Virus record (IMG/VR): IMGVR_UViG_3300046492_000266
Span: 1-32,067 of that record
Reading direction: 5' to 3' (one strand)
DNA from: a virus
Length of the DNA: 32,067 bases
The position numbers and the translations under genes were made by a program. The notes under the pieces were generated by a model that saw only the letters and a program-made list of their open reading frames with translations, made no database searches and was not told where the DNA came from. Positions 1 to 32,067 of the stretch are shown here, piece by piece (the first letter of the stretch is position 1; each line of letters opens with the position of its first letter).

Positions 1-721
1 TGCACTGCTGCGAGGTCTTGCGGTCGAGCGTCGACACCCAGCGATAGCCCAGCACCACATCGCTGTTGGCCTTCAGCGTTTCCATCCGGGCCGTGGTGGC
101 CACATGTTGGATCGCAGTCTGCACCACAGAGGCGGCGTTGCGGTTACTCACCGCCAAGACGCCGTCCGTGAAGTTCTGCGCCGCGGTGCCGCGGATAGCC
201 TGGATGATCTGAGCGTTGGTCTGGCCTTGGCCGAAGCCGAGGCGGATAGTGTTCGTGACCCGCATCGTCTCTGTACGCGTCCAGCCGCTGACGAAACTCT
301 TCAGCAGCTTGCCGCCGTCGATGCCTTTCACTTGGAGCGGATAGGAAAACACCGCCGCACGGATCACGGTATTGCTCGGCACCACTGCGTCGATGGACAG
401 CGCATTGCTCAGACTGTTTGCCTCAAAGGTAGACTCATACAGCGCGATATCGACCAGATCGGCCTGCACCAGGTCGCCGTAGGCCTTGTAGATCTCCAGC
501 AGCTTGCCGTCCACCCGAACCAGGAACTGCTCAAGACGGTCGCGGCTGTAAGTGGTCAGCTCCTTGCGGGTCAACTGCTCCCGCACCAGCCTGTCGATCT
601 GCCGCAGGTACTTCTCGAACTTCTTGACCTCGCCGGCCTTAAGCCGCTCCAGCATTACCGAGTGGCGGGTCGTCTGCTCCAGCAGTTGGCTGTCCGCCTG
701 CGCCTGGTTTGTCGATGGCAT
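1..721 (-). CDS. Minor head protein, phage Mu F-like (partial)
   Basis: Leftward reading frame open from an ATG at 721 to the window edge, so the C-terminus is missing. About 240 residues are visible: an N-terminal helical stretch rich in charged residues and a segment (FGQGQTNAQIIQAIRG, then residues near RKTSQQC at the edge) that resembles the Mu gpF/SPP1 gp7 head morphogenesis family. These proteins are minor capsid components that accompany the portal in the prohead. The start lies inside the 3' end of the portal gene (83 bp overlap), consistent with translational coupling. Family assignment rests on motif feel and on position directly after the portal. Confidence 0.75.
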   Translation of the reverse strand, partial: MPSTNQAQADSQLLEQTTRHSVMLERLKAGEVKKFEKYLRQIDRLVREQLTRKELTTYSRDRLEQFLVRVDGKLLEIYKAYGDLVQADLVDIALYESTFEANSLSNALSIDAVVPSNTVIRAAVFSYPLQVKGIDGGKLLKSFVSGWTRTETMRVTNTIRLGFGQGQTNAQIIQAIRGTAAQNFTDGVLAVSNRNAASVVQTAIQHVATTARMETLKANSDVVLGYRWVSTLDRKTSQQC

Positions 722-2099
722 TGTCTTTGTCCAAGTTGATGCCGGCCGACTCGCGCTCATCGCTGATCAGGTCGGCTTCGTCTTCGTATGGGCGGTCCGG
801 CAGTTTGCCGGTGGTGAGGTATTGCCAGTAGGTGTCGGCGCTGATCGTGCCGGCCATCACGCCTTTCAGCAGCTCGGCAAGCACCTGGGCGTTCACCTCA
901 GGCGTCACGAACTCTGGGTTCACCTTGAACTTGATCTGCTTGGGGTCGTAGCCCTTCCACTCAGCGGCGTATCGCAGACCCTGCTCTACCGCCTCGGCCA
1001 CCGTAATGACGATGCTGTGTAGCGTGGCGTGCTGATCGTTTTGGCGGGTCTTGCGGGCCTCGCCCGACTCGGTGCCGCCCACGTCCATGACCTTGGCACC
1101 GGCTTCAAGCGCGGCGTTCTTCTGGTCATCCATGGCTTTGCGGACGGCTTCGACGCCTGCCCCCTGGAACTCCAAGTAGCCACACGAACCGCTCGGACCT
1201 AAGTCCCATGCAGCTGATGGGCCAGTTACGCTTAGTTCGACCGACTCATCCATGCCGGCAACCCAAGGTTGCGGGTGACTGGTCTGGTGTAGCGCAGTGA
1301 AGTAGTCAGCGCTCAGCTGGTAGGACTTCAACGCGGCGCGCGCCATTGTGAGCAGTGGAACCTCGTCCACTTCTGGCGAATTGTCGGTCGAGCCGCAATA
1401 GATCACCGGTAGGTAGGACAGGCCTTTGACCAGTCGGTTGTCGGTGCCGGTGGTGCCGAGGGGTTTCTCCTCCTCGACAATGTCGCCACCTTCGTTCCGC
1501 ACAGCGGTGTAACAGGTTTCGCCTTGCATGAAGAACTCGCGGAACACCGTGTCGCAGTCGTGGCTGTAGCGGTCGCCGCCCTTCTTGCGGAACTCCCGGA
1601 AAACCGAGAGCACCAGATCTTGCCGACCACCCTGATCAGCAGTGTCCCAATTGATTGCGTTGCGCGTGGCATACGTCGAGAAGTACGGTTCGCCGCGCTC
1701 ATCGATGTTCACCACCAACGGGACGCGGCCGTGTGAAATAGCCTGGCGCACCATGCGGAAGAACAGTTGCTTCAGACCGAAGCCATCAGAGGTGGCATTG
1801 TCCTCAAGCCCCTTCAGGCCGGCGGGCAGTTCAATTTCCGGGATCAGTCGCGAGACTAGGCCCATCATTGAACGCAGCGAGTCACGCACCCAGTGTTCGT
1901 ACTGAGCCCGGTTCGTGTAGTTCTCGTAGAGGTACTTGTTGCCCGCACCGTCGAGCTTCTCTGCTTCAACCATACCGCTCGGCTTGGGCAGGTTGCGCTC
2001 GTTACGCTTGACGGCGCACTCACCCTCGAGCGCGTCGTCCATCATTTCCCACTCGGCGATGTGCGCGGCGTAGTCGGGGTTTGTCGATTGCACTGGCAT
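639..2099 (-). CDS. Phage portal protein, DUF4055 type
   Basis: A 486-aa protein that would form the dodecameric portal ring through which DNA enters the prohead. The start is taken at the ATG at 2099, which overlaps the terL stop codon by one base (TGATG); a longer frame to 2153 would run into terL. The sequence (for instance EWEMMDDALEGE near the N-terminus, a YLYENYTNRAQYEHWV segment, and a PVIYCGSTDN segment) fits the DUF4055 portal family. It sits between the large terminase and the minor head protein, the standard portal position. The extreme C-terminus is Gly/Ala/Pro rich and overlaps the next gene. Confidence 0.85.
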   Translation of the reverse strand: MPVQSTNPDYAAHIAEWEMMDDALEGECAVKRNERNLPKPSGMVEAEKLDGAGNKYLYENYTNRAQYEHWVRDSLRSMMGLVSRLIPEIELPAGLKGLEDNATSDGFGLKQLFFRMVRQAISHGRVPLVVNIDERGEPYFSTYATRNAINWDTADQGGRQDLVLSVFREFRKKGGDRYSHDCDTVFREFFMQGETCYTAVRNEGGDIVEEEKPLGTTGTDNRLVKGLSYLPVIYCGSTDNSPEVDEVPLLTMARAALKSYQLSADYFTALHQTSHPQPWVAGMDESVELSVTGPSAAWDLGPSGSCGYLEFQGAGVEAVRKAMDDQKNAALEAGAKVMDVGGTESGEARKTRQNDQHATLHSIVITVAEAVEQGLRYAAEWKGYDPKQIKFKVNPEFVTPEVNAQVLAELLKGVMAGTISADTYWQYLTTGKLPDRPYEDEADLISDERESAGINLDKDNAIDKPGAGGQPTAGADDPPLGNAGAA

Positions 2100-3436
2100 C
2101 AGGCCAAGCCTCCAATTCGGCGTGTTCCGCCTGTGCGTTTGATGCACGGCCACTCAACGTCGATGCAATAGCCGATCGCCGTGGTGATGTGCTGGTAGTC
2201 GTTTTTCTGGTCTTCCTGAAACGTCGATCCCGCCTGAAGCTGAACCGTGCTCAATCCCTTGTGGCACCAGGGCGCTGTAACAGGGTTGATGAACAGGCTG
2301 GTTTCGCCTGACGCGGTCAGGATCTTTGCCCGAACGGCGTTCTGCCGATCCTTGATGGACGGGTGTGCCGGCTTGACCTTGCGCGTGTACGTCCAGCCAT
2401 TGGCCTTCAGCACGCCCTCAATGTCGGTGTAGTCAGAGGCGTGGCCATGTTTTTCGCCAGCCTTGCCCGCAGGGTCACCGTAGATCAGGACGTGCTTGTT
2501 CTTGTGATCCTTGAACTTGTCCACGAATTCAGCAGCAGACTGCTTCGATACCGCGCTGATCAGCACGATCTCATCCAGCAGATAAAGGTCTTTGCCGTCG
2601 TTGCGCCGGACACCGATCGCGGATGACAGGGGCGTGAAGTTCTGGTCGTGCATCCACATCAGCTGCTCATGCGGCTCTATGGTGGCGTTGGTGGTATTCG
2701 CCTTGCTGTAGTCCTCGTAGATCCGGCCCGACGCCGTTTCGAACGACGCTTCAAATTCTTGCTTGAACTGCTTTGCCGACATGGCCCGCTTCATTGCGTC
2801 CATCACATCGGGCGGCAGGATCTCGGCCGACTTCCAATGGAACACCCGGAAGTTAGGGTCATTGCCCGACTCAGCCTGCATGCACAGGTCGTAGTAGTGG
2901 TTCAGGCCGTCCGGAACGCCGAGCAGCCAGCACCAGGCTCGGTAATCCGGCATGGTCGGGTTGACGGTGTTCAGCGCTGGCAGAATGTTGGCCTCCCAGG
3001 CATCCGGCTTGATGTCGGCGAATTCGTCAATGCCCCCGCCAGTCCATGGAATACCCTCAATCCGCTGCGGCTTGTCCAGGCCGATGACGTGAATCTCGCT
3101 GCCGTTGTCCAGGTAGATGATCAGGTCGGACTCGGAGGGTCGGCGGCTGTGCATGCAGCTCAGCGTGAAGGCCTTCAGGTCGTCCCAGAAGATCTTCTTT
3201 GCCTGGGCGTGCGTTGGTGCCGCGGCGAAGTACATACCGTTGTAAGCCGATGCCTGCTTAACAAGGAAACGCTTGAACCGCTCGGTCTTGCCACTCCGTC
3301 GGCCAGCAGGCACCAAGGGGAAGCGAATGCCTTCCGATACCGCGGCCACCAGGGCAAGCTGCACCGCGTGATCCTTGAGCGGGTACCAGCGAGACAGCTG
3401 GCGATCCAGCATCAGGTTGCCGGTATTCGTGATCAT
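2099..3436 (-). CDS. terL: Terminase large subunit
   Basis: A 445-aa packaging motor: an N-terminal ATPase and a C-terminal nuclease that cuts the concatemer. Visible motifs: Walker A GRRSGKT at residues 45-51, Walker B with GIDEFAD at 135-141 (Asp137, Glu138), and nuclease acidic residues Asp264 (HDQNFTPLSS) and Asp321 (IYGDPAGKAG). The length matches phage TerL proteins of the Terminase_6 type. It overlaps terS by 4 bp (ATGA at 3433-3436) and the portal by 1 bp, so terS-terL-portal form a coupled unit. Confidence 0.95.
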   Translation of the reverse strand: MITNTGNLMLDRQLSRWYPLKDHAVQLALVAAVSEGIRFPLVPAGRRSGKTERFKRFLVKQASAYNGMYFAAAPTHAQAKKIFWDDLKAFTLSCMHSRRPSESDLIIYLDNGSEIHVIGLDKPQRIEGIPWTGGGIDEFADIKPDAWEANILPALNTVNPTMPDYRAWCWLLGVPDGLNHYYDLCMQAESGNDPNFRVFHWKSAEILPPDVMDAMKRAMSAKQFKQEFEASFETASGRIYEDYSKANTTNATIEPHEQLMWMHDQNFTPLSSAIGVRRNDGKDLYLLDEIVLISAVSKQSAAEFVDKFKDHKNKHVLIYGDPAGKAGEKHGHASDYTDIEGVLKANGWTYTRKVKPAHPSIKDRQNAVRAKILTASGETSLFINPVTAPWCHKGLSTVQLQAGSTFQEDQKNDYQHITTAIGYCIDVEWPCIKRTGGTRRIGGLA

Positions 3437-4053
3437 GAAGGCAGCCTCGCAATCAGATCAGCAAGTAGCTGGGCGCTGGAGTTGCCGCCGCCCTTCTCTA
3501 TCAGCTTCAACTCGGCGCGGCGCTTCTCGACTTCAAGGCGCTTCAGTTCAGCGTCGAGCTCGGCATGACCTGGCGCAGTGAACATTCCGAGGTGGCGACC
3601 TATATCGACCAGGGCTCCCTTCTTGTCGTGCAGCTTAACTTTCAGCCCGTCGCGCCCCTGGGATACCTCGGCAATTGCAGCGGCAGTCGCATCATCCACC
3701 TCGGTAGAGTCGATGAGCGCCAGGCCGTGGTACGGAACCATGTCTTCAGCCTCACCTTCATCGCCGTCGACCATGCGGACCTGCGTCTCGCCCCATCGAA
3801 CCACCTTGCGGATGTCGCTAAAGCCAATCTTTGCCAGCTCACGAAGAACCATGTCCTGGGTGATCTCTACCCGGCTCGACCGCGCTTTCATCCCCTTTTC
3901 AATTGCTGACTGGATGTCAGGTTTTGTCAGGTTCTCGTTGCTGATGGATCTGGCTGTCCTTGCGCTGTATCCCGCACGAATAGCGGCTTGCGTGGCATTC
4001 AGGTCTATCAGGTACTCGTCGACGAAGCGCTGCTGTTTTGCTGTCAGCGCCAT
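3433..4053 (-). CDS. terS: Terminase small subunit
   Basis: A 206-aa DNA-recognition subunit of the packaging enzyme. The N-terminus (LTAKQQRFVDEYLIDLNATQAA, IRAGYSARTARSISNENL) is the characteristic helix-turn-helix of the Terminase_2/TerS family, followed by a region with IGFSDIRKVV and a charged C-terminal helix (ELKRLEVEKRRAELKLIEKG) that probably oligomerises. It is the first of the packaging genes. About 430 bp separate it from the small ORF and lysis genes upstream, and a rightward gene (4158-4436) lies in that gap. Confidence 0.93.
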   Translation of the reverse strand: MALTAKQQRFVDEYLIDLNATQAAIRAGYSARTARSISNENLTKPDIQSAIEKGMKARSSRVEITQDMVLRELAKIGFSDIRKVVRWGETQVRMVDGDEGEAEDMVPYHGLALIDSTEVDDATAAAIAEVSQGRDGLKVKLHDKKGALVDIGRHLGMFTAPGHAELDAELKRLEVEKRRAELKLIEKGGGNSSAQLLADLIARLPS

Positions 4054-4157
4054 AGGGATTCCTTGAGACTGTGGTGCCTCGCTTGGGCAGTGCTTGAAAT
4101 GTTTAGGGTTCGTCGGTTATTCCTAGCAATCGGAATCACTGAACGGCGGAGACATTA

Positions 4158-4436
4158 ATGAGCAACCTCGACATAACCGACTCAGACCGCAACTACATGA
4201 ATGAGATGCGAATGCTCGGCAAGGATCAGGATGGCAACGAAGTTATGGTGGGACTTACCCGAGAGGAAACATTGCGAGTGCTCGAGCACAATCGTCGATT
4301 CTTGGCCAACGATCGTGACAGGAACAAGGACGTTCGCGCCGACTACCTCAAGCTGCACGAAAAGCATGAGCGCGTGCGCATGCAAATTCTCTCAGCGGAA
4401 AACGAGGCGAGGAACTTGAAGGGGCCGCTGCACTAG
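4158..4436 (+). CDS. Small hypothetical protein on the strand opposite the late genes
   Basis: A 92-aa charged, mostly helical protein with no membrane segment (motifs such as LTREETLRVLEHNRRFL and YLKLHEKHERVRMQ suggest a coiled coil). A GGAG sequence lies 8 nt before the ATG. It points against the terminase and lysis genes and would collide with late transcription, so it may be expressed in the lysogen. I do not recognise its family. It could be a chance frame, but the balanced composition and ribosome site argue for a real gene. Confidence 0.6.
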   Translation: MSNLDITDSDRNYMNEMRMLGKDQDGNEVMVGLTREETLRVLEHNRRFLANDRDRNKDVRADYLKLHEKHERVRMQILSAENEARNLKGPLH

Positions 4437-4486
4437 CATCGACTAGGCTTCACTGAAACAAATTGTCTTCCGATGTGTGGGCACCG

Positions 4487-4714
4487 CTACCGACATATCC
4501 GCCGTAGTAAGAAGACCTTCACCTCACCCCATACAGGATGGAAGTCGACTGTCTCACCGTCGGACGCCTTGAGGGGCTGGTCGGCGACAACAGCAATACC
4601 TGCCTTGGTATCGCACCAGATCACATGGGTGACAGGCATCCCATCGACGAACACATGCCGCTGCCCACGGCCGTCATCCCAGCTGTGGACATGCTCGCCT
4701 GATTTGTCGGCCAT
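4487..4714 (-). CDS. Small hypothetical protein in the late operon
   Basis: A 75-aa protein (begins MADKSGEHVHSWDDGRGQRH). The ATG at 4714 is preferred to the longer frame from 4831 because an AAAGGT lies just upstream, and because the longer version would translate the palindromic element at 4725-4766 and enter Rz1. The sequence looks like a compact beta-rich domain (VFVDGMPVTHVIWCDTKAGIAVV). It lies between Rz1 and terS in the same direction. The family is not recognised. Confidence 0.6.
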   Translation of the reverse strand: MADKSGEHVHSWDDGRGQRHVFVDGMPVTHVIWCDTKAGIAVVADQPLKASDGETVDFHPVWGEVKVFLLRRICR

Positions 4715-4724
4715 ACCTTTATCC

Positions 4725-4766
4725 GTGTCGCGACACAATTTGCACTCTCGCGAAACGTGTCGCGAC
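4725..4766 (-). repeat. Palindromic element, copy C (between genes)
   Basis: A 42-bp hyphenated palindrome. On the minus strand GTCGCGACACGTTT is followed by 11 nt and then AAATTGTGTCGCGACAC. The perfect 12-bp palindrome GTGTCGCGACAC is at 4725-4736 and its 10-bp partner at 4757-4766. It starts directly after the Rz1 stop codon (4767-4769) and ends 10 nt before the next ATG. One frame would encode V-A-T-R-F-x5-V-S-R, the same peptide pattern as the two copies inside genes at 11.8 and 24.6 kb. Confidence 0.8.
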
Positions 4767-5039
4767 CTACTTGCTCTGACTGCGCTTGATCTGCGCGTCC
4801 ACCTGGTCAGCGCAAGTGTCGAGCAACTCAATAGCTCGATCCTTCAGCGCCCACACATCCCCGTTGAGTCGCAGATCCGTGTTATCGGTATCTATCCGCT
4901 CGCACGGGATCAGCTCAGGCGCTTCAATTCTTACCGCCTTTGCCTGGGTTACCACTGCTGGCTTTTCCGCGCAGGCCGTCAGGAAGAGGCTGAGCAGCCC
5001 AGTCACGAACAGGCTTGCTGTTGCGCTTGAGGTCTTCAA
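4767..5039 (-). CDS. Rz1-like outer-membrane spanin lipoprotein
   Basis: A 90-aa lipoprotein with a hydrophobic signal (SLFVTGLLSLFL) and lipobox LTAC ending at Cys23, so it would be lipidated and anchored in the outer membrane. Rz1 partners with the inner-membrane spanin Rz to fuse the two membranes at lysis. It begins inside the Rz gene in another frame (116 bp overlap, 4924-5039), the classic Rz/Rz1 layout. The C-terminal region is longer than in lambda Rz1 and contains two Cys besides the lipobox one. Confidence 0.85.
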   Translation of the reverse strand: MKTSSATASLFVTGLLSLFLTACAEKPAVVTQAKAVRIEAPELIPCERIDTDNTDLRLNGDVWALKDRAIELLDTCADQVDAQIKRSQSK

Positions 5040-5301
5040 AGTCTTTCCTCGCCTTTTTGGCTTTGTCTTCGCTGGCTTTGATTCGCTTGTTCAGGTCTTT
5101 CTGGTAGGCAGCGTTGCGCTGGGCTTCGGCAAGTAGCGTGGTGATGGTGGCCTGGCTTTCGACGTTGGCGTCGACCGCCTTCTGTTTCTCGCCGGCTTCG
5201 AACTTCACGTCGGCGCGCAGGGCGATCACCCGGTACTGCTGAATCCCGACGAGCAGGACAGCGACCAAGGCGATGATGATTGCAGCGGCGAAGGCTTTCA
5301 T
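4924..5301 (-). CDS. Rz-like inner-membrane spanin
   Basis: A 125-aa protein: one N-terminal membrane anchor (AAAIIIALVAVLLVGI, residues ~4-20), then a long periplasmic coiled coil (ADVKFEAGEKQKAVDANVES to AKKARKDFEDL). This is the Rz spanin design. The start at 5301 gives an ATGA overlap with the holin stop (5298-5301). The upstream 39 residues of the open frame are rejected because they lie inside the holin gene. Rz1 is nested in its 3' third. Confidence 0.85.
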   Translation of the reverse strand: MKAFAAAIIIALVAVLLVGIQQYRVIALRADVKFEAGEKQKAVDANVESQATITTLLAEAQRNAAYQKDLNKRIKASEDKAKKARKDFEDLKRNSKPVRDWAAQPLPDGLRGKASSGNPGKGGKN

Positions 5302-5621
5302 GCGGCATCCGCCTTGCGACCGAGGAAGCGGGTCACCAGTTCGCGTATGGCTGTCACGCCGAGGAAGCCGATCGTGCCACCGGCAGCGACCGACAAACTG
5401 GAAGGCCAGGCCATCCACTCAATAAGACTCGACGCGACCAAGCTCAGCGATCCACAGATCAGCGCCTCGAACACAATCCGGCGCTTACTGGTTTCCTTCG
5501 CGTCGTACATGACTCGAAGTAACGATACGGTGATGGACATGATCACGCCCTGCCAGAGCGGATTGCTCAACGCCAGCCAGATCTTGGCCCATGTGTCTGG
5601 CTTGTCAGGCATGTTTGGCAT
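5298..5621 (-). CDS. Holin-like membrane protein
   Basis: A 107-aa protein that probably forms inner-membrane lesions to start lysis. The start at 5621 has a strong ribosome site (GGGGGAGG, 8 nt upstream). Hydrophobic segments lie around residues 24-37 (LWQGVIMSITVSLL), 49-64 (IVFEALICGSLSLVAS) and 78-90 (LSVAAGGTIGFLG), so three membrane passes are likely, like class I holins and the lambda-S-type family. It is the first gene after the putative late promoter and is coupled to Rz. Confidence 0.8.
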   Translation of the reverse strand: MPNMPDKPDTWAKIWLALSNPLWQGVIMSITVSLLRVMYDAKETSKRRIVFEALICGSLSLVASSLIEWMAWPSSLSVAAGGTIGFLGVTAIRELVTRFLGRKADAA

Positions 5622-5709
5622 CCGGGTTGCCTCCCCCTTGGGGAGATTGATAAATCCGGCGTCCGCTGCACTCCCAGCTCGGGGCAATGGGTGTGGGGAG
5701 CCGAAAACG

Positions 5710-5733
5710 AAAAAGCCTCAGCGATGCTAAGGC
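5710..5733 (-). terminator. Terminator between late promoter and holin
   Basis: Read leftward, GCCTTAGC and GCTGAGGC form an 8-bp stem with one mismatch and an ATC loop, followed by TTTTTCGTTTT. It stands between a sigma70-like promoter and the lysis genes, as lambda tR' does, so it would need antitermination for late expression. Confidence 0.65.
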
Positions 5734-5764
5734 CCTGAATAGGCGCTAATCGAACAAGTAATTG

Positions 5765-5793
5765 ATTTAAATCAGTCGATTAAGAATTGTCAG
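5765..5793 (-). promoter_or_regulatory. Candidate late promoter (pR'-like)
   Basis: On the minus strand CTGACA (5793-5788) and TTAAAT (5770-5765) are separated by exactly 17 nt in an AT-rich gap with no genes. The predicted transcript starts near 5757, about 25 nt before the terminator, and leads into holin, spanins and packaging genes. Inferred from consensus only. Confidence 0.55.
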
Positions 5794-5860
5794 ACAATTT
5801 TTGGAATCTTTCTCATTGCGAAACATCACTTACTTCATGAGCCGAGAAGGAGCATGACTC

Positions 5861-6109
5861 GTGGGCAATGTTGATATTTTCGTGATTGAGTACAAACTTT
5901 ATGGAGAGCCGAAGTCTTTCGTCATCCGCTCGAAGCTGATGAACAACGCGGAGGCTTGGCAATGGGCGAGCTGCGACGCTGGCATCGCTCCGATACCAAA
6001 GCCGGGACGGCCTCCACTGAGACGGTTTTCAAAACCCATGGCGGAACGTTTCGGGATCACCGACGTAAAGTGGCGTGAGTCCGTACCCGTCACGTGGGAG
6101 GAGGTCTGA
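5861..6109 (+). CDS. DUF6555-like small protein
   Basis: An 82-aa protein starting at GTG 5861, with AAGGAG about 8 nt upstream. The middle part (YKLYGEPKSFVIRSKLMNNA, then EAWQWASCDAGI, then IPKPGRPPLRRFSKPMAERFGI) resembles small Pseudomonas proteins that I recall as DUF6555; their function is unknown. It points away from the late promoter, and a further small gene follows at 6114, so the two may form a short unit expressed apart from the late genes. Confidence 0.65.
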   Translation: MGNVDIFVIEYKLYGEPKSFVIRSKLMNNAEAWQWASCDAGIAPIPKPGRPPLRRFSKPMAERFGITDVKWRESVPVTWEEV

Positions 6110-6113
6110 ACAG

Positions 6114-6353
6114 ATGTTGGAGAGCATCTTAGGGTTATCAGATAGAGACTTTTGGGATGAACAAATCGCTGCCAATACAGAAATGTTTCGCCAGGCCGAT
6201 CTGCTCGATGAAGCTGCGTACAAAATCATCGAAGTAGATAACGGAAGTCCTGATGCGTGGGCGCGGTTTACGGAGGCGAAGGCCCAAGCCGATCGCCGAC
6301 GAACAGACGCTTACCGCGACTGGATGCGCATCAAGCGGGCGATGAAAAAATAG
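6114..6353 (+). CDS. Small hypothetical helical protein
   Basis: A 79-aa protein beginning MLESILGLSDRDFWDEQIAA, entirely helical and charged in appearance, with many Ala, Arg and Asp residues. Start chosen at 6114, where GGAGG(AGG) lies about 9-12 nt upstream; the frame upstream overlaps the previous gene. It follows the DUF6555-like gene with a 4-nt gap. A GC hairpin follows directly after its stop. The family is not recognised. Confidence 0.6.
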   Translation: MLESILGLSDRDFWDEQIAANTEMFRQADLLDEAAYKIIEVDNGSPDAWARFTEAKAQADRRRTDAYRDWMRIKRAMKK

Positions 6354-6357
6354 CTAC

Positions 6358-6378
6358 GCCCGCCGTTCGGCGGGCTTG
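6358..6378 (+). terminator. Hairpin after the 6114-6353 gene
   Basis: GCCCGCC, loop GTTC, then GGCGGGC and TTGTCC. A strong 7-bp GC stem but a poor T tract, so termination may be weak. Confidence 0.55.
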
Positions 6379-6404
6379 TCCTGCTACAGGTGAATCTGAG
6401 GCAT

Positions 6405-6427
6405 AAAAAGCCCGCACTTGGCGGGCT
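6405..6427 (-). terminator. Terminator for the 6445-6747 gene
   Basis: On the minus strand AGCCCGC, a 5-nt loop, GCGGGCT, then TTTT. It sits 18 bp past the stop codon of the leftward acidic-protein gene. Confidence 0.75.
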
Positions 6428-6444
6428 AAGAGATATTTCGTTTT

Positions 6445-6747
6445 TCAGGCGCCGGATTCAGGATCGCTCGCAGGTACACCGCGTGGCTCCTTATCTTCGT
6501 CGCCTTGGTCATTCATTTGCTGATCAGCATCACCAGCCGCACCGCCGTTATCGCGCCCCGTCTGGGCGTCTTGGTCGGAACCTGGGTTACCAGGTGGTGG
6601 ATTCCAATCTTCTGGCCTCTCGTCAGCGCCCTGCTTTGGCTCAGATTCAGCCTGCTCAAGACCGGAATCACGACCTTCGCCAGATTCTGGTGCTTTCTCG
6701 TCGGGCCCGGGGTATGGCGCTTCAGGGCCGTTGTTGTCGTCAATCAT
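6445..6747 (-). CDS. Acidic, probably disordered small protein
   Basis: A 100-aa protein with extremely biased composition: Asp, Glu, Gly, Pro, Gln and Asn make up most residues (segments like PEAPYPGPDEKAPESGEG and DQQMNDQGDEDKEPRG), and there is almost no hydrophobic core. ATG at 6747, with GGAG about 7 nt before it, and its own terminator. It could be an intrinsically disordered or nucleic-acid-mimicking protein. It lies after the Q-position gene, but a terminator at 6839-6867 separates them. No family recognised. Confidence 0.5.
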   Translation of the reverse strand: MIDDNNGPEAPYPGPDEKAPESGEGRDSGLEQAESEPKQGADERPEDWNPPPGNPGSDQDAQTGRDNGGAAGDADQQMNDQGDEDKEPRGVPASDPESGA

Positions 6748-6838
6748 CACTTTCTCCCGTCAGTGGCGCAGGGTCTGCGCATACAACTGAGAGGAGCTGC
6801 TCAAACAGGGAGTGCGATCAGCTCGACGAGCGGGCATG

Positions 6839-6867
6839 AAAAAGCCCCGTTCAAAGACGAGGCTTTT
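6839..6867 (-). terminator. Terminator after the Q-position gene
   Basis: AAAAAGCC and GGCTTTT with inner CG pairs form a hairpin with an A tract on one side and a T tract on the other, so it can work both ways. On the minus strand it would end the early-right operon about 80 bp past its last gene. Confidence 0.65.
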
Positions 6868-6947
6868 CTGTGTCAATCCCTAACGCGCAAGATCGACAGG
6901 ATGGGTAAATATTCTCTCACTTTCTCACTCATTGCAATGGCTTTTTG

Positions 6948-7493
6948 CTACGCCGCGCAACTTTCGATCAAACCCTCCGCATCGAGCAGTTCCTGCGCCG
7001 CTGTGAGCGCCTCATTTACTTGATCGTCCAGAGCCTTGCGAATCGAAGAGCGCCACCGATAACGGGTCGATTCCGGCTTGCCGTCGTTGCCCCAGTTGGT
7101 GATGTCGTACCAGGCGGCCGGCAGTACGGAGGCAGAACGCTTACCCTCAGCACCGGCAACTTGAGGAATTGCCCAGGTCAGCACTGCACATTCCCGGAAG
7201 CGCTTCGGCGCTGGCGTCTTCACCGAGTTGAGCAGCTCCAGAATGGCGCCGTGCTTACGCTCCTCGTGGGTGGAGTACTTCGCTACGAGTGCACGCCAGT
7301 GAGCTGGAGTTAGCGATTTGTGCAGCCGACCAAACACCCAACAGTCCTGCAGGAGCGCCGCCTCCTTACCTACGATCTCTCCTTTCTGCTTGGCGCACTG
7401 CACCTTAGGCTCAAAGTCGCAGCCACCGGTGGAGCTGATTGTCTCGGCGGCCAAGGCTCGGACTACGGCGGAAATCACATTGCGATAAGTCAT
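6948..7493 (-). CDS. Last gene of early-right operon, Q-position protein
   Basis: A 181-aa soluble protein starting MTYRNVISAVVRALAAE. The ATG at 7493 overlaps the NinG stop by 4 bp; the longer open frame lies inside ninG. Visible blocks: a Cys pair (CDFEPKVQC, ~25-33), a stretch with LTPAHWRALVAKYSTHEERK, and a Trp/Tyr-rich segment (AAWYDITNWGNDGKPESTRY). In lambdoid phages this position, last in the nin region and facing a promoter-terminator leader, belongs to the late antiterminator Q. I do not recognise it as any Q family, so the role is inferred from position alone. Confidence 0.75.
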   Translation of the reverse strand: MTYRNVISAVVRALAAETISSTGGCDFEPKVQCAKQKGEIVGKEAALLQDCWVFGRLHKSLTPAHWRALVAKYSTHEERKHGAILELLNSVKTPAPKRFRECAVLTWAIPQVAGAEGKRSASVLPAAWYDITNWGNDGKPESTRYRWRSSIRKALDDQVNEALTAAQELLDAEGLIESCAA

Positions 7494-8071
7494 GCTGCGG
7501 CCCTCTTCAGTTCGCGGGTCTTGGCTCGGTAGTCGGCCTTGATGGTTTTGATTTCTTCGATGGAGTGCTTGCGAGCCGGGTGCGGTCCTTCCAGCCAATC
7601 GACCTTTTCCGGGCCTATCAGCTGCAGAAGCGCAAGCCGGTAATTCACAAGGTTGCCGGACAGGTATGTGTTGCACGGGGCGCACTGCTTCCACACGTTG
7701 AGCGGTTCGAATCGCAGCTCGGGGTTCGCTCCTACAGAGCGGTAGTGCCCGGCGTGGTATTGGCCTTCGTGATGACGACCGCAGCTCACGCATGGGCGAT
7801 CGGCATCACGCAGGCGGATCCACTCGTTGAACGCGGCCTGGGCTTCGCGGATGTGTTCCGCCCTGCTCTTCAGTTTTTCCTTACGGACTTTGATCTCGCG
7901 GCGCTCGCACTGGTCGATCGCCTTGCGAGCTTTCTCTTGATGACGCGGGGCATCAATTGCCGCACAGGCCGGACTGCATACGGCCTGCCCCATGCGCGAA
8001 GGGATGAAAGATTTCCCACACGAGACGACACAGCACTTCTTCGGCTTTGGCTGCTTCCTTGCGATCGTCAT
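7490..8071 (-). CDS. ninG: NinG/Rap recombination protein
   Basis: A 193-aa protein of the NinG (Rap) family, structure-specific endonucleases that promote Red-type recombination in lambda. An N-terminal zinc-binding block has Cys at about 13, 14, 18, 32 and 36 (KKCCVVSCGKSF, CSPAC). A long basic coiled coil follows, then the core ending in RPCVSCGRHHEGQYHAGHY and FEPLNVWKQCAPCNTYLSGN, with Cys/His pairs like an HNH zinc finger. It fits recombination by the RecT/YqaJ pair on the pL side. Overlaps ninB and the next gene by 4 bp each. Confidence 0.9.
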   Translation of the reverse strand: MTIARKQPKPKKCCVVSCGKSFIPSRMGQAVCSPACAAIDAPRHQEKARKAIDQCERREIKVRKEKLKSRAEHIREAQAAFNEWIRLRDADRPCVSCGRHHEGQYHAGHYRSVGANPELRFEPLNVWKQCAPCNTYLSGNLVNYRLALLQLIGPEKVDWLEGPHPARKHSIEEIKTIKADYRAKTRELKRAAA

Positions 8072-8538
8072 GCAGCCTCCTGGCTCAGCAGATCATCGAA
8101 GTACACGCCCTGCTGTGCGAAGCGCGCGACGATCCGGTCGGTGTAGGCAATGCCCTGGGCGCGATTGAACAGACTGGTGACCGGGAAACCGTCCGGGCCG
8201 AACAGCTTGCAGCCTCCCATCATGGCAAGCTTCGTCTCGTACGGAAGGTGCCGCATCACTCGATACCACTCAGCCTGAAACCCAGAATCTTCGTTCAGCA
8301 GGATCTGCACGCCGACGTGCAACTTGCAGTACCGGCGAGCGTCGGCCTCGTCGCCGATCTGGGTCATCTCGGCAATACGCTTGTACATCGCAAACCACAG
8401 CCGGTTTTGATCGAGCGTGCGATCCTTACCGGGGCGCAGCGAAACAACGACGAACTTCTTGTCGCGATACATGGTGCTGAGTTTGGTAATGGCTTCGGAC
8501 AACTTTGCCTGACAGTTCACGGAGATTTTGTCAGTCAT
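8068..8538 (-). CDS. NinB-like recombination protein
   Basis: A 156-aa protein. The block RTLDQNRLWFAMYKRIAEMT followed by a Cys-Lys-Leu-His segment (YCKLHVGVQIL) fits the NinB (lambda Orf) family, single-strand DNA-binding recombination mediators that help load RecA or Red proteins. It lies directly upstream of ninG, as in lambda. The start at 8538 overlaps the next upstream gene by 8 bp. The family call is from motif memory and position. Confidence 0.75.
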   Translation of the reverse strand: MTDKISVNCQAKLSEAITKLSTMYRDKKFVVVSLRPGKDRTLDQNRLWFAMYKRIAEMTQIGDEADARRYCKLHVGVQILLNEDSGFQAEWYRVMRHLPYETKLAMMGGCKLFGPDGFPVTSLFNRAQGIAYTDRIVARFAQQGVYFDDLLSQEAA

Positions 8539-8758
8539 GAGCGGCCACCTTATTTGGCAACTCTTCGATCAACTCAGCGAGTTGCTGCGTCAGTCGTTCG
8601 TTGTCGGCCAGCAGCTCCAGCGCTACCTCCTCCACGGTCTTCTCCCCGAGGAATTCGCCAAGCGCTTCAGCGTTCTGCCTCCACTCCCCCCAGTCAGCCT
8701 TCCAGGAGGCGACTTCACTCCACAGCAGCTTCTGGAGTTTTTGTTTGTCGATGGTCAT
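8531..8758 (-). CDS. Small coiled-coil protein in the replication operon
   Basis: A 75-aa, mostly helical protein (begins MTIDKQKLQKLLWSEVASWK) with two Trp-containing helices and a Glu/Leu-rich C-terminal coiled coil. It is coupled to genes on both sides (ATGA at 8755-8758 with the 265-aa gene, 8 bp overlap with NinB-like). The function is unknown. Confidence 0.6.
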   Translation of the reverse strand: MTIDKQKLQKLLWSEVASWKADWGEWRQNAEALGEFLGEKTVEEVALELLADNERLTQQLAELIEELPNKVAAHD

Positions 8759-9552
8759 TGAGCAGCGCTCCTTGCTTCCAATTGTTCGGCCTGCTGAATG
8801 AGCAGCGCCCGGCGATCGGCAAGCTCGTTGGCTGCCAAAATTCGCAGTTCTGTTTTTTCATCGTCTGAGGCTTTACGCATCGCCAGCATCGAATCCTTCA
8901 CTGCGGCGAGCTTCTCGCGCAGTTTTGGCGAAGGCCGCGCTACATCACCGGTCAGCAGCGCAACGACGGCCCGGCCGTCTTCAGTGACCGGTGCGACACT
9001 CAAGTCGGCCAGGTACTGCTGAGCGCGCTCTTGTGGGATTCGCTGCATTTGCAGGGCTTTGGTAATCGCCTGCGTGCGGCGGTTGGCGTCGAAGCCGACA
9101 GACACATGCCAGTTCACCTCTTTGCCGTCCTCACGAGCCTGCCCCACCAGACGCTCGTAAGCGCTGTTGAACGCCATACGCGCACCAACCTTGTCGTCGG
9201 CATCGAGTACAGGTTTCGCAGCAGCCAGTGCGAGCTGGATTTCGTCGGTCAGCACCACGGTTTCGAATTCATCGTTGGTGGTCATGGCGATCGCCCAGGC
9301 CTCGTCCTTGCCCGGGCGGCCGTCAGCGGCCTGCACTCGCTGGAGAATGTCGGCCATCGCCAGCTTGCCTTTCACCTCGAAGCGGCAGGCCTTCAGCGCG
9401 GCTTTCACGGAGGGCACCGAGTAAGCGCAGAGGTCTTCGGCCATCATCGCCGCAGTGCCTGGGTTCATTTCCTGACCCATGGCCTCGGCGGTGGCGCAGA
9501 TCGCTGCAGCGAGGCTGGCAACCTGCTGATCATCCATTTCAAATGTACTCAT
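8755..9552 (-). CDS. P-position protein, possible helicase loader
   Basis: A 265-aa soluble protein following the O-like initiator, where lambda has gene P (the DnaB loader). The N-terminal ~100 residues (MNPGTAAMMAEDLCAYSVPS, VKAALKACRFEVKGKLAMADIL, then GRPGKDEAWAIA) match a pattern I associate with phage helicase-loader-like proteins that lie next to initiator genes. The rest is helical and charged. No Walker ATPase motif is visible, so it is not a DnaC-type loader. Overlaps the O-like gene by 14 bp. The role is inferred. Confidence 0.65.
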   Translation of the reverse strand: MSTFEMDDQQVASLAAAICATAEAMGQEMNPGTAAMMAEDLCAYSVPSVKAALKACRFEVKGKLAMADILQRVQAADGRPGKDEAWAIAMTTNDEFETVVLTDEIQLALAAAKPVLDADDKVGARMAFNSAYERLVGQAREDGKEVNWHVSVGFDANRRTQAITKALQMQRIPQERAQQYLADLSVAPVTEDGRAVVALLTGDVARPSPKLREKLAAVKDSMLAMRKASDDEKTELRILAANELADRRALLIQQAEQLEARSAAQ

Positions 9553-10468
9553 TGCGCTCCCCTGCTTTGCGCTTGGCCAAGACCATTTGCGCGGCCTGTT
9601 CGGCGGCGGAGACGTTCGCCTCGGTGCGTTCCATCTGGCGTGCGGTTGTCCCGTTGATGCGCTGACCGGTCACCCACTGGGTGTGGTAGCTCTCGGCGTT
9701 GGCCAGCAGTTCGTTGAGGCTGTGGCACTTGCGCAGGACGGCGGCATCGCTGGTTTTCAGGTAGTGCGCAGCGACGTGATGAGCGACATCGGCGCCGAGG
9801 CGGTCGACCAGTTGGCCGAGCTGTCCACCGACCTTGGCGTTCCACACCGGCCAAGCACCTTGGTAGCGCTTTCGGTAGGCCATGGCGTAGTTCGCCCAGA
9901 CCTTGAAGGTTTTGCAGGACTGGTCTTTGGGGCCCGGCATGTCAGCGGGGATCTCAACCCGTGGCGTATCGGTTCGATCAACCACCAGCACCAAGTTGCG
10001 AGTTTGAACCGGCTCGACCTCGGCGGAAGCCGGGGGTGCAATTGGTTCAATGACCGGTTCCATGACTGGTTCAAGAGAGTTACTGATTCTGGGTGCAACT
10101 GCTGCACTACCCCCTAGTGCAGGAGATTCACTAGGGGGTGAACCTGCTGCACCACCCGGGTGAATCTTTTGCACTACCCCTGGTGCAGGAGGTGCACCAC
10201 CATCGAGAGTCAGAAAGTAAACGTTCGACGAATTTCCCTTCGGGCCACCCTTCCGAATTTCCTTGCGCAACAGTCCCGCCTCACACAGGGCGGTGATGTG
10301 GTTCATGACCGAACGCTTGCTGATCTCACACTGGTCAGCAATATGCTGGTAGGAAGGCCAGCATTCGCCTACGTCGCTTGCGTTGTCTGCCAACTTTATC
10401 AAGACCAGCTTGCGCAATGGATTGCCGACGCGAAGCTTCATTGCGGCGACCATAAGTCCCATGCTCAT
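9539..10468 (-). CDS. O-like replication initiation protein
   Basis: A 309-aa protein. The start at 10468 has GGAGG upstream and overlaps the HNH gene stop (ATGA). Residues ~10-90 form a winged helix-turn-helix typical of phage initiators (GNPLRKLVLIKLADNAS, CWPSYQHIADQCEISKRSV, HITALCEAGLL). A Pro/Gly/Ala/Ser-rich linker (~95-150) is encoded by the candidate origin repeats at 10092-10200. The C-terminal half (MAYRKRYQGAWPVWNAKVGG) probably contacts the loader. Like lambda O, origin and initiator share the same DNA. Confidence 0.85.
   Translation of the reverse strand: MSMGLMVAAMKLRVGNPLRKLVLIKLADNASDVGECWPSYQHIADQCEISKRSVMNHITALCEAGLLRKEIRKGGPKGNSSNVYFLTLDGGAPPAPGVVQKIHPGGAAGSPPSESPALGGSAAVAPRISNSLEPVMEPVIEPIAPPASAEVEPVQTRNLVLVVDRTDTPRVEIPADMPGPKDQSCKTFKVWANYAMAYRKRYQGAWPVWNAKVGGQLGQLVDRLGADVAHHVAAHYLKTSDAAVLRKCHSLNELLANAESYHTQWVTGQRINGTTARQMERTEANVSAAEQAAQMVLAKRKAGERNEYI
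10092..10200. other. Candidate replication origin: four palindromic iterons
   Basis: Four hyphenated palindromes stand in a row inside the O-like gene: TGCACTACCCCCTAGTGCA (10103-10121), TTCACTAGGGGGTGAA (10127-10142), TGCACCACCCGGGTGAA (10148-10164) and TGCACTACCCCTGGTGCA (10170-10187), followed by GGTGCACC (10191-10198). Starts are spaced 24, 21 and 22 bp, about two helical turns. Half-site TKCACYA. In lambda the O-binding iterons also lie within gene O, in the interdomain linker coding region. Confidence 0.65.
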
Positions 10469-11052
10469 GCGGCACCTCCGGAAATACCGCGAAAGTCGAT
10501 TGTCTGTACGCCTTTCCAACTATTGCAGGACATGCAAAGGGTTTGAAGGTTGGCCAAAGAGGCTTCTCCGCCTAGGCTTTCAGGCAATACGTGATCCGCT
10601 CGCAAGCGCATCAGAACCGAGCAGCCACAGCGCAGACAGGCGTGACCATCGCGGGCGAATACTTGAGCGCGCAGACCTGAAGAAATTGGTTTCTTTTTCG
10701 TCCGGCGCCGAGGTGGGAGGATTGCGGGTTGGTAGGCGCTGACGTGACCCATACCGTTCGGGTTCCACTCACAGCCTTTTTCGGTGAGTCGGAATGCCTC
10801 AGAGCGCAACTCAATCAAACCCGCCTCTTCCAGGGCCTTCAGCATGCGGTAAGCAGTGTCTGGCTTGTCAGTGAGCAGCGGAAGCTCCTCGATGATCTTG
10901 GCCTTGCTCAGCGCGAAGAAGATCCCGTCGTCAGTCTTGATTGGCTTTGTCCAGCTCGGGCAGCCGTAGACGAAGGCAAACAGCAGGGCCTGCTGAGAAT
11001 TCAGCCCCCAGTCCAACGCCTTCACCTGATTGATCGTGACGGTGAATTGCAT
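10465..11052 (-). CDS. Winged-helix protein fused to an HNH endonuclease
   Basis: A 195-aa two-domain protein. Residues ~1-110 look like a winged helix-turn-helix similar to phage initiators (SQQALLFAFVYGC, DKPDTAYRMLKALEEAGLIE). Residues ~125-190 are an HNH nuclease: CLRCGC at 139-144, DHVLPESLGGEASLANLQ with His154, and CMSCNSWKG with Cys173 and Cys176. A basic linker (PPRRRTKKKP) joins them. It sits one base after the Rha gene and just before the O-like gene, so it may nick or recombine near the origin. The fusion makes site-specific targeting plausible, though this is inference. Confidence 0.8.
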   Translation of the reverse strand: MQFTVTINQVKALDWGLNSQQALLFAFVYGCPSWTKPIKTDDGIFFALSKAKIIEELPLLTDKPDTAYRMLKALEEAGLIELRSEAFRLTEKGCEWNPNGMGHVSAYQPAILPPRRRTKKKPISSGLRAQVFARDGHACLRCGCSVLMRLRADHVLPESLGGEASLANLQTLCMSCNSWKGVQTIDFRGISGGAA

Positions 11053-11053
11053 A

Positions 11054-11860
11054 TCAGGCCTTCCCGACCAGTTTGGCCAGTTCGAGGAAGCGATCGACGT
11101 ACCAGTGAGGCTGCGTCTCGCGTGGGGATTGGGGGTTGGTCAGGTTCTTGCCGTAGGTCATGCCCTTCTCGGTCACCGACCAGAACGGAACCATTTCCTG
11201 TTTGGAGTTCTTGCGCTGGAGCTGTTTCAGAAAGCCCTTGGTTTCCAGTGCGCGGTTGAACGCAGCGGGTGACACGCGAATGCCGTTGTCTTTCAGCAAG
11301 GCCGTGGCTGACTTGGTGGGCATCGAGGATCCGCCAGTAGCATCTGGCGCGGCGTCGACGGCGTAGCCTGGGAGAAACTTCGGGTCAAGACCGTTGTTCT
11401 CGGCGATTTTCGTGAGCATGGCCATCTGGCACGACGGCGCGGGCTTCAACAGGCGCGTGAAGCACTCCATGATGGCAATCTCGCCGATCACCTTGGTGCC
11501 GCTCAGCAGAACCTGTTCGCGAGCACCGTGCTGCTGTTCCAGTTCGCGCCAGCGGCGGATAACTTTCATCCGCATAGGCGCGCTGTAACCGGTGAGCAGG
11601 CAGTCGGTATGCTCCCGGTCGAGCCTGTACTCAACCTGTTCCCGGTTTTGGCCGTCCAGATAGATGTGCTCAAAACTGAGCACATCTAATTTCAGTTCTT
11701 TTAGCATCGCAGCAATGTCTCGCTTCACGTTGTTGTGACGCTTACCGGTGACGTTAGCGATTTCGCGAGAGGACATAACGGTACGCGACACGTTTTCAGA
11801 ATTCGAAAAACGTGTCGCGACACTGTTGGGGGTATTGCTTGAAGTAGGTTGGCTATGCAT
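11054..11860 (-). CDS. Rha-family regulatory protein with antirepressor-like C-terminus
   Basis: A 268-aa protein. ATG 11860 is chosen because GAGG lies 6 nt upstream; two earlier ATGs lack this. Residues ~28-115 form a Rha domain (MSSREIANVTGKRHNNVKRD, then HIYLDGQNREQVEYRLDREH, MRMKVIRRWRELE). Residues ~115-268 resemble phage antirepressor/KilA-type C-terminal domains (AFNRALETKGFLKQLQRKN, VTEKGMTYGKNL). Such proteins regulate the lytic switch and interfere with growth in some hosts. Residues ~13-25 (VATRF...VSR) are encoded by palindromic copy A and look like an insertion before the Rha domain. Confidence 0.85.
   Translation of the reverse strand: MHSQPTSSNTPNSVATRFSNSENVSRTVMSSREIANVTGKRHNNVKRDIAAMLKELKLDVLSFEHIYLDGQNREQVEYRLDREHTDCLLTGYSAPMRMKVIRRWRELEQQHGAREQVLLSGTKVIGEIAIMECFTRLLKPAPSCQMAMLTKIAENNGLDPKFLPGYAVDAAPDATGGSSMPTKSATALLKDNGIRVSPAAFNRALETKGFLKQLQRKNSKQEMVPFWSVTEKGMTYGKNLTNPQSPRETQPHWYVDRFLELAKLVGKA
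11784..11823 (-). repeat. Palindromic element, copy A (inside the Rha gene)
   Basis: CGCGACACGTTTT (11784-11796) and AAAACGTGTCGCG (11807-11819) are perfect 13-bp inverted arms around a 10-nt loop; the right arm continues into the 12-bp palindrome GTGTCGCGACAC (11812-11823). On the coding (minus) strand it is read without a stop as V-A-T-R-F-S-N-S-E-N-V-S-R, just before the Rha domain. Confidence 0.85.
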
Positions 11861-11925
11861 AATCGGCCTCATCAAGTGTTAATGAATTAGCCGGGGCGCA
11901 ATCCCGGCTTTTTTGTGCCCGGGAT

Positions 11926-12540
11926 TCAGGCGAGCTTCAAATTCGGTCGGTGTTTTGCGATCAGTGCTTCCGCCTTCCGGCCAAGCTCCCCTGCCCGCGC
12001 CTCAACTTGGCGGCACTGTTCGGCAAACGCCGGCAGGTGCGGCAAGTCCTCTTCGCACATCACCTGGTCGTCAAAGACTTCGCTGCCGGTGTCGATCACA
12101 TCGCCCAGCGCGCGGATCAGTGCACCGAAGCTTTTATTGGCGCATTGGTCGCTCTGCATCTGGCGAGCGCCGATCAGCCCATGGCGGCCGGCAAGCTCAT
12201 TGATGCAGTTGTCGCGAAACTCAGGCTCCAGAGCGTTTACCCAAGACTCCTCCAGCCAAGACGGCATCTCCTGATCCCCGGAGAGCCAGCGCTGTACACG
12301 CTTCAGCCAGCGACCGGTCGCCTTTACAAACTCGTTCACGTCACCGGTCAGTTCTGGCGAATTGAAGTCTGGAACTTCCTTCTTCTTGGCGCGATCTGGA
12401 ATCGACAGGTGCAGCTCACGGCTCAGAGCCTGGGCGAAGTCGTCTTGGCTCAGGCTGGTGCGCGCGATCTGGTTTTGAGTATGAGCGACCAGCACCTGAT
12501 CACGGGTTTGTACGGTGTGTCTGGAACTGGACGTTTGCAT
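11926..12540 (-). CDS. CII-position regulatory-region protein
   Basis: A 204-aa soluble protein between the Cro-like gene and the Rha gene, the slot held by cII in lambda. The N-terminus (SRHTVQTRDQVLVAHTQNQI, then TSLSQDDFAQALSRELHL) and middle (FVKATGRWLKRVQRWL, then PSWLEESWVNALEPEFRDN, CINELAGRHGLIGARQ) are helical and could include a DNA-binding fold. I recall similar proteins in Pseudomonas prophages at this place but cannot name the family. A role as CII-like activator is a positional guess only. Confidence 0.7.
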   Translation of the reverse strand: MQTSSSRHTVQTRDQVLVAHTQNQIARTSLSQDDFAQALSRELHLSIPDRAKKKEVPDFNSPELTGDVNEFVKATGRWLKRVQRWLSGDQEMPSWLEESWVNALEPEFRDNCINELAGRHGLIGARQMQSDQCANKSFGALIRALGDVIDTGSEVFDDQVMCEEDLPHLPAFAEQCRQVEARAGELGRKAEALIAKHRPNLKLA

Positions 12541-12590
12541 GGGGACTGCTCTCTTCTAATCTGGTTTCAATGGAACGGCGGACAGGGATG

Positions 12591-12770
12591 TCAGGCGGCT
12601 TGTACCTTTTTTGCTGCCTTGAACTTTCCTTTGGAAAGAACCTGAATTTGGTACTGCCGTGATTCGGGAATGGTTTCCCCCCACATGGTCACAGCGCTCG
12701 GGCGTATTCCCAGGGCTTGTGCCAGCTTTGTCTTGCTGCCGAAGAATTCGGCGACTTCATGCGTATTCAT
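12591..12770 (-). CDS. Cro-like repressor (YdaS/Cro type)
   Basis: A 59-aa protein, MNTHEVAEFFGSKTKLAQAL followed by GIRPSAVTMWGETIPESRQ and a basic tail (SKGKFKAAKKVQ). This is the short helix-turn-helix of Cro/YdaS-type proteins: the KTKLAQALGIRPSAVTMW part is the DNA-binding turn. ATG 12770, with GAGGAT just upstream. It is divergent from the CI-like repressor, and the intergenic region holds three operator-like sites. As the first gene of the leftward transcript it should favour lytic growth by blocking cI transcription. Confidence 0.88.
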   Translation of the reverse strand: MNTHEVAEFFGSKTKLAQALGIRPSAVTMWGETIPESRQYQIQVLSKGKFKAAKKVQAA

Positions 12771-12797
12771 TTCGCATCCTCGTTCGACCTTGACATA

Positions 12798-12826
12798 ATT
12801 TCAGCATGCTTAATTGTTCGAGTCAA
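12798..12826 (-). promoter_or_regulatory. Candidate pR promoter for cro and replication genes
   Basis: On the minus strand TTGACT (12826-12821), a 17-nt spacer and TGAAAT (12803-12798). The operator at 12800-12813 covers its -10 end, so repressor binding would block it. Confidence 0.65.
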
Positions 12827-12869
12827 CAGCGTTTTCCGCCTACTGCATGCTTAAATTCAGTTAACTTAA
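12800..12869. promoter_or_regulatory. Operator trio in the cI-cro gap (OR-like)
   Basis: Three 14-bp near-palindromes: TTCAGCATGCTTAA (12800-12813), TACTGCATGCTTAA (12841-12854) and TTCAGTTAACTTAA (12856-12869). The first overlaps pR, the other two overlap the cI promoter region. The same motif occurs three more times at pL (18276-18334), matching lambda's OR/OL logic for one shared repressor. Confidence 0.75.
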
Positions 12870-12872
12870 TAT
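12867..12872 (+). promoter_or_regulatory. -10 element of candidate pRM, probably leaderless cI
   Basis: TAATAT ends 7 bp before the cI ATG at 12880, so transcription would start at or next to the start codon. No good -35 is visible, as expected for a promoter that needs activation, and no ribosome site precedes the ATG. Confidence 0.5.
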
Positions 12873-12879
12873 TGAGTCC

Positions 12880-13539
12880 ATGGAAAGACACGAACGTATT
12901 GCCCGAGCTATACAGCTCAGCGGGAAAAAGAAGGGCGAAATTGCGGCGCTGTGCGGCGTCGCGAACTCTGCTGTCACTCAATGGATTACTGGCGAGAGCA
13001 AAAGCCTCCGGCCAGAGAATCTCTACGCCTTGGCAAAAGCGACTGGCTTCAGAGCAGAGTGGCTTGCTATTGGTGAGGGTGCGGAGCAGGAGGCGTCAGA
13101 GCCCAACGTCTCGATGACTGAGCAGCCTTCTCAGAGCTTCCGCTACCCAGTGATCAGTTGGGTATCGGCTGGCTCATGGGCCGAGGCTGTAGAGCCCTAC
13201 CCTGCAGGCATCTCGGATCGCTACGAGTTTTCCGAATACAACTCGAAAGGCCCAGCGTTCTGGCTTGAAGTCAAAGGCGACTCGATGACATCGCCGGTAG
13301 GTACGAGCATCGCCCAGGGCTCACTGATCCTGGTGGATACCGAAGTCGAAGCGGCGCCGGGCAAGCTTGTGGTAGCCAAACTTCCAGACAGCAACGAGGC
13401 GACCTTCAAGAAGCTGGTCAGCGATGGTGGAAAGCTCTATCTGAAGCCGCTCAACCCTGGATACCCGACCGAAGTCTTTGATGAAAACTGCCGGATAGTT
13501 GGCGTCGTAGTGCAAGCAACACAGAAGTTTCACTACTGA
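12880..13539 (+). CDS. CI-like repressor with S24 self-cleavage domain
   Basis: A 219-aa lysogeny repressor. Residues ~1-65 are a helix-turn-helix (KKGEIAALCGVANSAVTQWI). Residues ~90-219 are a LexA/CI peptidase S24 domain with the Ala97-Gly98 cleavage bond (VISWVSAGSW), nucleophile Ser135 (KGDSM) and probable Lys177 (EATFKKL). RecA-stimulated cleavage would induce the prophage after DNA damage. It is divergent from cro across the operator trio and is read rightward into the lysogenic genes. No ribosome site precedes the ATG, suggesting a leaderless message. Confidence 0.95.
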   Translation: MERHERIARAIQLSGKKKGEIAALCGVANSAVTQWITGESKSLRPENLYALAKATGFRAEWLAIGEGAEQEASEPNVSMTEQPSQSFRYPVISWVSAGSWAEAVEPYPAGISDRYEFSEYNSKGPAFWLEVKGDSMTSPVGTSIAQGSLILVDTEVEAAPGKLVVAKLPDSNEATFKKLVSDGGKLYLKPLNPGYPTEVFDENCRIVGVVVQATQKFHY

Positions 13540-13552
13540 ACCGGACTGCGCC

Positions 13553-13594
13553 ATGGCCCTCGCCAGGTCGACCAGCAACTGCGCCGCGACCTGA
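13553..13594 (+). pseudogene. Degenerate copy of the 5' end of the 13833 gene
   Basis: The sequence ATGGCCCTCGCCAGG... closely matches the first ~43 bp of the gene at 13833 (GTGGCCCTCACTAAG...), including the shared CTGCGCCG-GACCT stretch, but is one base shorter and so runs into a stop after about 13 codons. It lies right after cI. It looks like the scar of a tandem duplication or of an older gene start. Confidence 0.5.
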
Positions 13595-13641
13595 CGATAT
13601 TAAGTTGAGCGGCAATAGCTGGACTATCCAGGAGGCAGACA

Positions 13642-13830
13642 ATGGGTCACTCCCCCGAATACCAAACAGAGCTGTATATCAAACAGCTTGAGCAGATGGT
13701 CAAGACGCTTCTCGACCAGGGCGAGAAGTTTAGAGAGGGTGGGCTCGACGAGCTGGCGGAAGCGACGCTTGATAAGTCAGAGCAGCTGAAACGCGCCATA
13801 GTCCAGCTCAGAAAAGTTATGGAGGAATAG
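13642..13830 (+). CDS. Small coiled-coil hypothetical protein
   Basis: A 62-aa protein with strong AGGAGG upstream of ATG 13642. It is almost entirely helical with heptad-like spacing (YIKQLEQMVKTLLDQGEKF, LDELAEATLDKSEQLKRAIV). It is the first gene after cI and stands in the lysogenic transcript, with the next gene 2 nt after its stop. It may form a pair with the 79-aa helical protein that follows. No family recognised. Confidence 0.65.
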   Translation: MGHSPEYQTELYIKQLEQMVKTLLDQGEKFREGGLDELAEATLDKSEQLKRAIVQLRKVMEE

Positions 13831-13832
13831 TC

Positions 13833-14072
13833 GTGGCCCTCACTAAGCCCAACCAGCAGCTGCGCCGAGACCTAAAAGAGGCTGCTGCCCTACTCAAGTG
13901 GTCAGGCGTCGACCTCATGCAGGCGGCGGTGAAGCTGTCAGAGGCCGGGCAAGAGGATGAGGCCAAAGAGCTGTTGAGGATCGCGGCCGGCTTCCAGGAG
14001 GCCGAGGACAAGCTGGCGGGGTATGCGGAAGAGGTGAAGGCGGGAAGGATTGTGCGGGCGAATCTGGAGTAG
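13833..14072 (+). CDS. Small helical hypothetical protein
   Basis: A 79-aa protein starting at GTG 13833, with GGAGGAAT in the preceding gene's end as ribosome site. The sequence is Ala/Glu/Leu-rich and all helical (LKEAAALLKWSGVDLMQAAV, EDEAKELLRIAAGFQEAEDK). It is 2 nt after the 62-aa gene, so they are coupled. A broken copy of its start lies at 13553-13594. The function is unknown. Confidence 0.65.
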   Translation: MALTKPNQQLRRDLKEAAALLKWSGVDLMQAAVKLSEAGQEDEAKELLRIAAGFQEAEDKLAGYAEEVKAGRIVRANLE

Positions 14073-14104
14073 TTGGTGTGGCGGCATTTCGGCATTAAGC
14101 ACCA

Positions 14105-14713
14105 GTGATCGAATTTATAAATTTAGCAAGGAGGCCGGGATTGATTCCTGAATGGAACGCGGAGGGCTTGTTACCTCCCATAAATGAATTGAATCCCGTT
14201 GACTTGAACAGATCGCCCTACGAAACGGATCTGGTTCAGCTGATTCAGCGCTTTTCCACCAGCGCAGAGCGCTGTCAGATCCTTCGTGGGTACTTAGCTC
14301 ATCGAGCTGAGCTTCATCTCATGGGTATGGATACGGGTTTTCAGTGGCTCAATGGCAGCTTTTCAGAAAACATCGAGCTGATTGAGCATCGACCACCGGG
14401 AGATGTTGACGTCGTCACCTTCACTCATCGAGGCGACGATTTTTTTGATGCGCTAACTGAGGAACAAATCCGCCTTTTGGGTGATACTGAGTGGATCAAA
14501 GAACGATTCAAGGTTGACTTCTACGTCCAGTCTCTACAGGACGATCCCGAAATTCTGGTGTCTATGTCTGCATACTGGTACAGCATGTGGTCTCATCGAA
14601 GGTCTAGGCAGTGGAAAGGATTCCTAAAATTAGACCTCGCACCACATCAAGACGCCGAAGCTCTGGCATTGCTCGAAGCTCGTCAACAGGAGCTAGCACA
14701 TGAACAGGAATGA
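14105..14713 (+). CDS. DUF6932-type protein with nucleotidyltransferase-like motif
   Basis: A 202-aa protein starting at GTG 14105. RSPYETDLVQLIQRFSTSAE, then RGYLAHRAELHLMGMDTGFQ, then WLNGSF (Gly84-Ser85) and GDVDVVTF (Asp100-x-Asp102) follow the pattern I know from DUF6932 proteins. The GS...DxD arrangement is the signature of pol-beta-type nucleotidyltransferases, with 14 residues between the two parts instead of the usual 9-13. A 14-bp overlap couples it to a 300-aa partner. It sits where lambda has rexBA and is visibly AT-richer than its neighbours, so a toxin, antitoxin or exclusion role is plausible but unproven. Confidence 0.75.
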   Translation: MIEFINLARRPGLIPEWNAEGLLPPINELNPVDLNRSPYETDLVQLIQRFSTSAERCQILRGYLAHRAELHLMGMDTGFQWLNGSFSENIELIEHRPPGDVDVVTFTHRGDDFFDALTEEQIRLLGDTEWIKERFKVDFYVQSLQDDPEILVSMSAYWYSMWSHRRSRQWKGFLKLDLAPHQDAEALALLEARQQELAHEQE

Positions 14714-15602
14714 GTATCTACATAGCGCTGCCGAGCTCAGCTTCCTTGAAAAAGAGGTTTCTAAAAAAGGCTTGAGCAGGCTCACGGCCATGTCGCTGAA
14801 CTCCAGAATTCAGCGCGCGAAGTCATATCTTGCACAAAGCAATGGAAATGCATATCAACCTGCAAAAGTCATATTGACCTATCGTGGATCTCCAGTTTGG
14901 GGAACCCATGGGGTTCTAGCTGAGTTTGGAACCTCGGCCACTCAAGCGTTCAGCGAAGCAATCTCTATGATTGCCGCATCGATTTCCGGAACCTTGGCGG
15001 ATAAGGGCCCCATCCCGAATCGATCTAGCAATCAGCTTCTGATAACTGGGGCAGCACTCGGGTCTTTTGGTTTTCAGCTAGAGGAAGCGCCTGCTGAACG
15101 CCAGCTTGACATTGAAGGCACAACACCGGTTTCTCAGGCAATCGATCTGATAGCCGAGCTTCTCGAGGCCACGACAAAAAGTGATGAAGAACTATCTGAG
15201 CCAGTATCTAGGTTGGCCGATAGAGCTATCACGGCTGTTGCGGATTTCTTGGGAAAATTATCCAGTTATGAAGCATCTTGCTCCCTGACCACTCGTACAA
15301 AAAAGTTTCAATTTACTGATAGTGAGCAGGTGAGGCGCAGCAAGGAGCGGCTCAATCTGGACAACATAAAAGAAAGCATTGAGACATTTACAGGTGAATT
15401 TATTGGAGCTCTGCCGGACAAAAGAGCCTTTGAGTTCAGGACGGTAGACGGTCACGTAATTTATGGAAGCATCAAAAGAGATGTACCGAACCCCAACGCC
15501 ATAAATCAACATCTCTATAGCTCATTTAAAATAACTGTGAATGCGAAAAGAATTGGTAGCAGTAGACCTCGATACATTCTCCAAGCCTTCCCTTGGGAAT
15601 GA
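14700..15602 (+). CDS. Partner of the DUF6932 gene, unknown function
   Basis: A 300-aa protein with no recognised domain. The N-terminal ~60 residues are helical (SAAELSFLEKEVSKKGLSRL). A central block (SPVWGTHGVLAEFGTSATQA, FSEAISMIAASISG) is followed by Glu/Ala-rich helices, and the C-terminal ~100 residues look beta-rich (FEFRTVDGHVIYGSIKRDVP, then SSFKITVNAKRIG). The start at 14700 overlaps the DUF6932 gene by 14 bp. A strong terminator follows its stop, so the pair ends the first lysogenic transcript. The composition is AT-richer than the phage core, which suggests recent acquisition as a two-gene cassette. Confidence 0.75.
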   Translation: MNRNEYLHSAAELSFLEKEVSKKGLSRLTAMSLNSRIQRAKSYLAQSNGNAYQPAKVILTYRGSPVWGTHGVLAEFGTSATQAFSEAISMIAASISGTLADKGPIPNRSSNQLLITGAALGSFGFQLEEAPAERQLDIEGTTPVSQAIDLIAELLEATTKSDEELSEPVSRLADRAITAVADFLGKLSSYEASCSLTTRTKKFQFTDSEQVRRSKERLNLDNIKESIETFTGEFIGALPDKRAFEFRTVDGHVIYGSIKRDVPNPNAINQHLYSSFKITVNAKRIGSSRPRYILQAFPWE

Positions 15603-15615
15603 ACAGGTAGACCTT

Positions 15616-15646
15616 AAGCCCGGCCCAGCGCCGGGCTTCTTGTTTC
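15616..15646 (+). terminator. Terminator after the DUF6932 pair
   Basis: AAGCCCGGC, loop CCAGC, GCCGGGCTT, then TCTTGTTT. It ends the cI-to-14700 transcript. Confidence 0.8.
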
Positions 15647-15711
15647 TGCGTTGTGACATTTCAGATGTCTACTACACTGATTCTTGCTGAGGGGTCAGCT
15701 GCTAGCGTAAG

Positions 15712-15744
15712 AATACAAAGCCCGCCTTGTGCGGGCTTTGTATT
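15712..15744. terminator. Bidirectional terminator
   Basis: AATACAAAGCCCGC and GCGGGCTTTGTATT form a perfect 14-bp stem around CTTGT. It lies 14 bp past the stop of the leftward gene at 15758 and can also stop rightward transcription. Confidence 0.75.
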
Positions 15745-15757
15745 TGGATTTCGTACA

Positions 15758-16051
15758 TCAGTGCAACGCCTTCGATGGAACAGCCTTTCTGGCTCGAGAG
15801 GCCTTTGCCGGATTGACGACCGCAGCATTAACACTGCCCTCCTCCCCATCCTTCGCGGGAACAAGAGTCACTCCCTCAACCGCTACGGTTAAGCCTGGCA
15901 GTCTTGTTCCTGTCGCGTCTTTGGGCGCAACGCTCGTACCCTTGGCGCTGAAATGCATTGTCAGCCCCCACCAGCCGGTTTGGATCTTTCGATCACGTAA
16001 CAGGGCCACGATGAGTTCGGGAATTGAAAAATTCTGATCCTGCTCCGCCAT
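15758..16051 (-). CDS. Small hypothetical protein, leftward
   Basis: A 97-aa protein with AAGGA about 8 nt upstream of ATG 16051. The N-terminal half looks folded (FSIPELIVALLRDRKIQTGW, WGLTMHFSAKGTS), while the C-terminal 30 residues are Ala/Lys/Pro-rich and probably disordered (NPAKASRARKAVPSKALH). It faces the DUF6932 operon, and a 14-bp-stem terminator lies between them. No family recognised. Confidence 0.6.
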   Translation of the reverse strand: MAEQDQNFSIPELIVALLRDRKIQTGWWGLTMHFSAKGTSVAPKDATGTRLPGLTVAVEGVTLVPAKDGEEGSVNAAVVNPAKASRARKAVPSKALH

Positions 16052-16122
16052 GCTTCGATCCTTTTATTAATTGAGTGCCGTCGGTAATCGTAGGCTTTCT
16101 GTTGAGCCTTGGTGGCAGTCGA

Positions 16123-16222
16123 TCACTCGCAGGCAAAAATTTTCTCGTCGACTATGCCCACAATTCCTCATGAACTTGATAGCCCGCCTCCCCCTCGGCG
16201 GGCTTTTTTTGCCTGCGAATGA
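16123..16222 (+). other. Gene-free stretch with nested inverted repeats, possible small RNA
   Basis: Between 16052 and 16420 no protein gene is supported. CGCAGGCAAAAA (16128-16139) and TTTTTGCCTGCG (16206-16217) form an inverted repeat that extends to 17 bp with one mismatch. It encloses a rho-independent terminator (AGCCCGCC...GGCGGGCT then seven T, 16181-16210). No rightward gene precedes this terminator, so it may end a small RNA that starts near 16060-16130. Confidence 0.35.
16181..16210 (+). terminator. Strong terminator without an upstream gene
   Basis: AGCCCGCC, loop TCCCCCTC, GGCGGGCT and a run of seven T. A textbook rightward terminator. Confidence 0.75.
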
Positions 16223-16331
16223 GCTGTCTTTTGCAAGAGGTAATTCCGCTATCCGTGCAGACTGCATGCCGTCACCTCGCTACCACTCCGATGAAATGGC
16301 TGAAATCATTAGAGTTTTTTTACGGTCGTTT

Positions 16332-16347
16332 TTGGCACAGAAGATGC
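16332..16347 (+). promoter_or_regulatory. Sigma54-like promoter before the hemerythrin gene
   Basis: TTGGCAC at 16332-16338 and ATGC at 16344-16347, with the invariant GG and GC exactly 10 nt apart, match the -24/-12 pattern. The hemerythrin ATG is about 75 bp downstream. The final bases differ from the TTGCA consensus. Confidence 0.45.
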
Positions 16348-16420
16348 GATAGCTACTGGGAACGTGAATTGCAGCCGAAGAGCTGCTGACGCTAACCAGT
16401 GATAGATGAGGCAGACAAAA

Positions 16421-16897
16421 ATGAACGCAATTGACCTTCTCAAAGCCGACCACGAAAAAGTAAAAGGCATCCTGAGCCAGCTGAGCGAATCCACTGATCG
16501 CGCGCTGAAAAAGCGCGTCGAGCTTCTCGACAAACTCGAAATGGAAATCACCATCCACACGCAGCTTGAGGAGCAAATTCTCTACCCCGCCTTCAAAGAA
16601 GCCGGCGGTAAGGAACAGGACGAGATGTATTACGAGGCCAAGGAAGAGCACCGCACAGTGGACTCCCTAGTGCTGCCAGATCTAAAAGGCACCGATCCGT
16701 CTACCCCGGAGTTCGCCGGCCGCGTAAAAGTCGTAAAAGAGCTGCTGGAACACCACATCGAGGAAGAGGAAACTGAAATGTTTCCTCAGGCGAAAAAGCT
16801 ACTGGGCAAAGCGAAGCTCGATGAGTTGGGCGAGCAAATGGAAGTGATGAAAACTTCATTGAAGAAAAGCTTGAGCGCAGCACACATGGCTGCTTGA
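16421..16897 (+). CDS. Hemerythrin-domain (HHE) protein
   Basis: A 158-aa four-helix protein that binds a di-iron centre and carries or senses oxygen or related oxidants. Ligands of the family pattern are visible: His11 (KADHEKV), His46 and Glu50 (IHTQLEEQ), His77 (KEEHRTVD), and His111/His112 with Glu116 (EHHIEEEETEMF). ATG 16421 is chosen because GAGG lies 9 nt before it. It stands alone, with a sigma54-like promoter upstream and a terminator downstream, so it is a lysogenic cargo gene not needed for phage growth and may serve the host. Confidence 0.9.
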   Translation: MNAIDLLKADHEKVKGILSQLSESTDRALKKRVELLDKLEMEITIHTQLEEQILYPAFKEAGGKEQDEMYYEAKEEHRTVDSLVLPDLKGTDPSTPEFAGRVKVVKELLEHHIEEEETEMFPQAKKLLGKAKLDELGEQMEVMKTSLKKSLSAAHMAA

Positions 16898-16918
16898 CGT
16901 CTCGTAGCCGAATTACCG

Positions 16919-16943
16919 AGCCCGGCCCAGTGCCGGGCTTTTT
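16919..16943 (+). terminator. Terminator after the hemerythrin gene
   Basis: AGCCCGGC, loop CCAGT, GCCGGGCT and TTTT. It lies 21 bp past the stop codon and 13 bp from the end of the leftward 16956 gene. Confidence 0.8.
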
Positions 16944-16955
16944 GTACCTACTTTC

Positions 16956-17177
16956 CTACGCTCCGCCACCAAGCCCTTCAATTGCTTGTGCGAACTTCGT
17001 ACCAGCCTCCCTCACTAGCTGACGCCACTCACCGGCAGTAATAAGTCCCTCCTGCTCCATGGTGTCTGCCATTTTGAGCAGTTCATCGTACTGTTCTTCG
17101 GCGTCCATTCGGATATCAGGCACATCGAATAGTCGTCGCCAAGCGGCAAGCGCCTGCTCCTTTCGATCATCGCTCAT
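16956..17177 (-). CDS. Small hypothetical helical protein
   Basis: A 73-aa protein beginning MSDDRKEQALAAWRRLFDVP, acidic and helical, with AGGTGA about 10 nt before ATG 17177. It points at the hemerythrin gene, and the terminator between them may also serve it. No family recognised. Confidence 0.6.
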   Translation of the reverse strand: MSDDRKEQALAAWRRLFDVPDIRMDAEEQYDELLKMADTMEQEGLITAGEWRQLVREAGTKFAQAIEGLGGGA

Positions 17178-17315
17178 TGTGGGTCACCTAGTGAGTTGTG
17201 GATCGGTAGAGGTTGCCCGCTTCCCAGCGTTCCATGCCGGCGACTGGCGGTGCTGCTGATGGTGGCGCAGGGCCACGGGATGGTAAAGTGCTGGCTCTAT
17301 TACGGGAGGGATACC

Positions 17316-17828
17316 ATGCGTTTGAAAACCTGCACCCTGCTTGCTGCTTTGACGATAGCCTTGGCTGGCTGCGCAGCACCGCAGAAAAGAACTTCAGTCG
17401 CGCCGACCGCTACAGCCCCTGCCAAAGCGCCACATGTGTTCAAGCCCATTGATTTCAAATATGACCCAAATTCACCTGAGGCCGTCAACTTCTCTCGGCA
17501 GCTGGACCTCCCGGCATGGCAGTGTGATCTTGAAGCAACGACGGGTAACTTTGCGGTTCGTTACAGCAACCGTCCTTTGATCGCCGAATACAGCAACTCC
17601 CTGCTTGAATGTTTTAAGCATGCCAGGGCGCAGGGTGACGAAGCCGTGAATCGACTGAAAGCCGCCAAGGTACCAGCGAAACAAGCAGAGCTGAGCAAGG
17701 ACCTATATGCGAAATGGTCGGCCTATCTCACCACAATGAGCCCGTATCGCACCACAGACCAGCAAGCCAAATCCGCGTACCAGGCCGCGAAAGAAGCCCT
17801 CGCGACTGAGGTGAAGTTTTCTAACTGA
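17316..17828 (+). CDS. Lipoprotein, cell-envelope moron
   Basis: A 170-aa lipoprotein: a basic start (MRLK), a hydrophobic signal and lipobox LAGC ending at Cys19. ATG 17316 has GGGAGGG about 5 nt upstream, better than the longer frame from 17196. A low-complexity Ala/Pro/Thr/Lys linker is followed by a folded domain with two Cys (WQCDLEATTGNF, NSLLECFKHARAQG) and a helical C-terminus. Surface lipoproteins in this region of prophages often alter phage adsorption, but this one is not recognised. A terminator follows at 17847. Confidence 0.7.
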   Translation: MRLKTCTLLAALTIALAGCAAPQKRTSVAPTATAPAKAPHVFKPIDFKYDPNSPEAVNFSRQLDLPAWQCDLEATTGNFAVRYSNRPLIAEYSNSLLECFKHARAQGDEAVNRLKAAKVPAKQAELSKDLYAKWSAYLTTMSPYRTTDQQAKSAYQAAKEALATEVKFSN

Positions 17829-17846
17829 CCGTTACACACAGCACCC

Positions 17847-17871
17847 AAGCCCGCCAAACGCGGGCTTTTTT
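17847..17871 (+). terminator. Terminator after the lipoprotein gene
   Basis: AAGCCCGC, loop CAAAC, GCGGGCTT and TTTT. Confidence 0.8.
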
Positions 17872-17948
17872 ACGCCTAAGAGATAGCCTCTCACAAAATA
17901 TATGCACTAATGCATTACTATGCTTGCCAATGCTGACCAACACAAATA

Positions 17949-17964
17949 CTGTATATACAAACAG
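17949..17964 (+). promoter_or_regulatory. LexA (SOS) box
   Basis: CTGTATATACAAACAG keeps the CTG...CAG ends 10 nt apart with the alternating TATATA core of the gamma-proteobacterial LexA site. It lies 20 bp before the GTG start of the DUF1654-like gene, so the gene should be induced by DNA damage, together with the prophage. Confidence 0.75.
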
Positions 17965-17983
17965 TGCAAGTAAGGAGTTCCAC

Positions 17984-18235
17984 GTGCCAAGCCCAGCAGT
18001 TACCACATCGAAACCGTCCTCTTCCTATGAAGCGGCAGGCCGCCGCCTGCAAGCCCTGATCGCCGCTCCAAGCGTTCAAAAGGTACAGGCAGTTACAGTG
18101 GCGAGGCTGAATCACGAATCACCAGAGGACTGGCAACGCCTACTGGATGAGATCGGCGAGACCTCTGGCGTCCGGGTCGAGACCCTGGAGGGCGGCACTG
18201 TCAGGATCGGCTGGCGAGAATACTGCGACGCATAA
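17984..18235 (+). CDS. DUF1654-like small protein under SOS control
   Basis: An 83-aa protein. GTG 17984 is chosen because AAGGAG lies 6 nt before it and the LexA box ends 20 nt upstream; the longer ATG at 17924 would place the LexA box inside the gene. The core (SSYEAAGRRLQALIAAPSVQ, KVQAVTVARLNHESPEDWQR, LLDEIGETSGVRVE) fits DUF1654, a Pseudomonas family of unknown function. It is the last gene before the pL operators, and a terminator (18239-18262) follows it. Confidence 0.8.
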   Translation: MPSPAVTTSKPSSSYEAAGRRLQALIAAPSVQKVQAVTVARLNHESPEDWQRLLDEIGETSGVRVETLEGGTVRIGWREYCDA

Positions 18236-18238
18236 ATG

Positions 18239-18262
18239 AGCCCGCCACTGAGCGGGCTTTTT
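18239..18262 (+). terminator. Terminator between the lysogenic block and pL
   Basis: AGCCCGC, loop CACTGA, GCGGGCT and TTTT. It insulates the pL operon from transcripts that come from the lysogenic genes. Confidence 0.75.
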
Positions 18263-18275
18263 ATCGCCTACAAAT

Positions 18276-18334
18276 TTCAGCAATCTGAATTTAATCATTC
18301 AGCATGCTTGACACCCCTATTTCAGCTTGCTTAA
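18276..18334. promoter_or_regulatory. Operator trio at pL (OL-like)
   Basis: TTCAGCAATCTGAA (18276-18289), TTCAGCATGCTTGA (18298-18311) and TTCAGCTTGCTTAA (18321-18334). The same consensus (TTCAGCWTGCTTRA) occurs three times in the cI-cro gap. The second covers the -35 and the third the spacer and -10 of pL. Confidence 0.75.
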
Positions 18335-18336
18335 AT
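18308..18336 (+). promoter_or_regulatory. pL promoter of the left early operon
   Basis: TTGACA (18308-18313), exactly 17 nt, then TTAAAT (18331-18336): a strong sigma70 promoter covered by two operators. It drives the genes from 18.3 kb to the integrase. Confidence 0.8.
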
Positions 18337-18352
18337 TCGTCTCAAGCCAGCA

Positions 18353-18445
18353 ATGAACATCGCCGGCCAGCCGCGAAAGCCGCGCCGCTCTTTAGCGACA
18401 CCCCTTGCCGGATCACCACCGGCCCAGATTCGAAGGCAGCGATGA
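18353..18445 (+). CDS. Possible 30-aa arginine-rich peptide, first ORF after pL
   Basis: ATG 18353, 30 residues, very basic (contains GQPRKPRRSLATP and QIRRQR). Its stop overlaps the ATG of the next small ORF (ATGA at 18442-18445). boxA and the boxB-like hairpin lie inside it. No good ribosome site is visible, so it may not be translated. It is listed because an Arg-rich N-type antiterminator would be expected at this place. Confidence 0.25.
   Translation: MNIAGQPRKPRRSLATPLAGSPPAQIRRQR
18386..18423 (+). promoter_or_regulatory. nut-like site: boxA plus boxB-like hairpin
   Basis: CGCTCTTTA (18386-18394) equals the boxA consensus of lambda nut and rRNA leaders. Twelve nt later GCCGG (18407-18411), a 7-nt loop and CCGGC (18419-18423) form a 5-bp hairpin like boxB. 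It lies 50 bp after the predicted pL start, in the leader of the operon. Confidence 0.5.
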
Positions 18446-18576
18446 ACCGGCCTAAACGGTTCAGAGGGTTGGCAACTGACCCGGGCGTGCAGCGTAAAAC
18501 GCCAAGAACAGTTATCCAGCGGGATAACAAGCCGAAAGGCCCGCGGCTGGACGAACAATTTGGGATAGGCCAGTGA
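18442..18576 (+). CDS. Possible 44-aa basic protein, N-position
   Basis: ATG 18442 with AAGG 6-9 nt upstream. 44 residues, many Arg/Lys (MNRPKRFRGLATDPGVQRKT...), at the place of lambda N. It is coupled to the 30-aa ORF by ATGA. A candidate antiterminator by charge and position only; no sequence family recognised. Confidence 0.35.
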   Translation: MNRPKRFRGLATDPGVQRKTPRTVIQRDNKPKGPRLDEQFGIGQ

Positions 18577-18661
18577 CCGACGCCAGAAGCGGGTCACGGC
18601 GAACAGATTTCACTGGCTGGCCTTGGCGACAGGGCCAGACGGGAAATCAGCGGAGGGCAAG

Positions 18662-18961
18662 ATGATGGAAGTTGTATTTCTCGCAGACAGCGCTTCAGTC
18701 GAGGCGTGGAAACTGGACAAGATTCGGGTAGTGGTTGAGGTCGAGCCGGAAGCGCTGCTTGAAGATCTCGATGTTGAAGACCGAATCAAAGGTCTCGACG
18801 AGCACGAAGTGATCACCGCCATGGGGATCAACAAGACGCTAAGCCTGCTCGACGAAAAGGAGCTGACGGATTGGATCAAGAGCAGCGATATCGACCCTAT
18901 CGATCTGCTCAACGCAATTGGACAAGAGGCCATTTACGAATGGATCAACTCGCAAGAGTGA
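18662..18961 (+). CDS. Small acidic protein, first clear gene of the pL operon
   Basis: A 99-aa strongly acidic protein; ATG 18662 has GGAGG 5 nt upstream. The N-terminal ~30 residues look beta-rich (MEVVFLADSASVEAWKLDKI), and the rest is short acidic helices (EDRIKGLDEHEVITAMGINK, LLDEKELTDWIKSSDID). The very high Asp/Glu content would suit a DNA-mimic such as Gam-type or anti-restriction proteins often made first after infection, but there is no recognised family, so this is speculation. Confidence 0.7.
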   Translation: MMEVVFLADSASVEAWKLDKIRVVVEVEPEALLEDLDVEDRIKGLDEHEVITAMGINKTLSLLDEKELTDWIKSSDIDPIDLLNAIGQEAIYEWINSQE

Positions 18962-19082
18962 TGGTTTAAAAGAATCCAGAGCGGGGATTAAGCCGCCTCC
19001 GCCACGACCGTCGGACAATACGGTCTTTGTGGGCACTCCAAAGCAGTGTTCGTTTCGCTCCGTATGAGCGAAGGCTTAGCCA

Positions 19083-19214
19083 ATGAGCCAAATCAAGGAC
19101 GCTGACAGTCGGAAGAGTACGACGGACAGCCGGGAAAGACCGGCACCCACCCTCCCCCCACACCACCCGAATGCACTCCCCTCCGCGCCCAACGGCAACC
19201 AGCGGAGCGGATGA
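19083..19214 (+). CDS. Possible 43-aa ORF
   Basis: ATG 19083, with AAGG about 8 nt upstream; 43 residues, hydrophilic and Pro/Ser-rich (MSQIKDADSRKSTTDSRERP). It fills part of the 295-bp gap between 18961 and 19256. The composition looks disordered and it may be noncoding. Confidence 0.3.
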   Translation: MSQIKDADSRKSTTDSRERPAPTLPPHHPNALPSAPNGNQRSG

Positions 19215-19255
19215 GTGCATCCGAGTTTTGTTGGATAAACCACATGGAGCAAATC

Positions 19256-19447
19256 ATGGCCGAGCAACGAGCGCCGTATCCACGGTCGGCGGACAACGCT
19301 GATCAGATGAACCTGCCCGAGGGCAAGACCTGCGGCGACTGCGTGCACTGCAAGCGCTGCACCGCGATGTTCGGCCACATCCCTGCGGATGAGTCGTGCG
19401 ACTGGAGCCCCTCGCGCTTTCGTGAAGCCGTTCCTACCACCGCATAA
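19256..19447 (+). CDS. Small Cys-rich (zinc-binding) protein
   Basis: A 63-aa protein; ATG 19256 has GGAG 6 nt upstream. The core TCGDCVHCKRC plus a later Cys (ESCDWSP) suggests a small zinc-binding knuckle. It is the first of a run of small coupled genes typical of phage pL operons. The role is unknown; similar proteins are common in Pseudomonas prophages. Confidence 0.7.
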   Translation: MAEQRAPYPRSADNADQMNLPEGKTCGDCVHCKRCTAMFGHIPADESCDWSPSRFREAVPTTA

Positions 19448-19468
19448 CCCCAAACACTGGAGGTCGTC

Positions 19469-19747
19469 ATGCACAACTGCACCAACACACAAGCAGTTTG
19501 CCGAGGTTGCGGGCTGAAGCTGCGCGGCTCGCCATCGTGGAAAGGCGGCCTCGCCTATCACCCCGAGCCGAAAGGTGAAGTCCACCGCTGCCACTACGGC
19601 GGCTGGGTCTGCTCGCGCCGCTGCGACATCCGCGCCTGCGTCGAGCTGGAAGGAACAATGCCCGGGTGCGGATCGGTAAACGGCTATGCGCGCCTGTCGC
19701 CGTACGCCAAAGAGAGCATTGAGCGCCATTGGCCGGAGGCAGCATGA
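19469..19747 (+). CDS. Small Cys-rich protein
   Basis: A 92-aa protein with GGAGG 6 nt before ATG 19469. Eight Cys occur (HNCTNTQAVCRGCGLKLRG, then HRCHYGGWVCSRRCDIRACV, MPGCGSVN), so it probably binds one or two zinc ions. The C-terminal segment (YARLSPYAKESIERHW) is helical. Its stop overlaps the next start (ATGA at 19744-19747). Confidence 0.75.
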   Translation: MHNCTNTQAVCRGCGLKLRGSPSWKGGLAYHPEPKGEVHRCHYGGWVCSRRCDIRACVELEGTMPGCGSVNGYARLSPYAKESIERHWPEAA

Positions 19748-19968
19748 GCGGCTGGATCAACTGCGACGAGCAGATGCCAATGCCGGATCAACTGGTCGCG
19801 GTTTGGCGCAATTGGGGCGAAGGCTTCGGCTATTACCTCGATTCAATTTGCGAAGGCACCTGGTACGACGTCGAGGAGTGGTGTCAGCACGCGGAATGCG
19901 TCGGCCATCCCGTGCGACCGCCAGTGACAACCCATTGGGCACCGCTGCCCGCTCCGCCCGCTGAATAA
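19744..19968 (+). CDS. DUF551 protein
   Basis: A 74-aa protein. MSGWINCDEQMPMPDQLVAV at the start and THWAPLPAPP at the end are the two conserved ends of DUF551, a short phage family of unknown function (typical pattern W...P..........THWMPLP.PP). ATG 19744 has GGAGG 4 nt upstream and overlaps the previous stop. Confidence 0.85.
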   Translation: MSGWINCDEQMPMPDQLVAVWRNWGEGFGYYLDSICEGTWYDVEEWCQHAECVGHPVRPPVTTHWAPLPAPPAE

Positions 19969-19987
19969 CGCCGATCTGGAGGCGACC

Positions 19988-20224
19988 ATGGCAACCAGCT
20001 ATGCAGACAGTGCGCAGGCCCGAGAGTGGGACAGGCGCTACGACGACTGGGGGCGCTCGAAAGCGCCGAAGGTTGAAGACTTCCACGACTACGAAGCTGC
20101 TGAGCAGAAGCGCACGCAGCTTCAAGCGCTGACGGCAACTCGAGAGTTGATCGACCGCGAAGCGCGGGCCGCGCGAATCGCGGCAGCAGTGGTCGCTTAC
20201 GGTGAATTCTGGGGGCTCAAATGA
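19988..20224 (+). CDS. Small charged helical protein
   Basis: A 78-aa protein with GGAGG 6 nt before ATG 19988; helical and Ala/Arg/Glu-rich (REWDRRYDDWGRSKAPKVED, then QLQALTATRELIDREARAAR). Its stop overlaps the next gene (ATGA at 20221). The function is unknown. Confidence 0.65.
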   Translation: MATSYADSAQAREWDRRYDDWGRSKAPKVEDFHDYEAAEQKRTQLQALTATRELIDREARAARIAAAVVAYGEFWGLK

Positions 20225-20454
20225 ACGTAGAGGAACATGACCACCAGACGGCAATTGGTTGGATTGAGGGTGAGATCGAACAGATGATCCGCAGCCTCGG
20301 CAAGCCCAACGCCAGCGCAGCAGCAACCTCCGCTATCACCCTCGCCTTCCTGCTCCGCGCCATCGACAACGATGAGCACCGCCGCTATCGGGCGCGCATC
20401 GACGAGATCTACGCCACCTACAACGAATCGATCAAGCAAGGAGCTGCAGCATGA
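20221..20454 (+). CDS. Small helical hypothetical protein
   Basis: A 77-aa protein (MNVEEHDHQTAIGWIEGEIE), all helical, coupled by ATGA to the genes before and after. Not recognised. Confidence 0.65.
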   Translation: MNVEEHDHQTAIGWIEGEIEQMIRSLGKPNASAAATSAITLAFLLRAIDNDEHRRYRARIDEIYATYNESIKQGAAA

Positions 20455-20645
20455 CGACTCCACCTGTTAAATCGCTGGCCGAAGAGCAGCTCGAAGACAT
20501 TGAGCGCCGCATCGCCATCCTCGGCTTCGGCCTTCCATTCAACGAGGTGATCGGCCGCAAGCGGGAGGAGTTGGTTTCGAGTCTGCCACAGCGTCTGTCG
20601 GTCACCATGAAAGGTGGTCGCATCGCAGCGAGGGTTCGCCCATGA
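20451..20645 (+). CDS. Small hypothetical protein
   Basis: A 64-aa protein (MTTPPVKSLAEEQLEDIERR), helical N-terminus and basic C-terminus. GGAG lies upstream in the previous gene; ATGA overlaps on both sides. Not recognised. Confidence 0.6.
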   Translation: MTTPPVKSLAEEQLEDIERRIAILGFGLPFNEVIGRKREELVSSLPQRLSVTMKGGRIAARVRP

Positions 20646-20767
20646 AGATCATGTTCTGGGTTCTCGCCGCTGGTCTGCTGCTCATCCTGGCCGGCTACAA
20701 CGTGACGCGAGACTCTTCCAGCACCTGCCAGGTGCCGCACTCAATGACTTATCGAGTGTTCCGGTGA
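20642..20767 (+). CDS. Small single-pass membrane protein
   Basis: A 41-aa protein with a hydrophobic helix at residues ~4-19 (MFWVLAAGLLLILAGY) and a short polar tail. ATGA overlaps the previous stop, and its own stop overlaps the next GTG (GTGA at 20764-20767). The tight coupling supports translation. Confidence 0.5.
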   Translation: MKIMFWVLAAGLLLILAGYNVTRDSSSTCQVPHSMTYRVFR

Positions 20768-20880
20768 CCAGTCGCCAATGGGCACGCCGCGCGCTTATCT
20801 GGCGCGGGTCGTTCTCTGCAATCTCCCTCATCACCTTCCTGATGCTGCTCAGCGCCCTCGCCGATCGCGTCACTCAATAA
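20764..20880 (+). CDS. Small membrane protein
   Basis: A 38-aa protein starting at GTG 20764: a basic N-terminus (TSRQWARRALIWRG) and one membrane helix (SFSAISLITFLMLLSALA). Coupled by GTGA to the previous small membrane protein, so the two may act together. The function is unknown. Confidence 0.45.
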   Translation: MTSRQWARRALIWRGSFSAISLITFLMLLSALADRVTQ

Positions 20881-20923
20881 ACAACACCACCACACGCTGC
20901 GCTCGGCGCGGCAAGGAATCGTC

Positions 20924-22054
20924 ATGTCCGCAAACTCCAAACAAGCCACCGTATCGGCCGACCTTGAGCTGAACGATACCGTCAGCACAAAGAACGCTGT
21001 TGCTCCTGCCGTTGCCGTCACCGACATCGCCGAGTATCGGCCGCACGAAGAACAGATCGTCCGTTTGGAAACCAGCTACGCGAAGCTCGTCGTTGACTGC
21101 TCCACCAGCGAAGGCTTGGCCAATGCGAAGGAAGTTCGAGTCGATATCCGCGACGTGCGCTACGCCTTGGCAAACACCACGAAGACCGCGCTCGTTCCGT
21201 ACCAGCAGAAAGTCAAAGAAGCCCAGGCTCGCGTCAACCAGGTGAAGGAATTCGGCGAGGCGCTAAAAGATCGAGTTCTCGCGATTGAAGCGCCTGTAGA
21301 CGAAGCCATTAAGGCCGAAGAAAAGCGCGCCGCTGATGCGAAGGCTGAGCGCGAGCGCATTGAAGCTGAACGCGTCGAAGCCATCAGAGCAAAGATCACC
21401 CGATTCAGCTCAGTCGCTGCTGCATACGCAAGCCGTAGCGCTGCCGATGTTGCGAATGTCCTGCAGAACGTCAAAGAGTCGGTGATCTTGCCCGAGGAAT
21501 ATGCCGAGTTCGAAGCAGAAGGCACCATCGCGCGCGACAACGCTATTGAGCAGCTTGAAACCCTGCACAGGTCTGCTGTCGAGCGCGAAGAGGCTGCCCT
21601 GAAGCTGGCAGCCCAGCAGAAAGAGCTCGAAGAACTTCGCGAGAAGCAGCGCATCGCCGATGCGGAGGCCGAAGAGCTGCGCAAGCAGCGCGCTGAAGAA
21701 GACCGCAAACGCCTGAAGCAGCAACAAGATGAGCTGGATCAGCAGCGCCGTGACATGGAAGCGCAACAGCGGCAGCAGCGCGAACGCGACGCGCAATATC
21801 AACGCGATCAAGAAGAGCTGGCACGCCTGCGCGCTCAGGCTGCCGCGCCCACTCCGGCTGCAGATGCCATCGAGACTCCAGCGGTTGCTGATGTAGCCCC
21901 AGTTGCAGTGGCGCCAATCGATCCAGCACCAACGGCAGGCGAAGTCGCTGACGCAAACATGCCAAGCGCCAATGAAGTGGTCGAGGTCGTGGCCATGGCT
22001 TTCTGCATCACCAATGACGAGGCTTCGGCCTGGCTGCGCGCCCTGTCGTTTTAA
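20924..22054 (+). CDS. Coiled-coil protein upstream of recT
   Basis: A 376-aa protein: an N-terminal segment (EYRPHEEQIVRLETSYAKLV, VDCSTSEGLANAKEVRVDIR), then a long Glu/Arg/Gln-rich coiled coil (~115-310, with stretches such as EELREKQRIADAEAEELRKQ), then a Pro/Ala linker and a short C-terminal domain (NEVVEVVAMAFCITNDEASA). Genes of this kind commonly precede recT in Pseudomonas and Gram-negative prophages; a role in recombination or nuclease inhibition is suspected from position. Preceded by AAGGA and followed closely by recT. Confidence 0.75.
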   Translation: MSANSKQATVSADLELNDTVSTKNAVAPAVAVTDIAEYRPHEEQIVRLETSYAKLVVDCSTSEGLANAKEVRVDIRDVRYALANTTKTALVPYQQKVKEAQARVNQVKEFGEALKDRVLAIEAPVDEAIKAEEKRAADAKAERERIEAERVEAIRAKITRFSSVAAAYASRSAADVANVLQNVKESVILPEEYAEFEAEGTIARDNAIEQLETLHRSAVEREEAALKLAAQQKELEELREKQRIADAEAEELRKQRAEEDRKRLKQQQDELDQQRRDMEAQQRQQRERDAQYQRDQEELARLRAQAAAPTPAADAIETPAVADVAPVAVAPIDPAPTAGEVADANMPSANEVVEVVAMAFCITNDEASAWLRALSF

Positions 22055-22109
22055 CGAACCCTGAAATCACCCCGGAGGCCGGCCAAAGTCGTCGGCTATG
22101 GAGTTAGGA

Positions 22110-23090
22110 ATGAACGCTCAAACTCAGATTGCTACCGTACCAATGGACACCAGCCCGACAGGGCTGATCCTCAACCGCGACAGCATGCAGTCGATGACTG
22201 AGCTCGCGGGAATCATGGCAGGCGGCAAAACCACCCTGCCAAAGCATTTTCACGGCAACACTGCCGACTGCATGGCGGTGATCATGCAATCCATGCAATG
22301 GGGCATGAACCCCTTCCAGGTGGCGCAGAAGACGTTCATCGTCAACGGTGGCCAACTCAGCTATGAAGCACAGCTGGTCAACGCGGTCATCACCACGCGA
22401 GCACCGACGCTTGATCGAATCCATTACGACTGGTTTGGCGACTGGGACAAGATCATTGGCAACTTCCGTGAGATTGAAAGCAAAAAGCAAATGGATGACC
22501 ACGGGCAGCCCAAGAAGTACCGCGTTCCGAATTGGAATCTAAACGACGAGAAGGGGCTCGGCGTCCGCGTCTGGGCTACGTTCACGGGCGAGGACTCCCC
22601 CCGCGAACTGACCACATTGATGACTCAGGCGCGAACTCGGAATTCGACGCTATGGGCGGACGATCCGAAGCAGCAGATCGCATACCTGGCCCTCAAAAAA
22701 TGGGCTCGCCTGTATTGCCCTGACGTGATCTTGGGCGTCTACACCCGAGACGAATTGGACGACGGCTACACGCCTCCCGAAACAGACGTTACCCCGAGAT
22801 CTACGAACGAAAAGCCAGCAGAAGTGGGGGCCGCTTCAGTACCTCAGGGCGACACAACCGATGCGACTACAGATCTGTTCGAGCAGTTGAAGAAGATCGC
22901 CCAGGAACAAGGCATTGAGGGTTACGAAAAGGCATGGAAAGCGCTCAAGCCACAGCAGCGCGGCGCTATTGGCGTAACCCGTCACGGTGAGCTGAAGTCG
23001 ATTGCACAGACAATCGAGGCGGAGTTCACCACGCTCAACGAAAGCTCGAACGCTGATGCAGACAACGTTCCGCAGGGCGGTGATCAATGA
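22110..23090 (+). CDS. recT: RecT single-strand annealing protein
   Basis: A 326-aa RecT-family recombinase that anneals complementary strands during phage recombination. Typical segments are KHFHGNTADCMAVIMQSMQW, GMNPFQVAQKTFIVNGGQLS, YEAQLVNAVI and QQIAYLALKKWARLYCPDVI. ATG 22110 is preferred to 22098 because GGAG lies 6 nt before it. The C-terminal ~90 residues after TPPETDV are variable and could bind partners such as SSB or the exonuclease. ATGA couples it to the YqaJ exonuclease gene. Confidence 0.93.
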   Translation: MNAQTQIATVPMDTSPTGLILNRDSMQSMTELAGIMAGGKTTLPKHFHGNTADCMAVIMQSMQWGMNPFQVAQKTFIVNGGQLSYEAQLVNAVITTRAPTLDRIHYDWFGDWDKIIGNFREIESKKQMDDHGQPKKYRVPNWNLNDEKGLGVRVWATFTGEDSPRELTTLMTQARTRNSTLWADDPKQQIAYLALKKWARLYCPDVILGVYTRDELDDGYTPPETDVTPRSTNEKPAEVGAASVPQGDTTDATTDLFEQLKKIAQEQGIEGYEKAWKALKPQQRGAIGVTRHGELKSIAQTIEAEFTTLNESSNADADNVPQGGDQ

Positions 23091-23755
23091 ACGCCTCGGT
23101 AGACCTTCAGCGCACCGAGCAGTGGCATCAAGACCGAAGTGGGCGCCTCACTGCCAGCCGCTTCAAGGATGTGATTGCTTGGGGAGATCGTGACAAGCAC
23201 GGAAAGCGCAAGCCGCTCGCGGCCCGCACCACTTACATGCGCGAACTAGCCTTTGAGCGTCTGGCGAACAGATCAAAGCATTCGGTCAGCAGCAAGTCGA
23301 TGGCCTGGGGGACAGAGGTCGAGCAATCGAGTCACGACTTTTACGAAATCCTGACCGGCAACACCGTAATCAAATCGGGCTTTGTGGTGCATCCGAAATA
23401 CGACTGGCTGGGCTGCTCGCCGGACGGCTTGATCGGCGACGACGGCGGCATCGAGTCGAAGTGTCCATTCAACGAAGCCGTCCACGTCCGCACCTGGCTC
23501 GAAGGAATGCCCGACGAACACAAGCCGCAGGTTCAAGGCTGCATGTTCGTAACGGGCCGGGAATGGTGGGATTTCCTGTCGTTCGATCCGCGCCAAGATG
23601 AAGACTGCCGCCTCTACATCGAAACAATTTACCGCGACGAAGATTACATCGCCAACCTGCACAGAGAGCTCGTCCAATTTAACTTGGAGCTGAACCGCAT
23701 GGTTGATGAGGTAGCGGACAAAGCCCGGGCTCAGGCCCATCGATTGGGAGCTTGA
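23087..23755 (+). CDS. YqaJ-type (lambda Exo-like) recombination exonuclease
   Basis: A 222-aa nuclease that chews 5' ends to make the single strands RecT anneals. PD-(D/E)xK core: Glu77 (AWGTEVE), Asp113 (GCSPDGLI), Glu123-x-Lys125 (GIESKCP) and Gln148/Gln150 (KPQVQGC). It begins LQRTEQWHQDRSGRLTAS, the usual start of the family. Coupled to RecT by a 4-bp overlap, forming the lambda exo/bet type pair. Confidence 0.93.
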   Translation: MNASVDLQRTEQWHQDRSGRLTASRFKDVIAWGDRDKHGKRKPLAARTTYMRELAFERLANRSKHSVSSKSMAWGTEVEQSSHDFYEILTGNTVIKSGFVVHPKYDWLGCSPDGLIGDDGGIESKCPFNEAVHVRTWLEGMPDEHKPQVQGCMFVTGREWWDFLSFDPRQDEDCRLYIETIYRDEDYIANLHRELVQFNLELNRMVDEVADKARAQAHRLGA

Positions 23756-23757
23756 GC

Positions 23758-24278
23758 ATGATCAGCAACCACCTCAACGACATCGAACAGCGGCGCCAGG
23801 CCGCAAGTGATCTTTCCGAACGTATCGCCCAATTTTTGGCCGGCGACGGAAAGATCGAAGTGCCGGAGCCGGCTCGTATCAAATTCACCAGCACCTCCGA
23901 ACGGAAGCAGCCGCCGAGCTTCCACCGGCCGGCGGTCAAAGACGAAACAACCGGGCGCGTCGTCCGCATCCGCCAGATGGCCAAGACGCTGACGCGCATG
24001 CAGATCTGCGAGAAGGAAGGAATCGCGCTTGCCACGCTGAAGGCGATCGCCTCACGTCACCAATCAAGTTCGAGGTTCGGCAGAAGATCGCATCGGCGCC
24101 GAACAAGGCGCCGGCCGACGTGGAAGCACAATTGGTGACGGCTATTGTCGAATGCAAAAGCCGTGGCATGAACCGGAACCAGTGCTGCAAGTCGCTCTCG
24201 ATAAGCTACAACATGCTCGACCGGATCATCCGGGATAACGACATCGACTTTCCGAAGCTGAAGCCTGCATTTCGATGA
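23758..24278 (+). pseudogene. Helix-turn-helix protein gene with a -1 frameshift
   Basis: The first frame starts at ATG 23758 and reads well to about 24055 (TLTRMQICEKEGIALATLKA, a DNA-binding-like segment), then changes to an arginine-rich nonsense tail ending at 24138. From 24063 the -1 frame gives a plausible continuation (IKFEVRQKIASAPNKAPADV, CKSRGMNRNQCCKSLSISYN, MLDRIIRDND) up to a stop at 24278, without a start codon or ribosome site of its own. The simplest reading is one ~173-aa gene that lost one base near 24056-24063. No slippery heptamer is visible there. A sequencing error is also possible. Confidence 0.65.
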
Positions 24279-24350
24279 AGCGAAGAACCCAACAACGCAA
24301 ACGACAGACCTGGCTGGACTTGCCGGCCAGCGGAATTGAAGAGGTAGGCC

Positions 24351-24737
24351 ATGGCCGAAGAACAGGAGCTGACGACGGAAGAATCCCAGCTGACGGCGGA
24401 AGCCATCAAGCAGCGCAGGAAGCGCGAGAAGGCGGCAGCGAAGGACGCTGCATTGGGCGTCGAGAGATTTACGGTTGAGGTCGCCGGCGTCTTCAAGCCT
24501 GACCTGAAGGCAGTTATGAAGGCCCACGGCTTCAACAACCAGCAGGAGGTGTATCAGAACCTGCTGCGCAACCTGATCGCCGCTGACTTCGAAACACAAG
24601 CCAAAATGCTCAAGTGTGTCACGACACCTTTTGTTGTTACTGAAAAGGTGTCGCGCATCATTCAGGCCGCCGGCATGCAGTCGCTCGCCGACGATCCGCC
24701 AGAACCTGATGACGAAGTCACAGAGCCTGAAGCATAA
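24351..24737 (+). CDS. Possible ribbon-helix-helix DNA-binding protein
   Basis: A 128-aa protein; GAGGT lies 6 nt before ATG 24351. A basic coiled coil at 15-45 (AEAIKQRRKREKAAAKDAAL) is followed by a segment (ERFTVEVAGVFKPDLKAVMK, AHGFNNQQEVYQNLLRNLIA) like a ribbon-helix-helix or similar small DNA-binding fold. Residues ~89-101 (V-T-T-P-F-x5-V-S-R) are encoded by palindromic copy B, right after that domain. An acidic tail ends the protein. The 3' end overlaps the leftward membrane-protein gene by 20 bp. Confidence 0.65.
   Translation: MAEEQELTTEESQLTAEAIKQRRKREKAAAKDAALGVERFTVEVAGVFKPDLKAVMKAHGFNNQQEVYQNLLRNLIAADFETQAKMLKCVTTPFVVTEKVSRIIQAAGMQSLADDPPEPDDEVTEPEA
24616..24655 (+). repeat. 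Palindromic element, copy B (inside the 24351 gene)
   Basis: GTGTCACGACACCTTTT (24616-24632), 10 nt, then AAAAGGTGTCGCG (24643-24655): 13-bp arms with one mismatch around a 10-nt loop. It has the same architecture and the same reading frame as copy A in the Rha gene. Confidence 0.85.
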
Positions 24738-25299
24738 GAAAAGCTTGAGCCGGTAGATCTGGGTAAAAATACAAAATTGAGCTGACAACTCCTCCTGTAA
24801 AAATCAAACCTGACGACCATTTTAATATCTGATAAGAGCGCTCTCCTCGCTTTACTCGCTCCCATTCATTCTTCAGAATTTTCTGAGTTTCGATTATTAC
24901 TCGTTCGATTAGGGCTTGGGTTTCATCTTTTGGAAGACCTTTCAAGTTGTCGATTTCGTATATCAAATCTAACAATACAAAATGCTCCTTCACGTTAAGT
25001 CGTAATCGAATGCGCGTCATGACGTTAACTATTTCAACGTAGTTATCTTTACTGGATACCAAAAATTCATATGCGTGATCTGTCCCCTTATTCCTCGCCA
25101 CTTCAGAAAGGCTGAGAAACATTTGCATCACGCCGGTAAGCGTCGAGACATCGTTTCGAAGCGAGTCAATCCACAATTGCCGAAATTCCGATGTTTTTTG
25201 ATCCTTAGCAAGAATTGTCACTGCTAGAGATATAGCCCCGGCGATCACTGCAACTACTACTGCACCAATTAAAGGTATTAAAAGTTCTTCCTTCATCAT
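24718..25299 (-). CDS. Two-pass membrane protein of an AT-rich insert
   Basis: A 193-aa protein with membrane helices near residues 7-30 (IPLIGAVVVAVIAGAISLAV) and ~166-187 (GLIFTGGVVSSILYFY). Between them is a cytoplasmic helical domain with EFRQLWIDSLRNDVSTLTG and EILKNEWERVKRGE-like segments. ATG 25299 has AAGGA 8 nt upstream. It faces against the pL operon and is clearly AT-richer than its neighbours. Membrane proteins in such slots often block superinfection, but no family was recognised. Confidence 0.7.
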   Translation of the reverse strand: MMKEELLIPLIGAVVVAVIAGAISLAVTILAKDQKTSEFRQLWIDSLRNDVSTLTGVMQMFLSLSEVARNKGTDHAYEFLVSSKDNYVEIVNVMTRIRLRLNVKEHFVLLDLIYEIDNLKGLPKDETQALIERVIIETQKILKNEWERVKRGERSYQILKWSSGLIFTGGVVSSILYFYPDLPAQAFLMLQAL

Positions 25300-25444
25300 A
25301 ACTCGATCCTTTTTTCCATACTGCAGTTCCGTCAAAAATGCCCCAGCGCCGCATCCCGTCGCGGAGGGTGGAGCTTGATGCATCCCCCACTTTTAGACCG
25401 AACTCCGCCGTTACCTCGCTCAATCGCTCAGAAATATTGACCAC
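25205..25444 (-). CDS. Possible small ORF between the two membrane-protein genes
   Basis: A 79-codon frame starting at GTG 25444 (AGGG ~9 nt upstream). Its first ~50 residues look structured (NISERLSEVTAEFGLKVGDA, LRDGMRRWGIFDGTAVWKKG), and it fills the 120-bp gap between its neighbours. Its 3' end overlaps the 193-aa gene in another frame. It may be real or part of a decayed gene. Confidence 0.3.
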   Translation of the reverse strand: MVNISERLSEVTAEFGLKVGDASSSTLRDGMRRWGIFDGTAVWKKGSSYDEGRTFNTFNWCSSSCSDRRGYISSSDNSC

Positions 25445-25680
25445 GCTTGAAGCCCTGCCGCGCAGGCCGCTGCAACCGCAGCGCAGGCACTAATACGAGA
25501 TTGCTTCTGCGCAGTTCTTACGAAATCAGTTATCCCATCGCCGTGCACACCAACAGGCGAGCCGTCGTCATTTTTCCTCGGCTCATACGGAACGTGTGCC
25601 ATGGCTGACCAGATCCAAAGTCCCGCAGAAATCAATCCAGCAGCTCCCGATAACGCGACCAAAACCGTTTTCAGCGTCAT
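25420..25680 (-). CDS. Small two-pass membrane protein
   Basis: An 86-aa protein with GGAGG 5 nt before ATG 25680. Membrane helices at ~5-25 (TVLVALSGAAGLISAGLWIW) and ~65-82 (ISACAAVAAACAAGLQAW), with a short polar loop (PYEPRKNDDGSPVGVHGDGI) between. It is the first gene of the leftward AT-rich cassette and divergent from the methyltransferase gene (48 bp between starts). Function unknown. Confidence 0.65.
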   Translation of the reverse strand: MTLKTVLVALSGAAGLISAGLWIWSAMAHVPYEPRKNDDGSPVGVHGDGITDFVRTAQKQSRISACAAVAAACAAGLQAWSIFLSD

Positions 25681-25727
25681 CACGACCTCCATTTAAAGCC
25701 GCCAAATATACCAACAAGGATCCCCCG

Positions 25728-27533
25728 ATGCCCGCACAACAGAAATTACCCCAGTTCATCCATAGCCAGCCAAGCATGGGTCTGCCATTCGAAAAGGAAC
25801 TGGTGGTCGATCTGTTCGCCGGCGGTGGAGGCGCCAGCACCGGCATCGCTCGGGCATACCGGGAGCCGGACGTGGCGGTAAACCACAATCCTATCGCCCT
25901 GGCTGTGCATCGCGCCAACCACCCAACGACAGCGCACTACGTGGCAGACGTGTTCGAGGTTGACCCGCGGGAAGCCACGGGCGGACAGCCGGTGGCGATC
26001 ATTTGGGCATCACCGGATTGTCGTCACCACAGCAAGGCCAAGGGCGGCGCGCCTCGCGATCGAGGCGTTCGGGGGTTGGCCTGGGTGGTGATCCGCTGGC
26101 TGTTCGTAACGAAGTCGCGCCTGCTCTTCCTCGAAAACGTTGAAGAGTTCTGCGACTGGGGCCCGATCGACGACGACGGCCAGCCGATCAAGTCTGAACG
26201 CGGCCGCACCTTCAAAGCGTTCATTGCCGCGATCAGCACCGGCCTGCCCGCTGATCATTCGGACATGCAGGAGATCATCGAGGCGATCGGAGAGTTCGTT
26301 CCAGTGGAAGCTCTGGTGCGGGGGCTGGGCTATAACGCTGAGTGGCGGGAGCGCATCGCGGCGAACGCTGGCACCCCGACCATCCGCAAGCGCCTTTATC
26401 TGGTGGCGCGCAGCGACGGCAAGCCGATCATCTGGCCGGCGCCGAAGCGTCACAAGCGGCCAGCGGCGAAGCAATTGCCATGGCGCTCCGCGGCTGAATG
26501 CATCGACTGGAGCAACCTCGGCCGCACGATCTTTCGTGAGAAGCCGATGGCCGAAAACACCATGCGCCGCGTGGCTAAGGGTTGTTGGCGTCATATGCTC
26601 ACCAGTGCGAAGCCTTTCATCGTGCCGATGCGCGGCACCTCATCGGCGCACACCAGCACGCACGGCACCGACGAAGCGCTTTCCACGATCAGCGCGGGCG
26701 GCACTCACCACGCGCTGGTGCAGCCCGTTGCGGCGCCCTTCCTCACCGAATGCGCGAACGGATCAGCTCAGCGCAACTTCGACGTGCAGGAGCCGCTGCG
26801 TACGCAGGTCGCTCAAGTCAAAGGGGGTCACTTCGCGATGGCAGCAGCACACATGACCGCATTCGGGCAAAACGCAGCGGGCGGCTCACCTGACGATCCA
26901 GCGCAGACGGTTATGGCTGGCGCTGCTCGGCACGGCATCGTCACAGCGTTCTTTGAACAGGCCAACGGCGGCTTCTACAAAGGCGACGGCCGATCGGCCT
27001 ATGATCCGATATCGACCATCTGCCAGTCTGGCGCCAATCAGCGCCTGGTGAGCGCTTACCTGGTGAAGTATTACGGCAACGAGAAGGACGGTATCTCGCT
27101 CAATGAGCCGATGCACACGCTGCCGACGAAAGATCGCGTTGCGGTCGTCGAGACGGTGCAGGTGCCCGACACGCTGACTCCTGAGCAAATGGAAGGCGCC
27201 CGGCGCTGCGCTGCCTTCATGCACAAATACCTGCCGGAGCATTTCAAAGACCCGGCTGAAATGGTGATGGTCGGCGGCTATGTGCTGATCGATATCACAT
27301 TGCGCATGCTGCAACCGCCTGAGCTGAAGGCCGCTCAAGGCTTCGACAAGGACTACATCATCGATCGCGGTCTGTTCGTCGACCCAGTCACCGGCGTCGA
27401 GGAATGGCGCGACATCAAGAAGGTCGATCAGGTGCGGCTGATCGGCAACAGCGTCTGTCCAGACGAAGCCGAGGCACTGGTAGCAGCCAACGCCGCAGAC
27501 ATAATTGAGCTATATCAACAGTTAGCGGCATAA
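25728..27533 (+). CDS. C5 cytosine DNA methyltransferase with internal repeats
   Basis: A 601-aa phage methyltransferase acting on cytosine C5. Motif I DLFAGGGGASTGI (residues 28-40), motif IV ASPDCRHHSKAKGG with catalytic Cys98 (PDC instead of PPC), motif VI ENVEE (136-140), motif VIII IRKRLYLVA, and a C-terminal motif with LIGNSVCPDEAEAL. Between motifs VIII and IX about five ~40-aa repeats occur, each with a core like DPxxTxxxGxxHxLV (DEALSTISAGGTHHALV, DDPAQTVMAGAARHGIV, YDPISTICQSGANQRLV). ATG 25728 is preceded by AAGGA. It probably protects the phage genome from host restriction. Confidence 0.9.
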   Translation: MPAQQKLPQFIHSQPSMGLPFEKELVVDLFAGGGGASTGIARAYREPDVAVNHNPIALAVHRANHPTTAHYVADVFEVDPREATGGQPVAIIWASPDCRHHSKAKGGAPRDRGVRGLAWVVIRWLFVTKSRLLFLENVEEFCDWGPIDDDGQPIKSERGRTFKAFIAAISTGLPADHSDMQEIIEAIGEFVPVEALVRGLGYNAEWRERIAANAGTPTIRKRLYLVARSDGKPIIWPAPKRHKRPAAKQLPWRSAAECIDWSNLGRTIFREKPMAENTMRRVAKGCWRHMLTSAKPFIVPMRGTSSAHTSTHGTDEALSTISAGGTHHALVQPVAAPFLTECANGSAQRNFDVQEPLRTQVAQVKGGHFAMAAAHMTAFGQNAAGGSPDDPAQTVMAGAARHGIVTAFFEQANGGFYKGDGRSAYDPISTICQSGANQRLVSAYLVKYYGNEKDGISLNEPMHTLPTKDRVAVVETVQVPDTLTPEQMEGARRCAAFMHKYLPEHFKDPAEMVMVGGYVLIDITLRMLQPPELKAAQGFDKDYIIDRGLFVDPVTGVEEWRDIKKVDQVRLIGNSVCPDEAEALVAANAADIIELYQQLAA

Positions 27534-27573
27534 AAATCACCTTTGGCGGGCAGCGAAATTAGATGCTGGTGAG

Positions 27574-28260
27574 CTATGAATCAAACCAGTCAGCTGGTTT
27601 AAATTCCGCTCTCGACTTAGCTGCCTCTCCGATCCTAGCGATAAATGTGCCGATAAATTTTTTGATACCATCATCGCTATCTAGATAATGCTCAAACTTC
27701 TGAGTTTTACAGTTGTAATACCCAGCCCCATCAACATACAAGAGCGCTGGATTATCCAACAATATTTCGGATTTTCGATAAGCCGATTTTAAATCTTTTA
27801 TCTCGGTTCTAAAACCGAACAAACCGCAAAGCGGGTAGTACCCTTTTCCTCCAGGAAGGTTTCCCGGAGAAGCGAGCTTCAAACCACCTGGATTATCAGG
27901 ATGCAACGCTAAAACTAAATTTGAAAACTGGCGAATAGAACTGGCATCCACGACGCTTTTTATTTCCATAGCTCTCAAAACAGAGTCGAGAGGATAAATA
28001 CCGTGATCACCTCTATTTAGGAGCGGCGGCATATTCATTTTATCATAAACAATGATATCAACTTGAGGACTCTGGCGACCCCAGCGATCCACAATTATTC
28101 CAGACCCAACACCAAACTGAAAAGGAAGAAACGCTTCGAGAAGGCTTTTAACAAACTGCTCCCGAAAGCCTCCTTTCTCGCCGTTGTGATATAGATTACT
28201 TGTTGCCACAAATAGGCTCTTTAACTCCCGAACCTTCGCTTTAAAAATATCATCAAACAT
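27574..28260 (-). CDS. DUF6602-like protein with PD-(D/E)xK nuclease signature
   Basis: A 228-aa protein. HNGEKGGFREQFVKSLLEAF, then LPFQFGVGSGIIVDRWGRQS, then PQVDIIVYD and AMEIKSVVD follow the DUF6602 pattern. Asp68 and Glu99-x-Lys101 (with Glu34) make the PD-(D/E)xK arrangement found in restriction-type nucleases. GGGGGAG lies before ATG 28260. The gene is strikingly AT-rich, convergent with the C5 methyltransferase (stop codons 40 bp apart) and opposed to the pL operon. A defence or restriction role is plausible but unproven. Confidence 0.75.
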   Translation of the reverse strand: MFDDIFKAKVRELKSLFVATSNLYHNGEKGGFREQFVKSLLEAFLPFQFGVGSGIIVDRWGRQSPQVDIIVYDKMNMPPLLNRGDHGIYPLDSVLRAMEIKSVVDASSIRQFSNLVLALHPDNPGGLKLASPGNLPGGKGYYPLCGLFGFRTEIKDLKSAYRKSEILLDNPALLYVDGAGYYNCKTQKFEHYLDSDDGIKKFIGTFIARIGEAAKSRAEFKPADWFDS

Positions 28261-28348
28261 AACTCCCCCACATTCCAAAGCAAAAAGTCACGGCTAAACC
28301 TGGCTGCCAAAAAACCTGCTACTTAATCATTATGCCGGATGGTACCCC

Positions 28349-28801
28349 ATGCCTACAGAAAACAAACCGACCGCACCAGTCACAACGGCTGAAGAATTCG
28401 TCGCGGTACTGCACTGGCGCGACAAGCATGCGATCGCAATCAAAGAACGTGACGCCCTGCAGCAGCGCCTGAACGCTGCGGATCAGCGGAACGATACCGC
28501 GACATCTTTAATCCAGCGCATGGTCGCCAACTTCGACACCGAGATCCGCTATCACGAAGACCTCGAGCCGAACGATCTGGAGCATGACCTGGTGCTTTCG
28601 GAAATGCGCGAGTTCCTGAATCCAAAAGATGACGACTGGCATATGAACCCCTGTAAGCAAGGTCATCGCGATGTCGGCGCGGCCGGCGGTGTAGCGGCCT
28701 GCACCCAGTGCGACGAGAAGATCGAAGCGGCCACCACGCAAGAAGCCTTCGAGCGCTGGAACGCGACACACCCAGCCATCAAATCAGCCGAACCTCGATA
28801 A
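28349..28801 (+). CDS. Hypothetical protein with C-terminal zinc-binding segment
   Basis: A 150-aa protein: a coiled coil at ~25-60 (RDKHAIAIKERDALQQRLNA), an acidic middle, and a C-terminal segment with Cys-x2-Gly-His and Cys-x2-Cys (NPCKQGHRDVGAAGG, ACTQCDEKIE) ending EAFERWNATHP, reminiscent of the short zinc-finger proteins (Lar-like) common in phages. It resumes the rightward pL operon after the AT-rich insert. Confidence 0.7.
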   Translation: MPTENKPTAPVTTAEEFVAVLHWRDKHAIAIKERDALQQRLNAADQRNDTATSLIQRMVANFDTEIRYHEDLEPNDLEHDLVLSEMREFLNPKDDDWHMNPCKQGHRDVGAAGGVAACTQCDEKIEAATTQEAFERWNATHPAIKSAEPR

Positions 28802-28881
28802 GAGTACATCTGTACTCCACCCGCAATCTACTCCCTCCCCCTTCAAAGTCAGCCGCTATAGCGGCAAGGACGAGTGTTGCC

Positions 28882-29451
28882 GTGAGCATCATCGACGACG
28901 TAATGACCGACAAAATCACCCTGCATGGCCTTGGGTTCGTGCAAGTTCAACTGCAGGGCAATCAGCGCCTGCACGTCTGGCACCCTGAACTGCCGCGTCG
29001 AGCCTGCTTCGAGCACTCGTCGATCCACGATCACCGGTTCAACTTCACTTCGCGGGTGATCGTCGGTACCCAGTTCAACCATGAGTTCGAACTCGTTTGC
29101 CACGATGCCGGCGAATTCATGCTCTACCTGCATGAGGGAGCACGGACACCTGGCGGCGGCAGACCATGGACATCAGACGGTCGCGCTGATCTCGTGCATG
29201 TCGGGACACTGGGAATACCGGCCGGCAACGATTACAACACTCAGGCATATGCGTACCACCGCACCACCCCCGGTGGCGACGGCCGCGTAGCGACGATCAT
29301 GGCCAAGCGAGGCGAGTACCCGGCGGGCGCTCACTCCACTTGCCGAGTCGGCATTCAGCCAGACACGGACTTCGACCGATTCCAGTGGTCACCCGCGCAG
29401 CTCTGGGAAATTGTGGCGGATGTGTTGCTCGGCCAGAAGGTGGCGGCATGA
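28882..29451 (+). CDS. Hypothetical phage protein, possible cupin-like fold
   Basis: A 189-aa protein from GTG 28882 (AAGGA about 11 nt upstream; ATG 28903 is the alternative start). It holds LHGLGFVQVQLQGNQRLHVW, HPELPRRACFEHSSIHDHRF and YNTQAYAYHRT; the clustered His residues (HSSIHDHRF) in a beta-rich context would fit a metal-binding cupin-type barrel. I recall this as a widespread phage hypothetical protein. Function unknown. Confidence 0.75.
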   Translation: MSIIDDVMTDKITLHGLGFVQVQLQGNQRLHVWHPELPRRACFEHSSIHDHRFNFTSRVIVGTQFNHEFELVCHDAGEFMLYLHEGARTPGGGRPWTSDGRADLVHVGTLGIPAGNDYNTQAYAYHRTTPGGDGRVATIMAKRGEYPAGAHSTCRVGIQPDTDFDRFQWSPAQLWEIVADVLLGQKVAA

Positions 29452-29504
29452 TCCTCGCCCCGCTCTACATGGCCTACCTCATCTACAAGGGGCCGTGGCG
29501 ATGA
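29448..29504 (+). CDS. Possible 18-aa micro-ORF
   Basis: MILAPLYMAYLIYKGPWR, overlapping the previous stop by ATGA and ending in ATGA with another 24-codon ORF (29501-29575). A hydrophobic peptide. The double ATGA coupling is the only support. Confidence 0.3.
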   Translation: MILAPLYMAYLIYKGPWR

Positions 29505-29661
29505 AGCCCACCTCACCAGTCGCTTCGGGGGAGAAAACGTGTACGCAACTGGCGAGGCGAACCAATAGACCTTAGTACACGTGCTGAGGCTTCTTTTGCC
29601 CTTCATCTGATTCCCACAACCATCTATCAGCCTGCCGGTGTACGGCGGGCGAGGATCAATC

Positions 29662-30066
29662 GTGTCCGACCAAAACATGGAGTACCAGCTCGATGCCGCC
29701 GATGCGGAAGCCCTGAAAGGCATGGTTGTTGTCCCGCTCGGCTTCCGCCGCGTTGCAATCGAGCTCTACCTGACTAAGCACGGGCTGGGCGCCACTCTCA
29801 ATCTTTTCGAGCAGGCGCTGGGCATGGCCAACTCAGTCGCTCAAAACTGCCGTGAGATGTCCGAGATGCTCATGGTCGAGCATTGCGACATGCATCCGTA
29901 CGCAGCTGAAAACATCAATCTCCCGACGATGCTCGGCGCGTGCATGGGGGCGGCGCTCAACCGCAAGTGTCAGCCAGAACCTCGCAGCATGTGCCATGGG
30001 TGCGCCACCGACTCGGATCAATCGCCAACCAGTGTGAGCCAACCACGATTGATGCAGACCAGATGA
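29662..30066 (+). CDS. Small hypothetical protein, Cys-rich C-terminus
   Basis: A 134-aa protein from GTG 29662 with GAGG 7 nt upstream. The N-terminal half is helical (AALKGMVVVPLGFRRVAIEL-like, then KHGLGATLNLFEQALGMANS), and the C-terminal half has His/Cys residues (VEHCDMHPYAAENINLPTML, then CHGCATDS) suggesting metal binding. Its stop overlaps the next gene by ATGA. No family recognised. Confidence 0.65.
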   Translation: MSDQNMEYQLDAADAEALKGMVVVPLGFRRVAIELYLTKHGLGATLNLFEQALGMANSVAQNCREMSEMLMVEHCDMHPYAAENINLPTMLGACMGAALNRKCQPEPRSMCHGCATDSDQSPTSVSQPRLMQTR

Positions 30067-30167
30067 TCTACGACAGCAAAGGCTTCATGTGCCACGCCGA
30101 TCTCAACGAACGCGGGCAGCCCACCAAGGTTTGCGCCGGGCACGCAAAAGCGTCCACCACCCAATAA
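30063..30167 (+). CDS. Small protein with Cys/His residues
   Basis: A 34-aa protein, MIYDSKGFMCHADLNERGQP plus TKVCAGHAKASTTQ. Cys-His and Cys-x2-His pairs could bind zinc. It is coupled by ATGA (30063-30066) to the gene before it. Confidence 0.45.
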   Translation: MIYDSKGFMCHADLNERGQPTKVCAGHAKASTTQ

Positions 30168-30206
30168 CCACCTTCTGCCGCCACGCGCGGCATGGAGCAT
30201 CACCTC

Positions 30207-30620
30207 ATGGCAAACGCCACAGCGGCAAAGGCCAGCAGCATTCAACCGCGCTTCATCAGGTTTGGCGATGCTCCTGGTTACCTCGGCATGTGCCGGGACG
30301 AATTCAACAAAACAGTTCGCCCAAGCGTAAGAGAATTCCCGATCGGGAAACAAGGCGTGGCCTTCGACCGGATTGAGCTTGATGAATGGGCGGACGCCTA
30401 CGTCGAGCGCAAGTCGGTTGAAAAGGCGGCGAATCAGGACAACAATCACCCCCGCAGCGAGCGCCAGGGTGAAGCCAAAGGAGGCAAACCATGGCGAGAA
30501 AAGCGATCTCCGGTCTCTACCAGAAAGGTGGAGTCTGGCAAATCGACAAGGTTTTCCGAGGTGAGCGACTTCGAGAAAGCACTGGAACTGGTGACAGGCA
30601 AGAAGCAGAGCAGTATCTGA
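30207..30620 (+). CDS. Excisionase/AlpA-like DNA-binding protein
   Basis: A 137-aa protein; ATG 30207 has GGAG 9 nt upstream. Residues ~12-65 (RFIRFGDAPGYLGMCRDEFN, KTVRPSVREFPIGKQGVAFD, RIELDEWADAYVERK) form the winged-helix of MerR/AlpA-type excisionases, which bend DNA to direct the integrase towards excision. The basic tail overlaps the integrase start by 130 bp in another frame, so the two genes are tightly linked. An alternative is a regulator of integrase expression. Confidence 0.8.
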   Translation: MANATAAKASSIQPRFIRFGDAPGYLGMCRDEFNKTVRPSVREFPIGKQGVAFDRIELDEWADAYVERKSVEKAANQDNNHPRSERQGEAKGGKPWREKRSPVSTRKVESGKSTRFSEVSDFEKALELVTGKKQSSI

Positions 30621-31669
30621 TTCATCGCCTTGAGCAGCTTCGGCAGCAAAAGGTGTATGGCGTGCGCCGAACCCGAACTTGGGAAGAAGCAGCAACGAAG
30701 TTTTTGATCGAGAGCAAGGATCAGCCGTCAATCAAGCTGACGGCGCACCACCTGAAACACTTGCACCCTTATCTCAAAGACCTGCCATTGACCCACATCG
30801 ATGACCAGGCACTTGAGCCGTTCGTGAAGGATCGTTTGAAAGGAATGGTGTTGCCTTGCGGGAAGCAATTAAAGCCGGTGGCACCTCGTACGATCAACAT
30901 CTCAATCGAACGCGTAATTCGGGTTCTTTCGCTTTGTGCAAGGAAGTGGCGGGACGAAGAGCGCAGGCCTTGGCTTGATTCGGTGCCGATGCTTGCGAAA
31001 CTGGACTTGAAGAAAAAGGTTCGAGAGCCCTACCCCATGACATGGGACGAGCAGTCGATACTTTTTGGAGAGTTGCCGGCTCACCTGCAAACGATGGCCT
31101 TGTTCAAGGTGAACACAGGATGTCGCGAGCAAGAGGTCTGCAAATTGAGGTGGGACTGGGAGATATCGGTACCAGAACTTGGCACCAGCGTGTTCCTGAT
31201 CCCGTCAGATTTCGGCGGGCGCAACGAGCGATCTGGCGTGAAGAACGGCGACGAACGATTGGTCGTGCTCAACACCGTGGCCAAGTCGATCATCGACAAA
31301 CAGCGAGGCCTGAGTAAGGACTGGGTTTTTCCTTACAAGGGTAATGCGCTTCATCGCATGAACGACTCGGCGTGGAAAAAGGCGCGGGTGAGAGCGGCAA
31401 AACTCTGGCAGGAGGAAAACCTTCGCCCCGCTCATCCAGGGTATACATCCATCAGGGTGCACGACTTGAAGCACACATTTGGTCGACGCCTACGGGCGGC
31501 AGGTGTCACTCAGGAAGATCGAAAAGCTTTACTGGGACACAAGAATGGCAGCATCACCAGTCACTACTCGGGCGCTGAGCTCGGGCATCTGATCGAAGCT
31601 GCAAATATGGTATCAGCAACAGACTCACGTGGGCCGGTACTGACCATCCTGAAAAGGAAAACTGGATGA
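30491..31669 (+). CDS. int: Tyrosine recombinase (prophage integrase)
   Basis: A 392-aa integrase. Catalytic residues: Arg212 (NTGCREQEV), Lys251 (GVKNGDER), His324 (RVHDLKHTFGRRL), His350 (LLGHKNG) and the nucleophile Tyr359 (SHYSGAEL). The usual box II Arg after His324 is Lys327, seen in many related Pseudomonas prophage integrases as far as I recall. AAAGGAGG precedes ATG 30491. It lies 70 bp from tRNA-Pro, the probable attachment site. Confidence 0.95.
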   Translation: MARKAISGLYQKGGVWQIDKVFRGERLRESTGTGDRQEAEQYLIHRLEQLRQQKVYGVRRTRTWEEAATKFLIESKDQPSIKLTAHHLKHLHPYLKDLPLTHIDDQALEPFVKDRLKGMVLPCGKQLKPVAPRTINISIERVIRVLSLCARKWRDEERRPWLDSVPMLAKLDLKKKVREPYPMTWDEQSILFGELPAHLQTMALFKVNTGCREQEVCKLRWDWEISVPELGTSVFLIPSDFGGRNERSGVKNGDERLVVLNTVAKSIIDKQRGLSKDWVFPYKGNALHRMNDSAWKKARVRAAKLWQEENLRPAHPGYTSIRVHDLKHTFGRRLRAAGVTQEDRKALLGHKNGSITSHYSGAELGHLIEAANMVSATDSRGPVLTILKRKTG

Positions 31670-31694
31670 AGTCCCGAAAAACTCCCCACCAATG

Positions 31695-31722
31695 AAAAAG
31701 CCCAACTGGCTAGAGTTGGGCT
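31695..31722 (-). terminator. Terminator next to the attachment region
   Basis: On the minus strand AGCCCAAC, an 8-nt loop, GTTGGGCT and TTTTT. It lies 17 bp beyond the tRNA-Pro 3' end, so it ends the tRNA transcript. The paired A tract may also let it stop integrase mRNA. Confidence 0.8.
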
Positions 31723-31738
31723 AAGTCATTGAATTATA

Positions 31739-31815
31739 TGGTCGGGACGGAGTGATTCGAACACTCGACCCCTAGCACCCCATGCTAGTGCGCTACCGGA
31801 CTGCGCTACGCCCCG
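31739..31815 (-). tRNA. tRNA-Pro (anticodon GGG)
   Basis: A 77-nt tRNA: acceptor stem CGGGGCG paired with CGTCCCG, anticodon arm CTAGC-ATGGGGT-GCTAG with GGG, T-arm containing GTTCGAATC, and an encoded CCA end (31739-31741). The integrase gene lies on its 3' side, the usual layout when a phage integrates into a tRNA 3' end, so the att core should overlap its 3' half. Confidence 0.97.
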
Positions 31816-31904
31816 ACTGGTTTTCCAACTCACTCTTCACCTCGAAGAGCGCTCAAGAATATATCGCAAGCTTTTGAAAACTGGAAGTATTCAAAAGCAG
31901 CTTT

Positions 31905-32067
31905 TTATTTCTTGAGAACCACCAGCACGTCTTCCAATTCGGCAATCATCTGGCGAATCATCTGTTTGTATTGGGTGGTGTCGTCTTTGGCTTCATCGCC
32001 GGACAGGCGCAAGCGTGCGCCGCCGATGGTGAAACCTTGATCGTAAAGGAGCGCGCGGATTTGCCGG
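31905..32067 (-). CDS. MerR-family regulator, C-terminal part (host)
   Basis: The last 53 codons of a leftward host gene, cut by the window edge. [19 protein letters not shown], then a helical end ([20 protein letters not shown]) fit the small MerR-type regulator that in Pseudomonas lies by tRNA-Pro downstream of the pheT-ihfA genes. It marks the chromosome side of the prophage. Only the C-terminus is visible, so the DNA-binding head cannot be checked. Confidence 0.8.

Follow-up and report, generated by a model that had tools for sequence, protein, structure and literature searches.

A conserved pair of overlapping genes, here termed A and B, was observed directly behind the cI-type repressor gene of the window (the whole stretch of 32,067 nucleotides that was analysed), confirming the observation of a two-gene module at the position of the lambda rex genes. 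A is predicted to be a DUF6932 nucleotidyltransferase and B a partner protein with a C-terminal OB-fold. As judged from sequence comparison, A/B is a divergent branch of PDC-M63AB. Since B is a remote homologue of PDC-M63B, which is already present in PADLOC-DB, the proposal of a previously undescribed system has to be dropped in favor of an already catalogued candidate. We put the probability that A/B is an anti-phage module at all at roughly 0.65. The features of the locus are listed in Table 1.

Table 1. Features of the cI-A-B locus (positions in the window).
Feature	Position	Strand	Basis or remark
cI-type repressor (HTH and S24 peptidase)	12880..13539	+	Peptidase_S24, E 7e-28; phrog_4, E 2e-53
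Small ORF between cI and A, 62 aa	13642..13830	+	found in 1 of 80 cI relatives
Small ORF between cI and A, 79 aa, phrog_6388	13833..14072	+	sometimes stays with cI though the downstream cargo differs
Longer gene A frame	14105..14713	+	202 aa from GTG 14105
AAGGAGG, Shine-Dalgarno-like	14128..14134	+	by sequence; 6 nt 5' of TTG 14141
Gene A, DUF6932, putative minimal nucleotidyltransferase	14141..14713	+	190 aa from probable start TTG 14141
Overlap of A and B, 14 bp	14700..14713	+	ORF coordinates
Gene B, 300 aa	14700..15602	+	phrog_18731; AF2 model; hhalign to PDC-M63B-type proteins
Intrinsic-terminator-like hairpin	15616..15638	+	9-bp stem with 7 GC; directly 3' of B

The virus is a prophage in a Pseudomonas genome with a lambda-like cI-rexA-rexB layout. 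Both overlapping frames that the sequence-only reading had described are present as stated, and its claims on genomic placement hold as well. The pair is read from the repressor side, on the strand of cI, no plus-strand terminator was found between cI and A, and genes for RecT, RecE, and an integrase follow B. Since these are situated 3' on the same strand, as in the left arm of lambda, the rexBA position can be taken literally. CII-like and Rha/HNH genes are opposite in direction to cI-A-B. The hairpin next to B is presumed to close the cI-A-B transcription unit, and due to this layout on the strand of cI both genes are probably expressed in the lysogen. Translational coupling via the overlap is likely.

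Three further regions of the window may be mentioned. In the left arm, the protein encoded at 16406-16897 (MNAIDLLKADHEKVKGILSQL...) was read by eye as hemerythrin-like (HHE) and has no match in PHROG; its gene is a possible lysogenic-conversion gene. Beside the replication side, the minus-strand gene at 10465-11052 joins a phrog_11527-like N-terminal half to an HNH endonuclease domain, which looks like a fusion or a homing-type insertion. A 645-aa DNA methyltransferase encoded at 25596-27533 is flanked by low-GC stretches at about 24.5-25.5 kb and 27.5-28.5 kb and is possibly part of a further cargo segment.

Regarding base composition, A and B (GC 0.490 and 0.470, respectively) are indeed AT-richer than the early region of the phage (about 0.57), as had been noted. 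This property is not peculiar to the pair, because the low-GC stretch extends to about 16.9 kb (0.518), and an AT-rich island confined to A/B was consequently rejected. In every computable pair of relatives dN/dS of A and B ranged from 0.02 to 0.18, with heavy synonymous change, which indicates strong purifying selection on two real genes. Chance ORFs were rejected due to these values (below 0.2) and because dozens of loci conserve both genes from end to end.

In case of gene A, the frame proposed previously stands, whereas its GTG start is probably 12 codons too early. The TTG codon is favored by the Shine-Dalgarno-like sequence in front of it, by the N-termini of A homologues, which open with MIPEWN and align at this codon, and by the poor modelling of residues 1-10 of the 202-aa protein (AF2, pLDDT 55). 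The likeness to DUF6932 is well founded: PF22014 is matched over its entire profile (1-142 of 142) with E 3.8e-29 and 102.4 bits, the curated gathering score being 27 bits. Furthermore, A belongs to phrog_9194 (E 1.6e-40) and matches the PADLOC model of PDC-M63A with E 2.7e-12.

The GS...DxD motif, also noticed beforehand, reads G84-S85-F86...P98-x-D100-x-D102...D138 in the numbering of the 202-aa frame. G84, S85, P98, D100, and D102 are invariant in 48 of 48 relatives, and the third aspartate, D138, is found in 44 of 48. The loop between GS and DxD comprises 14 residues (GSx14DxD), compared to 8-9 in the sister branches; with GSx9DxD, the PDC-M63 branch has a loop shorter by five residues, and identity of A to this branch is only about 20%. 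Sister-branch A proteins have 150-160 aa, those of the window branch about 30-40 aa more. The AF2 model of A (pLDDT 92.8) shows, in order, a strand, the GS turn, a helix, the DxD strand, and a later strand carrying D138, the arrangement of a minimal nucleotidyltransferase. In the model, A is little more than a catalytic core flanked by short helices. Its top Foldseek matches include the nucleotidyltransferases 2rff, the MNT antitoxins 7ae9 and 7ae2, and 1no5, all of them weak (E 0.03-0.2, best 0.034, with 2rff, 7ae9, and 7ae2 at 0.03-0.07; TM below 0.5). The predicted fold appears nucleotidyltransferase-like, though at weak E-values only, and the assignment is based mainly on motif and topology. 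Neither this fold nor the conservation of B next to A (see below) refutes the earlier proposal. Judged by its conserved residues, A is a minimal nucleotidyltransferase with putatively intact catalysis. Matches of A to MenAT and AbiE families were searched for in Pfam, PADLOC, and NCBIfam, and none was obtained.

A nucleotidyltransferase with an unrelated partner in a defence context is also the arrangement of CBASS-like signalling, in which a second messenger of nucleotide type, made by A, would activate B. CD-NTases depend on a larger helical domain, while A would be a bare core of 190 aa, and even smaller in the sister branch. In addition, no CD-NTase or CBASS model of PADLOC, NCBIfam, or Pfam matched A or B; CBASS membership was rejected on these grounds, and we regard signalling of this kind as highly improbable.

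The description of B as unrecognised was correct insofar as sequence searches against Pfam, NCBIfam, PADLOC, and PDB yielded no relative, and neither the sequences nor the profiles of A and B retrieved anything significant from PDB. It does not extend to PHROG, where B is a member of phrog_18731 (E 1.5e-103, function unknown), nor to the remote homology to PDC-M63B. The AF2 model of B (pLDDT 89.5) comprises an N-terminal helical hairpin, a central alpha/beta and helical region with the sequence GSFGFxLEE at 121-129, of which GSFGF..E is invariant among relatives, and a C-terminal OB-fold at about 223-298. The OB domain was matched by Foldseek to IF1 with a probability of 1.00 (E 5e-3) and also to nucleic-acid-binding domains of the RsgA and CspA types. 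Conserved positions of B are structural glycine and phenylalanine residues together with R36, S122, and E128; the alignment contains no conserved His, Cys, or Lys. No transmembrane stretch was detected in B (maximal 19-residue hydropathy 1.04). In a Foldseek comparison of B (14700-15599) to BFVD a DUF6575 phage protein ranks first (E 2.8e-12, TM 0.41). A validated defence system of E. coli contains DUF6575 (PMC9519451), and a genome search with the Pfam DUF6575 model as a route to relatives of B gave partial matches only.

These structural data bear on an explanation of the MNT-like type VII kind, according to which A is an antitoxin that nucleotidylates B, or keeps it modified, and B a toxin acting on RNA via its OB domain once modification stops during infection. 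The MNT antitoxins of HEPN/MNT pairs and HI0073 among the best fold matches of A speak for it, as does the presumed minimal nucleotidyltransferase with a motif near the GSx10DxD of MntA. Moreover, the second gene of PD-lambda-2 is toxic and rescued by the first (PMC9519451), and a PD-lambda-2_B-like protein is encoded downstream of some DUF6932 genes. Yet B lacks HEPN features: it has neither the RX4HXY motif nor a HEPN match in Pfam, no conserved histidine, and its modelled fold is not the HEPN bundle, so that HEPN/MNT membership of A/B was rejected. The most conserved tyrosine of B, Y292, is present in only 79% of relatives, whereas the modified tyrosine of HepT is highly conserved, and B is intact at two loci (L004 and L031) where A is destroyed. 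Overall, we consider this explanation unlikely.

In the wider DUF6932 family two types of partner were observed. Some DUF6932 genes are followed by genes of about 305-aa proteins that match PADLOC PDC-M63B with E down to 1e-154; these partners also show weak matches to PDC-M32A. Other DUF6932 genes adjoin genes of HTH and ImmA/IrrE proteins (L024, L043, L042, L038, L049, and L112), and in case of L024 and L043 the partners match PD-lambda-2_B with E 4e-81 and 1e-75, respectively. Profile comparison by hhalign relates B, along its full length, to the PDC-M63B-type partners (probability 98.1, E 9e-13, 299 columns; with larger alignments 97.0, E 9e-11, 253 columns) and not to the HTH-ImmA/IrrE type (probability 0.1). 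One B relative (L008) matches PDC-M63B with 1.4e-4, whereas none of the PADLOC models, PDC-M63B included, matched B of the window at E up to 1, and because these models do not recognise it, B would escape PADLOC.

The sister-branch pair is located between cI and N or kil/gam/bet in coliphages mEpX1 and PhiR30_1 and in Erwinia phage 59, again in the order cI-A-B. Further DUF6932 genes were observed in satellite phage Javan304 and, close to an ImmA/IrrE gene, in Streptococcus phage MissE1. A DNA search with a sister-branch locus against complete E. coli genomes gave no match, divergence making this search uninformative. In E. coli NILS69, deleting PDC-M63AB from a prophage revealed no detectable defence against ten phages (PMC12409345).

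Relatives of the pair in phages were obtained from IMG/VR and via the sister branch; a tblastn comparison of both proteins with annotated phages gave no match. With the B profile, A was found directly upstream of B in all 49 viral loci of IMG/VR, normally overlapping or abutting, so the partner is conserved beside DUF6932 throughout the viral loci of the window branch. A cI-like repressor gene lies upstream on the same strand in 37 of these 49 loci; several of the others offer little sequence on that side, and in some the genes upstream encode phage tail proteins. The distance matrices of A and B for 34 loci are strongly correlated (mirror-tree r 0.918, permuted maximum 0.29 in 2000 permutations). 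Pseudomonas genomes carrying B served as centres for genome comparisons, in which DUF6932 scored above the cut-off for 16 of 299 genomes from the genus of one centre and for 17 of 398 from the phylum. In these whole-genome searches, too, A is almost always followed by B in the window branch.

Exceptions from this pairing are given by a few natural knock-outs. In L004 the catalytic half of A is gone and in L031 A is frameshifted, with B intact in both. Conversely, B is frameshifted in L103 (97% identity to the intact L101), no recognisable B accompanies the intact A of L048, and A is present without B in L057. A toxin-antitoxin pair of the classical addiction type, stabilising the prophage, would agree with two overlapping, mobile, and strictly paired genes and with the TA-like HTH-ImmA/IrrE partners of some DUF6932 genes. 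Due to gene loss in either direction, however, a simple addiction pair is disfavored, since an addictive toxin is unlikely to tolerate loss of its partner unless it is silent. The toxin-antitoxin reading proposed from the sequence is weakened by the same copies, and we regard addiction as quite improbable. The argument is soft insofar as the one-gene copies may be silent or misassembled. The remnants fit a system needing both parts or a trigger, and degenerate A next to intact B (L004, L031) fits A as the effector. Intact A beside broken or absent B argues that A is not freely toxic in L103, L048, and L057, which leaves restraint of A by B conjectural.

Outside phages, several copies of the pair are situated in defence contexts, in line with the placement suggested earlier. 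In L119 the order is hsdM, a short ORF, hsdS, A, B, a 255-aa ORF, and an HsdR-like ORF, i.e., the pair is located inside a type I restriction operon. In L117 it lies directly 3' of a type III mod gene and a Res-like ORF. Of the restriction genes at these loci, the R subunits were assigned by eye. In the region L119:1859-10617, the reading frame of hsdS carries, ahead of hsdS itself, an MNT-like stretch (read by eye; the ORF opens with MSEPPLIDIRPDHWEIVRAILKKH...WAFGSRAKW); two different nucleotidyltransferase-type sequences thus occur within one type I restriction operon. The pair adjoins multiubiquitin, ThiF, and DUF6527 genes in Bradyrhizobium (L056) and helicase and DNA methyltransferase genes in Paraburkholderia. 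It is also present on plasmids from Pseudomonas, Methylobacterium, Bradyrhizobium, and Paraburkholderia. Some chromosomal copies are solitary among housekeeping genes, e.g., L001 beside genes reading as cydAB. The defence-gene neighbours of chromosomal copies are individual cases without a matched control set and do not constitute an enrichment.

The region behind cI was compared among 80 phages (L131-L210) whose repressors are 59-100% identical to that of the window, and A/B was found in one of them. The slot of the other phages contained 115 ORFs of at least 170 aa, which fall into 66 clusters from 63 loci, and even phages with repressors 99-100% identical carry unrelated genes there (L132 and L133, both with cI at least 99% identical). 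Due to this hypervariable content we take the region behind cI to be a place where this group of Pseudomonas phages exchanges cargo genes. Among the alternative contents, pairs of a HipA-like and a second gene (L132, L146), an HTH-ImmA gene beside a PIN-like one (L137), and an AAA ATPase gene (L131) were recognised by eye.

The cI-adjacent site would provide expression in the lysogen whatever the function of the pair, and A/B could therefore serve lysogenic conversion or prophage maintenance instead of defence, e.g., by RNA modification or binding that tunes host physiology or prophage induction. Solitary copies among housekeeping genes (L001) and the PDC-M63AB deletion without a phage phenotype (PMC12409345) are consistent with such a role. 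The copies nested in the type I operon and adjacent to the type III genes, those on plasmids and in a satellite phage, and the cargo-like turnover of the slot fit conflict systems better, and a role other than phage defence has, in our estimation, a small chance of being correct.

We thus prefer an anti-phage function, for which strict pairing, co-inheritance, purifying selection, the cI-adjacent position in a cargo slot, and the restriction-operon copies speak. On the other side of the balance are the negative deletion (PMC12409345), the weak Foldseek matches of A, the many ligands of OB folds, and the solitary copies such as L001. We infer expression in the lysogen, a complex of A and B, the roles of effector and regulator, and the defence function. 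A/B would constitute a lysogen-expressed, two-protein exclusion or abortive-infection module, transcribed from the repressor side up to the terminator 3' of B. Because the only conserved active site is that of A, we assign the effector role to A and regard B as a nucleic-acid-binding regulator or targeting subunit; that A acts under the control of B is a tentative assignment, to which we give somewhat less than an even chance. Upon infection by another phage, A would modify an essential RNA or protein by nucleotide transfer, thereby halting phage production. B, translated from a start overlapping A, would control or target A: its helical N-terminal and central parts would hold A, and its IF1-like OB domain would bind RNA (or ssDNA) as trigger or substrate.

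As a more speculative and rather doubtful generalisation, DUF6932 nucleotidyltransferases may form the constant core of a wide range of defence modules in phages and islands whose partner is exchangeable, being either a member of a B/PDC-M63B superfamily with C-terminal OB domain or an HTH-ImmA/IrrE protease, and may perform a nucleotidylation of RNA or partner not yet described in anti-phage defence.

PDC-M63 has so far been a computational candidate, and the one published test found, in a wild E. coli strain, gave a negative result. The present analysis extends it to a divergent branch with a partner gene missed by current models, places the family in the rex slot of lambda-type phages whose hosts range from Pseudomonas to Escherichia and Erwinia (Streptococcus phages have related genes), ties it to restriction operons, and names the putative catalytic residues of A. 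With unrelated genes behind nearly identical repressors the slot looks like a cargo hotspot, and a systematic survey of it could yield many rex-like candidates. The long-standing question of which prophage genes act rex-like, and how, is now directly testable.

Among known systems, PDC-M63AB is the closest to A/B. Both consist of a DUF6932 gene and an overlapping gene of a protein of about 300 aa, the PDC-M63A model matches A, and the cI-adjacent site is shared with coliphages mEpX1 and PhiR30_1; B unseen by the PADLOC models and a longer, only distantly similar A with an extended GS-DxD loop set the window branch apart. HEPN/MNT (HepT/MntA) resembles A/B in its minimal nucleotidyltransferase with GSxnDxD and in the two-gene operon, but B is modelled as alpha/beta plus OB and not as a helical bundle with RX4HXY. 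MenAT and AbiE, the latter of which gives abortive infection, are likewise two-gene operons in which a nucleotidyltransferase is joined by an unrelated regulator. A matches neither family in Pfam, PADLOC, or NCBIfam, and gene order differs from that of A/B, where the nucleotidyltransferase gene comes first. MenT toxins modify tRNA (PMC11375011). PD-lambda-2 resembles the DUF6932 loci L024 and L043 with their PD-lambda-2_B-like HTH and ImmA/IrrE partner; in contrast, B of the window is unrelated to the PD-lambda-2_B-like protein, and PD-lambda-2_A is HigB-like.

In terms of arrangement, prophage-encoded defence such as CarolAnn gp43/gp44 and Sbash gp30/gp31 also requires two genes, although these proteins belong to other families than A and B (RexAB-like, with a weak DUF4747 match). 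CarolAnn genes 43 and 44 are co-transcribed with the repressor gene and give defence (PMC6426606), which provides a precedent for the anti-phage reading of A/B. RexA of lambda carries a DUF4747 domain, and RexAB membership of A/B was rejected, as neither a DUF4747 match nor a transmembrane stretch in B was found; B is no membrane protein and there is no sequence relation to RexA/RexB. What A/B and lambda RexA/RexB have in common is the position, with cI followed by the pair and then the side of N, RecET, and int, the number of two genes, and the expected expression in the lysogen.
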